Part shown: piece after piece, positions 1 to 64,000 of the stretch
Position numbering within the stretch: position 1 is the stretch's first letter
How the letters are laid out: each line of letters begins with the position of its first letter
Origin: Clostridia bacterium
GTDB taxonomy: Bacteria; Bacillota; Clostridia; Oscillospirales; CAG-272
DNA: 64,000 nt
Assembly: GCA_017398595.1 (NCBI GenBank)
Contig: JAFQFR010000056.1
Span: 140,948-204,947, forward strand
Direction: 5' to 3'
Notes under the pieces: model-generated
Seen by the model: only the letters and a program-made list of their open reading frames with translations
What the model was told of the DNA's origin: nothing
Databases searched by the model: none
Program-made: the position numbers and the translations under genes

Positions 1-1485
1 GCAGGAAAGATACGGCGATGCGCCGTCAAAACTGCTGCGCACGGACGTGTCGGGGCCTTCCTCGGTGAGCCCCAGCTCCTTCCACACGCCGTCCGCTTCG
101 CTGACCGCATAGGAGATGTCGAAGGACTGGTCAAGCTGCTGCACTTCCAGCGAGATCATGGTCTTGCCGTTATAGAGCTTGGTCACGCACGGCATCTGCC
201 CGCCGAAATAGGGTACCGACTGCGTATAGTTGCCGTAGGGGATCTTATTGCCGATGTATTCCTGATAGACGCGGGTGGCAACATAGTTGTTCTTGTCGCC
301 CGCCTGAATATTCGGCGTCCAGGTGTATCCGTTATCGTTTGAGACGATCATCGTCGTGCAGGTCGAACGCTTGTCTACATCAAAGCCGTACATCGTTGCA
401 TATGCGACGATACTGGTCCAGTAGATCTCGATCTGCCCATTGTCGCGCTGCCAGATATAGGGCTCCCACGCATGACCGGTATAGATCTTCTCGGGCGTAC
501 CCCAGGTGATCGTGCCGTTTGCATTTGCCTTGCCGCGGCGCATCCAAAGGCCGCTGTAATCGGGGTAATCGTGATAACCTTTGTTCGGGCGGACCGCATA
601 GACGCAGAGAATGTCACCGTTATCCAGCACGCAGGCATCCGCGCCCGTTGCACAATAGCGGTCGGTCGTACCCGCGAGCGAACCGTCGGTATAGGTGATG
701 ACCTTGTCGGCGGTGCGGTTGTCATACAAAACCTGCGGCGCTTTCCAGTTCACGCCGTCTGTACTGGTCGCATAGTAGAGGTGCGGGCCAAGGTTGCCGT
801 ACATATAGAGAAGCAGATACAGATCGTCCTTGATCTTTTTGACGCGGGGATAATATGCGTTGTCATACCGCGTATATCCCGTAACGGCAGAATTCAGATC
901 GACCGTCTCCCGGAAATTGATCTCCATGGACGCAGTCCTGTAATCATCCTCGGCATGGCTGCCCACGGTACTGTTTGTGTTCAGTGCCTTGATGGAAAGC
1001 AGCTCGGACGTCTGTGCCGTCGGCGTCGAGGGTTCTGCAGGTGCCGAGGTTGTCGTCACAGCAGGCGTGGTTGTCACAGCGGAAGTTGCCGCGGTAGTCA
1101 CCGCAGTGGTTACGGCGGAAGTTACAGTTGTTGCGGCGGTAGTCGCGGCGGTGGTTGTCGTGGTGGTCGCCGCAGTTGTCACGGTGGTCACTGCCGTCGT
1201 CTCGGGCACTGCCGTCGTCTCGGGTACTGTGGTTGTCTCGGGCGCTGCGGTTGTTTCAGGCACTGCCGTCGTCTCGGGCGCTGCTACAGTCTCGGGCGCT
1301 GCCGTCGTCGCGGGCATCGTCGTTGCCGATGTGGCTGTCACAAATGCTGTCGCAGTCTCGGAGACCGACGTTGTCACAGCGGGATCCGTATCGGCGATGG
1401 GCGCATCGGGATTCTTGCTGCAAGCCATAAGCAGCAGCGGCACGGATACAAGCGCAGCCGCCGCCAAAATCGGAAACTTTTTCAT
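1..1485 (-). CDS. Secreted sialidase-fold lipoprotein, paralogue 1 (C-terminus off window)
   Basis: Minus-strand frame of 495 codons open to base 1, so the C-terminal part is missing. The N-terminus MKKFPILAAAALVSV ends in a lipobox-like LLLMAC, indicating a membrane-anchored lipoprotein. Residues about 25-160 are a Thr/Ala/Pro/Val linker with repeated PETTAVPETTA-type units, much longer than in the other two copies. After that comes a beta-propeller with an Asp-box-like SNDNGYTWTP, closely similar to the two genes upstream. I infer an exo-acting glycan hydrolase or binding protein of the sialidase/BNR superfamily; the substrate is unknown. An extended -10 (TGCTATACT on the minus strand, about 1558-1566) lies between it and the terminator of the preceding gene, so it probably has its own promoter. 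Confidence 0.75.
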   Translation of the reverse strand, partial: MKKFPILAAAALVSVPLLLMACSKNPDAPIADTDPAVTTSVSETATAFVTATSATTMPATTAAPETVAAPETTAVPETTAAPETTTVPETTAVPETTAVTTVTTAATTTTTTAATTAATTVTSAVTTAVTTAATSAVTTTPAVTTTSAPAEPSTPTAQTSELLSIKALNTNSTVGSHAEDDYRTASMEINFRETVDLNSAVTGYTRYDNAYYPRVKKIKDDLYLLLYMYGNLGPHLYYATSTDGVNWKAPQVLYDNRTADKVITYTDGSLAGTTDRYCATGADACVLDNGDILCVYAVRPNKGYHDYPDYSGLWMRRGKANANGTITWGTPEKIYTGHAWEPYIWQRDNGQIEIYWTSIVAYATMYGFDVDKRSTCTTMIVSNDNGYTWTPNIQAGDKNNYVATRVYQEYIGNKIPYGNYTQSVPYFGGQMPCVTKLYNGKTMISLEVQQLDQSFDISYAVSEADGVWKELGLTEEGPDTSVRSSFDGASPYLSC

Positions 1486-1589
1486 ATGTATCGCTACCTC
1501 TCTGTACACATTTTGCAAATCGCACAAAAACACGTCGTCATTTCTGTGTTTTATCATAGTATAGCACAAATCGCCGCATATGGAAACAT

Positions 1590-1621
1590 AAAAAAATCGC
1601 ACCATTTCGGTGCGATTTTTT
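1590..1621 (-). terminator. Intrinsic terminator of sialidase-like paralogue 2
   Basis: Perfect stem AAAAATCGCACC / GGTGCGATTTTT with an ATTTC loop, 17 bases past the stop of the 1638-3770 gene; the A/T ends make it work in either direction. The stem core CGCACC/GGTGCG is the same as in the terminator at 3882-3915, consistent with duplication of gene plus terminator. Confidence 0.85.
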
Positions 1622-1637
1622 ACCTTGCAGTATTCGG

Positions 1638-3770
1638 TCACTCTAAAACCACAGAGGGCCAGCGCGCGGTCTCGTTTGTCGTTGCGCCTGTCAGCGTATC
1701 CATCTTGGCAGTGCCGGTATCCATGTTGGCAAGCATGGGTCTGACGGCATAAGAATCCTTGCCGACAAGACCGACCAGCGCCTTCGGAACGGCGATCTCA
1801 AAGACAGCGCCCTCGTCGGTATCGGCAGTATTGTCCACGGTTCCGAACACCTTGACAGCCGCTTTGAGATCCGTCGCGACCGTCTCGGACGTCGTACCGA
1901 TCTTCGTGATCGCGGCGGAACCATCCATGTTGATCAAAACCTGATAATAGCTCTTTGCACCGTCCGCGATCTGCACAGATACAAGATCCTTGCTCGTCAG
2001 ACAGGTATCCAGACGGGAAATCAGGAAGTATACATTTGCATCATCATGCGCGGTGCGCAGCGTGATCTGCGCCTGCGTATCGCTGCCGATAAAGAGCGCG
2101 TCGGTATTGCCTGCCCAATCATCGGTGCAGCCGTCCGCCGTGATCGCAGCTTTCGGCGCGTTGATGCGGTGGTTGAGGTAGGAATGTACGAGGTGGATGC
2201 CGTATTTTTCGCCGACCTTGCTCTGCGCTGCGGTGATGACCTCATGGCTGCCGACGATCTCGGTCGAGCCCCAGGAGCCGCGCACGCCGTCTGCCGCCAA
2301 AAATGCGCTCTTATCGACCTCGGTGCCATCGGGACTTACCATTCTGCCGTACAGCTTCGAGCTGTCTGTGTAGGTCAGATACACCTCGCCCGAGGGGAAA
2401 CGCGCCAAATACGGCGCGCCGCCGTCAAAGAGGCTTGCCATCGTGGTGGAAGGGCCCGTACCGGTGAAGCCGATCTCCTTCCATGCACCGCCGTCCTCGC
2501 TGGTCGCCAGCGAGATCGTGAAATCCAGTTTCAGATCCTGCACCTCGACCGCCAACAGCGTTTTGCCGTTGTAAAGCTGTACGGCGGAAGGCATCTGACC
2601 GCCGAAATACGGCACTGCCTCGGTGTAGTTGCCTTGCGGCACCTTATTGCCGATCGCCTGCTGGAAGATACGCGTCGCCACATAGCTCTCTGCCCCCGGC
2701 TGAATGTCGGGCGTCCAGGTCTTGCCGTTATCCTTGGAAACGATCATGGTCGTGCAAGTCGAACGCTTGTCTTCGTCAAAGCCGTACTTTTCGATATGAC
2801 CGACGATGCTCGACCAATACACCTCGACCTGACCGTCGGGACGCTGCCGGATGAACGGCTCCCAGCACTGTCCGGTATAGATCTTCTGCTCCAGCGACCA
2901 GGTGATCCTGCCGTATGCGTCTACCTTGCCGCGGCGCATCCAGATACCGCTCATCTCGGTGTACTCCTGATAGCCCTTGTTCGGGCGAACCGAATATACG
3001 CAGAGGATCTCGCCGTTATCCAGCACGCAGGCATCGGCATTCACCGCGTAATAGCGGTCTTCGGTACCCGTAAGCGAACCGTCGGTGTATGTAAACTTAT
3101 GATCCGCCGAGTTCCAGAATACCTGCGGCGAGCTCCAGTTCTGCGAATCGGTACTGGTCGTCCAATACAAGTGCTGACCGTACTGACCGTACATGAAGAA
3201 CATCACATACAGATCGTCGTTGACCTTTTTGATGCGGGGGTACCACGCCTTGTCGTAGCGGGCGGAACCCGTGTTATCCGAGCGCAGATCCACCGTTTCG
3301 CGGTAGTTGATCTCGAGCGATGCGGTTTTATAGTCGTCCTTTACATGGCTGCCGTCCGAGCTGTTCGTATTCAGCTCCTTGATGGAGAGCAGCTCCGTCG
3401 TGCCGCTGCTCGGCACGTTCGCTGCTGTCTGTGCGGTCGTTACAGCGGGAGCCGTTGTCGCGGAAGTTACTTCCGTAGCCGCAGACGCAGCCGTTGTGAC
3501 AGCCGAAGATGCGGTTGTAGTCGCGGGTGCTGTCGCAACCTCCGGCGCTGTGGTTTCCGGCGCTTTCGCAGTCGTGTCCGATACCGCGGTCGTCACCGAC
3601 GTCTCGGTCGTACTCGGTGCCGCAGTCGTTACGGGGGTATCCGCCGTGGTCGGTGCTGCTGTCGTGACCGACGCAGTCGTCTCGTCGGGCTTTTTGCCAT
3701 CGCAGGCGGCAAGCGCAAGCGCCATGACAACGGCACTTGCCGCCGCTAAGAAACGTATGCTTTTTCCCAT
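1638..3770 (-). CDS. Secreted sialidase-fold lipoprotein with CBM9-like domain, paralogue 2
   Basis: 710 aa. Signal peptide MGKSIRFLAAASAVVMALALAAC gives a lipobox LAAC at about residues 20-23. Residues 25-130 are a Thr/Ala/Val-rich linker. From about 130 to 500 is a propeller with one clear Asp-box (SKDNGKTWTP), as in sialidases. The last 170 residues (starting near ITADGCTDDWAGNTDALF) look like a family 9 carbohydrate-binding/DOMON-like module. The start is set by GAGGAGAATGTAGA-ATG. An extended -10 (TGCTACAAT, near 3850-3858) suggests a separate promoter. It is one of three tandem copies; I infer host- or diet-glycan degradation at the cell surface. The catalytic residues are not certain, so it could also be a lectin-like binder. 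Confidence 0.8.
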   Translation of the reverse strand: MGKSIRFLAAASAVVMALALAACDGKKPDETTASVTTAAPTTADTPVTTAAPSTTETSVTTAVSDTTAKAPETTAPEVATAPATTTASSAVTTAASAATEVTSATTAPAVTTAQTAANVPSSGTTELLSIKELNTNSSDGSHVKDDYKTASLEINYRETVDLRSDNTGSARYDKAWYPRIKKVNDDLYVMFFMYGQYGQHLYWTTSTDSQNWSSPQVFWNSADHKFTYTDGSLTGTEDRYYAVNADACVLDNGEILCVYSVRPNKGYQEYTEMSGIWMRRGKVDAYGRITWSLEQKIYTGQCWEPFIRQRPDGQVEVYWSSIVGHIEKYGFDEDKRSTCTTMIVSKDNGKTWTPDIQPGAESYVATRIFQQAIGNKVPQGNYTEAVPYFGGQMPSAVQLYNGKTLLAVEVQDLKLDFTISLATSEDGGAWKEIGFTGTGPSTTMASLFDGGAPYLARFPSGEVYLTYTDSSKLYGRMVSPDGTEVDKSAFLAADGVRGSWGSTEIVGSHEVITAAQSKVGEKYGIHLVHSYLNHRINAPKAAITADGCTDDWAGNTDALFIGSDTQAQITLRTAHDDANVYFLISRLDTCLTSKDLVSVQIADGAKSYYQVLINMDGSAAITKIGTTSETVATDLKAAVKVFGTVDNTADTDEGAVFEIAVPKALVGLVGKDSYAVRPMLANMDTGTAKMDTLTGATTNETARWPSVVLE

Positions 3771-3881
3771 TCTACATTCTCCTCATCTTGTTTTCGCTTT
3801 TCTCCGATCGCGCCCATTTTCCAAAGTCGGCGCGAGAGCGGATATTTTTATTGTAGCATATCCCGTTTCCGCCGTAAATTC

Positions 3882-3915
3882 AAAAATCGCACCGTATTCA
3901 CGGTGCGATTTTTGA
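3882..3915 (-). terminator. Intrinsic terminator of sialidase-like paralogue 3
   Basis: Stem CAAAAATCGCACCG / CGGTGCGATTTTTG with a TATTCA loop, 14 bases past the stop of the 3929-5857 gene. Confidence 0.85.
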
Positions 3916-3928
3916 ATATTCAGAATAA

Positions 3929-5857
3929 TCAGTCCAAAACGATCGAAGGCCAGAGTGTGGTATTGTTTGCGTTAACGCCCGTCAAGGAATCGGTGATCTT
4001 GGTATCGCCGTCGGTATTGACGAGCTCGGGACGAACCTGCAGAGCGCTCTTGCCGCTCAGACCGACAGCCGACTTCGGCACGGCGATCTCAAAAACAGCA
4101 CCCTCGTCGGTATCGCTGTTGTCATCCACGGTTCCGAACACCTTGACAACCGATGCGACCTCCACATCCTGCTTCTTCGCAAAGCCGCCCTCAACATACG
4201 AGAGCGTAGCGGTGCCGTCCATGTTGACCGTGATGCGGTAATAGGTCTTTTCGCTCGCCGCGATACGAATTGTTGTGGTATCATCCGACATCAGGCATCT
4301 GTCCAGACGGGAGATCAGGAAGTAAACATTCTCATCGTCGTGTGCGGTGCGCAGCGTGATCTGTGCCTGCGAATCGCTGCCGACGAAGAGCGCATCGGTA
4401 TTGCCCTCCCAGTCGTCGGTATAGCCGTCCACTTTGATGGTGGCTTTCGGCGCATTGGTACGGTGGTTCAGATAGGAATGCGTCAGCTGAACACCGTACA
4501 GTTCACCGACCTTGTTATGTGCAACATTCAGCATCTCGTGGCTGCTGAGCAGTTCGCAGGAACCCCATACGCCGAAGGTACCGGGAGCCGCAAGCTGTCC
4601 GACCTCTGCGACCTCGCTGCCGTCGGGAGCACCGAGCTTATACTTCAGGATCTTCTCGTCGCCGTAGGTCATGTAGACCTCGCCCGAGGGGAAGCATGCC
4701 AGATACGGCGAAGCACCGTCGAAGCTGCTGCGCACAGAGGTATCGGGACCTTCTTCGAGAAGTCCGAGCTCCTTCCATACGCCGTTCTCTTCACTGACCG
4801 CATAGGAAACATCAAAGGTCTGGTCAAGATGATGTGCCTCCAGCGAGATCATCAGCTTACCGTTGTAGAGCTGTGTTACGCAGGGCATCTGTCCGGTGAA
4901 ATACGGTACTGCCTCGGTATAGTCGCCGAACGGTACCTTTCTGCCGATGGATTCCTGATATACGCGGGTGGCAACATAGTTGTTCGTATCGCCCGCCTGA
5001 ATGTCCGGCGTCCAGGTCTCACCTCTGTCGTTGGAAGTGATCAGCATGGTACAGCTCGAGCGCTTTTCCTCGTCAAAGCCGTACATCGTAGCGTATGCAA
5101 CGATACTGGTCCAGTAGATCTCGACCTGACCGCTGTCATCCTGGCGGATGTAAGGCTCCCATGCATGTCCGGTATAGATCTTCTCGGGCTCCGACCACTC
5201 GATCAGACCTTTGTCACCTTTCACCGTGCCGCGGGTCATCCAAAGACCGCTGTAGTCGGGATAGTCATGATAGCCTTTGTTCGGACGGACGGCATAGACG
5301 CAAAGGATCTCGCCGTTATCCAGCACGCAGGCATCCGCATTGACCGCGCAATAGCGGTCGGTCGTGCCCGCGAGCGGTCCGTCGGTGTAGGTGATGACCT
5401 TGTCGGCATCTTTGTTATTATACAATATCTGCGGAGGATTCCATCTTACACAGTCGGTGCTGGTCGCCCAGTAGAGATGCGGACCGAGGTTGCCGTACAT
5501 AAAGAGGAGAAGATAGAGATTATCGTTGATCTTTTTGACACGGGGATAATATGCGTTGTCATAGTAGTTAAATCCCGTGTTGGAAGAACGCAGATCGACC
5601 GTCTCACGGAAGTTGATCTCCATGGAAGCCGTCTTATAATCGTCCTCGGCATGGCTGCCGAGCTCACTATTGGTATTCAGCTCCTTGATCGAAAGCAATT
5701 CGGTTACCCCTTCCTCAACAGGCTCTTCGGTCGTGACTGCGGGCGTCGAAGCATCCGTCGATGTCTCCGGCGGCGTTGTCGTGCCGGTGCAGGCCGCCAT
5801 CGGAACCAGCATCAATCCCGAAAGCAGGGCTGCCAATATGCGAATTCTTTTGTTCAT
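3929..5857 (-). CDS. Secreted sialidase-fold lipoprotein with CBM9-like domain, paralogue 3
   Basis: 642 aa from the ATG at 5857, chosen because CGGAGGGAAAT precedes it and MNKRIRILAALLSGLMLVPMAAC is a good lipoprotein signal; the frame stays open further upstream without signals. The linker here is short (about residues 25-45). The propeller contains the Asp-box SNDRGETWTP and shares long blocks such as DACVLDNGEILCVYAVRPNKGYH with its neighbours; the C-terminal module (from about KVDGYTDDWEGNTDALF) resembles CBM9. A promoter-like pair lies at 5991-6019, upstream of a terminator hairpin at 5921-5954 that would sit in its leader. Confidence 0.8.
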   Translation of the reverse strand: MNKRIRILAALLSGLMLVPMAACTGTTTPPETSTDASTPAVTTEEPVEEGVTELLSIKELNTNSELGSHAEDDYKTASMEINFRETVDLRSSNTGFNYYDNAYYPRVKKINDNLYLLLFMYGNLGPHLYWATSTDCVRWNPPQILYNNKDADKVITYTDGPLAGTTDRYCAVNADACVLDNGEILCVYAVRPNKGYHDYPDYSGLWMTRGTVKGDKGLIEWSEPEKIYTGHAWEPYIRQDDSGQVEIYWTSIVAYATMYGFDEEKRSSCTMLITSNDRGETWTPDIQAGDTNNYVATRVYQESIGRKVPFGDYTEAVPYFTGQMPCVTQLYNGKLMISLEAHHLDQTFDVSYAVSEENGVWKELGLLEEGPDTSVRSSFDGASPYLACFPSGEVYMTYGDEKILKYKLGAPDGSEVAEVGQLAAPGTFGVWGSCELLSSHEMLNVAHNKVGELYGVQLTHSYLNHRTNAPKATIKVDGYTDDWEGNTDALFVGSDSQAQITLRTAHDDENVYFLISRLDRCLMSDDTTTIRIAASEKTYYRITVNMDGTATLSYVEGGFAKKQDVEVASVVKVFGTVDDNSDTDEGAVFEIAVPKSAVGLSGKSALQVRPELVNTDGDTKITDSLTGVNANNTTLWPSIVLD

Positions 5858-5920
5858 ATTTCCCTCCGAAATAATTGAATTTGCGGTAGCACTTCGCCTT
5901 GACCGCCTAAGCGCGGCAAA

Positions 5921-5954
5921 GCAAAAAGAGCCCGCGGCAAAAACCACGGGCTCT
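5921..5954 (-). terminator. Terminator hairpin between dacF-like gene and sialidase-like paralogue 3
   Basis: Read on the minus strand: AGAGCCCGTGG, loop TTTTTG, CCGCGGGCTCT, then TTTTGC. It lies 119 bases past the dacF-like stop and downstream of the promoter candidate at 5991-6019, so it could be either the dacF-like terminator or a leader attenuator. Confidence 0.7.
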
Positions 5955-5990
5955 GTGCAGGTTGCATATGTTTGGTTTTTCCCTATTCTT

Positions 5991-6019
5991 AGAATACAGA
6001 AAAATAAACAAATTTGCAA
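5991..6019 (-). promoter_or_regulatory. Promoter candidate for sialidase-like paralogue 3
   Basis: On the minus strand TTGCAA (6014-6019), 17-base spacer, TATTCT (5991-5996). The predicted transcript starts near 5984 and would run through the hairpin at 5921-5954 before reaching the start codon at 5857. Confidence 0.5.
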
Positions 6020-6072
6020 TATCAATTTCAGTGCAAACCTTTACATCTGATTTACCTTGCCGCCCCCGGCAG

Positions 6073-7176
6073 TCAAGCCTGCGGCAGATATTTCTTGTAA
6101 ATGTCGATCGCATCGTAAACCGGCGCATACGTTCCCGATGCGGATGCCGTCACCAGTATGTACCGTGCGCCGTCCGGGGTCTCTGCCACCGAGACCAGAC
6201 ACTGTCCCGCCTCGGGCGTGTATCCGGTCTTACCCGCGATCACGGTACAGTTGCCCGCCTCGTTACCGTACATGCGACTGAAGGTCGTACTGGTCAGCAG
6301 AATGCCGTTCGGATGCTGCTCGGTTGCCGCAGTGGTATACTGATAGGTAGACAGGATCTCGGCGATCAGCGGGATCTGCATGGCATATTCCATAATGATG
6401 GCGATCTCCTGCGGCGTGGAATAATGATCGCGGTCGTGCAGACCGCTGGCATTCACAAAATGCGTATCCGTCAGCCCCATGTCGGCAGCCTTCCGGTTCA
6501 TCAGCTCGGCAAATACTTCCTCCGAGCCCGCCACCTTGATGGCAATCGCCGTGGTCGCATCCGCACCCGAGGGCAGCGCCACACCGTAGAGAATATCGCG
6601 CATGGAAACGCTCTCGCCCGCAAGGAAGCCGGCAACGCTTGCGCCCGCCTCATACGCGGGGTCGGTAATGGTATAATCAAAGGTAAACAGCTCGTCGAGG
6701 TCGGTAATATGCTCTGCCGCCACGATCAGCGTCATCACCTTGGTCATCGACGCGGGATAGATCCGCTCGTTTCCGTTTTTGGAAGCGACGACCTCGTTTT
6801 TTGCCGTGTCGATCAGGATCGCATATCCGCTGTTGATATTCGTGATGCTCTGCGTCTGCGCGGTGCTTGCCGCATGGTCGATCTTCGGCTCGTCGATCGG
6901 CTGGATCGCTGTCGCCGCCGCCTCGGCAATTTCTTTCCATTTGCGCTGCTCGGCAAGCTGCGACTCAAGCGCGGCGATCGCCTTCGCATTTTCGTTGCTG
7001 CGGTAGTGCATCACGGCGAACATGCCCAGCAGCACGGTGAGCGACAACAAAAGAACGATCACAAGCAGCGCGACCGTTTTCGTGTAGGTAACCGCCTTTT
7101 TCTGCGAGAGCGGCTTTATGTATGTCTGCTCCGAGGCAGAGGCATTGCCACGCTCGGAAGGTTTCATCTGTGTCAT
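6073..7176 (-). CDS. D-alanyl-D-alanine carboxypeptidase (DacF-like, S11 family)
   Basis: 367 aa. Cytoplasmic N-terminus, one transmembrane segment (about residues 33-56), a short coiled-coil-like stretch rich in Ala/Glu, then a peptidase S11 domain. The active-site SxxK is S143-M-T-K146 and the KTG box is K316-T-G. The usual SxN motif is replaced by S203-G-A-D. It trims the terminal D-Ala from peptidoglycan stem peptides outside the membrane. The start at 7176 follows AGGAGATCCT; the frame is open further upstream but lacks a ribosome site. It is divergent from yajC. Confidence 0.85.
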   Translation of the reverse strand: MTQMKPSERGNASASEQTYIKPLSQKKAVTYTKTVALLVIVLLLSLTVLLGMFAVMHYRSNENAKAIAALESQLAEQRKWKEIAEAAATAIQPIDEPKIDHAASTAQTQSITNINSGYAILIDTAKNEVVASKNGNERIYPASMTKVMTLIVAAEHITDLDELFTFDYTITDPAYEAGASVAGFLAGESVSMRDILYGVALPSGADATTAIAIKVAGSEEVFAELMNRKAADMGLTDTHFVNASGLHDRDHYSTPQEIAIIMEYAMQIPLIAEILSTYQYTTAATEQHPNGILLTSTTFSRMYGNEAGNCTVIAGKTGYTPEAGQCLVSVAETPDGARYILVTASASGTYAPVYDAIDIYKKYLPQA

Positions 7177-7268
7177 AGGATCTCCTATATCGGAATCATA
7201 TTTCATATTCTGCCATTTATTATACCACAGCACAGCATATATTGCAAGAGCGGTCTGCAAAAAAAGAC

Positions 7269-7297
7269 TTGCATTTGCCTATGCGGTATAGTATAAT
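7269..7297 (+). promoter_or_regulatory. Sigma-A promoter of yajC
   Basis: TTGCAT (7269-7274), 17-base spacer, TATAAT (7292-7297), 32 bases before the yajC start codon. Confidence 0.75.
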
Positions 7298-7329
7298 GTT
7301 ATCAATATCTCAAAAGCATGGAGGTCAAA

Positions 7330-7677
7330 ATGCTTAATTTCTTCTTAGATGCAACTACCGGTGCAACCAACAGCGGCAGCGGACTCGTATCCATCATCAT
7401 GCTCGTTGTCATGTTCGCAGTACTCTACTTCCTGATGATCCGTCCCCAGAAAAAGCAGGAAAAGGAAGCGCAGAATATGCGCGACAACCTTTCGGTAGGT
7501 GATGAGATCACCACCATCGGCGGTATCATCGGCGAGATCGTTTCGATCAAGGACGAGACCGTTACCATCGAGACCAGCAAGGCAGGCACCAAGATCCGCT
7601 TCCTCAAGAGCGCCATCCGCAGCGTGGATGTCAGCGCAGCCGACAAGAAAAAGGCAGCAGAGGGCAAAGCGGAGTAA
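7330..7677 (+). CDS. yajC: Preprotein translocase subunit YajC
   Basis: 115 aa from the ATG at 7330; an earlier ATG at 7318 is in frame, but GGAGGT lies just after it and fits the second start. Short N-terminus, one membrane helix (VSIIMLVVMFAVLYFLMIRPQ), then the family hallmark RPQKKQEKE and a small cytoplasmic domain with the GDEITTIGGIIGEIV block. YajC associates with SecDF at the Sec translocon. secD and secF are not next to it here. It is monocistronic: own promoter and a terminator at 7695. Confidence 0.92.
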   Translation: MLNFFLDATTGATNSGSGLVSIIMLVVMFAVLYFLMIRPQKKQEKEAQNMRDNLSVGDEITTIGGIIGEIVSIKDETVTIETSKAGTKIRFLKSAIRSVDVSAADKKKAAEGKAE

Positions 7678-7694
7678 TTCGCAGCAAAAAAACG

Positions 7695-7722
7695 AAAAGC
7701 GCTTCTTCGGAAGCGCTTTTTT
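7695..7722. terminator. Bidirectional terminator between yajC and atpC
   Basis: AAAAGCGCTTC, loop TTCG-type, GAAGCGCTTTTTT. The T tract serves yajC; on the other strand TTTTCGTTTTTTT follows, serving the convergent atp operon. Confidence 0.85.
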
Positions 7723-7726
7723 GTAC

Positions 7727-7754
7727 CTGTCGAAAAACCTTGGTTTTTCGACAG
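7727..7754. repeat. 28-base perfect palindrome, copy A
   Basis: 13-base arms (CTGTCGAAAAACC and its complement) around TT. The identical 28 bases recur at 59581-59608 and a degenerate copy lies at 29338-29366. All three sit at gene 3' ends beside terminators. Confidence 0.85.
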
Positions 7755-7761
7755 CCTTTTT

Positions 7762-9560
<1,799 letters not shown>

Positions 9561-10460
9561 CTATACCCCATTTTGCGATTTTTTCCTCTGCGCCTGCGCG
9601 CCCGAGGAAACCTCGGTGATCGACATCGTGATCGCACTCTGTCTGACTCTGTTATACTGTACCGACAGCTCTTTGAGGAGCTTGTCGGCATTTCGGTTTG
9701 CACCGTCCATCGCCGTCATTCTCGCCTGCTGTTCGCTGCAAAAACTATCGACGAGGGCACTGTAAATGTATCCCGAAATGTAGCTTTGCATGATGCTGTC
9801 GAGCACTGCCGATACCGAAGGCGTAAACTCAAACGGTACGGCAACCGTCTTTTCGTTCTCGGGCGTGCGGAACTGATCCTTGTGGAACGGGATCAGACGC
9901 ACATACTTGCTCTCGGTCTCAAATCCGTTTTTGAGGTCGGTGTAGATCAACAGGATCTTGGACACCGAGCCCGAAAGGAATTCGGACAGCAGCACATCGC
10001 AGATCTCTCGCGCTCTGTGCATGGTCGGATTCTGCGCCGTGTACAAAAAGCTGCGCTCGATCGGGATGTTCTTCTGCGAGAAATAATGTCTGCCGTACTC
10101 GCCGACCACAAAGAGCTTGGTATCCGGGTGCTCGGCAAGCAGCCTGTTTGCCGCTTTGATCACGTTCTGGTTATACGCACCCGCAAGACCCTTATCCGCC
10201 GTAATGACCAGGCACGCAAACGTGCCGTCGGTATGCTCGGGCGCGTCATCGGGATAAAAATACTTGCTCTCGACGTCACCCGCCTTGCGGAAGATCCGCT
10301 TGATCTCTCCCTGCAGCGCGTTGAAATACGGGCGGGTCTTGTCCAGCTCCGCCTTTGCCTTGCTCATTTTGGCAGAAGAGATCAGGTACATCGCCTTGGT
10401 GATCTTCTGCGTTTCCTTGATACCGTTTATGCGGTCTTTTATTTCCTTAGCATTAGCCAT
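9561..10460 (-). CDS. atpG: ATP synthase F1 gamma subunit
   Basis: 299 aa. Starts with the conserved N-terminal helix (KEIKDRINGIKETQKITKAMYLISSAKM) and ends with the partner helix (ALVDSFCSEQQARMTAMDGANRNADKLL...). The middle has CLVITADKGLAGAYNQN, as in the family. It forms the rotating shaft. Its start overlaps the end of the delta-alpha fusion gene by 8 bases; AGGTGATATAG precedes the ATG. Confidence 0.95.
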   Translation of the reverse strand: MANAKEIKDRINGIKETQKITKAMYLISSAKMSKAKAELDKTRPYFNALQGEIKRIFRKAGDVESKYFYPDDAPEHTDGTFACLVITADKGLAGAYNQNVIKAANRLLAEHPDTKLFVVGEYGRHYFSQKNIPIERSFLYTAQNPTMHRAREICDVLLSEFLSGSVSKILLIYTDLKNGFETESKYVRLIPFHKDQFRTPENEKTVAVPFEFTPSVSAVLDSIMQSYISGYIYSALVDSFCSEQQARMTAMDGANRNADKLLKELSVQYNRVRQSAITMSITEVSSGAQAQRKKSQNGV

Positions 10461-12225
10461 CTATATCACCTGAAAATCCGGCGTTTTCTTTATATTGCTT
10501 TGCAAGGTCTATGATCTGCTCTTTCACATCGGCGTCTACCTTGGCATTGAGCTTGACAAGTGCATGCAACTCGGGTGCCGTCCGCTCGATATGTGCCAAA
10601 AATCCGCGTCTGAAAGCGTCGATCCGCTCAAACGGAATGTCCTGCAGTACGCGGCCGAGTGCCACGACCAAAAGCACCGTCTGTTCAAACTGCGACAGCG
10701 GTTCATACCGCGACTGGCGCAGCAGGTACATCAGTCCCTTACCGTAGGTCAGCTTGTTTTGCGTGTTCTCATCGAGATCACTCGAGAACTGCGTGAACAC
10801 TTCCATTTCGCGGTACTGCGAAAGGTCGAGACGCAGCGTGCCGACCGCGGATTTGAGCGCCTTGGTCTGTGCCGCGGAACCGACACGGGATACCGAAAGT
10901 CCGACATTGACCGCGGGGCGCTGTCCCGAGAAGAACAGGCCGCTCTCGAGGAAGATCTGGCCGTCGGTGATCGAAATAATGTTGGTCGGGATGTACGCCG
11001 AAACGTCACCCGCCTGCGTTTCTACAATGGGCAGTGCCGTCATGCTGCCGCCGCCGCGCGCGTCCGAAAGGTGTGCTGCGCGCTCGAGCAGTCTGGAATG
11101 CAGATAGAATACGTCACCCGGGTATGCCTCACGTCCGGGGGAACGCTCGAGCAGCAGGCTGAGCGCACGGTATGCCACGGCGTGCTTGGAAAGGTCGTCG
11201 TATACGATCAGTACGTCTCTGCCCTTTTCCATGAAATATTCACCCAGTGCGCAGCCCGCATAGGGAGCAATGTACTGCAGCGAAGCCGAATCACTGGCAC
11301 CCGCGGTAACAACGATGGTGTAGTCCATCGCGCCGCGCATGGTGAGGTTCTCGACAAGCTGCGAAACCGAGCTTGCCTTTTGTCCGATCGCCACATAAAT
11401 ACAGATGACGTTCTTACCCTTCTGGTTGAGGATGGCGTCCACCGCGATGGCGGTCTTACCCGTCTGACGGTCGCCGATGATCAGCTCACGCTGTCCCTTA
11501 CCGATCGGGAACATGGAGTCGATGGTCAGAATACCCGTCTCCATCGGTTCATTGACGCTCTGACGGTCGATGATGCTCGGCGCGGGATTTTCGATCGGGC
11601 GGTATTCGGTAAACGGAATCGCGCCTCTGCCGTCGATGGCGTTGCCGAGCGCGTCGATGACTCTGCCGACGAATGCGTCGCCCACGGGCATGCCCGCGGT
11701 CTTGCCCGTGCGCTTGACCTCGCTGCCCTGTACGACGAGCTCACTGTCGCCGAACAGAATGCAACCGATCTTGTCGCGGTCGAGCTGCTGTACCATGCCG
11801 CGTATACCCGAGTCAAAGAGCAGGATCTCGCCGTAAGTCGCATGCTCCAGTCCCGCAACGGTGGCAATGCCGTCACCTACGGTGAGCACCTCGCCGATCT
11901 CCTCGGCAAGGATCTGCGGCGTCCAGCTCTGCACGCTGTCGCGCAGAAGCGGAATGATCGAGCTGTCGCTTGTGTGGCGCATTTCGCGTATATGCGCTTC
12001 AAACTGCGAAAGCAGTCCTTTTTCGGTCCAGTCATAGATGTGCGCACCGACTTCCAGGCGGAAGCCTTTGCCCAACGTCTCATCCTTGACCCACACAAAT
12101 GCGGTATCCTCGCCGTACTTGCCTCTTACGAAAGCGACAAATCTGTCCAGGTATTCTTTTTTCGGAGCGGTGGCACTGAAAAGCTTAGCTGTGCGTTTTT
12201 CCGAATTATTTGTCATTTTGCGCAT
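10453..12225 (-). CDS. atpA: ATP synthase fusion: delta C-terminal domain joined to alpha subunit
   Basis: 590 aa, about 85 longer than a normal alpha. Residues about 15-83 match the C-terminal domain of the delta subunit (OSCP), including GFRLEVGAHIYDWTEKGLL, the equivalent of the GxxxxxGdxxxDgSvrgrL signature. Residues about 105-590 are alpha: Walker A GDRQTGKT (251-258), DDLSKHAVAYR, PGREAYPGDVFYLHSRLLERAA and SVSRVG. The six-helix N-terminal domain of delta is absent and there is no room for it, because the gene overlaps atpF. An in-frame ATG at 12216 is an alternative start and would still include the delta part. See findings. Confidence 0.9.
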   Translation of the reverse strand: MRKMTNNSEKRTAKLFSATAPKKEYLDRFVAFVRGKYGEDTAFVWVKDETLGKGFRLEVGAHIYDWTEKGLLSQFEAHIREMRHTSDSSIIPLLRDSVQSWTPQILAEEIGEVLTVGDGIATVAGLEHATYGEILLFDSGIRGMVQQLDRDKIGCILFGDSELVVQGSEVKRTGKTAGMPVGDAFVGRVIDALGNAIDGRGAIPFTEYRPIENPAPSIIDRQSVNEPMETGILTIDSMFPIGKGQRELIIGDRQTGKTAIAVDAILNQKGKNVICIYVAIGQKASSVSQLVENLTMRGAMDYTIVVTAGASDSASLQYIAPYAGCALGEYFMEKGRDVLIVYDDLSKHAVAYRALSLLLERSPGREAYPGDVFYLHSRLLERAAHLSDARGGGSMTALPIVETQAGDVSAYIPTNIISITDGQIFLESGLFFSGQRPAVNVGLSVSRVGSAAQTKALKSAVGTLRLDLSQYREMEVFTQFSSDLDENTQNKLTYGKGLMYLLRQSRYEPLSQFEQTVLLVVALGRVLQDIPFERIDAFRRGFLAHIERTAPELHALVKLNAKVDADVKEQIIDLAKQYKENAGFSGDIDG

Positions 12226-12700
12226 CCCTTTCCGCTATATCGAGAAACTGTCCGAATGCTGCATCGGTGCTTGCATGCACCATTTTTGCCGCCAGCGACT
12301 TCGTCATGTCGATGATGTCGCGGTCCGCGCCGCTGAGGATCGTCTGTCTCTCCTCGTCAGCAGCCTTTTTGGCATCGGCGATGATCTTGTCCGCCTTGTC
12401 ATTTGCCGCCTGCATCTGCAAAGCGGAATATTTATCCAGCTCTTCCTCTGCCTTCACGCGCTTTGCCTTGATCTCGTCCTCGACGTTATCCAGGCGCGCC
12501 TGTGCTTCCTTCTCCAGAGCGGACGCAGACGCGAGCTTTTCATTTGCATCGCTGTCCATCTTGCGGTAGTGTTCGTCTCTCTTTGCCATAAATTTCTTGA
12601 CCGGGCTGTAGAGCAGAAAATACAAGCCGCCCGCAAGGATCACAAAGTTGAACACATGCAGAAGGATCTGCTGCCAATCTATGTTAAGCGGTATTCCCAT
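12206..12700 (-). CDS. atpF: ATP synthase Fo b subunit
   Basis: 164 aa. One N-terminal membrane helix (LLHVFNFVILAGGLYFLLYSPVKKFM), then a long charged helix up to about residue 140, typical of the peripheral stalk b subunit. It ends with a region that normally contacts the delta C-terminal domain, here supplied by the fusion protein. Its stop lies inside the start region of the next gene (11-20 base overlap). Confidence 0.93.
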   Translation of the reverse strand: MGIPLNIDWQQILLHVFNFVILAGGLYFLLYSPVKKFMAKRDEHYRKMDSDANEKLASASALEKEAQARLDNVEDEIKAKRVKAEEELDKYSALQMQAANDKADKIIADAKKAADEERQTILSGADRDIIDMTKSLAAKMVHASTDAAFGQFLDIAERDAQNDK

Positions 12701-12732
12701 GGATTACACCTTCCTTTATGCAAACAGCAAAA

Positions 12733-13104
12733 TTAAAGTACGAAGATGATCAGTACGGCGATGATCAGCGCGTAGATGATCGCGGTCTCGACGAATACAA
12801 GTCCGAGCATCAGCGAAGTACGGATCTTGCCCTCTGCCTCGGGCTGACGGGAAATGCCCTCTACCGACTTTGCAATTGCCATGCCCATGCCGATCGCACC
12901 TGCGGCTGCGGCAAGACCGACAGCAACTGCTGCGGCAAGTGCCTTCATGCCTGCGGAGTTGTCAGCGGCTGCGGCTGCTTCGGTAACGGTAGCGAGTGCT
13001 TCTGCTTCCTCCGCTGCGCCGATTCCGATGGAAAATGCGCCGAGAAGCATGGTAAGTACGAGTGCAAATACAAAATATCTGGTAAGATTCTTTACGGTTT
13101 TCAT
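12733..13104 (-). CDS. atpE: ATP synthase Fo c subunit with N-terminal extension
   Basis: 123 aa, about 40-50 longer than most bacterial c subunits. The core hairpin is residues about 53-123, with the polar loop RQPEAEGK (86-93) and the ion-binding carboxylate E106 (VFVETAIIYAL). The extra N-terminus has a positively charged start, a hydrophobic run (YFVFALVLTMLLGAFSIGIGA) and an acidic, Ala-rich spacer, resembling a cleavable signal peptide. The residue at the position of the Na+-binding Gln32 of Ilyobacter is Met73, though T107 and Y111 partly fit the sodium motif. Ribosome site AAGGAGATAT. Confidence 0.92.
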   Translation of the reverse strand: MKTVKNLTRYFVFALVLTMLLGAFSIGIGAAEEAEALATVTEAAAAADNSAGMKALAAAVAVGLAAAAGAIGMGMAIAKSVEGISRQPEAEGKIRTSLMLGLVFVETAIIYALIIAVLIIFVL

Positions 13105-13125
13105 TTTTTATATCTCCTTAAAATA

Positions 13126-13965
13126 TTAGTTGGCTTTAGCGGCTGCTTTTTTCTTTTTGGGTTTCGGTTCGTGTACCTCGGATACCTCACCGTAGAACAG
13201 CGAGGTCAGCATGGTCAACACGTAGGTTTGGATCAAAGCATGCAGCAGTGTAAACAGTACGGCAACGACAACGGGCAAAACGAAACTGAGGCTTGTGTAA
13301 TAGTAAACAAGCTCGGTGACGAGCAGACCGCTGAGCAGTGCGCCGAACAGACGGAAGCTCATGGATATGGGCAGCGAGAAATCCTTCAGCGTCTGTCCCA
13401 CGCCCTTGAGGCCGTTTCCGGCGATGCCGCCCGACAGGATGATGATGTATGACATGCATCCGAGCGCGATCGCGGCGTTAATATCCGAGAGCGGCGCGGG
13501 CAGTGCCATCGGGAATCCGTGCGTGGTCATTGCCTGCAGACCAAACAGCTCAAAGATCGTGCCGACGAAGATGTACACGCCTGCGGCGAAAATATACGCG
13601 CCGAGGAATCCGTTGCGGTGCGGGCTGTTGGACTTTGCCAGTCCGTCAAAGAACTGCACAAGCTGCTCCAGCAAAAGCTGGAACTTTCCCGGAATGAGCT
13701 TAAATTTCGGGATGACGAAGATCCGCACGATCAGCGCAAAGAGGAGCAGTATTCCCGTGACGGTAAACGCCGAGATCACCGCGGGGTTTACTTCCATGAT
13801 GCCAAACAGGCTGATCTTATTGCTTTCATGCAAAACCGCATCTCGCATGATCTCTCGGATGGATTCGTGGCTTTCCAGTCCATTCGTCAAGAGCACGCCT
13901 ATGAGCGATGCGAAAACAAGACCCAGCCATACGGCAAGAGAAATGATTTTCCTTTTCTTACTCAT
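13126..13965 (-). CDS. atpB: ATP synthase Fo a subunit
   Basis: 279 aa from the ATG at 13965 (AAGGAATAAT just before); the frame is open 12 codons further without a ribosome site. Five to six membrane segments. The essential arginine lies in SMSFRLFGALLSG, matching the LRLFGN block of the family. It has a Lys/Ala-rich cytoplasmic tail (PKPKKKKAAAKAN). First gene of the atp operon; no atpI is seen in front of it. Confidence 0.94.
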   Translation of the reverse strand: MSKKRKIISLAVWLGLVFASLIGVLLTNGLESHESIREIMRDAVLHESNKISLFGIMEVNPAVISAFTVTGILLLFALIVRIFVIPKFKLIPGKFQLLLEQLVQFFDGLAKSNSPHRNGFLGAYIFAAGVYIFVGTIFELFGLQAMTTHGFPMALPAPLSDINAAIALGCMSYIIILSGGIAGNGLKGVGQTLKDFSLPISMSFRLFGALLSGLLVTELVYYYTSLSFVLPVVVAVLFTLLHALIQTYVLTMLTSLFYGEVSEVHEPKPKKKKAAAKAN

Positions 13966-14040
13966 ATTATTCCTTCTTACTGTTGAAAGTTTAAAGGACA
14001 AAAGTGTACGGTTAGAACACCTTTGCCCTCTTGCTAATAC

Positions 14041-14068
14041 ATTATAGCACTATTTTGGTTTTTGTCAA
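14041..14068 (-). promoter_or_regulatory. Promoter of the atp operon
   Basis: On the minus strand TTGACA (14063-14068), 16-base spacer, TATAAT (14041-14046), with an extended -10 TG at the right place. The leader to atpB is about 70 bases. Confidence 0.8.
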
Positions 14069-14088
14069 TAACAAATTTGCAAATATTG

Positions 14089-15150
14089 TTATCTCGAAAT
14101 CTCGTATGCGAGATCGTAGAGCTTTTTGAAAGCGTCGAATTTCTGCTTGCAGAAATCACGCATGTTAGCAACGGTTTCGGGTGCAAATTTTTCAAGATCG
14201 CCGTCTTTCAGCTTGTCTTTGTACATGCGGTCCAGGATGAGTGCCTCACCGATGTCCATGGAAACGATCTCGCCCTTGCGCTCGCAGATGACCAGATTGC
14301 TCATGCCCTCCAGCAGTCTCTCTACCGCATACGCACCGACGCGGGAGCCGAGCATTCTGTCGCGCAGCGTGGGGGAACCGCCTCTGACAACGTGTGCGAA
14401 ACGTGCAAAGCGCGTCTCGATACCGGTCTTTTCCTCGACGGTCTTGGTGAGCTGCTCTGCATAGCCGGGAACGCCCTCCGAAACGACGATGATGAAGTTT
14501 CTCTTGCCCTTCTCACGGGAAATTCTCAGATCCTCGAGCACTGCCGCTTCGTCAAAGGGGATCTCCTTGATGGCAACGGCGCTTGCACCGACTGCAATTG
14601 CGGTCTCCAGCGCGATGTCGCCCGCATCACGGCCCATAACCTCGACGACGTTACATCTTGCATGCGATTCGCAGGTGTCGCGCAGACGGTCTACCATCTC
14701 GATGGTGGTGTTGACAGCCGTATCAAAGCCGATGGAGTAGTCGGTGGAGGTAATATCGTTGTCGATCGTGCCGGGCAGAGCAACGCAGGGGATGCCGTGC
14801 TCGGTCAGGTCGGTCGCGCCGCGGAAAGTACCGTCACCGCCGATGGCAACGATGCCGTCAATGCCGAAGCGGCGGCAGTTTGCGATCGCCTCGCGCATAC
14901 CCTCTTCGGTCTTGAACTCGGGGCAGCGGTCGGAATACAGCACGGTTCCGCCATGGTTGATGATATTGGAAACCGAACGCATATCGAGCAGCTTGATGTC
15001 GCCCTCGATCAGTCCGCGGTAGCCGCGGTAAATGCCCATACATTCTACCCCGCGGGAAATTGCCGTACGAACGACGCTTCGGATCGCTGCGTTCATACCG
15101 GGCGCATCGCCGCCCGAGGTCAGAATACCGATTCTCTTAAATTCTTTCAT
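14089..15150 (-). CDS. pfkA: ATP-dependent 6-phosphofructokinase
   Basis: 353 aa from the ATG at 15150, with AAGGAAGAG before it; a GTG two codons earlier is less likely. It phosphorylates fructose 6-phosphate in glycolysis. Motifs: GILTSGGDAPGMN (nucleotide), GGDGTFRGA, and PGTIDNDI with the catalytic Asp. Gly in GGDG and Gly in PGTIDND mark the ATP-using rather than the PPi-using type. About 30 residues longer than E. coli PfkA, at the C-terminus. It is separated from atpB by the atp promoter. Confidence 0.95.
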   Translation of the reverse strand: MKEFKRIGILTSGGDAPGMNAAIRSVVRTAISRGVECMGIYRGYRGLIEGDIKLLDMRSVSNIINHGGTVLYSDRCPEFKTEEGMREAIANCRRFGIDGIVAIGGDGTFRGATDLTEHGIPCVALPGTIDNDITSTDYSIGFDTAVNTTIEMVDRLRDTCESHARCNVVEVMGRDAGDIALETAIAVGASAVAIKEIPFDEAAVLEDLRISREKGKRNFIIVVSEGVPGYAEQLTKTVEEKTGIETRFARFAHVVRGGSPTLRDRMLGSRVGAYAVERLLEGMSNLVICERKGEIVSMDIGEALILDRMYKDKLKDGDLEKFAPETVANMRDFCKQKFDAFKKLYDLAYEISR

Positions 15151-15168
15151 AGCCACACTCTTCCTTTC

Positions 15169-15220
15169 TGTATAGCTGCAAATTATTTTTTGATCTGTAT
15201 AGCCGCAAATTATTTTTGAT
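15169..15220. repeat. Two tandem near-identical 25-27 base units
   Basis: TGTATAGCTGCAAATTATTTTTTGATC (15169-15195) and the same with two changes at 15196-15220. The second unit overlaps the last codons of the cinA-like gene, so the duplication reaches into its coding end. Confidence 0.7.
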
Positions 15221-15698
15221 TTAATTCTTCCATTGCCGCCGCAAGCATCTCGTATACCGCACGCTCGCGGATCGCGGTGCGGTCACCCGCATCGCCGAGC
15301 GAAAGATCCAGCACGCGGCTTCCGCGTGCGCTGTCGATGCCGATATAGATCGTGCCAACAGGCTTTTCGGCGCTGCCGCCGCCGGGACCGGCAAGCCCCG
15401 TCACGCTGACGGCAATATCGGTTCCGATCGCCGCGCGCGCGCCCTTTGCCATCTGCAAAGCGCACTCTTCGCTGACCGCACCGACCGTGTCGAGCACCGT
15501 CTGCGAAACGCCGAGCAGCTTTTGCTTGACCGAGCTGTCATAGGAAACGATGCCGCCGTAGAAGATCTCGGACGCTCCCGCGACCGCCACGACTGCCGCT
15601 GCCGCAAGTCCGCCCGTGCAGGACTCCGCAAAGCAAAGTGTCTGTTTTTTCGCTTTAAACGCCTCTACCAGCGCTTTGGCAAGCGCAAACGCATCCAT
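15210..15698 (-). CDS. CinA C-terminal domain protein (nicotinamide-nucleotide amidase)
   Basis: 162 aa from the ATG at 15698, just after the glyA stop. Only the C-terminal CinA domain is present: TLCFAESCTGGLAAAAV at the start, then FYGGIVSYDSSVKQKLLGV and VTGLAGPGGGSAEKPVGTIYIG. Such proteins (PncC type) hydrolyse nicotinamide mononucleotide to nicotinate mononucleotide and ammonia in pyridine nucleotide recycling. It is translationally close to glyA in the same operon. The last codons lie within a small tandem duplication. Confidence 0.88.
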   Translation of the reverse strand: MDAFALAKALVEAFKAKKQTLCFAESCTGGLAAAAVVAVAGASEIFYGGIVSYDSSVKQKLLGVSQTVLDTVGAVSEECALQMAKGARAAIGTDIAVSVTGLAGPGGGSAEKPVGTIYIGIDSARGSRVLDLSLGDAGDRTAIRERAVYEMLAAAMEELNQK

Positions 15699-15699
15699 C

Positions 15700-16944
15700 T
15701 CAGTCAAACAGCGGGAACTTCTCGCAGAGCTTTGCAACCTCGGCGCGAATGTAGTCCGCCTGTGCCTCGTAATCCTTTGCACACAGACCGATCAGGTGAC
15801 CGATGACCTTCATCTCCTCGGTACCCATGCCGCGGCTGGTCACTGCGGGCGTACCGATGCGGACGCCGCTGGTGACGAACGGCTTTTCGGGGTCGTTCGG
15901 GATCGCGTTCTTGTTCGCGGTGATGTGTACGCTGTCAAGTCTTGCTTCGAGCTCCTTGCCCGTGATGCCCATGCTGCGCAGGTCGAGCAGCATGAGGTGG
16001 TTGTCGGTACCGCCCGAAACGAGGTCAAAGCCCTCGGCAACCAGTGTCTCGGCAAGCACTGCCGCGTTGTCCACGATCTGCTGCTGATATGCCTTGAACT
16101 CGGGCTTCAGCGCCTCGCCGAAGCAAACTGCCTTTGCGGCGATGATGTGCATGAGCGGACCGCCCTGCGTACCGGGGAAGATTGCCTTGTCGATTGCCTT
16201 GCCGAGCTCCTCGCGGCAGAGGATCATACCGCCGCGCGGACCGCGCAGCGTCTTATGTGTCGTGGTGGTCACGATGTCGGCATACGGCACGGGCGAGGGA
16301 TGCAGACCCGCTGCGACCAGACCCGCGATGTGCGCCATATCGACCATAAAGAGCGCGCCGACTTCGTGCGCGACCTTTGCCATTCTCTCAAAATCAATGA
16401 TGCGGGGATATGCCGACGCACCTGCGACGATCAGCTTCGGCTTGTTTTCCTTCGCCAGTCTCTCAAACTCGTCGTAGTCGATGCGACCGGTCTCGGCATC
16501 TACACCATAAGGCACAAAATTGTAGCTCTTACCCGAGTAGTTGACCGGGCTGCCGTGCGTAAGGTGACCGCCGTGTGCAAGGTTCATGCCCATGACGGTG
16601 TCGCCGTGCTCAAGCAGTGCGAAATACACGGCGGTATTCGCCTGTGCACCGCTGTGCGGCTGTACATTGACATGCTCTGCACCGAACAGCTTCTTTGCGC
16701 GCTCGATGGCGAGGTTCTCCGCAACGTCCACGCACTGACATCCGCCGTAGTAGCGATGCGCGGGATAGCCCTCTGCGTATTTATTGGTCAGGATCGAGCC
16801 TGCTGCCAGCAGGACCGCGTCGGACACGACGTTCTCGGACGCGATCAGCTCGATGCCGTTCTTCTGTCTTTCATATTCTCGGCGGATCGCTTCGCCGACC
16901 TCTTTATCATACCCGATAATCTTTTCAATGCTCTCTTTGATCAA
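15700..16944 (-). CDS. glyA: Serine hydroxymethyltransferase
   Basis: 414 aa, normal length. It converts serine and tetrahydrofolate to glycine and methylene-tetrahydrofolate. The PLP-binding lysine lies in [13 protein letters not shown]. Other family blocks are [22 protein letters not shown] and [20 protein letters not shown]. The start is TTG at 16944, with GGAGG eight bases upstream. It is probably transcribed from 16987-17015 together with the cinA-like gene. Confidence 0.96.
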
Positions 16945-16986
16945 AACGAAATCCTCCGCTTTTGCCTTAGAATTTTAATCTTAGAT

Positions 16987-17015
16987 ATTATACACTAAAA
17001 CTTTTCGATTTACAA
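16987..17015 (-). promoter_or_regulatory. Promoter of glyA
   Basis: On the minus strand TTGTAA (17010-17015), 17-base spacer, TATAAT (16987-16992), about 40 bases before the TTG start. Confidence 0.7.
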
Positions 17016-17117
17016 GAGCAGTGTGGAATTTTGTAAAAATTTTAACAAAATATGTACTTCCGTGCCTTCTATATTTGTTTTCCTGTAAAAAGTACCTAAG
17101 TAATGATGGTTTTTTTA

Positions 17118-17147
17118 TTGACAGCCGCTAAAAAAATGTGGTATACT
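17118..17147 (+). promoter_or_regulatory. Promoter of the MinD-like gene
   Basis: TTGACA (17118-17123), 18-base spacer, TATACT (17142-17147), divergent from the glyA promoter. Confidence 0.75.
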
Positions 17148-17196
17148 GTCTCTGTAGTATGTAATTATTTTGAACGTTTGTCGGAGGTGACGCACC

Positions 17197-17976
17197 TTGA
17201 GCAGAATACTCGTAACTTCCTGTAAAGGCGGCGTCGGAAAATCCACGGTCAGCATCGGCGTTGCCACGGCACTTGCCGCTATGGGAAAGCGCACGCTGCT
17301 CATCGACTTTGACCTCGGCAACCGTTCGCTGGACCTCATGCTCGGCATGCAGGACGATCTGATCTACGACATCTGCGACCTGACCGGCGGCCGTGCCGAC
17401 TGCGCATCGGTCGTCCACCTGCATCCAAACCATCTGAACCTTGCCTTTATCGGTGCGCCCTTCCGCTATGAGGGAGACGCCACCGAAGAGAGCTTCGCTT
17501 CGGCGCTCGATAAATTGGAGGAAACGCTGGGATTTGACTTTATCCTCGTGGATACCTCGGGCGGCGCACACGAATCGGTTGCGATCTCCGCACCCGCATG
17601 CGACACCGCACTGATCGTCTCCTCGCAGACGCCGACGGCGATCCGCGCCGCGGAAAAGAGCGGCATCCTCCTCGATGAGAAAAAAGTGGACGAGCAGTAC
17701 CTCATTATCAACGGCTTTGATACGCAAAAAGAAAACCTTGCAAAGCGCACGGGCATTATTGAAATGATCGACCGTACGCGTACTCCCCTGCTCGGTATCA
17801 TCCCCATGGACGCGCGTCTCTCGCTGCTCAGTGAACAGGGAAAAAGCGTGTTCGACGGCGGAAAAAGCAACTGCCGCACCGCATTTACCAACATTGCAAA
17901 GCGCCTTTGCGGCGAGCATGTCCCGCTGATGAAAGGCTTCTCGGGGATCAAGCGAGATACATTCTTGTTCCGATAA
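17197..17976 (+). CDS. MinD/ParA-family ATPase
   Basis: 259 aa, TTG start with CGGAGGTGA nine bases ahead. Deviant Walker A KGGVGKST at residues 10-17, and LLIDFDLGNRSLDLMLGM, very like MinD's LVDxDxGLRNLD block; the switch region is FILVDTSGG. In MinD proteins this ATPase sits at the membrane and positions the division site. No clear amphipathic membrane-targeting helix is seen at the end (...GFSGIKRDTFLFR), and minC and minE are not adjacent. It could be a general ParA-like cargo-positioning protein. It is followed after 44 bases by the mgsA-like gene. Confidence 0.82.
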   Translation: MSRILVTSCKGGVGKSTVSIGVATALAAMGKRTLLIDFDLGNRSLDLMLGMQDDLIYDICDLTGGRADCASVVHLHPNHLNLAFIGAPFRYEGDATEESFASALDKLEETLGFDFILVDTSGGAHESVAISAPACDTALIVSSQTPTAIRAAEKSGILLDEKKVDEQYLIINGFDTQKENLAKRTGIIEMIDRTRTPLLGIIPMDARLSLLSEQGKSVFDGGKSNCRTAFTNIAKRLCGEHVPLMKGFSGIKRDTFLFR

Positions 17977-18020
17977 TTACACTGTCAATATCAATCTATA
18001 TAGTAAAGGATGGGAGAACA

Positions 18021-18455
18021 ATGGATATAGCGATCATCGCAAGCGACACCAAAAAAGAGCTGATGACCCAGTTTTGTATTGCCTACTGCGGCATTCTGTC
18101 CAAGCATAATCTCTGCGCAACGCAGACGACCGGTAAATACATTTCCGAAGCCACCGGACTTGCGATCGAAAAGTTGCTCCCCGGTGAGACCGGCGGCGAG
18201 CAGCAGATTGCATCCCGCGTTGCCTACGACGAAATAGACGTTCTGCTCTACTTCCGCGACACCGTGCCGAAGGCAGAATACGACGAGGGCGAGCATCAGC
18301 TCCTGCGTCTGTGTGATGTGCACAATGTGCCCGTTGCCACCAATATTGCCACCGCCGAGGTGCTGATCTGTGCCCTCGACCGCGGCGATCTCAACTGGCG
18401 CGAGTTCGTCAACCCGCGCTCGGAGTACAACCGCCGCAAAAAGGCGCAGCTGTAA
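18021..18455 (+). CDS. Methylglyoxal-synthase-fold protein with altered active site
   Basis: 144 aa from the ATG at 18021 (GGATGGGAGAACA before it). The overall match to MgsA is clear: TTGKYISEATG, then IDVLLYFRD (D80) and LLRLCDVHNVPVATNIATAE. MgsA turns dihydroxyacetone phosphate into methylglyoxal and phosphate. Positions I remember as catalytic or phosphate-binding differ: the GGDQQ base is GGEQQ (E60), the PHxPD histidine and aspartate are Y87 and G90, the N-terminal AHD is ASD, and TGTTG is TQTTG. It may be a changed-specificity enzyme or a sensor. Probably co-transcribed with the MinD-like gene. Confidence 0.8.
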   Translation: MDIAIIASDTKKELMTQFCIAYCGILSKHNLCATQTTGKYISEATGLAIEKLLPGETGGEQQIASRVAYDEIDVLLYFRDTVPKAEYDEGEHQLLRLCDVHNVPVATNIATAEVLICALDRGDLNWREFVNPRSEYNRRKKAQL

Positions 18456-18478
18456 GCGCAAAAACCGAAAAATTCCGC

Positions 18479-18507
18479 TTGACAAATCCGTCTTTGCGGT
18501 GTATAAC
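18479..18507 (+). promoter_or_regulatory. Promoter of the T-box leader
   Basis: TTGACA (18479-18484), 17-base spacer, TATAAC (18502-18507). A second TATAAC lies 10 bases later. Confidence 0.75.
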
Positions 18508-18514
18508 AGATGTA

Positions 18515-18730
18515 TAACACAGGAAAAGACATGTCCGTTTCTGCAATTACCGCGCAGAGAGAGAGCTCACCGGCTGCAAGGCTCTTCGGGAAAAAGGAAC
18601 GGGTACCACTTCATCCTGCGGTGCAAGTCCGCGACAATTTACGTTTCCCAATGAGTGAAAAACGCGGGTGGAACCGTGCAAAAAAGATTTTTGCACCCCG
18701 ACGGCAAATGCCGTCGGGGATTTTTATTTA
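18515..18730 (+). promoter_or_regulatory. T-box riboswitch, probably threonine-specific
   Basis: Stem I carries an AGAGAGAG motif near 18556. A candidate specifier ACC (Thr) is in GGGTACCAC at 18605-18607. The T-box sequence GGGTGGAACCG is at 18666-18676, complementary to the tRNA acceptor end, and is followed by a strong terminator: CCCCGACGGC (18696-18705), loop AAAT, GCCGTCGGGG (18710-18719), then a T run. Uncharged tRNA would favour the antiterminator and allow transcription of the DUF362 gene and thrS downstream. The Thr assignment rests on the ACC and on thrS. Confidence 0.88.
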
Positions 18731-18749
18731 AAAGTTGCGACATCAAAAA

Positions 18750-18937
18750 GCCTCCCTTGCCTAAAGGGAGGGGGACCGCCGCCGGGTTCCCGAAAGCGAG
18801 CCCTGCGAGCTTTTGGGGTTCGGGCGTTTGCGGTGGTGGGATATGACCTTACCCAACTAATATAAAAATCAGTTTGTTTATATAAAACGTATCCCTCAGT
18901 CGCCGTTCGGCGACAGCTCCCTTTAGGCAAGGGAGCC
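18750..18937. repeat. Palindromic dispersed element, family 1 copy A
   Basis: Starts GCCTCCCTTGCCTAAAGGGAGG and ends with the inverted AGCTCCCTTTAGGCAAGGGAGCC; inside are GGGTTCCCGAAAGCGAGC... and CGCCGTTCGGCGA. A related element lies at 42314-42470. No open frame. It lies between the T-box terminator and the first gene it should control. Confidence 0.75.
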
Positions 18938-18980
18938 ATAATGGCTGCGCAACTCTTCATTTTCCAAGAAAGGAGTTTTT

Positions 18981-20144
18981 ATGGTCAAAGTTGCCCTTGT
19001 GCCCTGCACAGACTATGCGCAGGCGGAAAAAGCCGTCGAAACGGCGATCGATCTGATCGGCGGCGTGGAGACACTTATAAATAAAGAAGAAAAACTCCTG
19101 CTCAAGCCCAATCTCTTGGCAAAAACGCCCGTGGAGAAGGCATGCACCACGCATCCCGCCGTGTTCGGCGGCGTGGCAAAATACCTGCTCGCACACGGAT
19201 ATACGCACCTGTCCTACGGCGACTCGCCCGGGCACGGAGATCCGCACGGCAACGCCAAGGAGTGCGGCATCGCCGCCGCTGCCGATGCGCTGGGCATTCC
19301 CGCCGCGGACTTCTCGGGCGGCATACGAACCCCCTATGCGGGGGGAAAAGTTGCAAACGAGTTCATCCTCGCCAATGCCGTGCCGGAAGCGGACGGCATC
19401 ATCAACATCTGCAAAATGAAAACGCACATGCTGGAGCGCATCACGGGCGCGCAGAAGAACCTGTTCGGCTGCGTGTTCGGACTCAACAAGGGCGCTTCGC
19501 ATGTCAAATTTCCGAATTCGGTGGAGTTTGCCAAGATGCTCGCCGACCTCAACTGCATGCTGCCCGCGCGGCTGCATGTGATGGACGGCATTGTGGCAAT
19601 GGAGGGCAACGGTCCCCAGTCGGGCACGCCCAAACAGATGGGCGTGATCCTTGCCTCGACCGACCCGATCGCGCTCGACACCGTTTTTGCCTCGCTGGTC
19701 TACCTCGACCCGACGCTTGTACCGACCAACGTGATCGGCGGTGCACGCGGCGTGGGCGAGTGTGACGCTGCCAAGATTGAAGTCGTCACGCCCGACGGCA
19801 GTCTCACCGTCCCCGAAGCGCAAGCCAAGTACGGCGACAAGACCTTCGACGTCTACCGCGCACCCGAGGATAAGGGCGAGATCAAATATCTGCGCCCCTT
19901 TAAGAAGCTGATCCGCCGCCGTCCCAAGATCAAAAAAGATCTCTGCGTCAAATGCGGCATCTGCGTAAAGAGCTGTCCCGTACCGGGCGGTGCCCTGCAC
20001 TTTGAAAAGAAAGGCAAGCCGCCGGTCTACGACTACAGCAAATGCATCGGCTGCTACTGCTGCCAGGAAATGTGCCCCAAACGCGCGATCTATGACTATC
20101 AAAATCCGATCGCTAAAATAGCAAATATAAAATTCAAAATATAA
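18981..20144 (+). CDS. DUF362 protein with two 4Fe-4S clusters
   Basis: 387 aa; AAGAAAGGAGTTTTT precedes the ATG. The N-terminal 300 residues are a DUF362 domain (LLLKPNLLAKTPVEKACTTHPAVFGG...). The C-terminus has two ferredoxin motifs, CVKCGICVKSCP and CIGCYCCQEMCP, so it likely binds two 4Fe-4S clusters. DUF362 proteins are cytoplasmic and their reaction is not established to my knowledge. It is 21 bases upstream of thrS and downstream of a threonine T-box, which suggests co-regulation with threonyl-tRNA charging, an unusual partner for a ferredoxin-like protein. Confidence 0.88.
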   Translation: MVKVALVPCTDYAQAEKAVETAIDLIGGVETLINKEEKLLLKPNLLAKTPVEKACTTHPAVFGGVAKYLLAHGYTHLSYGDSPGHGDPHGNAKECGIAAAADALGIPAADFSGGIRTPYAGGKVANEFILANAVPEADGIINICKMKTHMLERITGAQKNLFGCVFGLNKGASHVKFPNSVEFAKMLADLNCMLPARLHVMDGIVAMEGNGPQSGTPKQMGVILASTDPIALDTVFASLVYLDPTLVPTNVIGGARGVGECDAAKIEVVTPDGSLTVPEAQAKYGDKTFDVYRAPEDKGEIKYLRPFKKLIRRRPKIKKDLCVKCGICVKSCPVPGGALHFEKKGKPPVYDYSKCIGCYCCQEMCPKRAIYDYQNPIAKIANIKFKI

Positions 20145-20165
20145 TCTTTTCAGGAGGAAACCAAC

Positions 20166-22106
20166 ATGATTTCGGTTAAATTCTCGAGCGGCGAAGTTGC
20201 CGCTGTAGAAAATGGAACGAGCGTATACGACGCAGCAGCCGCTGCGGGTATTATCAGCCGCGAGGTGCTTGCCGCTACCGTAGACGGCAAAGTGGTCGAT
20301 CTGACCACGCCCCTTACCGCAGACTGCGATGTAACGCTGCACACCTTTGAGGACGAGGAAGGCAAAAAGACCTTCTGGCACACCGCATCCCACGTACTGG
20401 CACAGGCAGTCAAGCGCCTGTACCCCGAGACCAAGCTGACCATCGGTCCCTCGGTCGCAAACGGCTTTTACTATGACTTTGACAGCGAGCTCTCCTTTGA
20501 CGCGACAATGCTGACTGCCATCGAGGGCGAAATGAAGAAGATCGTCAAAGAAAACCTCAAGATGGAACGCTTCACCCTGCCCCGCGACGAGGCAAAGAAG
20601 CTGATGGAAGAAAAGGACGAACCCTACAAGGTACTGCTGATCGACCGCGTACCCGAGGGCGAGGAGATCTCCTTCTACAAGCAGGGCGATTTCGTTGACC
20701 TTTGCGCAGGCCCGCACCTCTTTGCAACCGGCGCAATCAAGGCGTTCAAGCTGCTGCAGTGTACCGGTGCATACTGGGAAGGCAACAGTGACAATAAGAT
20801 GCTCAAGCGCGTATACGGCACCGCATTCCCGAAGAAAGAAATGCTCACCGCACACCTCGAAGCACTCGAGGAAGCCAAGAAGCGCGACCACAACAAGATC
20901 GGCCGCGAACTTGAGTATTTCACCACCGTGGACACTGTCGGACAGGGTCTGCCGATCCTGCTGCCCAAGGGCGCACGCACCATCCAGCTCCTGCAGCGTT
21001 TCGTTGAGGACGAGGAACAGCGCCGCGGCTGCCTTCTGACCAAGACGCCGCTGATGGCAAAGAGAGACCTGTACCGCATTTCGGGTCACTGGGATCACTA
21101 CCTTGACGGTATGTTCATCCTCGGCGATCCTTATGATGAGGAAAAAGAGTGCTTCGCGCTCCGCCCGATGACCTGCCCGTTCCAGTATCAGGTCTACCTC
21201 AATAAAAAACGCTCTTACCGAGACCTGCCGATGCGTCTGACCGAGACTTCCACCCTGTTCCGCAACGAGGACTCGGGCGAGATGCACGGTCTGATCCGCG
21301 TTCGTCAGTTCACCATTTCCGAGGGTCACTACATCCTGCGCCCCGAGCAGCTCGAGGAAGAATTCCGCGGATGCCTTGACCTCGCTATGTTCATGCTCGA
21401 AGCCGTAGGTCTGAAAGAAGACTGCTCCTTCCGCTTCTCGCAGTGGGATCCCAAGCGTACCGATAAGTACGAGGGCACGCCCGAGCAGTGGGAAGAGGCA
21501 CAGAGCACCATGAAGCAGATCCTCGACAACATCGGTCTGAAGTACTCGGTCGGTATCGACGAAGCCGCATTCTACGGCCCGAAGCTCGACATCCAGATCA
21601 AGAACGTACACGGCAAAGAGGATACGCTCATCACCATCCAGATCGATATGCTGCTCGCTAAGAAGTTCGGCATGGAATACACCGACAGCGACGGACAGCA
21701 GAAGACGCCGTACATCATTCACCGTACCTCGCTCGGCTGCTATGAGCGCACGCTCGCACTGATCCTCGAGAAGTACGCGGGCGCACTGCCGCTGTGGATG
21801 GCGCCCACGCAGATCCGCATCATGCCCATCACCGATGCACACCTCGAGTATGCAAACGAGCTGCAGAAGAAGCTCGAAGCGCTCCATATGCGCGTAGAGG
21901 TAGACGGCAGAAATGAGACCATCGGCTACAAGATCCGCGACGCGAGAATGCAGAAGATCCCGTACATGCTCATCGTTGGCGACAACGAGGTTGCAAACGG
22001 CACCGTTTCGGTTCGTAACCGCAAGCAGGAGACCACCGATATGACCGTCGCCGACTTCATCGTCAAAGCCGCAGACGAGATCGCAAGAAGAGACCTCACA
22101 GTTTAA
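20166..22106 (+). CDS. thrS: Threonyl-tRNA synthetase
   Basis: 646 aa. Domains in order: TGS (about 1-62), editing domain with the HxxxH motif HTASH (about 75), class II catalytic core (about 240-540) and C-terminal anticodon-binding domain (about 545-646). The zinc ligands are visible as RPMTCPF, MHGLIRVRQF and IHRTSLG. It charges tRNA-Thr. It follows the DUF362 gene with CAGGAGGAAACCAAC before the ATG, and is terminated at 22119. Control by the T-box at 18515-18730 is inferred. Confidence 0.97.
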   Translation: MISVKFSSGEVAAVENGTSVYDAAAAAGIISREVLAATVDGKVVDLTTPLTADCDVTLHTFEDEEGKKTFWHTASHVLAQAVKRLYPETKLTIGPSVANGFYYDFDSELSFDATMLTAIEGEMKKIVKENLKMERFTLPRDEAKKLMEEKDEPYKVLLIDRVPEGEEISFYKQGDFVDLCAGPHLFATGAIKAFKLLQCTGAYWEGNSDNKMLKRVYGTAFPKKEMLTAHLEALEEAKKRDHNKIGRELEYFTTVDTVGQGLPILLPKGARTIQLLQRFVEDEEQRRGCLLTKTPLMAKRDLYRISGHWDHYLDGMFILGDPYDEEKECFALRPMTCPFQYQVYLNKKRSYRDLPMRLTETSTLFRNEDSGEMHGLIRVRQFTISEGHYILRPEQLEEEFRGCLDLAMFMLEAVGLKEDCSFRFSQWDPKRTDKYEGTPEQWEEAQSTMKQILDNIGLKYSVGIDEAAFYGPKLDIQIKNVHGKEDTLITIQIDMLLAKKFGMEYTDSDGQQKTPYIIHRTSLGCYERTLALILEKYAGALPLWMAPTQIRIMPITDAHLEYANELQKKLEALHMRVEVDGRNETIGYKIRDARMQKIPYMLIVGDNEVANGTVSVRNRKQETTDMTVADFIVKAADEIARRDLTV

Positions 22107-22118
22107 AAGGAAGCAAAA

Positions 22119-22148
22119 ACAGCAGTTCACACGAACTGCTGTTTTTTG
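22119..22148 (+). terminator. Terminator of thrS
   Basis: AACAGCAGTTC, loop ACAC, GAACTGCTGTT, then TTTTT. Confidence 0.88.
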
Positions 22149-22204
22149 GTGTTAAAGTGCGATCATATCGTAGAGGAATCATCACACCAACGCAAAAACC
22201 CGCC

Positions 22205-22474
22205 CTTGTCATCCCGAGCGAAGTCGAGGGATCTCGGGCGGAGGATTTAACGCCGTAGGGGTCGACGTCCTCGGCGACCCGTAAGCCTCGGTTCGATGTC
22301 GTGCAAAACGGCGCGTCCGGAGGTCGCGCCCTACAAATTTGTGCGTTGCCGTAACGATGATGCAATATGCCTTCCCCTCGGGGGGAAGGTGTCACCGAAC
22401 GGTGACGGATGAGGGGTTCCCCCGTTTGCAGGCATCTCCCCGCAAGATCCCTCGACTTCGCTCGGGATGACAAG
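22205..22474. repeat. Nested inverted-repeat element (family 2)
   Basis: Outer arms are 30 bases, perfectly inverted: 22205-22234 (CTTGTCATCCCGAGCGAAGT...) and 22445-22474. Inside are a second palindrome around GTCACCGAACGGTGAC and a CCTTCCCC/GGGGAAGG stem. GGATTTAACGCCG is also repeated directly just inside the left arm and just outside the right arm. The whole 22150-22519 gap holds no gene. The arm sequence recurs at 24931-24952. Confidence 0.8.
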
Positions 22475-22519
22475 CGGGGGATTTAACGCCGCAGGAGAAT
22501 AGCGCCCGCAAGCCTCGGA

Positions 22520-22858
22520 CTATTCCCTTTCTTCTTTCATACGGTAGCAGGATACACGAATGGTTTGCGGCATGTCTTTGCACACGGACATGACAAACAA
22601 CTCGCTGCCGCCGATCAAATCACACCACTCGGAGATCTGCCGACCCATAACTACCGACCCATGCAGATAGAAGTCAAAACGGTATCTGTCTTCGCTTTCT
22701 TCAATTTCCAAACGCATCCCGCCTTTTTTGGAAACATCCAACGCCATACGCATATAGTCCAGGAGTGGAATCCCCTGTATGTTCAGACCAAAAACCGTAA
22801 GTTCCGGACGGTTGCTCACATCATCGAGATCATTAGCGTATAACCATTCTTTCATCAT
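22520..22858 (-). CDS. Unknown 112-aa protein divergent from an XRE regulator
   Basis: I do not recognise it. About 112 aa, starting MMKEWLYANDLDDV after GGTAGAGGTTG. It is acidic in the middle (RLEIEESEDRYRFDFYLHG), with no signal peptide or membrane segment, and ends in KEERE. Alternating charged and hydrophobic stretches suggest a small mixed alpha/beta cytoplasmic protein. It is divergent from the XRE-type repressor at 22950 with the paired operator-like sites between them, so it may be the regulator's target or partner. Confidence 0.6.
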   Translation of the reverse strand: MMKEWLYANDLDDVSNRPELTVFGLNIQGIPLLDYMRMALDVSKKGGMRLEIEESEDRYRFDFYLHGSVVMGRQISEWCDLIGGSELFVMSVCKDMPQTIRVSCYRMKEERE

Positions 22859-22881
22859 CAACCTCTACCTTTCCTTTTTCC

Positions 22882-22927
22882 ACCATTCGGTGGCAAATAT
22901 GCAATATCATGGTACCATTTGGTAACA
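22882..22927. promoter_or_regulatory. Two direct copies of an ACCATTYGGTRRCA site
   Basis: ACCATTCGGTGGCA at 22882-22895 and ACCATTTGGTAACA at 22914-22927, each with an ACC-N4-GGT dyad, 32 bases apart (about three helical turns), in the divergent gap between the unknown gene and the XRE gene. Likely operators of the XRE protein. Confidence 0.55.
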
Positions 22928-22949
22928 TTAAAGTCAAGAGGTGATTTTA

Positions 22950-23159
22950 ATGTATTTCAAAAGGCTCTCTGATTTGCGTGCCGATCACGACCTGACACAA
23001 CAGCAGGTTGCCGACTATTTAATATGCAACCGTCGCGTTTACAGCAGATACGAACGCGGCGAACGCGAGATTCCCTGTTCCATGGTGATCAAACTTGCGA
23101 AACTTTATAACACCTCAACCGATTACATCTTCGGGTTGACCGATGATATGCATAAATAA
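22950..23159 (+). CDS. Small XRE-family HTH regulator
   Basis: 69 aa from the ATG at 22950 (AAGAGGTGATTTTA before it); a GTG at 22941 overlaps the ribosome site. It is almost entirely a Cro/C1 helix-turn-helix: LSDLRADHDLTQQQVADYLICNRRVYSRYERGEREIPCSMVIKLAKLYNTSTDYIFGLTDD. No sensor domain. Probably autoregulates through the two sites at 22882-22927 and controls the divergent gene. Terminated directly at 23161. Confidence 0.85.
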   Translation: MYFKRLSDLRADHDLTQQQVADYLICNRRVYSRYERGEREIPCSMVIKLAKLYNTSTDYIFGLTDDMHK

Positions 23160-23160
23160 A

Positions 23161-23192
23161 AACACCGACAGTTGCATCTGTCGGTGTTTTTA
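23161..23192 (+). terminator. Terminator of the small XRE gene
   Basis: AACACCGACAG, loop TTGCAT, CTGTCGGTGTT, then TTTATTG. Confidence 0.88.
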
Positions 23193-23226
23193 TTGTTTGA
23201 AGCACATCATTAGATTTGTTGCATGC

Positions 23227-23334
23227 CCCTCATCACCCGCTTCGCGGGAGCTTCTCCCTTGGGAGAAGCCTTTTTTGTTTCAAAAGTTTTTGAAAAGGGT
23301 GCGGGGAAAACTTTTTACAAAAAGTTTTCCCCGC
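23227..23334. repeat. Short dispersed repeat and GC-rich terminator-like palindrome
   Basis: 23227-23270 has the CCCTCATCACCCGCTTCGCGGG and CTTCTCCCTTGGGAGAAG hairpins seen in family-type repeats elsewhere. 23301-23334 is a long hairpin, GCGGGGAAAACTTTTT / AAAAAGTTTTCCCCGC with a loop of a few bases, 26 bases past the murE stop, probably its terminator. Confidence 0.7.
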
Positions 23335-23359
23335 ATTATTCTTCTATTTCCTATTCACT

Positions 23360-24829
23360 TCACACAAGCTCCGCCGCGGCTTTCATGGCATATTTTTCAA
23401 TCAGCGCCCGCTCGGAGAACGGCAGATTGCCGCCGCGAATCAGCTGGTATTTTTCATGCCCCTTGCCCGCCAGCAGCACAATGTCGCCCTCGCGCACATT
23501 TTCCACGACATAGCGGATCGCTTCGGCGCGGTCCGCAATGCACTCGCACGGAATGTCACGCGCAAATGCAGCATGGATCTCCTCGCAGATCGCCAGCGGA
23601 TCCTCAAAATCGGGATTGTCCGCCGTGAGCACCGCCATGTCGGCATGCAGACTGACCGCCTCGCCGATCTCGGCACGGCGACTCTGCGTGCGCCCGCCGA
23701 CCGAACCCGTCACGCACCACAAGCGCTTCGGCGCATAGGCGCGCAGCGTGGTCAGCGCACTGGTCATGCTGAATCCGTTGTGTGCATAGTCGATCACAAA
23801 TACCGCGGGCAACTGTGTGGGAACGATCTCAAAGCGCCCTGCCGCCGCCATATGTGCCAGTGACGCGGCACTCTCGGCAAGGCTCACGCCGAAACGGCGC
23901 GCAAGCGCGATCGCGCACAGCGCGTTTGCCACGCTGAACTCGCCGGGCATCGGCAGCCGCACCTTGCAGGTCTCGGACAGCGCGTGCGCGGTAAACGAAA
24001 TGCCGAGCACACCGCTCTCCAAAAACGGCTCGATCTCGGTCGAATAAACATCCCCCGCGTGCAGACCGAACGAGTTCGACAGCGCCGTGCATCCGTCCAG
24101 CATGTACGCCGAATTTGCGTCCTCGGCGTTGTACACCGCAAAAGATGCGTCATATTCGGTAAATAACTTCTTCTTCGCGTCGCGATAGTGTTCAAACGTC
24201 GGATGCTCGATGCCGCCGATGTGATCGTGCGCAAGATTGGTAAACGCGACCGCCGCAAACGGGATGCCGTATACGCGGTCGAGGTAGAGCGCCTGCGAGG
24301 ATACTTCCAGCACCACCGCCTGCATACCCGCCTGCACCATGCGATCGAAATAGTAGTGCAGATCCAGACTTTCGGGCGTGGTATTCTTCGTGTCGTAGTG
24401 ATTGCCGCCGAAATCCACGCCGTTGGAACCGATGTAGCCCGCAGGGATGCCGTTTTGCGACAGGATCTGGGACAGCATCAGCGAGATCGTGGTCTTGCCT
24501 TTGGTGCCCGTGATGCCGATGACCTTGAGTTTTTCGGCGGGAAAATCATAGTAGGCGGCGCTGACCTTGGCAAGCGCCTTGCGCGTGTTGTCCTGCAATA
24601 CGACGACCGCGTCGGGCGGCAGATCCAGCGGCTTTTCGGCAAGAAACGCACGGCAGCCGAGGGCATACGCGCGCTCGGCGTAGGCGTGCCCGTCGCTGGC
24701 AAAGCCCGTGATGCAGACAAACAGCGCACCCGACTCTGCCGCGCGCGAGTCGCAGATCACGCGCGAAACCTCGCAGTCCGCGCCGTTGTATTCTATTTTC
24801 GCCTTACGAAGAAGCGCGGATAAAAGCAT
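23360..24829 (-). CDS. murE: UDP-MurNAc-tripeptide synthetase (MurE)
   Basis: 489 aa; AAAGGAGAACTTACC precedes the ATG. Adds the third amino acid to UDP-MurNAc-L-Ala-D-Glu in the cytoplasm. Mur ligase P-loop GITGTKGKTT at about residue 107; central block SLDLHYYFDRMVQAGMQAVVLEVSSQAL with HDHIGGIEHPTFEHYRDAKKKLF. The specificity loop reads TADNPDFEDP instead of the DNPR that marks meso-DAP enzymes, so the amino acid added could be L-Lys or another diamine. It lies downstream of an asl-like and an asn-type gene on the same strand. Confidence 0.92.
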   Translation of the reverse strand: MLLSALLRKAKIEYNGADCEVSRVICDSRAAESGALFVCITGFASDGHAYAERAYALGCRAFLAEKPLDLPPDAVVVLQDNTRKALAKVSAAYYDFPAEKLKVIGITGTKGKTTISLMLSQILSQNGIPAGYIGSNGVDFGGNHYDTKNTTPESLDLHYYFDRMVQAGMQAVVLEVSSQALYLDRVYGIPFAAVAFTNLAHDHIGGIEHPTFEHYRDAKKKLFTEYDASFAVYNAEDANSAYMLDGCTALSNSFGLHAGDVYSTEIEPFLESGVLGISFTAHALSETCKVRLPMPGEFSVANALCAIALARRFGVSLAESAASLAHMAAAGRFEIVPTQLPAVFVIDYAHNGFSMTSALTTLRAYAPKRLWCVTGSVGGRTQSRRAEIGEAVSLHADMAVLTADNPDFEDPLAICEEIHAAFARDIPCECIADRAEAIRYVVENVREGDIVLLAGKGHEKYQLIRGGNLPFSERALIEKYAMKAAAELV

Positions 24830-24855
24830 GGTAAGTTCTCCTTTTCATATGTCCC

Positions 24856-25216
24856 GAGAATGACACGGTTGGGCGGTGCAGCAAAGGATCTCGAGGGGAT
24901 CACAGGGAAAGGTTTGCTGTTGCACAACCCCGCCCTTGTCATCCCGAGCGAAACATCCCCCACCGTCATCATTGAGCATAGCGACCTTCGGTCGCATTAG
25001 GCACCACCACGAGATCCCGCTTCGCGCTTTTGCTAACGCAAAAGTTCGATTTCGCTACGCTCCACTCAGGATGACGGCGTGGTGGTGCCGTAGTCGAAAC
25101 CCGCAGGGCAAACGGCACCGCCGTTTGGATCTTGTGGGGATGTGCAGCCGAGGGATCTCGGGCGGAGGTACACGCAAAACGGGAGGAGCAAGCCCCTCCC
25201 CTACCGCTCAGAATGA
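24856..25216. repeat. Repeat-filled gap between murE and the ATP-grasp gene
   Basis: No gene in these roughly 400 bases. Contains CGCCCTTGTCATCCCGAGCGAA (24931-24952, same as the arm at 22203), hairpins such as GCGACCTTCGGTCGC and TTTTGCTAACGCAAAA, GAGATCCC/GGGATCTC pieces and CTCAGGATGAC/CTCAGAATGAC ends. It looks like several overlapping palindromic elements of family 2, partly decayed. Confidence 0.7.
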
Positions 25217-25233
25217 CGCGTGCGAAATTTTCA

Positions 25234-26469
25234 TTATCCCTGGTCGGGGCAATACACCTTATACTTTTTATAGAATCTGCGTCCGTGTTCGATCAGATAC
25301 AGCACGCGCATGGGGTTGCGCAGCACATCGTAGCGGTACCACATCGACGAAGAAGCCTTCTTCGCGCGCACAAGCTGCTTTGCCTGCCGCACTGCCGCCT
25401 TGTTGGCATGGCGCCAGACTACGCCGCGCGGCACATAGTGCCAAAAATGCGGCTCGGACGCTTCAAAAAACGGAATATCCTTGCAAAGCACATAGTCCTC
25501 GACAAGATATTTTGCAATGTTGCAGCCGCTCGACGTCACATAGTAGTTGCTTCTTCCCTGCCGCAGATTGATCTCGAAGGCATTGAGACTGCCGTCGCGG
25601 TCGTCGTACTTAATATCGAAATTGGCAAATCCGCGATAGCCGATGTCCTCGAGCAGTGCGCGGAATTTTTCGGTCAGCTCGGGATTGTACTCGGTGATGA
25701 TCGCCGCGTGGTTGCCCAGCCCTTTGGGCGTGTGCTCCTCGAGCAGAACGTGTCCGAGACACATCATTTTGACCTTGTGATCCTTGCCGACATAGGCGGT
25801 CAGCACGCGCATGTTGGCATCCGAACCGAGGATGCGGTCCTGCAAAATAATGCGCTTTGTATACCCCGAATCGTAGATCGTCTCCACGATCTTTGCCGCT
25901 TCTTCGGCGCTCTCGGCGGTGTACACCTTTTTCATGCCGTCAAAGGGATGATGCCAGTAGTCGATGCTGGACGACGGCTTGACGATGATCGGATAGGCGA
26001 AGCCGAGCTTGTCTGCGGTCAGCTCTGCTGCCGCCGTCGGCTGCGAAAGCACCACCGTCTTGGGATATTTTATCGCATATTTCTCGCACATTTCGTAGAA
26101 ATCCGCCTTATCGACGAGTTTATCCATCAGCGGCTCGTCGATATAGGGGATGATGTAGCGATCTTCCAGCTCCTCGCGATGGCGAATGAGCATGGCGGCA
26201 TATTCGTCGGTACAGCCGAGCGCGATCAGCGTTGCGCCCTCGTGCTGCTTGGCGAAATCGTCCATCGCCATCATAAAGGTGTCATCGCTGTTGAGATTTT
26301 CCACCGCGTGGAACTTTACGATGCTCGTATGCTGCGTAATGCCGATGGCATAGCGGCCGATAGCGTGCGAAACGAGCCCATACTGCTCGTGAAAAGCGCG
26401 CGCCACATTATAGCAGTTCTGATCCGCGCCGATCAGAACGGGAATCACATTCATATTTAGATCTTCCAT
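25234..26469 (-). CDS. ATP-grasp ligase resembling D-aspartate ligase (Asl)
   Basis: 411 aa; AAAAGGAAAAGT before the ATG at 26469. Blocks such as PVLIGADQNCYNVARAFHEQ, IPYIDEPLMDKL, DFYEMCEKYAIKYPKTVV, VKMMCLGHVLLEEHTPKGLGN and FANFDIKYDDRDG resemble, from memory, the Enterococcus faecium D-aspartate ligase that attaches D-Asp to the lysine side chain of the peptidoglycan precursor. The ATP-grasp metal ligands fall in FEINLRQGRSNYY. It is 45 bases downstream of an asparagine-synthase gene and upstream of murE. Alternative: another carboxylate-amine ligase of the same family. Confidence 0.78.
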   Translation of the reverse strand: MEDLNMNVIPVLIGADQNCYNVARAFHEQYGLVSHAIGRYAIGITQHTSIVKFHAVENLNSDDTFMMAMDDFAKQHEGATLIALGCTDEYAAMLIRHREELEDRYIIPYIDEPLMDKLVDKADFYEMCEKYAIKYPKTVVLSQPTAAAELTADKLGFAYPIIVKPSSSIDYWHHPFDGMKKVYTAESAEEAAKIVETIYDSGYTKRIILQDRILGSDANMRVLTAYVGKDHKVKMMCLGHVLLEEHTPKGLGNHAAIITEYNPELTEKFRALLEDIGYRGFANFDIKYDDRDGSLNAFEINLRQGRSNYYVTSSGCNIAKYLVEDYVLCKDIPFFEASEPHFWHYVPRGVVWRHANKAAVRQAKQLVRAKKASSSMWYRYDVLRNPMRVLYLIEHGRRFYKKYKVYCPDQG

Positions 26470-26514
26470 ACTTTTCCTTTTCTTTTTGCCCGAAAGTCTC
26501 CACTTTCGATTGAT

Positions 26515-28371
26515 TTAATTATAAATCGGCAGAATAAAATCGATAAAGAAGCGCTTGTACCAGACAAGGAACGTAAACGTCGTCCAGATCTTGCGCGCGT
26601 TGTTCGCCTTGCCGCTTGCGTGGTCGTCGAGCAGCTTGATCAGCGCGTCGGTGTCGAAGAATTCGGATGCGTACGCGCTCTCAAAATAGCGGCGCACGAT
26701 CTGCACATATTTTTCCTCGCGCAGCCACAGACGGATCGGCACGGGGAAGCCTTTTTTCTCACGGTTTGCCCACTCGTCGGGCAGCGTGCGGTTTGCCGCG
26801 TGGCGCAGCACATACTTGGTATTTTCGGGTGTGATCTTGTATTTCGACGGAATATCCTCCGCCATCTTCATGACCTCTTTGTCGAGGAACGGCACGCGCA
26901 GCTCGAGCGAGTGCGCCATGCTCATTTTATCGGCTTTGAGCAGGATGTCGCCCGGCAGCCAAAGCATGAGATCGAGATACTGCTTCTTGGTCAGCTCGTC
27001 ACGCTCCCGCACGCGGCGATAAATGTTGCCCGTGATGTCGCGCACGCGTTCGCCGTTTTTGTATTCGTCGCGCAGGATGCCCTTGGCTTCTTTTTCGGAA
27101 AAGATCTTCGCCTGTCCGATGAAATAATCCTCGGGGCGACCGCTCGATTTGATGATAAAGTCGTGCCCCTTGAAGTACGGCAGCGCGGATGCGACCTTTG
27201 CCGCGGCAAGGCGCAGCGGCTGCGGGATCTTCTTGTAGCGGCGCATCATCGGCGTTTCGTCGTACCACTCGTAGCCTGCGAAAATCTCGTCCGCGCCCTC
27301 GCCCGACAGCACGACCGTAACATCACGCGAGGCAAGCTCGGCGAGGAAGTACAGCGGTACGCTGGAGGGGTTGGACTGCGGCTCATCCATGTGGTACTGG
27401 ATGGTCGGGAATGCCTCAAAGCACTCGTCCGCAGTGATCATGCGGCGGATATTCCGGATGCCGAGACGTTTCGACAGCTCTGCTGCCTCGTTGGTCTCGT
27501 CGAATTTGTTCTGATCGCTCTCAAAACCGACCGAAAAGGTCTTGTCGGGCATCAGGCAGGCGGTGATGTAGCTCGAATCCACGCCGCCCGACAGGAAGGA
27601 TCCGACGGGCACGTCGCTGATCTTATGCGCCGCGACCGAAGCATGCACGGTCTCGTCCAGCGCGTTTGAAAATTCCTCGAGGGTGCCCTCTTTTGCGTCA
27701 AAGTTGACGTCCCAATAGCGCTCCTTTGTAAACTCGCCGTCCTTCCACTCAAAGCAATGCGCGGGCGGCAGCTTGTAGACGCCGGCGAAGAAGGTCTCCT
27801 CGGTCGCGCTGTACTGGAAAGTGAGGTAGGGCAAGAGCGCATTTTTGTTCACTGCGCGCTCGAAATGCGGGTGCGCAAGCATGCTCTTGATCTCGGAAGC
27901 GAACATAAATTCGCCCTCTTTGGTCGTGGTGTAGTAAAACGGCTTGATGCCGAACATGTCGCGTGCGCCGAACAGCTTTTTCTCGTTTTTATCCCAGATC
28001 ACAAAGGCGAACATGCCGCGCAGCTTCTTGACCAGCTCGCGTCCGCCGTACTGCTCATAGCCGTGCAGCAGTACTTCGCTGTCGCAGTGCGTCACGAAGG
28101 TATGCCCTGCCAGGATCAGCTCCTCGCGCAGGGATGCAAAGTTGTAGATCTCGCCGTTGTAGACCAGCACAAGGCTCTTGTCCTCGTTGTACATCGGCTG
28201 CGAGCCGTCTGCAAGGTCGATGATCGACAGACGGCGAAATCCGAGCGCCATGTCTGCGTCGGTATAGCTGCCCGCGCTGTTCGGTCCGCGATGGATCATC
28301 AGATCCATCATGTTGTTCACGATCTCCTGCTTATACTTCAGTTGTCCGCTGAAGCCGACAATTCCGCACAT
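26515..28371 (-). CDS. Glutamine-dependent asparagine synthase (AsnB/AsnH type)
   Basis: 618 aa. Residue Cys2 of MCGIVGFSG is the glutaminase nucleophile (Ntn domain to about 200; IHRGPNSAGSY, YNGEIYNF). The synthetase domain has the PPi loop SFLSGGVDSSY and LSGEGADEIFAGYEW. It normally makes asparagine from aspartate, ATP and glutamine. Lactococcal AsnH, of the same family and similar length, instead amidates D-Asp in peptidoglycan bridges. Being directly upstream of an Asl-like ligase and murE, this gene may do the latter. An extended -10 (TGATATAAT) lies in the gap upstream, about 28425-28433. Confidence 0.9.
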   Translation of the reverse strand: MCGIVGFSGQLKYKQEIVNNMMDLMIHRGPNSAGSYTDADMALGFRRLSIIDLADGSQPMYNEDKSLVLVYNGEIYNFASLREELILAGHTFVTHCDSEVLLHGYEQYGGRELVKKLRGMFAFVIWDKNEKKLFGARDMFGIKPFYYTTTKEGEFMFASEIKSMLAHPHFERAVNKNALLPYLTFQYSATEETFFAGVYKLPPAHCFEWKDGEFTKERYWDVNFDAKEGTLEEFSNALDETVHASVAAHKISDVPVGSFLSGGVDSSYITACLMPDKTFSVGFESDQNKFDETNEAAELSKRLGIRNIRRMITADECFEAFPTIQYHMDEPQSNPSSVPLYFLAELASRDVTVVLSGEGADEIFAGYEWYDETPMMRRYKKIPQPLRLAAAKVASALPYFKGHDFIIKSSGRPEDYFIGQAKIFSEKEAKGILRDEYKNGERVRDITGNIYRRVRERDELTKKQYLDLMLWLPGDILLKADKMSMAHSLELRVPFLDKEVMKMAEDIPSKYKITPENTKYVLRHAANRTLPDEWANREKKGFPVPIRLWLREEKYVQIVRRYFESAYASEFFDTDALIKLLDDHASGKANNARKIWTTFTFLVWYKRFFIDFILPIYN

Positions 28372-28613
28372 ACTCTATCTCCACTCCCAAAATCGGTGTT
28401 TGTAAAATTACATATATAGATATTATATCATAAGTTCAACGAATTTGCCGCATTTTACTAAAATCGACGGTGAAGTTCAAGGCAAATTCATAATGCGGCG
28501 GAACGCGAGCGAATACACGCAGGCGATCATCGCCGCAATTATTATATCATAGTTGCCATATCAAAGCAACAAAAGTGAAAAATAAATTTTTTCAAGAAAT
28601 TTGCAAAAAGGTA

Positions 28614-28642
28614 TTGACATTTGCCCGCACAATTCGTATAAT
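28614..28642 (+). promoter_or_regulatory. Consensus promoter of the tRNA-Leu operon
   Basis: TTGACA (28614-28619), 17-base spacer, TATAAT (28637-28642): a perfect sigma-A match, 24 bases before the first tRNA. The gap 28372-28613 holds only an inverted TGCCGCATT / AATGCGGC pair (about 28450-28500) and AT-rich sequence; no gene seen. Confidence 0.9.
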
Positions 28643-28665
28643 ATAAAAGTGCTCACGAAGCATAT

Positions 28666-28750
28666 GCGAGAGTGGCGGAACTGGCAGACGCGCACGTTTG
28701 AGGGGCGTGTGGTTTACACCGTACGGGTTCAAGTCCCGTTTCTCGCACCA
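28666..28750 (+). tRNA. tRNA-Leu (GAG)
   Basis: Class II tRNA with a long variable arm. Acceptor GCGAGAG pairs with the 3' TTCTCGC; the CCA is encoded. The anticodon stem CACGT/GCGTG has the loop TTGAGGG, giving anticodon GAG, which reads CUC/CUU. The T arm contains GGGTTCAAGTCCC. Confidence 0.93.
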
Positions 28751-28777
28751 AAGGCAAGCTTCTTGCTTGCCTTTATT
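28751..28777 (+). terminator. Hairpin after the first tRNA-Leu
   Basis: AAAGGCAAGC, loop TTCTT, GCTTGCCTTT, with only a short T run; it may be a weak terminator or a processing signal, because the small gene and second tRNA follow directly. Confidence 0.65.
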
Positions 28778-28796
28778 TGAAAATCGGAGGGCTGAG

Positions 28797-29033
28797 ATGC
28801 GTAAGTTTTTCCCCCTGAGTTTTAAAGGTAAGAACTTAAAAGCAGTTATTCTCAGCACTCTTATTTATACCTTGATCGTTGTTGCGGTCTCGATTTTGGT
28901 CGGTTTATTCGATCTTCCCTCGGGAGTCAGCATCGCGGTCAACATTTTGAAACAGATTGTTCTTCTCTACTGCATCGGCGGCATCGTGGTTTCCATCCTC
29001 AATGCCTGCGATCTTTTGGGAAAGAACAACTGA
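28797..29033 (+). CDS. Small two-helix membrane protein between tRNA genes
   Basis: 78 aa from the ATG at 28797; CGGAGGGCTGAG gives a strong ribosome site. Basic N-terminus (MRKFFPLSFKGKNLK), then two hydrophobic segments, AVILSTLIYTLIVVAVSILVG and AVNILKQIVLLYCIGGIVVSIL, and a short tail ending GKNN. I know similar small membrane proteins in Clostridia, but no function. It sits exactly between two tRNA-Leu genes, so it may be read from the tRNA promoter. Confidence 0.75.
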   Translation: MRKFFPLSFKGKNLKAVILSTLIYTLIVVAVSILVGLFDLPSGVSIAVNILKQIVLLYCIGGIVVSILNACDLLGKNN

Positions 29034-29038
29034 TATAT

Positions 29039-29125
29039 GCGGATATGGCGGAATTGGCAGACGCGCTAGATTCAGGTTCTAGTCGGGGCAACTCGGTGAA
29101 GGTTCAAGTCCTTTTATCCGCACCA
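29039..29125 (+). tRNA. tRNA-Leu (CAG)
   Basis: Acceptor GCGGATA pairs with TATCCGC and is followed by an encoded CCA. The anticodon stem CTAGA/TCTAG encloses TTCAGGT, giving anticodon CAG. The variable arm is TCGGGGCAACTCGG-like, and the T arm contains GGTTCAAGTCC. It starts 6 bases after the stop of the small membrane gene. Confidence 0.93.
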
Positions 29126-29157
29126 AAAAATCTCGTTCTTCGGAACGAGATTTTTTT
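29126..29157 (+). terminator. Terminator after tRNA-Leu (CAG)
   Basis: AAAAATCTCGTTC, loop TTCG, GAACGAGATTTTTTT. Confidence 0.9.
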
Positions 29158-29160
29158 ATC

Positions 29161-29330
29161 CATTGCGAAAGCAATGGTATATCATCGCGCGTATGCGTGC
29201 ATATCATCGCCGAAGGCGTATATCATCAGCCGTAGGCTGTATCCTCTTTCGCAATGATGATATCCAAGGCTACCGCCTTGATGATATACAATTTCTTCGA
29301 AATTGATGATATGCAACGGCTTCGCCGTTG
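29161..29330. repeat. Symmetrical array of seven mini-hairpins with an 8-base linker
   Basis: Hairpins at 29161-29176, 29187-29200, 29209-29217, 29228-29238, 29265-29280, 29289-29305 and 29314-29330 have unrelated stem sequences. They are joined by ATATCATC in the left half and by its complement-sense form ATGATAT(C/A/G) in the right half, so the array inverts around about 29240-29256. No coding frame explains it. Confidence 0.8.
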
Positions 29331-29337
29331 ATCGAGA

Positions 29338-29366
29338 CTGTCGAAAAATCTTTGTTTTTTCAACAG
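29338..29366. repeat. Degenerate copy of the CTGTCGAAAAACC palindrome, copy B
   Basis: CTGTCGAAAAATC ... GTTTTTTCAACAG; same design as 7727-7754 and 59581-59608 with several changes. It abuts the hairpin array. Confidence 0.7.
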
Positions 29367-29367
29367 C

Positions 29368-29394
29368 AAAAGGCATCCTTTCGGATGCCTTCTT
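29368..29394. terminator. Terminator of the DUF4367 anti-sigma gene
   Basis: AAAAGGCATCC, loop TTTC, GGATGCCTTCTTTT; on the minus strand it gives GAAGGCATCC/GGATGCCTTTT, directly past the anti-sigma stop. Confidence 0.75.
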
Positions 29395-30078
29395 TTATTT
29401 TGTCTGAATGCCTCGTGCGATTTTGAGGATCTCTTTTTCCGTGATCGTGCCCTTGATGGTAAACGCGTAATTCTCGGAGCCCCAATGCAGGCTGTAGTAA
29501 TCCCCTTCCTCAAATTTTACCAAATATCCCTGCAGGTCGCCGATCTGCACAGTCTTGACCGATGCATGCTCGGTATCCACTGCGAATGTCGCGCCTGCCG
29601 CAGCGCAATACTCGATTCGGATATAGGAATCCCCCTTCTTGTATGTCTGCGAATAGGAGAATACTCTGTCATTGGTTTCTGTCAGCGTATAATCATTCGG
29701 AATATACGTAATGGTATAGTCCCCGATCGCATACTGCACGGCTGGCTCCTCGCGGAAAGTGATCGACATATGATCCTCAAAGAACGTTAGAAACGCAGTT
29801 GTTACCGATGCACGAACAGTCGGCTGCACCATCAAAAGTCCGACGGACAGACCGAGAACCGCCGCGATCATCGCAACGGCACGCGATACCCGGCTATGCT
29901 TTCTTTTTTCACCGAGCGCACGGCGCAAAGCACGCTCTTCGGCGCGGCGCTGTGCCGCAGAGGGATACCGCACCGTGACCGCCAGCCGCTCCACCGCTGC
30001 CATTTCTTCCTGTATTGCCGTGCGAAAAGCACTCTTCAGTACTGCATCTTCCAGCAGTTCACAACATTCACTGTTCAT
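29395..30078 (-). CDS. Membrane anti-sigma factor with DUF4367-like domain
   Basis: 227 aa from the ATG at 30078, preceded by CGGAGGAATCGGAAG. The cytoplasmic N-terminus (about 1-75) is followed by one membrane helix (AVAMIAAVLGLSVGLLMV) and an extracytoplasmic domain ending in the DUF4367-type YSLHWGSENYAFTIKGTITEKEILKIARGI. It overlaps the sigma factor gene by 11 bases, the usual arrangement for a membrane anti-sigma that holds its ECF partner. The signal sensed is unknown; the VanY-type gene upstream suggests the cell envelope. Confidence 0.78.
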   Translation of the reverse strand: MNSECCELLEDAVLKSAFRTAIQEEMAAVERLAVTVRYPSAAQRRAEERALRRALGEKRKHSRVSRAVAMIAAVLGLSVGLLMVQPTVRASVTTAFLTFFEDHMSITFREEPAVQYAIGDYTITYIPNDYTLTETNDRVFSYSQTYKKGDSYIRIEYCAAAGATFAVDTEHASVKTVQIGDLQGYLVKFEEGDYYSLHWGSENYAFTIKGTITEKEILKIARGIQTK

Positions 30079-30649
30079 CTTCCGATTCCTCCGAAATCTT
30101 TTTACGCAAGATCTGTTTGCCGCGGAATACGCGCACACCCACCGTCTGTTCCGGGATGTTCAAAGTCTCTGCGATCTCCCGCTCTTTCAACTCGCCGACA
30201 TATTTCAAATAACACACATCCCGATACAGATCGGGCAGCGAGCGAATGCAGCGCACCAGATGGTCATATTTTTCGCGGCTTGTCAGCACATTCGCGGGAA
30301 TTGCTTTTTCGCTTTCCGCCTCTGCCTGCATCGCAGGATCGTCCAGATCCACAACGCCGGCGTTTTCCTTTTGCCGTCGATAGTCCATCGCCGTATGCTT
30401 TGCCGTGAGAAAAACATAATTTTTCACAGGGAAAGTACCGTCCAGGCGAATGGTGTCGATATTATGAATGAGCTTTAAGATCACCTCATGCACAATATCC
30501 GCCGAAGCTTCTTCATCATGCACGATACTGTAGACCGTGCGGAACATCAGATCATAATATTCATTATAGATATACTCGAGCTTGTCCCGACCGTCTGCTT
30601 TGCTTGTCGGAGAACTCTTTGCGTCTTGCACCGTACCGTCGTTCCTCAC
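30068..30649 (-). CDS. ECF-type RNA polymerase sigma factor
   Basis: About 193 aa from a GTG at 30649; a GTG at 30631 is also possible, and the longer ATG frame (30709) would overlap the upstream gene. Region 2 is YIYNEYYDLMFRTVYSIVHDEEASADIVHEVILKL and region 4 is SLPDLYRDVCYLKYVGELKEREIAETLNIPEQTVGVRVFRGKQIL, a sigma-70 region 4 HTH. Clusters with its anti-sigma gene downstream and a VanY-type peptidase upstream. Confidence 0.85.
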   Translation of the reverse strand: MRNDGTVQDAKSSPTSKADGRDKLEYIYNEYYDLMFRTVYSIVHDEEASADIVHEVILKLIHNIDTIRLDGTFPVKNYVFLTAKHTAMDYRRQKENAGVVDLDDPAMQAEAESEKAIPANVLTSREKYDHLVRCIRSLPDLYRDVCYLKYVGELKEREIAETLNIPEQTVGVRVFRGKQILRKKISEESEDEQ

Positions 30650-30666
30650 TTTCCGGGGTATGATTT

Positions 30667-31911
30667 TTATTCGTTTTCGCCGAGATATGCAATATATTCT
30701 TCCAGGCACATATCGAGACGATGCATCTCACTTGCATGGTATCTGCCGACAAAACGGTAATGCCACGGTTCAAAGCTATAGCCCGTAATATCCTCTTTTC
30801 CCTCGGGGAAACGAAGGATAAAGCCGAACTTGTAGCAGTTTTCGATCAGCCAGGTATATGCCTCCTCGTTGGCAAAGCGCTGCGACGCGCTCGAAAGGTT
30901 GTGCATATCACAGCACAGTCCCGTCTGATGCTCGCTTGTGCCTGCCTGTGCCGAGTAGGTGTCAACGATCTTTTGCGCTTCGGCGCGGGAAATGCCCGCT
31001 TTCATCTCATTTTCGGTATAGAGATTGTAAAGGTACTCCTGCTTTTCGTAGGAGCGATAGCCGCTGGTGACCGAAACATCGGTATATCCCGCGGCGCGCA
31101 TCTCGATATAGAGCGCCTGCAGAGCCTTTTCTGCCGTTTCGACCATCCGTTCGGTGCGCCCATCCTGACGTACATTGGTGATCTCCACAAGGTTATCGGG
31201 GACATAGCCGGCATCGATCGTAGCAGAGCGATTGACAAGGATCAGATATGCGTCCGTGTCTTCGGGGCACATATACTGCTCATATGCCGAAAGGTCGGTC
31301 ACAAACGAATATGTCGGCGCGACCTTATCGAGCGATCCCTCGGGCGGATCGAGCGGAGCCTCCGCAGTGCCCGTAAAGCCGGTATCCTGATAGAGCGGAT
31401 TGTTCTTGGTGCTGGCATTGTATTCGCCGCGCAGGACCTGCACATCTCCTTTGTCCGTGCTGTGCGAAACCGCAATGCCGCTCATATACTGCTCGACAAA
31501 AGCAAGCGGCACATACAGCTTACCGTCGCGCAGCTTCGCCTTGGCAAGCATGTCCACCTTGCTGCCGTTGAGCAGCGCCGTCCGACTGCCCGCCTCGATC
31601 GCAATGCTCTGCTCCGAATTTGCCGCGAAGAACGTGCGGCTCTGTGCCGAACCGGTCTCGGTCATCTCGCAGAGCGCGGCAATATCGTCAAAGCAAACCA
31701 GCAGCGTATCGCCGTCATAGGCTTCTTTCGCGGAGAGCGTATATACGGTTTTTCCGATCGTGTAGGTGACGCCGCTGTGCTTTTCACCGCTGAAAAAATC
31801 CATCGCAAACATGCCGCAGATCACTGCCGCAAGCACAAAAAATACAATAAAAAAGGTCGCGACAGTGTTCTTTGCCGAAACGCGCTTTTGCGATTTTGTT
31901 GTATTTCCCAT
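30667..31911 (-). CDS. Membrane-anchored VanY-type D,D-carboxypeptidase
   Basis: 414 aa; AGAGGACAAAA precedes the ATG. One N-terminal membrane helix (TVATFFIVFFVLAAVICGMF), then a copper-amine-oxidase-N-like stalk domain (about 48-160, with KLYVPLAFVEQYM), then a peptidase M15/VanY domain. Zinc and active-site motifs: SGYRSYEKQ, SEHQTGLCCDMH (HxxGxxxD) and EPWHYRFVG. It cuts the terminal D-Ala of stem peptides outside the membrane. It is 17 bases upstream of the sigma factor gene, probably the same transcript. Confidence 0.88.
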   Translation of the reverse strand: MGNTTKSQKRVSAKNTVATFFIVFFVLAAVICGMFAMDFFSGEKHSGVTYTIGKTVYTLSAKEAYDGDTLLVCFDDIAALCEMTETGSAQSRTFFAANSEQSIAIEAGSRTALLNGSKVDMLAKAKLRDGKLYVPLAFVEQYMSGIAVSHSTDKGDVQVLRGEYNASTKNNPLYQDTGFTGTAEAPLDPPEGSLDKVAPTYSFVTDLSAYEQYMCPEDTDAYLILVNRSATIDAGYVPDNLVEITNVRQDGRTERMVETAEKALQALYIEMRAAGYTDVSVTSGYRSYEKQEYLYNLYTENEMKAGISRAEAQKIVDTYSAQAGTSEHQTGLCCDMHNLSSASQRFANEEAYTWLIENCYKFGFILRFPEGKEDITGYSFEPWHYRFVGRYHASEMHRLDMCLEEYIAYLGENE

Positions 31912-31924
31912 TTTTGTCCTCTCT

Positions 31925-32476
31925 TTATTTGGTTTCTACCACGAAGAAGAACGGCGAAGCCGGGGAATTGACGATCTTGACCTTGGTCACGCAGAGCTGA
32001 TAGCGGCTGATCGTGGAGAAATATTCCTCCAGCATCTCGCCCTCCAGTCTGCCCTCTTCATGCCCGGGGTAAACCGCTACCAAAAGGATCGCATCTTTGT
32101 CCAGCAGTGCGATCGCGCCTTTGACTGCGGCAAGCGTGCTTTCGCGCTTGGTCGTGACCTCATGGTGTCCGTGCCCCGGCAAATAGCCGAGGTTGAACAT
32201 GCCCGCCTTGATGGGCTCGCGGATATACTCCGCGACATTGGCATGGCTGTCGTGGATCAGCGTATAATTATGAAAGCCGCGGCCCTCAAGGCGCGCGCGT
32301 GTGGACTCCACCGCGTCCGCCTGAATATCAAAGGCATACACCTTACCGGTCTCACCGACCGTGCGGCAGAGAAACTCGGTGTCGTTGCCGTTGCCCATCG
32401 TAAAATCCACCGCGACATCCCCCTCTCCGAGGTGCGCGCGGATAAACATTTTATGCATTTCCAGTAAATCGATCAT
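31925..32476 (-). CDS. mnmM: MnmM/YtqB-like tRNA methyltransferase
   Basis: 183 aa. A class I SAM methyltransferase: motif I VAVDFTMGNGNDTEFL, then VYAFDIQADAVESTRARL, and the family's FNLGYLPGHGH. This family (formerly rRNA methylase/YtqB) includes the B. subtilis enzyme that methylates the modified wobble uridine of tRNA. It is 13 bases upstream of the VanY-type gene. A weak ribosome site (AAAAAAGGGACAC) precedes the ATG. Confidence 0.82.
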   Translation of the reverse strand: MIDLLEMHKMFIRAHLGEGDVAVDFTMGNGNDTEFLCRTVGETGKVYAFDIQADAVESTRARLEGRGFHNYTLIHDSHANVAEYIREPIKAGMFNLGYLPGHGHHEVTTKRESTLAAVKGAIALLDKDAILLVAVYPGHEEGRLEGEMLEEYFSTISRYQLCVTKVKIVNSPASPFFFVVETK

Positions 32477-32573
32477 ATTTGTGTCCCTTTTTTGAGTTAA
32501 TGCTTATATTATAGCATAATAAAAAGGAATTTTCCATAAAAAACGCAAATTATTATTTGCCGCTTTGTACAGA

Positions 32574-33125
32574 CTACGCCCGAATCGCTGTGCCGCTCAG
32601 CAGATCCGCAAAGCAGCCGCCGGAAGTAAAGGACAGCTCGAACCGCACGCCGAGGATATGCAAAAAGCGCGCCGCAGCGTAATTGTAGGTCGAAAGCGGA
32701 CGGTCGAGCGCATCGTCCGAATGCGCGGCGACTAAAATATCGCCGTCATCCGCAAAGCCGCAGACGAACAGCGTGTGATAATAGTCCCCGTTTTCATTGG
32801 CGAGCTGTACCACGTCTCCGATCTCCACGCTCGCCTGTCTGACCTCGGTCGCAAACGGACCGACACCCGCGTTATCCACGATAAAGTTGTAAAAATACTC
32901 CACACCCGTCCAGGACGCGGTGCGCGTGTCGCCGTTTAGGTAGTACCAACCGAATACCGGCGTAAAATTCATCTCACAGCTCCCTGCAAACACGCATTGC
33001 GAAACAAAATTGGTGCAGTCACCGCCAAACCCCGTGTAGTTGACAAAGAGCGGATTGCGCGAAAGCGCCCATCTGCGCGCATACTCCAGCGCGTTTTGCC
33101 GATTATATCGCCGTTCCACCAGCAT
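32574..33125 (-). CDS. Amidase_6-domain protein (NlpC/P60-like)
   Basis: 183 aa, AAAGGATGTGTTTGT before the ATG. Almost the whole protein is a putative amidase domain: RYNRQNALEYARRWALSRNP, the cysteine block FGGDCTNFVSQCVFAGS, and a histidine in GDYYHTLFVCG followed by AAHSDD. In this family the Cys/His pair resembles NlpC/P60 peptidases. There is no signal peptide, so it may act in the cytoplasm or on lysis. Substrate unknown. Single gene. Confidence 0.8.
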   Translation of the reverse strand: MLVERRYNRQNALEYARRWALSRNPLFVNYTGFGGDCTNFVSQCVFAGSCEMNFTPVFGWYYLNGDTRTASWTGVEYFYNFIVDNAGVGPFATEVRQASVEIGDVVQLANENGDYYHTLFVCGFADDGDILVAAHSDDALDRPLSTYNYAAARFLHILGVRFELSFTSGGCFADLLSGTAIRA

Positions 33126-33176
33126 ACAAACACATCCTTTCTCTTATAGGATATGCGCAGAAACTGATAAACGTGA

Positions 33177-33204
33177 AAAGTCCACCCACCATGCGGGTGG
33201 ACTT
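33177..33204 (-). terminator. Terminator of the first SGNH surface gene
   Basis: AAGTCCACCC / GGGTGGACTT with an ACCATGC loop region, 16 bases past the stop at 33220; on the minus strand the stem is followed by TTC. Confidence 0.75.
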
Positions 33205-33219
33205 GAAACTGTTAAGGAA

Positions 33220-36188
33220 TTATTTCTTTTTCTTGATCACGATAACGGCAACTGCCGCTGCGGCAGCGATCACAGCCGCAATACCGACCAGCAGACCGAC
33301 GTTTGTACCCTTTGCAGGAGCCGCAGCCGCGGGAGCAGTCGTGGTCACGGGTGCTGCGGTTGTATCCGCAGGCGTTTCAACCGTTTGCACGGGTGCCTTT
33401 GTGGTTTCGACGGATGCCGCAGTCGTTTTCGCAGGTGCTTTTGTGGTTTCGATGGGAGCGACTGTCGTTTCTACAGGCGCTTTTGTGGTCTCGGCAGGAG
33501 CAACCGTTGTCGCCGCGGGCGCTGTGGTCACCTGCACAGGTGCTTTTGTAGTCTCAGCAGGGACCGCAGTGGTCACTGCAGGGGGCGCAGCGGTCACAGC
33601 GGGCGCTTCCTCGGTGGAAATGTTCACCGTACCGGTGTGTCCTGCGGCGTTATAGGTAATGCCGCCTGTCATCGTTCCGGGCAGCGGGAAGGTCTTCATC
33701 TCCTCACCCGCGGGCCAGCTGTTCACCCAGACATTCGCCGTACCGGTCACATAGGTGTGTCCCATGACGGAACGGTAGCGGGGACTGCCGGTAAACGAAA
33801 CATTCTTGCCGATCACAGCCGTCATGTTGCCGCTGTATGTACCGAACGGAGCAACCGCTGCGATACGGCGGCTGCCGAGCATGAAGTTCACAAATGTGCC
33901 ACCGTTTAAAATAATGGTGCAATCCTTATCCGAAGAAACGGATGCCACGGAGTCAAACTGTGCCGAAGTCGAAGGATCTACAAGGTCCCACACGTTGTAA
34001 CCCGCGTAGAACGACCACGAACCGACCATCTTGACGCTGTCGGTGATCTCTACGCTGTTGAAGCAACAGAAGATACCGGTGTCCGCACTGTGCGTGGATC
34101 GGAGGGTAAGATTATCGATCTTTGTATTGGTGCCGAGCTTGAACGTATCGCCGCCGCAAACGAGCGTTGCATCGCTACCTTCGCCGACCAGCGTGATCTT
34201 ACTCGGCGTCAGCGGGATAAAGACATTTCCCTTAAAGGTGAAGGTGCCAACGATATGGATCGTCACCTCTTCGCCGTAGGGGATCTTGTCAAACGCGACC
34301 GGCAGGCTGCTGCACGGATCTTCCTTGGTACCTGCACCAAAGGTGCTGCCCTTGTCGGAAATATAAATATCCGTTCTCTTATAGTCTTTTGCAGGTACGG
34401 TGATGCCCTTGAATACGGCATCATAGAAGCTCTTGCCCATGAGTGTAAGACCGGTGTGCGTCGGGTGCAATCTCTCGTTGATATTGCCGTTTTTGTCGCG
34501 GAAGAGTGAGTCATCTTCTGCCGCCGGCAGGGTAAAGCCGTACATATCCACAAAGACATATTTGCCCGGCTCCTCAGCCGCGAGCTTCTCGGTCACACGC
34601 TGCTGGAGCGGATGAATGACCGCGCTCACGCGCAGGTCACGGACAAAGTCAGCGCAGCTGCGATAGATCGCGGAAGAGATAAATACCTTTTCGGTATCGG
34701 GCAGTGCGCCCATCGTCTTTGCGGTCTTGGTCAGGTTGGCTTCAAACTCCTGCAGACCGCCGTTTGTACCGCCGGCAATGCTGCTGTCATTGGAACCGAT
34801 CGCAATGATCACATAATCCGCATCGGTCTCCTCACTGGCGAGTGTCCATGCCAGCATTTTATCGTACGGACGCACGATCGATGCGCACACACCCGAACCG
34901 GCAACACCGTAGTTTGCAACGATCACTTCTCTGCCGTCTGTCTCAGCGAACTTCAAGAAGTTTGCGGGGTAAGACTGCGTCAGGCGATCCACACCTGCTG
35001 CCGCAGCCGCATAGCCCTCAGTGATGCTGTCGCCGAGGAATACAACGCGCAGCGGTTCTTCATAGGTCTGTGCCGCGCCGTTGACAACGTCAAAGCGCTT
35101 GAGCTCAATGTTTGCAAGGTCTGCGGGATAGGTGATCGACGCCTTTTCGCTCTTGCCCGCGTATGCCTTGACCTGCGTTGCGTCAAAGAGCGTTTTTACG
35201 GTAAATACAGGCGAGCCGCTGATATTGACCGTGTAATTGCCGCGCAGGACCTGCGTATAGCCCGCCTGCGTGTAATAGGCACTGACCGCGCCGCCCTTGA
35301 AGGTACCGCCGCTGATGTTTACGGTGATGTCGCCGTCCATCGCATAGTATTTTCTATCCGAAAGGGTAGTCGTGGACTTTTCGGAGGCATCGCAGTTTGC
35401 AGCGCCCATTCTGCCGCGAACGTAGATCGGGCAGTTGAACGTACCGCCTGTGATGGTCAGCGTTGCGTCATCGGCGAGAATCGACATGCCCGAAACGCTG
35501 AACGTGTCATAGTTTTTGTTGTTGGAAGCGGTGGAATAGGTACCCACCTTGCCGAACGTACCGCCGTTTATCGTGATGCTGATCGGAGCCGCGATCGAAC
35601 CGATATTGTGTGCCGGACTCGTGCGGCGGTTACCGCCCGAGAAAACGTTGAACGTACCGTTTTCCACCACAATATCATACGGCAGCGTGGTAATGCCGTC
35701 GGTCGTGCCGTTCAGGCATCCGCCGTAAAAGCTCAGCATTGCACCGCTCGGGGCAGTCACCGTGAAGTTTTTGCCGAACGTGATGCTGTTGTAGTTACCG
35801 TAAATGCAGTATTCTTTACTGCCGAGCAGCGTCACGGGAAGATCGAATGTGACCACATTTTTGTTGGTATTTTTCGTCAGGGCTATATTGGCGCCGATCT
35901 TCAGCGAACCGCCCGCAGCCGCCGTGATCGTCAGATCGCCCGTGGTCTCGGGGATCGAAAGCTCCGCGGATACGGAAACTTCGCCGCACAGAGTGATCGT
36001 ACCGCCTGCGCTGCCCAGCTTGGAAAACGCTGCGGACATCGTACCGACAGGGGAAGACGCGCTCGTGCCGTCGCCCGTGCCGCCGTCGGCAACGTAAACC
36101 GTTTGCCCTTCCGCTGCAAATGCGCTCATGGAACACAGGGAAAATGCCGCAACAAATGCTGCAAAATCGTAAGTATTTTTCTGTTCAT
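33220..36188 (-). CDS. Giant surface SGNH hydrolase with beta-helix arms, membrane-anchored (frameshifted signal peptide)
   Basis: About 990 aa. A beta-solenoid-like N-terminal half (many GGTF, ITING and LTITGGTF repeats) is followed by an SGNH/GDSL esterase domain (VVFLGDSITEGYA, AIGSNDSS, NERLHPTHTG), a second beta-solenoid region, a tail of about 100 residues rich in ETTKAPV repeats, and a final membrane helix with KKKK. The expected start is the ATG at 36188 (AAAGGAATTGTGCATT), but after MNRKILTI the frame runs into a stop; the body is in a frame reachable only through a GTG at 36195. One extra T in the run at 36163-36166 restores MNRKILTIFAAFVAAFSLCS. See findings. Confidence 0.75.
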
Positions 36189-36328
36189 AATGCACAATTC
36201 CTTTCAGAATTTATCTCGCAATTTTATAATAACATGCCGGCAAAACAAAAACAACTTAAAAAAATTGTCGCCGCGGTTACGCTTTTTTTACCTGCTCTCC
36301 GTGGATCGGTGCACCGCCTTGCCTGCAA

Positions 36329-36370
36329 TGAAAAATCCACTCGCACGCAGAGATGCAAGTGGATTTTTGA
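36329..36370 (-). terminator. Terminator of the second SGNH surface gene
   Basis: AAAAATCCACT ... AGTGGATTTTT with an inner GCA/TGC pair, just past the stop at 36374. The rest of the gap to 36188 is an A/T-rich stretch with TTGTTT-N17-TATTAT on the minus strand (about 36225-36253), a promoter candidate for the first SGNH gene. Confidence 0.8.
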
Positions 36371-36373
36371 AGC

Positions 36374-39361
36374 TTATTTTGTAATGGTCGCAGTGGAAGT
36401 TGCGCCGTCCCATGCTACCGTGCCGCCGAGTGTCTCCGCTACGAAACGTACGGGCATGAAAGAGCGGTCTTTCTCGATGACCGCGGGAGAGTCGAGCTTG
36501 ACAGCTTTGCCGTTGACGATCGCAGAGTCCGCACCAACCGTGATCTTGATCTCGGTATCCGCGGTCTTGAGTGTTGCGGTCGAAGTCGCGCCGTCCCAGC
36601 CGATCTCAGCGCCGAGAGCTTCTGCTACGTAACGAACGGGAAGCATGGTGCGGCTGTTGATGATGATGGGCGCAACGTCCATGGTCTTTGTCTCGCCGTT
36701 GAGGGTATAAGTGGTCTTACCCACCGTCATCTTGAGCTCTACGCCTGCAGACGCGGGAGGATCGCTGATGACGATCGTTGTCTTGCCGGTGTTGGCTGCA
36801 GCATTGTACGTAATGCCGTTTGTCATCGTGCCGGTAGGGCAAAATTCTGCCGGCGTCTGCCCTGCCGCCCAGCTGTACACAGTAACATGGACGCTGCCGG
36901 TCACATAGTTATGACCGTTGATCGCGCGGTATTGGGGACTGCCGGTGAACGAAACGTTCTTGCCGATGACAGCCGTCATATTGCCGCTGTACGTACCGAA
37001 CGGCGCACCGCCGGTAAAGCGACGGTTGCCGAGCAGGAAGTTGACGAACGTGCCGCCGTTCAATATGATCGTGCAGTCGTTATCAGACGAAACCGATTCT
37101 GCCGTGTCAAAAGTAGACGTCGATGCAGGATCCACAGCGCTGAACACATTGTGACCCGCGTAGAAGGACCACGTACCCTTGGTCTTTACCGTTTCGGTCA
37201 GTTCAAAATCGTTAAAGCATGCCATAATGGAGGTGCCGCTGCTCTTGGAAGAACTGAGCGTGATGTTATCAAACTTTATATCGGTACCGATCTTAAAGGA
37301 GTCGCCGCCGCAGACCAGCATCGCGTTGTTCCCCTCGCCAACGACCGTGATCTTGCTTGCCGTCAGCGGGAAGAAGATATTGCCGTCAAAGGCAAACGTG
37401 CCGTCGATATGGATCGTTACCTCCGAACCGAGTGCGATCTTGTCAAAGGCAACCGGCAGGCTGCTCGTCGGATCCTCTTTGGTGCCTGCACCGAAGATCT
37501 TACCCTTGGAAGAAACATAGATGTCCGTGCGCTTATAGTCGGTCGCGGGCTTGGTTACACCCTTGAACGCTGCATCGTAGCAAATTTTGCCCATGAGTGC
37601 AAGTCCGGTCTGTGTCGGGTGCAGACGCTCGTTGATCTTGCCGTTGTTATCGCGGAAAAGCGATTCATCCGCAGCCGCGCTCAGCGTCAAGCCGTACATA
37701 TCCACAAATGCGTACTTGTTCGGCTCCGCCGAAGCAAACTTCTCTGCCACGCGCTGCTGAATGGGATGGATGACCGCACTCACGCGAATATCGGACACCG
37801 TAGTGCTGGTCTTGCGGTAGATCGCATTGGTGACAAATACCTTTTCGGTGTCGGGCAGATCGCCCATAAACTTTACCATCTCGGTCAGATTGGTTTCATA
37901 CTGCTGCAGCGCGCCGCCTGCACCGCCTGCGGCGGAACCGTCATTAGTGCCGAGTGCAAAGAACACATAATCCGCGTCGGTCTCCTCACTGACCATCGGC
38001 CACGCCAGCATGTTGTTATAGTAGCGGGTGGACGATTTGGCCAAGCCCGACGAGCCGATGCCATAGTTGGAGACGATCACTTCTCTGCCGTCTGCCTCGG
38101 CATACTTCAGGAAGTTTGCAGGGTAGGACTGCGTCAGGCGATCCACGCGCGCTGCATACATGGCATAACCCTCGGTGATACTGTCACCGATAAAGGCAAC
38201 GCGCAGCGGCTCCTCGTAGGTTTTCTTGGCGCCGTTGACAACGTCAAAGCGCTTGACTTCGATGTTTTTCAGGCTCGTGGGGTACGTAATCGAAGCCTTC
38301 TCACTCTTGCCCGCATATGCCTTGACCTGCGTCGCGTCAAAGAGCGTTTTTACGGTAAAATCGGGCGAACCGCTGAGTTTTACCGTATAGTTGCCGCGCA
38401 TGACCTGCGTATATGCCGCCTGCGTATAGTATGCGCCGACCGCGCCGCCCCCAAACGTACCGCCGCTGATGTTTACGGTGATGTCACCGTCGATCGCATA
38501 GTACTTCTTATCCGAAGCGGTCGTCTTGGATTTCTCGGATGCCTTGGACATCACGACGCCGATTCCGCCCTGCACATAGACGGGCGCATGGAAGGTACCG
38601 CCCGTGATGGTCAGCTCCGCGTCATCGGCAAGGATCGACATGCCCGAAACGCTGAATGTGTCGTAATTTTTATTGTTGGAGTCCGTGGAATAGGTGCCCT
38701 CTTTGCCGAAAGTACCGCCGCCGATTGTGATGCTGATGGGCGCGGCGATGGAGCCGACAAAATTATCAATGCCGAGACGCATATTACCGCCGCCGAAGTG
38801 GTTGAACGTACCGCCGTTTACCGTGATCGAATACGGCAGCTCGGTGATGCAGTCCGCATTGGTCGTTGCCTCCCCCGCCTGTACACCGCCGTAGAAACTA
38901 AGGCTTGCGTTCGCGCCGCCGTCATGCTCGACCGTAACATTTTCGGTAAAGACGATATTGTTGAATCCGCCGAACATGTAGCAGGCAAAGTTTGCCGTAA
39001 CATGCATCGGCAGGTCGATCGTAATGACATTGTCATTGGTGTTCTTGGCAAACTGTAAACGCTGCTTGATCAAAAGAGCGGCGCCGTTTTGCGCAGTGAT
39101 GGTAAGATCACCGCTCTGCTCGGGGATGGTCGTCTTGGCGCTGACAGTCAGATCGCCGCACAGGACGATCGTGCCGCCCTTACCGCCGAGCGCTGCGGCA
39201 GCATCCGTCAAAGTGCCGAGCGGAGATGCCGCGCTCGTACCGTCACCGGTCGCGCCGTCGGCAACATAAACCGTTTGTCCGTCTGCAGCGAATACGCTAA
39301 GCGAAAGCAGCGACAGCGCCAGGATCAAAACAGACAAAAAAGCAAGTATTTTTTTGTTCAT
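36374..39361 (-). CDS. Giant surface SGNH hydrolase with beta-helix arms and copper-amine-oxidase-N domains
   Basis: 995 aa from the ATG at 39361 (AAAGGAATTGTACACC before it). Signal peptide MNKKILAFLSVLILALSLLSLSVFA. Same layout as its neighbour: beta-solenoid region (about 30-340), SGNH domain with G391-D-S-I-T-E-G (Ser393 nucleophile), G471-T-N-D and H581 in NERLHPT, and a second solenoid region (about 600-870). Instead of a Thr/Pro tail and membrane anchor, it ends in two copper-amine-oxidase-N-like repeats (SRTMLPVRYVAEALGAEIGW and KDRSFMPVRFVAETLGGTVAW), probably cell-wall binding. Likely a carbohydrate esterase acting on glycans. Confidence 0.82.
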   Translation of the reverse strand: MNKKILAFLSVLILALSLLSLSVFAADGQTVYVADGATGDGTSAASPLGTLTDAAAALGGKGGTIVLCGDLTVSAKTTIPEQSGDLTITAQNGAALLIKQRLQFAKNTNDNVITIDLPMHVTANFACYMFGGFNNIVFTENVTVEHDGGANASLSFYGGVQAGEATTNADCITELPYSITVNGGTFNHFGGGNMRLGIDNFVGSIAAPISITIGGGTFGKEGTYSTDSNNKNYDTFSVSGMSILADDAELTITGGTFHAPVYVQGGIGVVMSKASEKSKTTASDKKYYAIDGDITVNISGGTFGGGAVGAYYTQAAYTQVMRGNYTVKLSGSPDFTVKTLFDATQVKAYAGKSEKASITYPTSLKNIEVKRFDVVNGAKKTYEEPLRVAFIGDSITEGYAMYAARVDRLTQSYPANFLKYAEADGREVIVSNYGIGSSGLAKSSTRYYNNMLAWPMVSEETDADYVFFALGTNDGSAAGGAGGALQQYETNLTEMVKFMGDLPDTEKVFVTNAIYRKTSTTVSDIRVSAVIHPIQQRVAEKFASAEPNKYAFVDMYGLTLSAAADESLFRDNNGKINERLHPTQTGLALMGKICYDAAFKGVTKPATDYKRTDIYVSSKGKIFGAGTKEDPTSSLPVAFDKIALGSEVTIHIDGTFAFDGNIFFPLTASKITVVGEGNNAMLVCGGDSFKIGTDIKFDNITLSSSKSSGTSIMACFNDFELTETVKTKGTWSFYAGHNVFSAVDPASTSTFDTAESVSSDNDCTIILNGGTFVNFLLGNRRFTGGAPFGTYSGNMTAVIGKNVSFTGSPQYRAINGHNYVTGSVHVTVYSWAAGQTPAEFCPTGTMTNGITYNAAANTGKTTIVISDPPASAGVELKMTVGKTTYTLNGETKTMDVAPIIINSRTMLPVRYVAEALGAEIGWDGATSTATLKTADTEIKITVGADSAIVNGKAVKLDSPAVIEKDRSFMPVRFVAETLGGTVAWDGATSTATITK

Positions 39362-39398
39362 GGTGTACAATTCCTTTCCGAAGTTACTTAACAAATTT

Positions 39399-39427
39399 AT
39401 AATAGCACACAATGAAAACATTGTCAA
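39399..39427 (-). promoter_or_regulatory. Promoter of the second SGNH surface gene
   Basis: On the minus strand TTGACA (39422-39427), 17-base spacer, TATTAT (39399-39404), 38 bases before the start codon. Confidence 0.75.
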
Positions 39428-39504
39428 GCCAAAGATCGGAACATCCCACTACCGATTTTTCATCTGCCGATAAAAGGGCATCAAAAAAAGTTTCGGTTAG
39501 ATGT

Positions 39505-39650
39505 AACAGAGGTTTCTCCCCGTGGAAGAAGCATAGCGACCTGCGGTCGCTTTGCGGTAAACCGCTGATGAGGGGTTTCCGCCGCAGCGGCGTTATATTT
39601 TTTGTAACGGATGCTCCTTCGTCGCATCCTACCCCTCATCCGCCGATGCT
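39505..39650. repeat. Dispersed palindromic element
   Basis: Contains AAGCATAGCGACCTGCGGTCGCTTTGCGGTAAACCGC hairpins, two GAGGGG/CCCCTC boundaries (GATGAGGGGTTT and CCCCTCATCCG) and GGATGCTCCTTCGTCGCATCC. Related in style to 22366-22430 and 23227-23270. The 388-base gap between the SGNH gene and coaE holds no gene. Confidence 0.6.
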
Positions 39651-39683
39651 TTCCCTTATCTTTTGTACTCTTTTTTGTTTCTC

Positions 39684-39712
39684 TTGCAAAATATACAAAG
39701 ATATTGTATAAT
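39684..39712 (+). promoter_or_regulatory. Promoter of the coaE operon
   Basis: TTGCAA (39684-39689), 17-base spacer, TATAAT (39707-39712), 38 bases before coaE. Confidence 0.8.
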
Positions 39713-39749
39713 ATATATCTGGAAAGAAATCGAACCAAAGGAGAGCGGC

Positions 39750-40355
39750 ATGAAGATCATAGGCGTTACGGGGCCGAGCGGCTGCGGCAAGGGCTTTTTG
39801 TCTGCCGAGCTTGCAAAGCTTGGCTACATCCACGCGGACGCGGATGCAATATACCACGACCTGTTGCAAAGTAGCGCACCGATGCGTGAAGAGCTCGTGC
39901 GCGCTTTCGGCGCGGAAATCGAACGGGACTGTGTGATCGACCGAAAGGTGCTCGGCAGCAAAGTTTTCGGCGCGAAAAACCGTCGCAAACTCGAGAAGCT
40001 CAACATGATCACGCATAAGTACGTCTGCCGCGAATATGTCAAGCGGATCCTGCAATTAAAAGCGGAAGATGCAAAAGGGCTTATCATCGACGCACCGCTG
40101 CTCCTCGAAGCGCGGCTGCACACGCTCTGCGATCTGACGGTCGCGGTGCTCTGCGATGAAGAAACACGCGTGCAGCGCATCACCGCGCGCGACGGCATCG
40201 ACCGCGAGGCGGCACTGCTGCGCATCCGATCGCAAAAACCGATCGCCTTTTACGCAAATCGCTGTGACTATGCGTTCTGGAACGACAGCGCGGACGCCGT
40301 AAAGGAGACCGCCGCGCACATTGAACAACTGCTGTGGGAGGAGAACCACCATTGA
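39750..40355 (+). CDS. coaE: Dephospho-CoA kinase
   Basis: 201 aa from the ATG at 39750, with AAAGGAGAGCGGC before it; the frame is open upstream across the promoter. P-loop GPSGCGKG at residues 8-15; HADADAIYHDLL and LIIDAPLLLEARLHTLCD fit the family. It makes the last step of coenzyme A synthesis in the cytoplasm. Its stop overlaps the TTG start of the lytic transglycosylase gene. Confidence 0.93.
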   Translation: MKIIGVTGPSGCGKGFLSAELAKLGYIHADADAIYHDLLQSSAPMREELVRAFGAEIERDCVIDRKVLGSKVFGAKNRRKLEKLNMITHKYVCREYVKRILQLKAEDAKGLIIDAPLLLEARLHTLCDLTVAVLCDEETRVQRITARDGIDREAALLRIRSQKPIAFYANRCDYAFWNDSADAVKETAAHIEQLLWEENHH

Positions 40356-40930
40356 ACAAAGCGATACGAACGGTCTGCGCCGTCCTGTCGATCGCCATTC
40401 TGTCGATCGCACTCGGACTGTTTGCGCAGCACCTCAAAAATAAATACGACCTTGCGAGCCATCCGAAAAAATACAGCGAATTCGTCGAAAAATATGCCGC
40501 CGCGTACAACGTCCCCGAAGATATTTGCTACGCGGTGATCAAATGCGAGAGCGGCTTTGACTCGACCGCCGTCTCCGCGGCGGGTGCCGTGGGACTGATG
40601 CAGATCATACCCGACACCTTCACCTACCTCTGCTCGCTCACAGGCGACAACTACGAGAGCGGCATGCTCTACGACCCCGAGACCAACATCCGCTACGGCA
40701 TCTATTACCTTTCTATGCTGTATGACCGCTTCGGCGTGTGGGAAACGGCGTTCGCCGCGTACAACTGCGGCCCCTCCCGCGTGGACGGCTGGATCCGCGA
40801 CGGCAAGGTAAGCGAGAGCGGACGGCTGACCGAGATCCCGATCGCCGAGACCGCAGCCTACGTCGAGCGGGTAGCCAAAGCAATGGAAAAATATGAAAAA
40901 TTATACGATACGACCGAAGGAGAAAGCTAA
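40352..40930 (+). CDS. Membrane-anchored lytic transglycosylase (SLT/GH23)
   Basis: 192 aa with a TTG start at 40352 overlapping the coaE stop (TTGA) and GGGAGGAGAACC ahead; a GTG at 40334 is the alternative. N-terminal membrane helix (AVLSIAILSIALGLFAQHL). SLT domain with the catalytic Glu in KCESGFDSTAVSAAGAVGLMQI, then YNCGPSRVDGWI. It cuts peptidoglycan glycan strands, forming anhydro-MurNAc. The pairing with coaE is a common Firmicute arrangement as I recall. Confidence 0.9.
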   Translation: MNKAIRTVCAVLSIAILSIALGLFAQHLKNKYDLASHPKKYSEFVEKYAAAYNVPEDICYAVIKCESGFDSTAVSAAGAVGLMQIIPDTFTYLCSLTGDNYESGMLYDPETNIRYGIYYLSMLYDRFGVWETAFAAYNCGPSRVDGWIRDGKVSESGRLTEIPIAETAAYVERVAKAMEKYEKLYDTTEGES

Positions 40931-40931
40931 C

Positions 40932-42293
40932 ATGGAAGAACTCATGTACACAAAAAAGAGCGCCTATGAGAAGGCACCCGAAAAAACAGACGCCGCCTTT
41001 GCCTTTGCAAAAGGCTATATGCAGTTTCTCGACGACGCCAAGACCGAGCGCGAAGCCGTAACCGAGGCGATCCGCCAGGCAGAGGCATGCGGCTACAAGC
41101 CCTATACCATCGGCGACAAGATTTCCGTCGGCGACAAATTCTATCTCAACAACCGCGGCAAGAGCGTGTATTTCGTCAAGGTCGGCAGCGAAGCGATCGA
41201 GGACGGCATCCGCATCACGGCGGCGCATATCGACTCCCCCCGCATTGATCTGAAGCAGGTTCCGCTCTACGAGTCGGACGGCATGGCGTTCCTCAAGACG
41301 CACTACTACGGCGGTCTGCGCAAGTATCAGTGGCTCGCCATCCCGCTCGCCATGCACGGCGTGATCGTCAAAGCGGATGACACCGTCGTCGATGTCAACA
41401 TCGGCGAGGACGACAGCGATCCCATCTTCTACATCAACGATCTGCTGCCCCACCTGGCATCCAATCACGCAAAAGAGCCGCTCGCGACCGCGGTCAAGGG
41501 CGAAACGCTCAATATTCTCTGCGGCTCGGCACCCCTTGCCGACGAGGAGAGCGACGCCATCAAGAAAAATGTCATCAAGCTCCTGAACGAAAAATACGGC
41601 GTGACCGAAAGCGACTTTATCAGCGCGGAGCTGTCCCTCGTTCCCGCGGCAAAGGCGCGCGACATCGGTCTTGACCGCGCACTGATCGGCGCATACGGTC
41701 ATGACGACCGCGTCTGCGCATATCCCGCACTGCGCGCCCTGCTCGACCTTACCGATGACGCACACACCGTAATGTGCGTGCTTGCCGACAAAGAGGAGAC
41801 CGGCTCCATCGGCGTAACGGGTATGCAGAGTCAGATCTTCACCGACCTCATGGAAGAGATCTCGCTGAACCTCGGCGCAAATCCGCGCGTGGTACGCGGC
41901 AACTCCATCTGCCTGTCCGCAGACGTTACCGCCGCCTTTGACCCGAACTACGCAGACGTATACGAGAAGCGCAACAGCGCCATCCTCGGTTCGGGCGTTG
42001 CCATGGCAAAATACACGGGCGCGCGCGGCAAGAGCAGCACCTCGGACGCATCGGCGGAATTCGTCGGCAAGATCCGCAACATGCTCGACCGTGCGGGCGT
42101 GGTTTGGCAGTCGGCAGAGCTCGGCAAGGTGGACGAGGGCGGCGGAGGAACCGTTGCCGCCTACATCGCCAACCGCAATATCGACACGCTGGATGTCGGC
42201 GTGCCCGTCATCTCGATGCACGCGCCCTACGAGGTCGTTGCCAAGGTAGACGTCTACGCCGCATACGAAGCATTCGCGGCATTTTGCAGATAA
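40932..42293 (+). CDS. M18 family metalloaminopeptidase
   Basis: 453 aa from the ATG at 40932 (AAGGAGAAAGCTAAC). Metal-ligand blocks of the M18 family: AAHIDSPRIDLKQ, the catalytic pair in DKEETGSIGVTGM, SADVTAAFDPNY and ISMHAPYE near the C-terminus. It removes N-terminal (in this family often acidic) residues from peptides in the cytoplasm. It follows the transglycosylase stop by one base, so it is in the coaE operon. Confidence 0.92.
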   Translation: MEELMYTKKSAYEKAPEKTDAAFAFAKGYMQFLDDAKTEREAVTEAIRQAEACGYKPYTIGDKISVGDKFYLNNRGKSVYFVKVGSEAIEDGIRITAAHIDSPRIDLKQVPLYESDGMAFLKTHYYGGLRKYQWLAIPLAMHGVIVKADDTVVDVNIGEDDSDPIFYINDLLPHLASNHAKEPLATAVKGETLNILCGSAPLADEESDAIKKNVIKLLNEKYGVTESDFISAELSLVPAAKARDIGLDRALIGAYGHDDRVCAYPALRALLDLTDDAHTVMCVLADKEETGSIGVTGMQSQIFTDLMEEISLNLGANPRVVRGNSICLSADVTAAFDPNYADVYEKRNSAILGSGVAMAKYTGARGKSSTSDASAEFVGKIRNMLDRAGVVWQSAELGKVDEGGGGTVAAYIANRNIDTLDVGVPVISMHAPYEVVAKVDVYAAYEAFAAFCR

Positions 42294-42313
42294 TTTACAA
42301 AGCTGATTCAAAA

Positions 42314-42470
42314 AAGGCTCCCTTGTGTAAAGGGAGCTCCCGCGTTAGCGGGTGAGGGATTGTTTTCCACAGAACAACCCCTCCGTCGCCGTTTGGCGAG
42401 AATCCCCAAAACTCGACAAGCTCGTTTCGGGGAACCCCGCCGGCGGCACCTCCCCTTACACAGGGGAGGC
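42314..42470. repeat. Palindromic dispersed element, family 1 copy B
   Basis: Begins AAGGCTCCCTTGTGTAAAGGG and ends with the inverted CCCCTTACACAGGGGAGGC; inside are CCCGCGTTAGCGGG, CGTCGCCGTTTGGCGA and GAAACGAGCTTG. Same architecture as 18750-18937 (outer CTCCCTT arms, an inner GCCGTTxGGC hairpin and a GTTCCCCG/GGTTCCCG block). Lies between the M18 gene and prfA. Confidence 0.75.
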
Positions 42471-42506
42471 TATTAACACAAGAGCTACAAAGGAACAACA
42501 CACACC

Positions 42507-43580
42507 ATGATCGACAAGCTGAAAAAAGCAGAACAGCGATTTGAAAAAATAGAAGAAAGCCTTGCCGACCCCGAAATTTTCACCAGGCAGGAAGAGTTTA
42601 CCGCGCTGATGAAGGAGCGCAAGAATCTGCTGCCCGTCATTGAAAAATTCCGCGAGTACAAAACCGCCGAAAAGGCGCGTGACGACGCCAAGGAACTGCG
42701 CGACGACTCGAGCGTGGAAAGCGAACTGCGCGAAATGGCGGCAGAGGAATTCGACGCCGAGAGCGAGAACTGCACGCGCCTGCTGGACGAGCTGAAGATC
42801 CTGCTGCTCCCCCGCGACCCGAACGATGACAAAAACGTCATCGTGGAGATCCGACAGGGCGCGGGCGGCGAGGAAGCCGCCCTGTTCGCCGCCGTGCTCT
42901 ACCGCATGTACACGATGTACGCGGCAGCCGCAGGCTTCAAGACCGAGCTGATGAACGCCAACGAAACCGAGCTTGGCGGCTACAAGGAAGTCAGCTTTAT
43001 GGTCGAGGGCGAGGGTGCATACTCCCGCCTGAAATTCGAGAGCGGCGTACACCGCGTACAGCGCGTACCCGAGACTGAGGCGCAGGGACGCATCCAGACC
43101 TCGACAGCAACCGTCGCCGTACTGCCCGAAGCAGAGGATGTCGAGATCGAGATCAACCCCGCCGACCTCAAGGTCGAGACCTGCAAGTCGAGCGGCGCGG
43201 GCGGTCAGCACATCAACAAGACAGAGTCGGCGATCCGCATCATCCACCTGCCCACGGGCATCGTGGTCGAGTGCCAGGAAGAACGCAGCCAGTTCAAGAA
43301 CCGCGACAAAGCGATGAAGATGCTGCGCACCAAGCTCTACGATATTGAAATGACCAAGCAGACCGAAGCGATCGCCTCGGCGCGCAAGAGCCAGGTCGGC
43401 ACGGGCGACCGCAGCGAGCGTATCCGCACCTACAACTATCCGCAGGGGCGCGTCACCGATCACCGTATCGGTCTGACACTCTACTCACTCGAAAATTTCT
43501 TAAACGGCAACATCGACGAAATGATCGACGCACTGATCACCGCCGACACCGCCGAAAAGTTAAAAGGTGAAGAAAACTGA
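42507..43580 (+). CDS. prfA: Peptide chain release factor 1
   Basis: 357 aa. GGQ motif in SSGAGGQHINKTESAIRI, which triggers peptidyl-tRNA hydrolysis. The codon-recognition tripeptide is P-E-T in HRVQRVPETEAQGR, the PxT type of RF1 (UAA/UAG). An N-terminal coiled coil (IDKLKKAEQRFEKIEESL) is as expected. First of a tight run prfA-sua5-unknown-parC. Confidence 0.96.
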   Translation: MIDKLKKAEQRFEKIEESLADPEIFTRQEEFTALMKERKNLLPVIEKFREYKTAEKARDDAKELRDDSSVESELREMAAEEFDAESENCTRLLDELKILLLPRDPNDDKNVIVEIRQGAGGEEAALFAAVLYRMYTMYAAAAGFKTELMNANETELGGYKEVSFMVEGEGAYSRLKFESGVHRVQRVPETEAQGRIQTSTATVAVLPEAEDVEIEINPADLKVETCKSSGAGGQHINKTESAIRIIHLPTGIVVECQEERSQFKNRDKAMKMLRTKLYDIEMTKQTEAIASARKSQVGTGDRSERIRTYNYPQGRVTDHRIGLTLYSLENFLNGNIDEMIDALITADTAEKLKGEEN

Positions 43581-43581
43581 A

Positions 43582-44604
43582 ATGAAAACCTTATTCATCG
43601 GTCAAAATGAAATAAACGACGCATCGCTCGCCATGGCAGGAGAGATTCTCCGTCGCGGCGGGCTTGTCGTGTTTCCGACCGAAACGGTCTACGGGCTGGG
43701 CGCCGACGCGCTGGACGCCGACGCGGCGAAAAAGATCTACGCCGCCAAGGGCAGACCGTCCGACAACCCGCTGATCGTACACATCGCAGATCCCGCCGAC
43801 GCGGACAAGTATGCCGTGGTCGGCGACGCATACAAACGGCTGGCAAAGGCGTTCATGCCCGGTCCGCTCACCGTGATCCTGCCAAAGCGCGACTGCATCC
43901 CGATGACGGTCACGGGGGGACTCGACAGCGTGGGCATCCGCTGCCCCGAAAACCCGATCGCCAGGCGCATGATCGCGTCGGCAGGTGTACCGATCGCCGC
44001 ACCGAGCGCCAACATCTCGGGCAAGCCCTCTCCCACCTCGGCAGAGCATGTGCGCTTTGATATGGACGGCAAAGTAGACATGATCCTCGACGGCGGCGAA
44101 TGCACCGTCGGACTCGAATCTACCATCGTCAAAGTGGAAGGCGACAAGCTGACGCTGCTGCGTCCCGGTGCGATCACGCTGGACATGCTCCGCACGCTGT
44201 TTGACAATGTCGAGGTCTCCGCGGCGGTCACCGAACAGCTCAGCGAAAACGTGCGCCCCCTCTCCCCCGGCATGAAATACCGCCACTACGCGCCGACCGC
44301 GCCGCTCTACCTGCTTGACGGCAGCGACGAAAAGCGCATTGCCTACTGCACGGCGGCAGACGGCGACACGCTGCTTTTGGTCTTTGACGAAGAAGCGGCG
44401 CTTTTCCCCGCGCACAAAGTCATTGCCATCGGCAAACAAAGCGACGAGCGCACGCAGGCGAAACGCCTGTTTGCCGCACTGCGCGAGGCGGACAGCACGG
44501 GCTGCAAAAAGATCCTTGCCCCGCTGCCAAGGCAAAGCGGACTTTCGCTCGCGCTCTATAATCGCATGATCCGTGCCGCGGCGCACAACATCATTACGCT
44601 GTGA
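43582..44604 (+). CDS. L-threonylcarbamoyladenylate synthase (Sua5 type)
   Basis: 340 aa from the ATG one base after the prfA stop. YrdC-like domain first (VVFPTETVYGLGADALD, KGRPSDNPLIVHI, PLTVILPKRD, APSANISGKPSPT), followed by the Sua5 C-terminal domain from about residue 215 (SPGMKYRHYAPTAPLYLL). It makes threonylcarbamoyl-AMP for t6A37 in tRNA. Next to prfA, as in many Firmicutes. Confidence 0.94.
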   Translation: MKTLFIGQNEINDASLAMAGEILRRGGLVVFPTETVYGLGADALDADAAKKIYAAKGRPSDNPLIVHIADPADADKYAVVGDAYKRLAKAFMPGPLTVILPKRDCIPMTVTGGLDSVGIRCPENPIARRMIASAGVPIAAPSANISGKPSPTSAEHVRFDMDGKVDMILDGGECTVGLESTIVKVEGDKLTLLRPGAITLDMLRTLFDNVEVSAAVTEQLSENVRPLSPGMKYRHYAPTAPLYLLDGSDEKRIAYCTAADGDTLLLVFDEEAALFPAHKVIAIGKQSDERTQAKRLFAALREADSTGCKKILAPLPRQSGLSLALYNRMIRAAAHNIITL

Positions 44605-45347
44605 ACCGCTTTGCAAACGCGCTCGCAGCCGCAAAGCAAAATACCGCCTTTGACAGCGGCAGTATCGGCACGCTCTCGGAAAAAACGCTCCATTCGGTGC
44701 TCAAATACTATCTCGAACCCTGCGACGACTTTCATGAGGTAGCGGTCGGCAGATATGTCGCCGACATCATGCGCGACGGCTGTATCACCGAGATCCAGAC
44801 GCGCGCGTTCAACCGTTTGCGAAACAAGCTCGCAGCGTTCCTAAAAGAATACCCCGTCACGGTGGTGTTTCCCATCGCAAAAACAAGGTGGTACCATGTG
44901 ACCGACAGCGAAAGCGGCGAAGTCTCCGAGAAGAAGAAAAGTCCCCGCCGCGGCAGCGTCTACGACGCGTTCAAAGAGCTGTATAAGATCAAAATGCTGC
45001 TCGGCAGCGAGAATCTGTACTTCCACTTCATCCTGCTCGACGTCACCGAGCACCGCCGCACCGTACAAAAGTGCCGCCGCAATCACAAAGGCGTGGAGCT
45101 TGTCGAGCGCATCCCGAACGCCATTGAAGAAGAAATTTTCATCGACGGCAAGGACGATTTTATAAAGCTTATCCCCGAAGGACTCCCTTCCCCCTTTACC
45201 AGCCGTGACTTCGCAAAGGCGATCAAACGCCCGCGCGCAGCCGCGCAGACCGCACTGAATGTGCTTTCGGCAGTCGGCGCGGTAGAGCATATCGGCAACC
45301 AAGGACGAGAATACCTCTATAAAATAAAAGATAAGGATAAATCATAA
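44601..45347 (+). CDS. Conserved unknown protein with nuclease-like motif and winged-helix-like C-terminus
   Basis: 248 aa, GTG start overlapping the sua5 stop. I do not know its function. Residues 40-70 (DDFHEVAVGRYVADIMRDGCITEIQTR) show D55 followed nine residues later by E64-I-Q66, resembling the active-site pattern of PD-(D/E)xK nucleases (D-Xn-E-x-K/Q). The middle is rich in aromatic/basic residues. The last 50 residues (FTSRDFAKAIKRPRAAAQTALNVLSAVGAVEHIGNQGREYLYKI) read as a winged helix. It lies 1 base from the topoisomerase gene. Confidence 0.7.
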   Translation: MNRFANALAAAKQNTAFDSGSIGTLSEKTLHSVLKYYLEPCDDFHEVAVGRYVADIMRDGCITEIQTRAFNRLRNKLAAFLKEYPVTVVFPIAKTRWYHVTDSESGEVSEKKKSPRRGSVYDAFKELYKIKMLLGSENLYFHFILLDVTEHRRTVQKCRRNHKGVELVERIPNAIEEEIFIDGKDDFIKLIPEGLPSPFTSRDFAKAIKRPRAAAQTALNVLSAVGAVEHIGNQGREYLYKIKDKDKS

Positions 45348-45348
45348 C

Positions 45349-47544
45349 ATGGCAAGAGCAAAAAAGCAGTCTGCTCCCGCGCAGGTACTCCCTGAAGCGG
45401 AAGCACGGCACGAACTGATCACCGATGTCATCGAGACGAACTACATGCCCTATGCAATGAGCGTTATCATCTCGCGTGCCATCCCCGAAATTGACGGCTT
45501 TAAGCCGGTACACCGCAAACTGCTGTATACCATGTATACCATGGGACTGATGACGGGTAACCGCACCAAGAGCACCAACATCGTCGGTACGACGATGAAG
45601 CTGCATCCCCACGGCGACGCGGCGATCTATGAGACCATGGTGCGTCTCACGCGCGGCAACGAGTCCCTGCTCCACCCGTTCGTAGACTCCAAAGGAAGCT
45701 TCGGTAAGCAGTACAGCCGCGACATGGCGTTTGCCGCCGCACGTTACACCGAGGCAAAGCTCGACCCGTTCTGCGCCGAGATCTTCGGCGGCGTGGATAA
45801 AAACGCGGTCGATATGGTGCCGAACTACGATAACACGCTGAAAGAGCCCGCCTTGCTCCCGACCTCTTTCCCGAACATTTTGGTCTCCCCCAACATGGGC
45901 ATCGCGGTCGGCATGGCGTCCAATATCTGCTCGTTCAACCTCGGCGAGATCTGCGACGCGACCATCGCGCTGCTCCGCCATCCGAACACCACCACCGACA
46001 CGCTACTCGACCTTGTCAAGGGACCCGACTTCCCGGGCGGCGCGTATATCATCTACGACCGGCAGGCGATGCGCCAGGTCTACGAGACCGGACGCGGGCC
46101 GATCAAACTGCGCGCACGCTATTCTTATGATAAGGAAGCAAACTGCATCGACATCACGCAGATCCCCTACTCCACCTCGATCGAGGCGATCATGGGCAAG
46201 ATCGCAGATGCGGTCAAGTCGGGCAAGATCAAGGACATCATCGACGTGCGCGACGAGATCGACCTCTCGGGCTTCAAGCTCACCATCGACCTGCGCCGCG
46301 GCACCGACCCCGACAAGCTGATGACCAAGCTCTACAAGCTCACGCCGCTCGAAGATTCCTTCGACTGCAACTTCAACGTGCTCATCGACGGTGCGCCCCG
46401 CCAGCTCGGCATCAAGGGCATTCTGACCGAGTGGATCCGCTTCCGTACGAACTGCGTCAAGCGTGAATTCACCTTTGAACTCGGCAAAAAGCGGGACAAG
46501 CTGCATCTGCTGCTCGGACTCGGCAAGATCCTGCTCGACATCGACAAGGCGGTCGCCATCGTGCGCAGCACTGCCAAGGAGAGCGAGGTCGTCCCCAACC
46601 TGATGGAAGCATTCCACATCGACGAGATCCAGGCGGAGTACATCGCCGAGATCAAGCTGCGCCACCTCAACAAAGAATACATCCTCAACCGTCTCGAGGA
46701 GATCAAGCAGCTGCAGGAGGACATTGCCCGACTCGAAGACCTGATCGCCGATGAGCTCAAACTCAAAGCCGAGATCGCAAAGCAGCTCGCCGAGATCAAA
46801 AAGAAGTACGCAAAACCGCGCAAGACCCAGCTCATCTCGGCAGACGAGATCGAAGTTGCCACGGCGGAGGACTTCTTCGAGAACTACAACGCGCGCATCC
46901 TGCTCACCAAGGAAGGATACTTCAAGAAGATCACGCTGGTCTCCCTGCGCGGCAGTGATGAACAAAAGCTCAAAGAGGGCGACAGCGTCGCCTTCACCGA
47001 GGACTGCGACAACACCGCAGAGCTGCTCTTCATCACCGATCAGCGGCAGATGTACCGCGCCCGCGTGCGCGACTTTGACCCTGTCAAGGCGTCTGCACTC
47101 GGCGACTTTCTGCCCGCCAAGCTCGGCATGGCAGACGGTGAACGTCCCATCTTTATGAAAGTGATCACGCCCGATCTTGAACAGTACAATATGATCTACA
47201 TTTTTGAAAACGGCAAGGGCGTGCGCATCAGCCTCGGCAATTACCAGTTCCGCTCCAGCCGCAAGAAGCTCTCGGGCGTTTACTCGGACGCATCCCCCAT
47301 CGTCGCCGCCATCCTCGAGGACAGCCCCAAGGATATTATCCTGGTATCGAGTCAGGATAAGGCGATCACCATCAAGAGCGCGCTGATCCCCGAAAAGACT
47401 ACCCGCACCGCGGGCGGCGTAACCCTGTTTACGCTCAAAGGCTCGGCAACGATCGTCTACGCAAACGAAGCCGAAAAGTCGATCTATCCCGACCCGCAGA
47501 AATACCGCAAGATCAAGATCCCCGCAACAGGATCCACATTATAA
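45349..47544 (+). CDS. parC: Type IIA topoisomerase A subunit (ParC-like)
   Basis: 731 aa, shorter than GyrA (about 820). Catalytic tyrosine Y133 in AAARYTEAKL; the N-terminal DNA gate has HPHGDAAIYETMV (87-98), where the quinolone-pocket residues are Ala91 and Glu95. A coiled coil spans about 430-490 and a shortened beta-pinwheel follows; the QRRGGKG GyrA box is missing, favouring topoisomerase IV (chromosome decatenation). The partner B subunit is not in the window. It is the last gene of the prfA run. Confidence 0.9.
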   Translation: MARAKKQSAPAQVLPEAEARHELITDVIETNYMPYAMSVIISRAIPEIDGFKPVHRKLLYTMYTMGLMTGNRTKSTNIVGTTMKLHPHGDAAIYETMVRLTRGNESLLHPFVDSKGSFGKQYSRDMAFAAARYTEAKLDPFCAEIFGGVDKNAVDMVPNYDNTLKEPALLPTSFPNILVSPNMGIAVGMASNICSFNLGEICDATIALLRHPNTTTDTLLDLVKGPDFPGGAYIIYDRQAMRQVYETGRGPIKLRARYSYDKEANCIDITQIPYSTSIEAIMGKIADAVKSGKIKDIIDVRDEIDLSGFKLTIDLRRGTDPDKLMTKLYKLTPLEDSFDCNFNVLIDGAPRQLGIKGILTEWIRFRTNCVKREFTFELGKKRDKLHLLLGLGKILLDIDKAVAIVRSTAKESEVVPNLMEAFHIDEIQAEYIAEIKLRHLNKEYILNRLEEIKQLQEDIARLEDLIADELKLKAEIAKQLAEIKKKYAKPRKTQLISADEIEVATAEDFFENYNARILLTKEGYFKKITLVSLRGSDEQKLKEGDSVAFTEDCDNTAELLFITDQRQMYRARVRDFDPVKASALGDFLPAKLGMADGERPIFMKVITPDLEQYNMIYIFENGKGVRISLGNYQFRSSRKKLSGVYSDASPIVAAILEDSPKDIILVSSQDKAITIKSALIPEKTTRTAGGVTLFTLKGSATIVYANEAEKSIYPDPQKYRKIKIPATGSTL

Positions 47545-47578
47545 TAAATGAACAATGAATAATGAAAGGATTACATCT

Positions 47579-48349
47579 ATGGGTATCGCCATTGTGACAG
47601 GTGCATCCAGCGGCATGGGCAGAGAATTTGTCTATGCGCTGGATCAGGAAAACAAATACGACGAAATTTGGGTGATCGCACGCAGACGCGACCGCCTCGA
47701 AGCACTGCAAACCGAAGTCCAAACCCCCGTGGTGCCGATCGCGCTCGACCTCACAAAGGAAGAGAGCTTCCACACCTACCGCGCACTGCTCGCGGCAAAA
47801 GCGCCCGATGTCAAGGTGCTGGTCAACTGCTCGGGCTTCGGCAAATTCGGCACCTATAAAGAGATCGACCCCGAGGTCTCCTGCGAGATGATCGACCTCA
47901 ACTGCAAGGCGCTCGTGCGCATGACCGAATACACCCTGCCCTACATGCAAAAGGGCGCGCATGTACTGCAGCTCGACTCGCTCTCCTCGTTTCAGCCGGT
48001 CCCCTACATCGGCGTGTACGGCGCGACCAAGGCGTTTGTCCTCAGCTACAGCCGCGCACTGAACGTCGAACTGAAACCGCGCGGCATCAAGGTCATGGCG
48101 ATCTGCCCCGGCTGGGTCAAGACCGAATTTTTCGACCGTTCGAAGACCGACTGCACCGACGCGGTGACCTATTACAACGTCCTCTACGAGGCAAAAGACG
48201 TCGTCGCCACCGCGATGAAGGATATGTACAAGCCGAAGAAGGATGTCTCCATCCACGGTCTGCCGGTAAAGCTCCAGGTGCTCGGCGTAAAGCTGCTGCC
48301 GCACAAGCTCATCATGCGCATCTGGATGAAGCAGCAAAAACACGCCTGA
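47579..48349 (+). CDS. Short-chain dehydrogenase/reductase
   Basis: 256 aa from the ATG at 47579 (GAAAGGATTACATCT). Rossmann motif VTGASSGMG at residues 6-14, NCSG, and the catalytic YxxxK in YGATK; the Ser is in LDSLSSF. Ends with a hydrophobic/basic stretch (LPHKLIMRIWMKQQKHA). It reduces or oxidises an unknown carbonyl/alcohol with NAD(P). 34 bases after parC. Confidence 0.88.
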   Translation: MGIAIVTGASSGMGREFVYALDQENKYDEIWVIARRRDRLEALQTEVQTPVVPIALDLTKEESFHTYRALLAAKAPDVKVLVNCSGFGKFGTYKEIDPEVSCEMIDLNCKALVRMTEYTLPYMQKGAHVLQLDSLSSFQPVPYIGVYGATKAFVLSYSRALNVELKPRGIKVMAICPGWVKTEFFDRSKTDCTDAVTYYNVLYEAKDVVATAMKDMYKPKKDVSIHGLPVKLQVLGVKLLPHKLIMRIWMKQQKHA

Positions 48350-48437
48350 ATTTGCGTATTTTTTCAAAAAATACTACAAATCCATTCCTATTCATGCTAT
48401 AATCAAATTGTAAATACTCGTTTTCGGGAGGTCTGTG

Positions 48438-50105
48438 ATGAAAAAGAACAAGCTGTGGATCGTACTTTTGATCGTTTTGCTCTTTGTCCCCACATATATT
48501 GCGATCGCAAATTACATCAGCGTCAACAAAAAGCCCGTCACCTCGGACAGCGCTACCGAGATCGTCATCAGTGACATCGTGGGCATCACCTATACAGAAA
48601 GAAGCGACAGCGAGATCGCAAAGCTGTTTGAGACCATCAATGCAAACGCGATCAAGCTCCAGTCTCCCCCCGATATTCTTTCGGGTGCAAGCTATTTTAA
48701 GGTCGCATACACCGAGGGCAAGCGCTCGACCGAATACCGCTACTTCTTCTCGATGAATACGAGCGCGGTATACTACCTCGATCCCGACGGCGTTTCTTAC
48801 ATGGTAAGAGAAGAGGATGCCGCGGCGTTCCTCGAGACCAAATACGCGCAGAGCCTGTATGCGGAAGCATACCTGCCCACGCTGCAAAACGGCGAGAATG
48901 TGCTCGTTCCTGCCTCGTATGAGTGGGCATATAAGACCGCCAGCGGTGAAAATGCCGTTCGCTCTACCCTTGCAGCGACCACAGAGGACACCGTTTCCTA
49001 TGTCGGCAAGAGCGGTCTGGAATTCAGCTTCTCCCGCGAGCCCGAAACCTTTACCGTAACCGTCAAGAGCGCCGTGGGCGAGCTGTTGTATGACGGCGAC
49101 TATGCAGGACTGGCAGGCGCGGTCGATACCAAAAAGCATACCGCGCTCTCCATCGAAGCCACGGCAGAATGGCTCGGCAACGAGGAGCATCTGTCCAGCG
49201 GCACGGCAAACTACAAGTTCCTTTTGACCATAGAAGCAAAGACCGAGTTCTTCTTAGCACTTTCTGCCGAGAACGCGGCGGAGGGCAACAGCTACCTCGC
49301 CTTTGAACCGGGCGACGTTGCCATGATCACGGCGATCAGCGTAAAGGAGCCGCAGAAGATCTCCTTCACCGCAACGCCTACCCTCACGCACGACGGCAAA
49401 CCGATCACGCCCAAGTTCTATGCCGACGGCAACAACGCATACGCGTTCCTGCCTACCGCATACGATACCGAACCCGGCGAGTACAAGATCACGCTCGGCT
49501 ATGAGGGCATCAACTATGAGCTGTCCTTCACCATCGCGGAAAAGAAGTTCGGCAACAACGTATACGACGTGACGAAGGCGACCGTAGACGCCACCCGCAC
49601 GACCGAGACGCTCGCCACCTACGCAAGCGTTGTAAAGCAGATCATCTCGGGCGATTTCTCCACCATGTACCTGGACAATTCCACGTTCGGCACGGGTGTG
49701 AGCCAGTCCTCCGAAACCGGCTACTCGGTCAAGGCAGGCTACGGACGTAATCAGACGATCAAGTCCACGAAAGAAACCTTCCGTCTGGACGGCGTGGAAT
49801 ACTATGCCAAGGACGGCGCAGACATCTATGCCGTGATGCACGGTAAGGTGCTCTACACCTCTACGACTGCATATTCGGGCACGATGATCGCCATCGACCA
49901 CGGCTACGGTCTGATCAGCTGGTATCACAACCTCGGCGAGGTCAGCGTCAAGGTCGGCGACATCGTCCAGAAGGGCGATGTGATCGGTAAAGCGGGCTCC
50001 ACCGGCTTCACCAAGGGCGGCACCGCCTACATCGGACTCAGCGTATTCGATGTTCCCGTCTGCGCATACGACTTCATCTGGGGCGCGCCCGTTGCATTCA
50101 AATAA
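48438..50105 (+). CDS. Membrane protein with degenerate M23/LytM-like domain
   Basis: 555 aa from the ATG at 48438 (GGGAGGTCTGTG). One N-terminal membrane helix (LWIVLLIVLLFVPTYIAIANY), a long extracytoplasmic region of low similarity to anything I know (about 30-400), then an M23-like fold at about 420-550 (MIAIDHGYGLISWYHNLGEVSVKVGDIVQKGDVIGKAGSTG). The zinc ligands are missing: the HxxxD site reads RLDGVE and the HxH site reads AYIGL. It may be an inactive activator, like NlpD/EnvC, or a wall-binding protein. An extended -10 (TGCTATAAT at 48395-48403) lies upstream. Confidence 0.75.
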   Translation: MKKNKLWIVLLIVLLFVPTYIAIANYISVNKKPVTSDSATEIVISDIVGITYTERSDSEIAKLFETINANAIKLQSPPDILSGASYFKVAYTEGKRSTEYRYFFSMNTSAVYYLDPDGVSYMVREEDAAAFLETKYAQSLYAEAYLPTLQNGENVLVPASYEWAYKTASGENAVRSTLAATTEDTVSYVGKSGLEFSFSREPETFTVTVKSAVGELLYDGDYAGLAGAVDTKKHTALSIEATAEWLGNEEHLSSGTANYKFLLTIEAKTEFFLALSAENAAEGNSYLAFEPGDVAMITAISVKEPQKISFTATPTLTHDGKPITPKFYADGNNAYAFLPTAYDTEPGEYKITLGYEGINYELSFTIAEKKFGNNVYDVTKATVDATRTTETLATYASVVKQIISGDFSTMYLDNSTFGTGVSQSSETGYSVKAGYGRNQTIKSTKETFRLDGVEYYAKDGADIYAVMHGKVLYTSTTAYSGTMIAIDHGYGLISWYHNLGEVSVKVGDIVQKGDVIGKAGSTGFTKGGTAYIGLSVFDVPVCAYDFIWGAPVAFK

Positions 50106-50113
50106 TAGTTTCA

Positions 50114-50152
50114 GGCAAGAGACCGCTTCTCGGCGGTCTCTTGCTTTATTTT
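50114..50152 (+). terminator. Terminator of the M23-like gene
   Basis: GCAAGAGACCGC, loop TTCTCG, GCGGTCTCTTGC, then TTTATTTTTTG. A weak promoter pair (TTGTAT 50174-50179, TATTGT 50197-50202) for the next gene follows. Confidence 0.85.
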
Positions 50153-50242
50153 TTGTACAAGGAGATGTGGATTTTGTATTTACGGTGAGCAAAAAGTATT
50201 GTAAAATGTAGTTAGAATGCACAAATACAAGGAGACACGCAT

Positions 50243-52240
50243 ATGAAAAAGATAACTGCACTGATTCTTTCCGCGCTTCTGTTGCTTTCCATGATGCCGC
50301 TGACCTTTGCGGCGGAGCTGTTGATCTCCCCCGCACCAAACAGCGAGGCACAGCAGGCAGCCGAAAAGCTGCATTCGCTCGGACTGTTGGCAGGCGTGGG
50401 CAGCAATGCCGACGGCAGCGTCAACTTCGATGTAAACGGCAGTCTCACCCGCGCGCAGTCGGTCGTACAGATCATACGCTTCCTCGGTGCGGAAAAGACC
50501 GCGACCACCGAAACGAACAACAATGCCTTCACCGACCTTGCCGCATGGGCAGTGCCCTATGTCAGCTATGCCTATGCAAACGGCATCACCTCGGGCAGAA
50601 GTGCAACCACCTTTGATCCCGATACCGCGATGAACGACGCGGGATTTCTCACCCTGCTGCTCCGCGTGCTCGGCTACGAGGATAAAAACGACGGCAGCGG
50701 CGACTTCGTATGGAGCGATCCCTACACACTGGCACAGTCTGTCGGTCTGCTCGACTCGGCGACGCCCGACACAAACTTTACCCGTGGCGATGCATTCATC
50801 ATCTGCTGCCGCGCACTCACCGCCGCCGTCAAGAGCGGCGACAAGCTCTGTGACCGCCTGGTCAAATCCGGAGCAGTGGAGGCTGAAACTATGGCAAACG
50901 TACTGAACATAACGGCAGCCGCAGAAGGTCTCACCATCGGCGGCGTATCCATCACAGACTGCACGATCGTTGTAGCCAAAGATGCCGGCGCAAACGAAAA
51001 TTTAGCCGCCCAGACGCTGAATACCGCAATTGAAACCGCATACGGCAAAGCCCTTACGATCGTAGACGACAGCACCGCGAAAAGCGGCGGTGAGATCGTC
51101 ATCGGCAAGACGAACCGCGAGATCTCCAAGGCAACACAGGATCTCAGCGACAAAAAAGCCGCTATGATCGTCTCGGGCGACTCGGTCGCACTCGACGGCG
51201 CAACCACCACGCTGCTCCGCCGCGTTTGTGAATGGTTTGCCAACAGCTACGTTACGGACAAGCCGAGCGCCGCCCTCACCGAGAGCGACACCGAGATCGG
51301 CGAACTCATCACCAACCCCGCCCGCACCACAGGGCAGTCGGGCGACCCCTGCATCCGCTATGACAGCGAGACCGGCTACTACTACGCGCTCTACTCCGCA
51401 CCGCAAAACGACCGCGTGATCCTCTACCGCGCAAAGCATCTGTCCGAACTGGCAACCGCCGAGGGCAAGGAACTCTATGTGGCAGGTGAGGATGCGGAAG
51501 TCAAGCACAAACTCTATGCGCCCGAGCTCGCAAAAGTAGACGGCAAATGGTACATCTACGCAAGCGGCGCAACTTCCATGGAGGATAAAGGCGTTTCCCC
51601 GTCCCGTTCGATCCGTCTGTTCTGCCTGGAAGCGGTCACGGATGATCCTTACGGCGACTATGTGTTCAAAGCATGGCTCAATCCGTACATTTTCGCCATC
51701 GACGCACATGTATTTACCTACAACGGCGAAAACTACATCACCTTTGCCCGCTGCTTAAACGGTAATCAGGTCTCGATCGCAAAGCTGAAGGATCCCTGGA
51801 CGATCGATGCAAGCCGCGTTACCATCATCGGCACCGCCACCTATCCCTTTGAGCTGCAGGACGGCAAGGTCAACGAGGGTCCTTTCACCTTTGTATCCCC
51901 CGACGGCAGACTGTTCTTACTCTACAGTGCAAACAATGTCACCTCGGGAAAATATTGCCTCGGTCTCTTGGAGTTCACCGGGGATGACATCCTTGCACGC
52001 TCCTCTTGGACAAAGACCGACCATGCAGTGTTTGAGGGCACCGCGCAGGTAAGCTCTCCCGGACACTGCTCGGTATTTATGTCCCCCGACGGCACCGAAT
52101 ATTGGCTCGCCTACCACTTCCAGATGAGCGGGCGCAAGCTCGCCGTACAGCAGTTCACCTTTGACGAAAACGGCGATCCCGTCTTCGGTGAGCCCGTGAA
52201 GCCCTTAAAATCCTTCTTTGCTCCCGCGGGAGAAGAATAA
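50243..52240 (+). CDS. SLH-domain GH43-type glycosidase, secreted
   Basis: 665 aa. Signal peptide MKKITALILSALLLLSMMPLTFA. Two SLH-like repeats (about 35-90 and 91-160) should bind the cell wall, then a small domain (about 225-345, with VIGKTNREIS) reminiscent of the accessory domain in GH20/GH67 proteins. The C-terminal half is a GH43-type five-blade propeller: base in GDPCIRYD, modulator in AIDAHVF and acid Glu in VNEGPFTF; GHCSVFMSPDG is also typical. Likely an arabinanase/xylosidase-type enzyme held at the cell surface. Confidence 0.85.
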   Translation: MKKITALILSALLLLSMMPLTFAAELLISPAPNSEAQQAAEKLHSLGLLAGVGSNADGSVNFDVNGSLTRAQSVVQIIRFLGAEKTATTETNNNAFTDLAAWAVPYVSYAYANGITSGRSATTFDPDTAMNDAGFLTLLLRVLGYEDKNDGSGDFVWSDPYTLAQSVGLLDSATPDTNFTRGDAFIICCRALTAAVKSGDKLCDRLVKSGAVEAETMANVLNITAAAEGLTIGGVSITDCTIVVAKDAGANENLAAQTLNTAIETAYGKALTIVDDSTAKSGGEIVIGKTNREISKATQDLSDKKAAMIVSGDSVALDGATTTLLRRVCEWFANSYVTDKPSAALTESDTEIGELITNPARTTGQSGDPCIRYDSETGYYYALYSAPQNDRVILYRAKHLSELATAEGKELYVAGEDAEVKHKLYAPELAKVDGKWYIYASGATSMEDKGVSPSRSIRLFCLEAVTDDPYGDYVFKAWLNPYIFAIDAHVFTYNGENYITFARCLNGNQVSIAKLKDPWTIDASRVTIIGTATYPFELQDGKVNEGPFTFVSPDGRLFLLYSANNVTSGKYCLGLLEFTGDDILARSSWTKTDHAVFEGTAQVSSPGHCSVFMSPDGTEYWLAYHFQMSGRKLAVQQFTFDENGDPVFGEPVKPLKSFFAPAGEE

Positions 52241-52253
52241 TTTGGAACACACA

Positions 52254-52285
52254 AAAAATGCAGACACTTTGCGTGTCTGCATTTT
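52254..52285. terminator. Bidirectional terminator between GH43 and XRE genes
   Basis: AAAAATGCAGACAC, loop TTTGC, GTGTCTGCATTTTT; serves both convergent genes. Confidence 0.88.
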
Positions 52286-52629
52286 TATTTACTTTCTTTA
52301 CTTTTTCCGTGCGCCAGCATCGCGATCTGCCGCAGAATCACTTCCACGTGCAAAAGCTGTTCGGAATCCATCGAGGAAAGAATACCGAGAATATCCTCCA
52401 TGTCCCCACTGCGCTCCAACCCCAAAAGAATGTAGTCGGTGCTTACACCGAGCGCCGCGGCAATACTGTACAGTGTATATGCCGACATGCCTTTTTTGCC
52501 GCTCTCGATCTCATAGAGAAACTTGGAGCCGATGCCTGCCATTTCACTGAATCTCTCACGGGAATATCCCGCCTTCTCACGCAAAGCGCGTATTCTCGCC
52601 CCCGCGTCTTTGTCAAATCGCTCTACCAT
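52285..52629 (-). CDS. XRE-family regulator
   Basis: 114 aa. HTH region about residues 8-70 (ARIRALREKAGYSRERFSEMAGIGSKFLYEIESGKKGMSAYTLYSIAAALGVSTDYILLG), followed by a short helical tail (MEDILGILSSMDSEQLLHVEVILRQIAML). DNA-binding, target unknown. A moderate ribosome site (GAGGTGTATAT) precedes the ATG. Convergent with the GH43 gene. Confidence 0.85.
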   Translation of the reverse strand: MVERFDKDAGARIRALREKAGYSRERFSEMAGIGSKFLYEIESGKKGMSAYTLYSIAAALGVSTDYILLGLERSGDMEDILGILSSMDSEQLLHVEVILRQIAMLAHGKSKESK

Positions 52630-52889
52630 ATATACACCTCATATGTACAGTATAGCACAATGGAGCCAAAATAAAATGTTCTATAGCACTTGACAAAAAG
52701 GAGCGTTTGGTATAAACTTTATACTACTATCGTTCTATTTTTGATTCTGCTTTGCAATACGTGCAAAAGAAAAGGACTGTTTTTCAATGACCTGTTTCAC
52801 CGCGTTGCTATCGCATCCTATACTGTTTGCCGTCGGCGCCGCTTTTATATCGGCGTCTCCTTATATATGGTCCACCGAAAACTATGATA
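52630..52889. other. Gene-poor stretch
   Basis: A/T-rich, with TTGACA at 52690-52695 and TATAAA 15 bases on (poor spacing), a short frame encoding a 65-residue basic peptide that I do not trust, and nothing else recognisable. Confidence 0.5.
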
Positions 52890-52926
52890 AAAGAGCTAAC
52901 CGAATGCTTTCGGTTAGCTCTTTTAT
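52890..52926 (-). terminator. Terminator of the AEC-carrier operon
   Basis: AAAAGAGCTAACCGAA, loop TGC, TTCGGTTAGCTCTTTT, 10 bases past the stop at 52936. Confidence 0.88.
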
Positions 52927-52935
52927 ATATGGACA

Positions 52936-53940
52936 CTACAGCAGTGTAGCCGCTTTCAGCACCAAAACAGTGAAAAACACGGTAAATACCGACCCGACGC
53001 TGGTCCAAACCACATATTGCCCCGCAAGGCGTTCATCGTTGCCCATCTCCGCCGCCATAACAGCCGTCGAAACGGCGACCGGTGAACCGAACAAGCCGAT
53101 AAAAGAAGCATATTCCGCCGCCGTAAAATGCAGGACCGACGCGAGAAGGACCGCGCCCGACAATCCGATCAGCGGTGCGACCACGATTCTGGCAACCGTG
53201 CCGAGCAGCAACTGCCGCTTGAGATGTCCCGCCGTGCAAAAATCAAACTGCCCGCCGAGTACCAGAAGCGCCAGCGGTGACGCCATTTTGCCGAGGCTAC
53301 TGATCACATTGTACAGAAACGGCATATTCCTCTGCAAGGTAAATACGGGCACACCGTTTTCGACGGGAAGCAGTGCGCGCAGCCATACGACCAGGAATCC
53401 GATCAGACAGCCGATAATAAGCGGATTGGTCAAGATCTTACGAAACGTTTTTTTCAAATGCCCCTTGGAACGATCGTCCTTGACAAATCCCGCCATTGCG
53501 ATCACGGCAAGGATGTTGAACAGCGGAATGGTAAAGGCGCTCAGCACGCCGACCACCTCCGCCGCCGCATCTCCGCCGATCGACTGCGCAAAGGAGAGTC
53601 CGATAATGGCATAATTGGAGCGGAACATGCACTGTACGAACACGCCTTTCTGCCGATCGTCGGGAATCAGCAGCATCGCGCCGATCCAGCCTAAAAGGAA
53701 CAGAAAGACGATCGCGCCGCAGCCGTACAGCACCGCTCCCCAGTTGATTCCCGAAAACTTTTCGATCGAATACACATTGCAAAACAGCAGCGCGGGCAGA
53801 CAAACTTTAAACACCAGGCGATTGGCGACCTTTAGAAACGCTTCGGTGAAAAAACCGATCCGCTTTAACAGGTACCCAAGACCGATCGTGAGAACGATCG
53901 GCATGACCGCGTTAAATGCATATAAAAAATTTTCAAGCAT
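52936..53940 (-). CDS. AEC-family transporter
   Basis: 334 aa with about ten membrane helices. Family features: the N-terminal half starts MPIVLTIGLGYLLKRIGFF and has FKVCLPALLFCNVY; the C-terminal repeat has MASPLALLVLGGQFDF and GLFGSPVAVSTAVMAAEMGND. Auxin-efflux-carrier-type proteins move small organic acids or amino acids. Last gene of a six-gene operon with a nitrilase, a cyclase and an ABC importer, so it may export a product of their reaction. Confidence 0.9.
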   Translation of the reverse strand: MLENFLYAFNAVMPIVLTIGLGYLLKRIGFFTEAFLKVANRLVFKVCLPALLFCNVYSIEKFSGINWGAVLYGCGAIVFLFLLGWIGAMLLIPDDRQKGVFVQCMFRSNYAIIGLSFAQSIGGDAAAEVVGVLSAFTIPLFNILAVIAMAGFVKDDRSKGHLKKTFRKILTNPLIIGCLIGFLVVWLRALLPVENGVPVFTLQRNMPFLYNVISSLGKMASPLALLVLGGQFDFCTAGHLKRQLLLGTVARIVVAPLIGLSGAVLLASVLHFTAAEYASFIGLFGSPVAVSTAVMAAEMGNDERLAGQYVVWTSVGSVFTVFFTVLVLKAATLL

Positions 53941-53988
53941 CTGCGTTCTCCCTTCGCGGTCACACCGACCGAACGATCCAAATTTGCT

Positions 53989-54861
53989 TTAACAATCGGG
54001 GCAATTTTCATACCATTGCCGCTCAAATCCGCGGAGATCACGCGTCCAGCCGACACGGTTGTGCGCTTCGTCGATCACATCGAGATCCAGCGTCTGCACT
54101 AAAAGCGCGTCGCCCTCGGTGCGATCCAGACGCGATAAGATCTCTCCCGCATTCAGCGGGGATACTACCATGCAGTTGCCGTAATATCCCTTGCCATAGC
54201 CTGCCTCATCTCCGGTTTTATTCACGCCGACCACGTAAATACCATTCTCAAAAGCGCGTGCCCGCAGGATCAATTCCCACGCTTCACTTCTCCATCCCAC
54301 GCCGTAGGAAACCGTCGCCGTCATATTGAACACGATCTGCGCACCGCGGTATGCCAAAACGCGATACCCCTCGGGCAAATGACGGTCATAGCAGATCTGC
54401 GCACCGATGGAGACTCCGTCTACTTGAAAAACAGGAAAGCCCAAATTGCCCGGTGCGAAGTAGAAGCGCTCAAAATTTGCAGCGGTTTCACTGATCATCG
54501 GCGCGGGAATATGCATTTTGCGGTATTTTCCCGCCACGGCGCCCGTGCGATCCACGAGCATTGCGCTGTTGTAATACAAGTGCCCGTCCGCTTCGGCGTA
54601 GCCAAACATTACGTTGATAGAAAGTGCCTTCGCCTTTTGTTTGATCTTCTCGATCGCGGGATGCGAATCGGAAATGTGAAACCGACGGAAATCTTTCAGA
54701 TACCGCACGCAGTAATAGATCTGCAGGCTCATTTCGGGGAACACCACAATGTCGGCTCCCGCATCCTTCGCCTGTTCCATCATCGCGCAGATGCGCTCGG
54801 CATTTTCCAAAATGTCCTCGCTGTTCGGGCCCATCTGTCCCGCAGCCACGGTATACGTCAT
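53989..54861 (-). CDS. Carbon-nitrogen hydrolase (nitrilase superfamily)
   Basis: 290 aa from the ATG at 54861 (GAGGTGATCCAA). The catalytic triad is visible: Glu in IVVFPEMSL, Lys in GKYRKMHIP and Cys in IGAQICYDRHLPE. Such enzymes hydrolyse amides, often N-carbamoyl amino acids, omega-amides or beta-ureido acids. The closing block NGIYVVGVNKTGDE matches the branch with N-carbamoyl-amidase-like members. It follows the cyclase gene after 10 bases. Confidence 0.9.
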   Translation of the reverse strand: MTYTVAAGQMGPNSEDILENAERICAMMEQAKDAGADIVVFPEMSLQIYYCVRYLKDFRRFHISDSHPAIEKIKQKAKALSINVMFGYAEADGHLYYNSAMLVDRTGAVAGKYRKMHIPAPMISETAANFERFYFAPGNLGFPVFQVDGVSIGAQICYDRHLPEGYRVLAYRGAQIVFNMTATVSYGVGWRSEAWELILRARAFENGIYVVGVNKTGDEAGYGKGYYGNCMVVSPLNAGEILSRLDRTEGDALLVQTLDLDVIDEAHNRVGWTRDLRGFERQWYENCPDC

Positions 54862-54871
54862 TTGGATCACC

Positions 54872-55543
54872 TCACTTTTCGATAACAAACACGCGTGCCG
54901 GCCCTCCGCAGCCACGCACGATCTTGAGCGGAATGGCATAGAAATCCACTTCAAACTGTGTGATCGCCTCAAAATTGGTGCAGCATTCCACCAACAGACA
55001 ATGGTTCGGCAGCAGCGCTCTGTGTGCGGGACACTCACTGCCGTCAAACGGCTCATGCGCATCGGGATCGCAGGGATGATCCATGCACACGCCCCGCGCG
55101 CCGCTCGCGACTAAGAATTTGCACAGTTCCACACTGAGCGTCGGGTTTTTGGTATAGTAATCCTCTGTGCCGTACGCTTTTTTCGACCAACCCGTATGGA
55201 TAATCAGATACTTATCCCGCAGCATCTCGGAAGTTATGCCGCAATCCAGTATATGCTGCACGGTAACTTGTCCTTGCTCCGGGATCTTCCCCACAAGCTG
55301 CGCCACATACGCTTTGCCGATGAAATAGTCCAGCGGGATCTCGTCGATCGTCTTGCCGTTTGGATCAAAGTGATACGGCGGATCCACATGCGTTCCGATA
55401 TGGATGCTGAACTTGATCCAGGCATTGGTCCGCTGATTTTTTTCATGCGTATGGATCATCTCGTATTCAATTGCGGGATGTCCCGCAAGAACGGTACAGT
55501 ATGCATTGCCGAGCGGCGTGGTCAGATCTATGATTTTCGACAT
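54872..55543 (-). CDS. Cyclase-family hydrolase (kynurenine formamidase-like)
   Basis: 223 aa from the ATG at 55543 (GAGAGGTGATTCAT). Metal site HIGTHVDPPYHF is the HxGTHxDxPxH motif; the C-terminal part has LLVECCTNFEAITQ and FYAIPLKIVRGCGGPARVF, as in the cyclase/arylformamidase family. Metal-dependent amide or lactone hydrolysis. It lies between an ABC importer and a nitrilase, which suggests successive hydrolysis of an imported amide. Confidence 0.9.
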   Translation of the reverse strand: MSKIIDLTTPLGNAYCTVLAGHPAIEYEMIHTHEKNQRTNAWIKFSIHIGTHVDPPYHFDPNGKTIDEIPLDYFIGKAYVAQLVGKIPEQGQVTVQHILDCGITSEMLRDKYLIIHTGWSKKAYGTEDYYTKNPTLSVELCKFLVASGARGVCMDHPCDPDAHEPFDGSECPAHRALLPNHCLLVECCTNFEAITQFEVDFYAIPLKIVRGCGGPARVFVIEK

Positions 55544-55562
55544 ATGAATCACCTCTCAATTC

Positions 55563-56609
55563 TTATTCGGTAACGGTAACCAGAGACTCGTCCACAGCCT
55601 TAAGATAGCTGCCGTCGAACATCTCTTTGAAATCGGGCACAAACGGGATCTTGCCGCCGCCGTACAAAAACTTTGCACTGTTGGTCAGATCCGTCATCAG
55701 CGTATCGCTGACGCTCAGACCGTATTCGTTGCGCTCCATCATGCTGATGCAGTCATCAAGTTCAATGGAAAGCTGTGCACCGACGATCGCAGCGGCATCC
55801 TCCAGGTTTGCATCGATCCACTCCGATGATTTCTGCATCGCCGTGAGTACCGCAGTAACGGTATCCGGATGCGCCTCGATCCACTCCACACTGCCGCAAA
55901 GCAGCGCATACGAGTTCAGGCATTCCCAGTCTGCTTCTACGCCGTTAAAATAGCTCTTGGTACCGGTGAGCAAACGGTGTCCGCCGAGTTTTACACCGTT
56001 TGTTACGGTCGGCTCCCAGCAAACAAAGCCGTCGATCTGCTTGGTTTCAAATGCGGTCAGCATATCCGCCGCACCGAGCGCGGTCAGCGTAACCTGATCG
56101 GCGTCGATGCCCGTCTCCTTGACCAAAGCCTGCCACAGAGCCTCCGAGGTATTACCCACGCTGTATCCGATGTTCTTTCCGATCAGATCCTGCGGAGTAT
56201 TGATGCCCTCCCGCACGACCAGCGACAGCGCGCCTCCGAGGTTGGTAGTGCGCGCAATAAATTCATATTTTCCGGGATCGGATGTGAGCAGCGAGGTTGC
56301 GGGCGTATCTCCCGCACTGCCGAGATCCACATCTCCCGATGCCACAGCGGCAACCAGATCCGCACCGGAAGCAAAGAGAACAAGCTCCGCGTCGATGCCG
56401 ACCTCTTTAAAGAAGCCTTTTTCCACCGCGCACATGATGACGGGCGCCAGCTGCGTATCGCGGGCAGCCGCAAGTTTTACTTTCGTCGTTTGCAGTACCG
56501 TCGTGCCGTCACCGCCGACAGACGTCTGTTGCTTTGCACAGCCGGACAGCACGGTCACACAAAGGAGTGCGGCTGCGAGCATCAAACCTAAACATTTTTT
56601 CCATTTCAT
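55563..56609 (-). CDS. ABC transporter substrate-binding lipoprotein (SsuA/NMT1-like)
   Basis: 348 aa; AGGAGGTCATTCTT before the ATG. Lipobox LCVTVLSGC at about residues 17-25. The mature part has the SsuA/TauA/NMT1 layout: APVIMCAVEKGFFKEVGIDAELV, GSAGDTPATSLL, REGINTPQDLIGKNIGYSVGN and DGFVCWEPTVTNG. This family binds sulfonates, taurine, nitrate, or thiamine pyrimidine precursors; the ligand cannot be read from sequence. Confidence 0.92.
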   Translation of the reverse strand: MKWKKCLGLMLAAALLCVTVLSGCAKQQTSVGGDGTTVLQTTKVKLAAARDTQLAPVIMCAVEKGFFKEVGIDAELVLFASGADLVAAVASGDVDLGSAGDTPATSLLTSDPGKYEFIARTTNLGGALSLVVREGINTPQDLIGKNIGYSVGNTSEALWQALVKETGIDADQVTLTALGAADMLTAFETKQIDGFVCWEPTVTNGVKLGGHRLLTGTKSYFNGVEADWECLNSYALLCGSVEWIEAHPDTVTAVLTAMQKSSEWIDANLEDAAAIVGAQLSIELDDCISMMERNEYGLSVSDTLMTDLTNSAKFLYGGGKIPFVPDFKEMFDGSYLKAVDESLVTVTE

Positions 56610-56652
56610 AAGAATGACCTCCTGTAAGAAAATATAATAAACAGCGAACTGC

Positions 56653-57411
56653 TTATTTCCAACGAATCAAAGCCTTTTCCGCTTTGAGAAGGATCATATT
56701 GATCAGAAATCCGATCAATCCGATCACGATGATACCGACAAACACATCCACGATCTTATACAGATAGCGCGCATCCTGGATGAAATAGCCGATACCCGAG
56801 GTAGAAGCGATCAGCTCCGCTGCCACCAGCGAAATGAACGCCATGCTGAAACCGTTTCGCATACCGATGACGATATTGGGAACGGCACTGCGCAAAATAA
56901 CATTGGTAAAGATGGAGAAATACCCCGCGCCGAGCGTTTTTGCCGCCAGGATATGAATTCGATCCACCTGCTGTACGCCGCCGATGATATTCAGCACCAT
57001 GGGAAAGAAGGATGCCCAGGCGATGATGAATACCTTGGACGGCTCGCCGATACCGAACCACAAAATGCTCAGCGAGATCATTGCGGTCGGCGGGATGGGA
57101 CGCAGCAGTTCGATCAGAGGGCTGAGTGCGCGGTTGACCGTTTTATTGGTGCCGATGATCAAGCCGCAGGGCAGCGCCAATGCAAACGCCACAGCGAATC
57201 CCTTGACCACGCGAAGCATGCTGACGCCGATGTGCTTTCCCATCGTGCCGTTTGCAAACAGCTCTATACCGCGTTCAAACACCGTGATCGGCGAGGGCAG
57301 CAGGTTGGAAGAACCGCCGTTCATGGAGCATAGCTGCCAGATCAGCAAAAGCCCCACGATGCCAATGCTCCCGATGAGCATATTCGATACCTTTTTCCAT
57401 TTTGTTTTCAT
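56653..57411 (-). CDS. ABC transporter permease (SsuC/TauC-like)
   Basis: 252 aa from the ATG at 57411 (GAAAGGTGTGAGACGG). Six membrane segments; the family coupling loop reads GGVQQVDRIHILAAKTLGAGYFSIFTNVILRSAVPNIVIGMRNGFSMAFISLVAAEL. Forms the membrane channel of the importer with the ATPase upstream and the binding protein downstream. Confidence 0.92.
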   Translation of the reverse strand: MKTKWKKVSNMLIGSIGIVGLLLIWQLCSMNGGSSNLLPSPITVFERGIELFANGTMGKHIGVSMLRVVKGFAVAFALALPCGLIIGTNKTVNRALSPLIELLRPIPPTAMISLSILWFGIGEPSKVFIIAWASFFPMVLNIIGGVQQVDRIHILAAKTLGAGYFSIFTNVILRSAVPNIVIGMRNGFSMAFISLVAAELIASTSGIGYFIQDARYLYKIVDVFVGIIVIGLIGFLINMILLKAEKALIRWK

Positions 57412-57439
57412 CCGTCTCACACCTTTCTGCAAATCCGCA

Positions 57440-58210
57440 TTATTTTCTGCCCGAGAACAGCACCTCGCTGATCTGCTCCTGATACTGCAGCAGAGCGGGA
57501 TCGTTGCGGTCCCGCATGCGGGGAACATCGATCAGCATATCCAGCGCTACCCTGCCGGGGTTCGGCATCAGCACGATGACACGATCGGCAAGGAATACCG
57601 CCTCTGAAATGCTGTGTGTAATGAACATACAAGTGATCTTGTTCTTTTCCCAGACATTCAGCAGTTCGGTCTGCAGCTTCTGTCTGGTCTGTTCATCCAG
57701 CGCGGCAAAGGGCTCGTCCATCAGCAGAAATTCCGGCTCATTTGCCAGTACCCGCGCCAGACTTACGCGCTGCTTCATACCGCCCGAAAGATGATTGGGA
57801 TACTGCTTGCGATACGCCGAAAGTCCTACCATATCTATATATGTATCGGCGATCTCGCGCCGCTTGTCGCGGGGCATGTGCTTCATGCGCGGACCGAATT
57901 CCACATTCTGCTGAATATTGAACCACGGGAACAATCCGTATTCCTGAAACATAACGCCGCGCTCGGGAGCGGGACCGCAAATGGGACTGCCCTTGAACAA
58001 AATGTCTCCGTCAAACTTCTGAAAACCCGCTACGCAGTTGAGCAGCGTTGTCTTTCCGCAGCCGGAAGGTCCCAGCACGCAGACAAACTGATTTTCGGGA
58101 ATGGTGAGATTCAGTCCGTTTAAGACCTTGGTCATTTCTCCCGGTTTTCCGTCCACCTTGGGGAAGGCAACCGTAAGGCAGGATACCTCCAAAAAAAATT
58201 CGTTTCTCAT
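57440..58210 (-). CDS. ABC transporter ATP-binding protein (SsuB/TauB-like)
   Basis: 256 aa, CGGAGGTGCCGTGTT before the ATG. Walker A GPSGCGKTTL at about residue 43, Q-loop FQEYGLFPW, signature LSGGMKQRVSLARV, Walker B LLMDEPFAALDEQ and H-loop ITHSISEAVFLADRV. First gene of the six-gene minus-strand operon, divergent from a LysR regulator. Confidence 0.93.
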   Translation of the reverse strand: MRNEFFLEVSCLTVAFPKVDGKPGEMTKVLNGLNLTIPENQFVCVLGPSGCGKTTLLNCVAGFQKFDGDILFKGSPICGPAPERGVMFQEYGLFPWFNIQQNVEFGPRMKHMPRDKRREIADTYIDMVGLSAYRKQYPNHLSGGMKQRVSLARVLANEPEFLLMDEPFAALDEQTRQKLQTELLNVWEKNKITCMFITHSISEAVFLADRVIVLMPNPGRVALDMLIDVPRMRDRNDPALLQYQEQISEVLFSGRK

Positions 58211-58302
58211 AACACGGCACCTCCGTAATGCCTCGGCAAATGCGCTTCGGCTTTGATGGTATTATGATACGGCGGCGATCAAACAAGTGCAATACGCAAA
58301 TC

Positions 58303-58318
58303 TGAATCGTCCGATTCA
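58303..58318. promoter_or_regulatory. Perfect TGAATCG-TC-CGATTCA palindrome (LysR operator candidate)
   Basis: 7-base arms around TC in the divergent gap between the ABC operon and the LysR gene. GAATATGC (58325-58332) and its inverse GCATATTC (58424-58431) also flank this gap. The 312-base region holds no gene. Confidence 0.55.
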
Positions 58319-58422
58319 AAAAGCGAATATGCGGGATACGCTTTCGGCGCTTTCCGTGCCTTTTTTTGCATTTGCGCTAAAAAAAATGCACATTTTTTAG
58401 CCTTTTTCTACACATTTGGAAT

Positions 58423-58450
58423 TGCATATTCAGTTTTTTTATGATAAGAT
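58423..58450 (+). promoter_or_regulatory. Promoter candidate of the LysR gene
   Basis: TTGCAT (58423-58428), 16-base spacer, TAAGAT (58445-58450). It overlaps the GCATATTC site. Confidence 0.4.
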
Positions 58451-58457
58451 AATGACA

Positions 58458-58499
58458 GGAGAAATGTCCTTCAAAGCGGAAGGGCGTTTCTCCTTTTTT
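58458..58499 (+). terminator. Terminator-like hairpin in the LysR leader
   Basis: GGAGAAATGTCCTTC, loop AAAGCG, GAAGGGCGTTTCTCC, then TTTTTTG, ending 8 bases before AAAGGAG of the LysR gene. No upstream plus-strand gene needs it, so it may be an attenuator. Confidence 0.65.
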
Positions 58500-58522
58500 G
58501 CTTTTTGAAAGGAGCGATTCCC

Positions 58523-59422
58523 ATGACAGATGTACAGATCGAAACTTTTCTGTGTGTCCTGCATAATCACAGCTTCAGTCGCGCCTCCGAAATGATGCTG
58601 GTTCCGCAGCCTACCATATCCCATCGAGTATGCCAGCTGGAACGTGAGATCGGTGCGCAACTGCTCACACGCAGCGCAAAATCTATTGAGCTGACGCAGG
58701 CGGGTGAAGCGTTTTTACCCTATGCGCAAAACATATCCGAGGCATTCAGAGGCGCAAAGCAAAAAGTGGAGGGACTGCTCCGCGGAAGCAGCGGCAGTCT
58801 TGTGATCGGCTGCTCCCAGGCGCTGATGCACAATGTAATGACCTATTGCATCAAGGGGTTTCTGCTCGATTATCCGCATGTAAGCTGCAGTATGATCGCT
58901 CGCTTTTCCGAAGATATTTTAAACCTGCTGTTTGCAGATAAGATCGATGTCGGCATTATGAACTATCGTCTGAACGATAAAACGCTGGAATTTACGCCCT
59001 TGTTTGAGGACGAGGTGCTGCCGGTTGCCTCCCCGACTTTTGCCGTTCGGCAGCCGCTCCGCCTTGCCGACCTGCAAAACGAGCGTTTTTTGGTGTTCCC
59101 GTCCGATCGCTTTTTCCACACCTTCCTGATGCAGGAACTGCATCAGCGCGGCATTACGCTGACCAATCCCATCGAGGTGGAAAGCATCGAAATGATCAAG
59201 GCGATGGTCAGCGACGGCATGGGCATCACGTTTTTGCCGCGGATGTATATTGCAGAGGAGCTGCGACACGGCGAGCTGCAAGTGCTGCCGTTGGAAAGCT
59301 GGACGCCGCTGCTGCGCACCACCTATATCTGCAACCGCGTATCCAATCGCATGCCGATGCTGAACATTTTCAAGCGCGAAATGCAGCAGCTCTCCCACAC
59401 ATACTTAGAAGAAAACGGCTGA
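58523..59422 (+). CDS. LysR-family transcriptional regulator
   Basis: 299 aa from the ATG at 58523 (AAAGGAGCGATTCCC). N-terminal winged HTH (IETFLCVLHNHSFSRASEMMLVPQPTISHRVCQLEREIGAQLLTRSAKSIELTQAGE), then a periplasmic-binding-fold effector domain from about 90 (GSLVIGCSQAL...). Divergent from the ABC importer/cyclase/nitrilase/AEC operon, which it very likely controls in response to the imported compound or a breakdown product. Confidence 0.92.
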   Translation: MTDVQIETFLCVLHNHSFSRASEMMLVPQPTISHRVCQLEREIGAQLLTRSAKSIELTQAGEAFLPYAQNISEAFRGAKQKVEGLLRGSSGSLVIGCSQALMHNVMTYCIKGFLLDYPHVSCSMIARFSEDILNLLFADKIDVGIMNYRLNDKTLEFTPLFEDEVLPVASPTFAVRQPLRLADLQNERFLVFPSDRFFHTFLMQELHQRGITLTNPIEVESIEMIKAMVSDGMGITFLPRMYIAEELRHGELQVLPLESWTPLLRTTYICNRVSNRMPMLNIFKREMQQLSHTYLEENG

Positions 59423-59437
59423 GTGACAGCAAAAAAA

Positions 59438-59460
59438 CAGGTTGGAATTCTCCAACCTGT
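59438..59460 (+). terminator. Terminator hairpin of the LysR gene, copy 1
   Basis: ACAGGTTGGA, ATTC, TCCAACCTGT; 16 bases past the LysR stop. The same hairpin is found again at 59615-59637, followed by a T run. Confidence 0.75.
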
Positions 59461-59614
59461 ACAGCTTGTCGAAAAATATTTATAATAAAAATCTTGTTTT
59501 AAAGACGGACATGCGCCGGCTTTAAAACTCCTTAAAAACCGCGTGCGGTCGAGCACGACGCGAGTGAACGGTTTTGCATCCTGTCGAAAAACCTTGGTTT
59601 TTCGACAGTCTCAA
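59461..59614. repeat. About 150-base insert between two copies of the same hairpin
   Basis: Starts ACAGCTTGTCGAAAAATATT and ends with the 28-base CTGTCGAAAAACC palindrome (59581-59608, identical to 7727-7754). It contains AAAACCGCGTGCGGTCGAGCACGACG. No coding frame. CAGGTTGGAATTCTCCAACCTG stands on both sides as a direct repeat, like a target duplication. Confidence 0.65.
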
Positions 59615-59645
59615 CCAGGTTGGAATTCTCCAACCTGTTTTTTTT
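59615..59645. terminator. Terminator hairpin copy 2
   Basis: CAGGTTGGA, ATTC, TCCAACCTG followed by TTTTTTTT; lies just past the stop of the minus-strand anti-sigma gene at 59648, so it may serve both strands. Confidence 0.75.
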
Positions 59646-59647
59646 GT

Positions 59648-60211
59648 TCAATCCCAGCTCCACAGCGCGTAAAATCGGTTGCCACGGAGCCGCACGAGCT
59701 CTTTTTCCCCGTCTTTTTCGATATAGTGCAGCTTCCCCAGCCGCTCTTCGGCAAGATAGGTATATCCCTCGGCGGCAACATATGCCTCAAATGCAGCCTG
59801 AAACCGCTCGGGGCGCGCGATCACCACGCGCGGATTTTTTTGGATCTCGATGGGTTCACTGTCGAAGACCATCACGCGGAGCAAACCGACGCCTGCGGCG
59901 ATCGGATCTGCCGTATCCAAATACACATACGAGCAAAACGCGGCAGCAAGATAGAGCACCACTGCCAGCACACAGCACACGATCGCTGTGCGCCGCCTTT
60001 TGATCTTTTTGGAATATGTTATTACAGCCGCAGTGCTGATCTCCTCTGTGCTCTCGGGCAGCTCTTTTTCTTCCGAATAGCCGTTGTACAGCGCCCTGCA
60101 CGCACCGCACTCCGCAAGATGTTCCTCCACGATCTGCTTGCTTTTCTCGCTCAAAGCATTGTCTTTATACAGCGAAACGACGTCCTGTATCAGCGCACAA
60201 TCATATTTCAT
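59648..60211 (-). CDS. Zinc-finger-type membrane anti-sigma factor
   Basis: 187 aa, AAAGGAGAGATACGGGT before the ATG. The N-terminus has a zf-HC2-type site (EEHLAECGACRALY; His and two Cys), then one membrane helix (AIVCCVLAVVLYLAAAFCSYVYL) and an extracytoplasmic domain of about 100 residues. Overlaps its partner sigma gene by 11 bases. It would hold the ECF sigma at the membrane; the signal is unknown. Confidence 0.85.
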   Translation of the reverse strand: MKYDCALIQDVVSLYKDNALSEKSKQIVEEHLAECGACRALYNGYSEEKELPESTEEISTAAVITYSKKIKRRRTAIVCCVLAVVLYLAAAFCSYVYLDTADPIAAGVGLLRVMVFDSEPIEIQKNPRVVIARPERFQAAFEAYVAAEGYTYLAEERLGKLHYIEKDGEKELVRLRGNRFYALWSWD

Positions 60212-60704
60212 ACCCGTATCTCTCCTTTAACTCTTTTTGCAGCAGCCGTTTGCCGCGATGAAACAGCACCTTTGCCGAGGACTCGGAGATTCCAAGCTCC
60301 GCGGCGAGAAGCGCATACGGCGTGTCATAATAGATGCGATGCAGAAAAATATACCGCATATTCTCGGGGAACGCAAACACAATATTCAGCGCATCCATTA
60401 TCATCTGCTTTTCCAAAAAGCTGCCCTCAACGCCCGCAGTCGCCGCGTCGGGCATCGCTTCGCAAAGGCTGATGTCGGCGTGCCTGCATTTTCGCAAATG
60501 CAGGAAATATCGGTTCTTTGCGATCTGCAGCAGCCAGGTCTTCACATGGCAGTCTCCCCGAAAGCGCGTGATCCCCAGATACGCATGATAAAAAGTTTCC
60601 TGCGTCAGCTCCTCGGCAAGATCGCTGTTATACCCGCACAGCTTTCGCAAAAATCTGTACACGTCGGCATAATAACAGCGATACAGCGTATCAAATTGCT
60701 TCAC
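60201..60704 (-). CDS. ECF sigma factor
   Basis: 167 aa with a GTG start, AAAGGAGGCGTGCC just before. Region 2: YYADVYRFLRKLCGYNSDLAEELTQETFYHAYLGITRFRGD, region 4: PENMRYIFLHRIYYDTPYALLAAELGISESSAKVLFHRGKRLLQKEL. Co-transcribed with its anti-sigma and divergent from an ABC exporter gene that may be its target. Confidence 0.92.
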   Translation of the reverse strand: MKQFDTLYRCYYADVYRFLRKLCGYNSDLAEELTQETFYHAYLGITRFRGDCHVKTWLLQIAKNRYFLHLRKCRHADISLCEAMPDAATAGVEGSFLEKQMIMDALNIVFAFPENMRYIFLHRIYYDTPYALLAAELGISESSAKVLFHRGKRLLQKELKERYGYEI

Positions 60705-60814
60705 GGCACGCCTCCTTTCGGTTTGGTCTCATACAATGAGTTACAAAGCAGTTCAAAAAGTTACAAATCTTTTTGGATTTTCTGCAGATTATGGAAAAAA
60801 TGTACGCTTTATAG

Positions 60815-60820
60815 TATAAT
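60815..60820 (+). promoter_or_regulatory. -10 element of the ABC exporter gene
   Basis: TATAAT, 36 bases before the ATG at 60856. The -35 position (60792-60797) reads TGGAAA, a weak match, which leaves room for an alternative sigma. Confidence 0.5.
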
Positions 60821-60855
60821 AATACCATAGAATGATCGAAAGGGATGATAAAAGT

Positions 60856-62844
60856 ATGCCGAGAGGATACGGACCTCCGCCGTCGGAAGCGACCGAACGG
60901 CTCAAAGTACCAAAACCGAAAAATCTGCGTGAAATTCCCGAATACCTGAAAAAGACCGTGGGCGGCACATGCTCACGACTGCTCTACATATTCAAACTGG
61001 TGTGGGAAACGCAGCCGATCCTGCTGATCTTCATGCTGTTCATGACCGTGTACAACGGTATCATGCCGCTGGTCGGCACGCTCATTACCGCACACCTGCT
61101 TGAATGCATCGTGCGCAGCTTCACCGAAGAAGTCGACCTCGTCCTGCCGCTGATCTGGCAGTTCGGCTACCTCTTCTTAAACACGCTGACAGGCAGCCTG
61201 TCGAGTATGCTGACACAGATCACAGGCGAGAAGGTCACGAACCACGTCAAAAACAAGATCATGCAAAAGGCAAAGACGGTGGATCTTGCCTCGTTTGACA
61301 TGCCCGACTTTTACGAGCGGCTGGAAAACGCCAACCGCGAGGCGGGTATGCGCCCCGTCAACATTCTGAAAGCCTCTTTTGAACTGGTCTCCAAACTGAT
61401 CTCGGCGATCAGCTATTTTGCGGTGCTGACCACCATTCTCAAGGCACTGCCGAGCTCGGGCATGCTCTTCTTTGCGGCGTTTTTGCTTCTCACCTTTGCC
61501 AGCGCGTTTGTTTCTTTCCACTTCCGCCGCAAGAACTTCAACTACATGTTCCTCCGCTCCAAGGATCGCCGCAAGATGAACTATTACAGCGATCTGCTCG
61601 TGAGTAAAGACATGGTCAAGGAAGTGCGCCTGTTCGACCTGTCGGATCTCTTGATCGGCAAGTACAACGAGGTGTTCCGCGGCTATTTCAGCGGCATCAA
61701 AAAGCTGATCCTGCAGGAAGGGGCATGGAACCTCGCGCTTTCCTTTGCGACCGCGGCGATGAACGGCGTGCTGTTCTATATGATCGCGACCAACGTCACG
61801 CAGATCGCCGACTATTCTGTCTACACGGGCGCGCTCAACTCCATCTCGTCCGCTCTGACCGCGATCATCAGCGTCACCGCGACCATCTATGAGGGCTCGC
61901 TGTTCATCGATAACATGATCCTGTTCATGAACGAGGAGCAGACCGTAAAGCCCATCCTCGACGCCCCCGCGACGCCGGAGAATCACTGCGGGCACACGAT
62001 CGAACTGCGCGACGTCTGCTTCCGCTATCCCGGCGCCGACCGCGACGTCATCCACCATATCAATCTGACGATCGAAGCGGGATCGACCATCGCACTCGTT
62101 GGCCTCAACGGTGCGGGCAAGACCACGCTCATCAAGCTGATCACGCGCCTGTACGATCCCACCGAGGGCACGATCCTGCTCGACGGCAGAGACATCCGCG
62201 AGTACGATCTGCAATCTCTGTACAAACTCTACGGAATCATCTTCCAGGATTTCGGCAAGTACGCCGAAAGCGCCGAGGACAACATCGCCTTTGGCTGCAT
62301 CTCGCGTGAAAAACTGCGCAGTGAAGTCGAAGCCGCCGCGAAGAATTCGGGCGCACACGACTTTATTGAAAAGATGCCGCAGGGGTATGACACGCCGCTC
62401 ACCCGATTTTTCGAAAGTGACGGCACCGAGCTTTCGATCGGACAGTGGCAAAAGCTGTCGGTCGCGCGCGCGTTTTACTCCAATGCCGACATCCTCATTC
62501 TCGACGAACCGACCGCGTCGCTCGACGCGATCGCCGAACAGGAGATCTACAAGCAGTTTGACAAGCTGCGCAATGGCAAAACCAGCATTTTCGTCTCGCA
62601 CCGCCTTTCCAGCGCAACGACCGCGGATCGCATCGTCGTGCTCGAAAACGGCTGCGTAGCCGAGTACGGCAGCCACACCGAGCTGATGGCGCTGCACGGC
62701 AAATATCACAAGCTTTTCTCCACGCAGGCAGCCCGCTACCAGTCCAAAGGCAACGGCGAGCCGCACCCGCCGATGGATCCGCAAAGTCCCCCGCCCCACG
62801 GCAGACCGCCGCGCCCCTTCTCCGGGCACGGTGAGGAACAATAA
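60856..62844 (+). CDS. ABC transporter, fused membrane and ATPase domains (exporter half)
   Basis: 662 aa from the ATG at 60856, where GAAAGGGATGATAAAAGT fits; an ATG at 60832 adds eight residues but lacks a ribosome site. Six membrane segments in residues about 45-330, then an ATPase: Walker A GLNGAGKTTL, Q-loop FQDFGKYA, signature LSIGQWQ (Ile replaces the second Gly), Walker B ILILDEPTASLDA and SHRL. The tail is rich in Pro, His and Gly (PPMDPQSPPPHGRPPRPF). Possibly a peptide or lipid exporter; divergent from an ECF sigma gene. Confidence 0.9.
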   Translation: MPRGYGPPPSEATERLKVPKPKNLREIPEYLKKTVGGTCSRLLYIFKLVWETQPILLIFMLFMTVYNGIMPLVGTLITAHLLECIVRSFTEEVDLVLPLIWQFGYLFLNTLTGSLSSMLTQITGEKVTNHVKNKIMQKAKTVDLASFDMPDFYERLENANREAGMRPVNILKASFELVSKLISAISYFAVLTTILKALPSSGMLFFAAFLLLTFASAFVSFHFRRKNFNYMFLRSKDRRKMNYYSDLLVSKDMVKEVRLFDLSDLLIGKYNEVFRGYFSGIKKLILQEGAWNLALSFATAAMNGVLFYMIATNVTQIADYSVYTGALNSISSALTAIISVTATIYEGSLFIDNMILFMNEEQTVKPILDAPATPENHCGHTIELRDVCFRYPGADRDVIHHINLTIEAGSTIALVGLNGAGKTTLIKLITRLYDPTEGTILLDGRDIREYDLQSLYKLYGIIFQDFGKYAESAEDNIAFGCISREKLRSEVEAAAKNSGAHDFIEKMPQGYDTPLTRFFESDGTELSIGQWQKLSVARAFYSNADILILDEPTASLDAIAEQEIYKQFDKLRNGKTSIFVSHRLSSATTADRIVVLENGCVAEYGSHTELMALHGKYHKLFSTQAARYQSKGNGEPHPPMDPQSPPPHGRPPRPFSGHGEEQ

Positions 62845-62847
62845 AAC

Positions 62848-62884
62848 AAAAGAAGCCATGGCTCCGAGAGCCATGGCTTCTTTT
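62848..62884. terminator. Bidirectional terminator between ABC exporter and aminotransferase
   Basis: AAAAGAAGCCATGGCT, loop CCGAG, AGCCATGGCTTCTTTT; serves both convergent genes. Confidence 0.9.
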
Positions 62885-62885
62885 C

Positions 62886-64000
62886 TTATGCCTTCAATAT
62901 TCCGCTTTCACGGATCGCTTCTACGGCGAGCTTGATCTTCTCGGGCGGCATAGTCAGCGCAAAGCGCACATATCCCTCTCCCATCGGACCAAAGCTGCAA
63001 CCGGGCGTACAGAGTACGCCGCACTGCTCCACAAGCTGCATGCAGAACGCCATGCTGTCGGTATAACCCTCGGGCAGAGGCGCCCACACGAACATGCTGC
63101 CGTGGCTGTCGGGAACATCCCAGCCGATCGAGCGGAGTCCGCCGCAGAGCGCGTCTCTGCGATCCTGGTACATCTGCTTCTGCGCCTTGACAGAGTCGAG
63201 CGGACCGCTCAATGCCGCGATCGCCGCCTTTTGCAAGGGCAAGAACATGCCGAAATCGATCTGACTGCGCAGCTTGCGGAAAGCTGCCACCACGTCGCTG
63301 CGGCCAACCAAAAAGCTGATTCTGCCGCCGGTCACGTTAAAGCTCTTCGACAGGCTGAAAAACTCCACGCCGACGTCCATCGCGCCGGGCGTGTTGAAGA
63401 AGCTGTGCCCCTCCACGCCGTCGAAAATAATGTCGCTGTATGCGTTGTCATGAATGATGAGCACATCGTACTTCTTGGCAAATGCCACGATCTCCTCGTA
63501 CAATTCGGGCGTACCCACACTGCCCACGGGGTTGGCAGGCAGAGAAACGATCATGTACTTCGCTCTGCGGGCAACCTCCTCGGGAATGTCCGAAACGCGG
63601 GGGAGAAAACCGTTTTCTTTCGTCATCGGGTAGTACCACGGCTCGGCGCCCGCCATTTTTGCGCCCGCGATGAACACGGGGTAACAGGGCGTCGGCAGCA
63701 GCACGGTGTCGCCCTCATCGCAGAGCACCATGCCGATATGTCCCATGCCCTCCTGGCTGCCGTTGCAGCTGGCGACCTGATCGGGCGTGATCGCTACGCC
63801 GAAGCGGCTTTGATAATACTTGCAGACCGCGTCGAGCAGTTCGGGAATATCCCGCAGGCTGTATTTCCAGTTATTCGAGTCCATTGCCGCGTCCGCCACG
63901 GCACGGCGTATATGCTCGGGCGTTTCAAAATCGGGCGTGCCGATACTGAAATTGTATATCGTGCGCCCCGCCGCCTCGAGCTCTACTTTTTTCACATTCA
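62886..64000 (-). CDS. PLP-dependent class I/II aminotransferase (N-terminus off window)
   Basis: About 370 residues visible, frame still open at the right edge. Family blocks: FSIGTPDFETPEHI, NGSQEGMGHIGMVLCDEGDTVLLPTPCYP, SLPANPVGS, HDNAYSDIIFDG and the PLP lysine in SLSKSFNVTGGRISFLVG. The N-terminal 10-20 residues seem to be missing, as the family usually begins with an aromatic-rich stretch before the GxPDF motif. It resembles the LL-diaminopimelate aminotransferase/aspartate aminotransferase branch; the substrate cannot be fixed. Confidence 0.88.
   Translation of the reverse strand, partial: NVKKVELEAAGRTIYNFSIGTPDFETPEHIRRAVADAAMDSNNWKYSLRDIPELLDAVCKYYQSRFGVAITPDQVASCNGSQEGMGHIGMVLCDEGDTVLLPTPCYPVFIAGAKMAGAEPWYYPMTKENGFLPRVSDIPEEVARRAKYMIVSLPANPVGSVGTPELYEEIVAFAKKYDVLIIHDNAYSDIIFDGVEGHSFFNTPGAMDVGVEFFSLSKSFNVTGGRISFLVGRSDVVAAFRKLRSQIDFGMFLPLQKAAIAALSGPLDSVKAQKQMYQDRRDALCGGLRSIGWDVPDSHGSMFVWAPLPEGYTDSMAFCMQLVEQCGVLCTPGCSFGPMGEGYVRFALTMPPEKIKLAVEAIRESGILKA

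Follow-up and report, generated by a model that had tools for sequence, protein, structure and literature searches.

The window, by which we mean the entire stretch of 64,000 nucleotides of clostridial DNA that was analysed, contains three neighbouring genes that a preliminary description had assigned to an AsnB-type amidotransferase, an ATP-grasp protein and a MurE, all on one strand, and each of them is indeed a complete ORF on the minus strand (Table 1). Their grouping is not a matter of chance, because the same genes cluster in dozens of related genomes.

Table 1. Positions of the cassette genes, of features within and between them, and of nearby genes in the window.
Feature	Position	Strand	Remarks
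MurE2 (second MurE), 489 aa	23360-24829	minus	complete ORF; TIGR01085
Specificity-loop codons of MurE2, D404-N405-P406-D407 (DNPD)	23609-23620	minus	MurE alignments
Spacer, 404 bp	24830-25233		between MurE2 and ATP-grasp genes; dispersed-repeat sequence
Asl-clade ATP-grasp carboxylate-amine ligase, 411 aa	25234-26469	minus	complete ORF; putative D-Asp ligase
asnB/asnH-like glutamine-dependent amidotransferase, 618 aa	26515-28371	minus	complete ORF; TIGR01536
VanY-type D,D-carboxypeptidase	30667-31911	minus	~2.3 kb from cassette
Amidase_6 domain protein	32574-33125	minus	
Large protein with GDSL lipase domain	33220-36195	minus	Thr/Ala-Pro-rich tail; C-terminal hydrophobic stretch
ORF of 1017 aa	36374-39427		follows, and is similar to, the GDSL-domain protein gene

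The spacer between the MurE2 and ligase genes is unusually placed, as the corresponding gap is only about 7-20 bp in congeners, and relatives have at this position either a racemase gene or merely a short gap. A remnant of a racemase was sought in the 404 bp and none was recognisable. Short copies of the spacer repeats also occur near 22192-22244 and 22457-22483, and dispersed short repeats are common to the intergenic stretches 22192-22483 and 24830-25233, which flank murE2 on both sides. An Rfam search of eight cassette loci and the window found neither a lysine riboswitch nor a T-box near the cassette. The VanY-type gene of the window is followed by genes for a sigma-70-type factor and a DUF4367 protein; in another family, a VanY-type D,D-carboxypeptidase gene (L084:8381-9193) lies just upstream of the ligase.

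Amidotransferase, ligase and racemase

With 558 bits, the window AsnB is far above the TIGR01536 cut-off of 267; it has GATase_7 and Asn_synthase domains and begins with MCGIVGF, the start of a glutaminase of the N-terminal Cys type. It is 46% identical over 628 columns to an AsnB of Lactobacillus crispatus whose gene adjoins that of an Asl-type ligase, and in combining the AsnB type and the N-terminal Cys glutaminase with linkage to an Asl-type ligase it has the attributes of an AsnH-type enzyme. Another full-length AsnB is encoded elsewhere in the window genome.

The ATP-grasp protein has no Pfam match and only weak NCBIfam matches, but its AlphaFold model is a confident ATP-grasp fold (pLDDT 92). 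The PDB entries that match this model best belong to ATP-grasp enzymes, among them L-amino acid ligases and PylC, and no Asl structure turned up when the PDB was searched by sequence. Over nearly its full length it is 39%, 36% and 33% identical to the carboxylate-amine ligases of L. crispatus, Latilactobacillus curvatus and Limosilactobacillus fermentum, respectively. D-Asp bridges occur in the lactobacilli compared, and the pairwise gene adjacencies of the cassette can be seen there as well, as the ligase gene follows asnB in L. crispatus and an amino acid racemase gene in L. curvatus. In a maximum-likelihood tree in which the references for the Asl clade were the three Lactobacillaceae ligases, these ligases are nested in the window ATP-grasp family and nine other ATP-grasp proteins, on long branches, fall outside it (split 94/87). 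The resemblance to D-Asp ligases claimed in the preliminary description therefore survives the phylogeny and, as judged from sequence, the window protein is a member of the D-Asp ligase (Asl) clade. A class-level search of Bacilli aimed at lactic acid bacteria gave hits in other lineages only; one candidate from it (L234), in which an ATP-grasp gene is accompanied by a racemase, seemed Asl-like at first but was dropped when the tree placed it outside the clade. Stand-alone proteins of 118-134 aa whose match to the Asl-type ligase is confined to its N-terminal domain were also encountered (L088:9948-10352, L089:4787-5143 and L090:10015-10419, all on minus strands); the one in L089 is encoded directly upstream of a racemase and MurE2 and that in L088 directly upstream of MurE2, and a full ligase was not detected in any of the three genomes.

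The third type of enzyme in the gene set, encoded between the ligase and MurE in relatives, is an Asp/Glu racemase by both Pfam and TIGR00035, and its nearest solved structure is that of an aspartate racemase (1jfl); while above the TIGR00035 cut-off, it is also just above that of a cysteate-racemase model (198.6 vs 190). The search for a D-Asp racemase that had been suggested at the outset led to an Asp/Glu racemase that belongs to the set. In the window genome it is encoded on another contig (C24:22194-22892) and is 40% identical to the L076 racemase, and the congener G001 carries its racemase inside the cassette. Across 39 relatives, the racemase is present in 11 of the 15 that have the ligase vs two of the 24 that do not (Fisher p=5e-5, with kinship ignored).

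A scan of GTDB genomes for further loci, of which 80 were kept, indicates how widely the arrangement is distributed. The order in relatives within the family is asnB, ATP-grasp, racemase, MurE, often with gaps of tens of bases, and the pattern [asnB]-asl-[racemase]-murE is seen again in Oscillospiraceae, Peptostreptococcaceae, Lachnospiraceae and Slackia, a genus of actinobacteria; loci were also found in Anaerovoracaceae. Among the 52 loci from named genomes with enough flanking sequence, the ligase is accompanied on its own strand by an adjacent MurE in 43, by the racemase in 31 and by asnB in 27.

MurE2 and the retained DAP route

MurE2 has the MurE fold, scores 380 bits against TIGR01085 (cut-off 257) and keeps the motifs of the UDP-MurNAc-dipeptide pocket (K219, TTP, SSQ and R185). 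Where it differs from meso-DAP enzymes is in the specificity loop, which has D407 in place of the Arg of DNPR. This Arg, which in DAP enzymes contacts the second DAP carboxylate, is also missing from the S. aureus MurE, where Asp-406 and Glu-460 hold Lys by its side-chain amine (PMC3829189). D404 and E459 of MurE2 align with these two residues, so the protein has the amine-binding Asp and Glu and no Arg, the residue pattern of an L-Lys MurE; like the L-Lys MurEs of S. aureus, Enterococcus faecalis and L. curvatus, it has kept the loop Asp and the carbamylated Lys. The earlier reading of the loop as DNPD, not DNPR, is confirmed by the alignments and extends well beyond the window, as an Arg-less MurE is linked to the ligase across many genomes: the loops of cassette MurEs are DNPD in 52 cases, DNPG in nine, DNPN in five and mostly EDPG-like in the rest, with Arg in none, the few DNPR entries in the loop table being separate DAP-type copies that adjoin an EDPG-type cassette MurE.

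It should be kept in mind that specificity in the S. aureus enzyme is not set by the loop alone (PMC3829189), and the ancestry of MurE2 is not that of the known L-Lys enzymes. The cassette MurEs form two lineages in the tree. Those of the DNPD type all group together (SH-aLRT 98) and lie beside the DAP-type MurEs of dcw clusters, whereas only the EDPG type groups with the Lys references from E. faecalis and L. curvatus; it is with Lactobacillales enzymes that the cassette MurEs of Lachnospiraceae and Slackia are found. Unlike L-Lys MurEs, then, the window protein belongs to a separate clade near DAP enzymes and has Asp, not Ala or Gly, at the position of the Arg, and the case for a new substrate therefore rests on the loop and on gene context. 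The strongest argument that this slot needs a non-DAP ligase is that MurEs of two lineages fill it and that both have lost the Arg, and we propose from these sequence comparisons that MurE2 adds L-Lys (or L-Orn) and not meso-DAP.

Adjacency of an AsnB-type gene and murE is also known from Lactiplantibacillus plantarum, in which asnB1 adjoins murE and AsnB1 amidates meso-DAP (PMC4155827); unlike what we envisage for the window cassette, L. plantarum has no D-Asp branch. Collinsella aerofaciens has a comparable pair (L262, 3904-7458), in which asnB immediately precedes the gene for a MurE that lacks the Arg and has an EDPA loop, and no Asl gene was found in the 13 kb examined around it.

The window genome, which is 75% complete with 1.88 Mb on 57 contigs, contains another MurE. 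It is higher-scoring, lies beside a MurF-like gene in a dcw cluster (C17:14747-16162) and has the loop DNSR, and its presence led us to reject the window murE as the principal MurE of the cell. The genome also encodes meso-DAP dehydrogenase (Ddh; 454 bits) and LysA (439 bits), and the cell can therefore be expected to make meso-DAP as well as L-Lys. It follows from these three genes that MurE2 is an additional, specialised MurE and that the genome encodes two third-residue ligases, and the proposal of a lineage with a non-DAP wall is not supported. As to the dapF/lysA pattern, which had been put forward as a check, LysA is present, and a standard DapF is above cut-off in none of the six genus genomes (G000-G005), although other family members have one. 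Ddh is found in all six, which would explain this absence.

The coexistence of two MurEs is not peculiar to this genus. Ten named clostridial genomes have a DNPR MurE as well as the cassette MurE; in one of these, Faecalimicrobium, the second MurE is known from contig-end fragments only. Conversely, a cassette-type MurE is the only MurE found in three Slackia species and in Eubacterium brachy. Cultured carriers include Romboutsia maritimum, Terrisporobacter mayombei and Claveliimonas bilis with both MurEs, and Slackia piriformis and E. brachy with the cassette type alone. The Eggerthellaceae, which include Slackia, have been described as DAP-type (PMC6113628), and this conflicts with our reading of the only MurE of Slackia. 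A limited literature search for clostridia with two MurEs, and for the wall types of Terrisporobacter, Slackia and E. brachy, yielded that general description and nothing further.

A candidate pathway for a second stem peptide

In the model that we favour, with a probability of roughly 70%, the cassette serves to build a second peptidoglycan precursor that is not of the DAP type, namely an added Lys (or Orn) stem from which a D-Asp/D-Asn branch extends. The Asp racemase, encoded elsewhere in the window genome and within the cassette in many relatives, would make D-Asp, which the Asl-type ligase would join through its β-carboxylate to the side-chain amine; the AsnH-like amidotransferase would then amidate it to D-iso-Asn, and the resulting D-Asp or D-Asn might serve as a branch or bridge in cross-linking. 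As the DAP pathway is kept, together with a MurE of the DAP type, the cell could encode two stem peptides. The sequences show the gene families and their linkage, the loop residues, the phylogenies and the presence of both MurEs in one genome; from these we infer the substrates and the order of the steps, the incorporation of the product into the wall and the timing of cassette use. It also counts against the model that some relatives have MurE2 and a racemase with just the short N-terminal piece of the ligase. The D-Asp/D-Asn bridge of the preliminary description is thus upheld in its chemistry, at the level of sequence, and not in its corollary of a purely non-DAP wall.

The closest parallel is the AslA-RacD-AsnH pathway of L. 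lactis, with Aslfm of Enterococcus faecium as a further counterpart, as it likewise combines an Asl-clade ATP-grasp protein, an amino acid racemase and an AsnB-type amidotransferase. A racD-aslA operon and AsnH have been described in L. lactis, the bridge of which is listed as L-Lys-D-Asp, with no mDAP (PMC4155827); the gene neighbours of the L. curvatus and L. crispatus ligases agree with this description. The clostridial set differs from this pathway in being bundled with its own MurE, beside a complete DAP route and a DAP-type MurE.

Which amine the D-Asp would be joined to bears on an alternative that we consider unlikely, namely that the third residue is L-ornithine and not L-lysine, giving L-Orn-D-Asp/D-Asn branches. 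The wall of L. fermentum is of the Orn-D-Asp type, and its ligase is in the same clade as that of the window. An arginase, which makes ornithine, adjoins the cassette in three loci, beside an EDPG-type MurE or the ligase (L162:11519-12439, L181:10692-11567 and L087:10958-11818), and in L085 (250-2742, minus) an ArgB domain (228 bits against TIGR00761) is fused to the cassette MurE, beside the racemase and ligase. These associations hint at ornithine in some EDPG-type systems; however, they belong to that other MurE lineage and not to the DNPD type of the window, and LysA is present in the window genome. Less probable still is that the ligase and amidotransferase modify the ordinary DAP precursor, with MurE2 having another role and the cell a single stem peptide. 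Such a scheme would fit with the retained DAP MurE, with the amidation of DAP by AsnB-type enzymes in other bacteria (PMC4155827) and with three loci that have the ligase, racemase and asnB but no adjacent MurE (L109, L122 and L254), but it does not account for a MurE that adjoins the ligase so regularly and never with the DAP-binding Arg, or for Slackia and E. brachy, which are without any DAP-type MurE.

The opposite extreme, a wall entirely of the D-Asp/D-Asn type in which the DNSR MurE is vestigial, seems to us improbable. It would be in keeping with a DapF that fails to exceed the cut-off in the genus and with the long branch of the genus dcw MurE, yet this MurE is intact with its Arg, Ddh and LysA are present, and the sister genome G003 (84% complete) keeps the dcw MurE while no cassette ligase or MurE2 was detected in it. 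Finally, it is conceivable, but in our estimation very improbable, that the product of the cassette is a soluble peptide or polymer that stays outside the wall, along the lines of cyanophycin, the synthetase of which also pairs a Mur-ligase with an ATP-grasp module and is weakly matched by MurE2. The conserved UDP-MurNAc-dipeptide pocket of MurE2 speaks against this, and relatives that have no other MurE must use the cassette enzyme for their wall.

Implications for clostridial walls

The third residue is normally regarded as a constant trait of a species, and DAP is what clostridia are generally assumed to have. If a non-DAP MurE does travel with a D-Asp ligase, a racemase and an amidotransferase beside an intact DAP route, then wall type would not be readable from one murE. 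We would give slightly less than even odds to the idea that many gut clostridia possess a repeatedly assembled cassette of this kind, with which one cell could make both a DAP stem and a stem of the Lys/Orn type bearing D-Asp/D-Asn, and choose or mix the two according to condition or cell stage. As cultured carriers exist, the question is directly testable and, if the model is true, it would bear on the sensing of DAP peptides by NOD1, on the specificity of endolysins and bacteriocins, and on chemotaxonomy.
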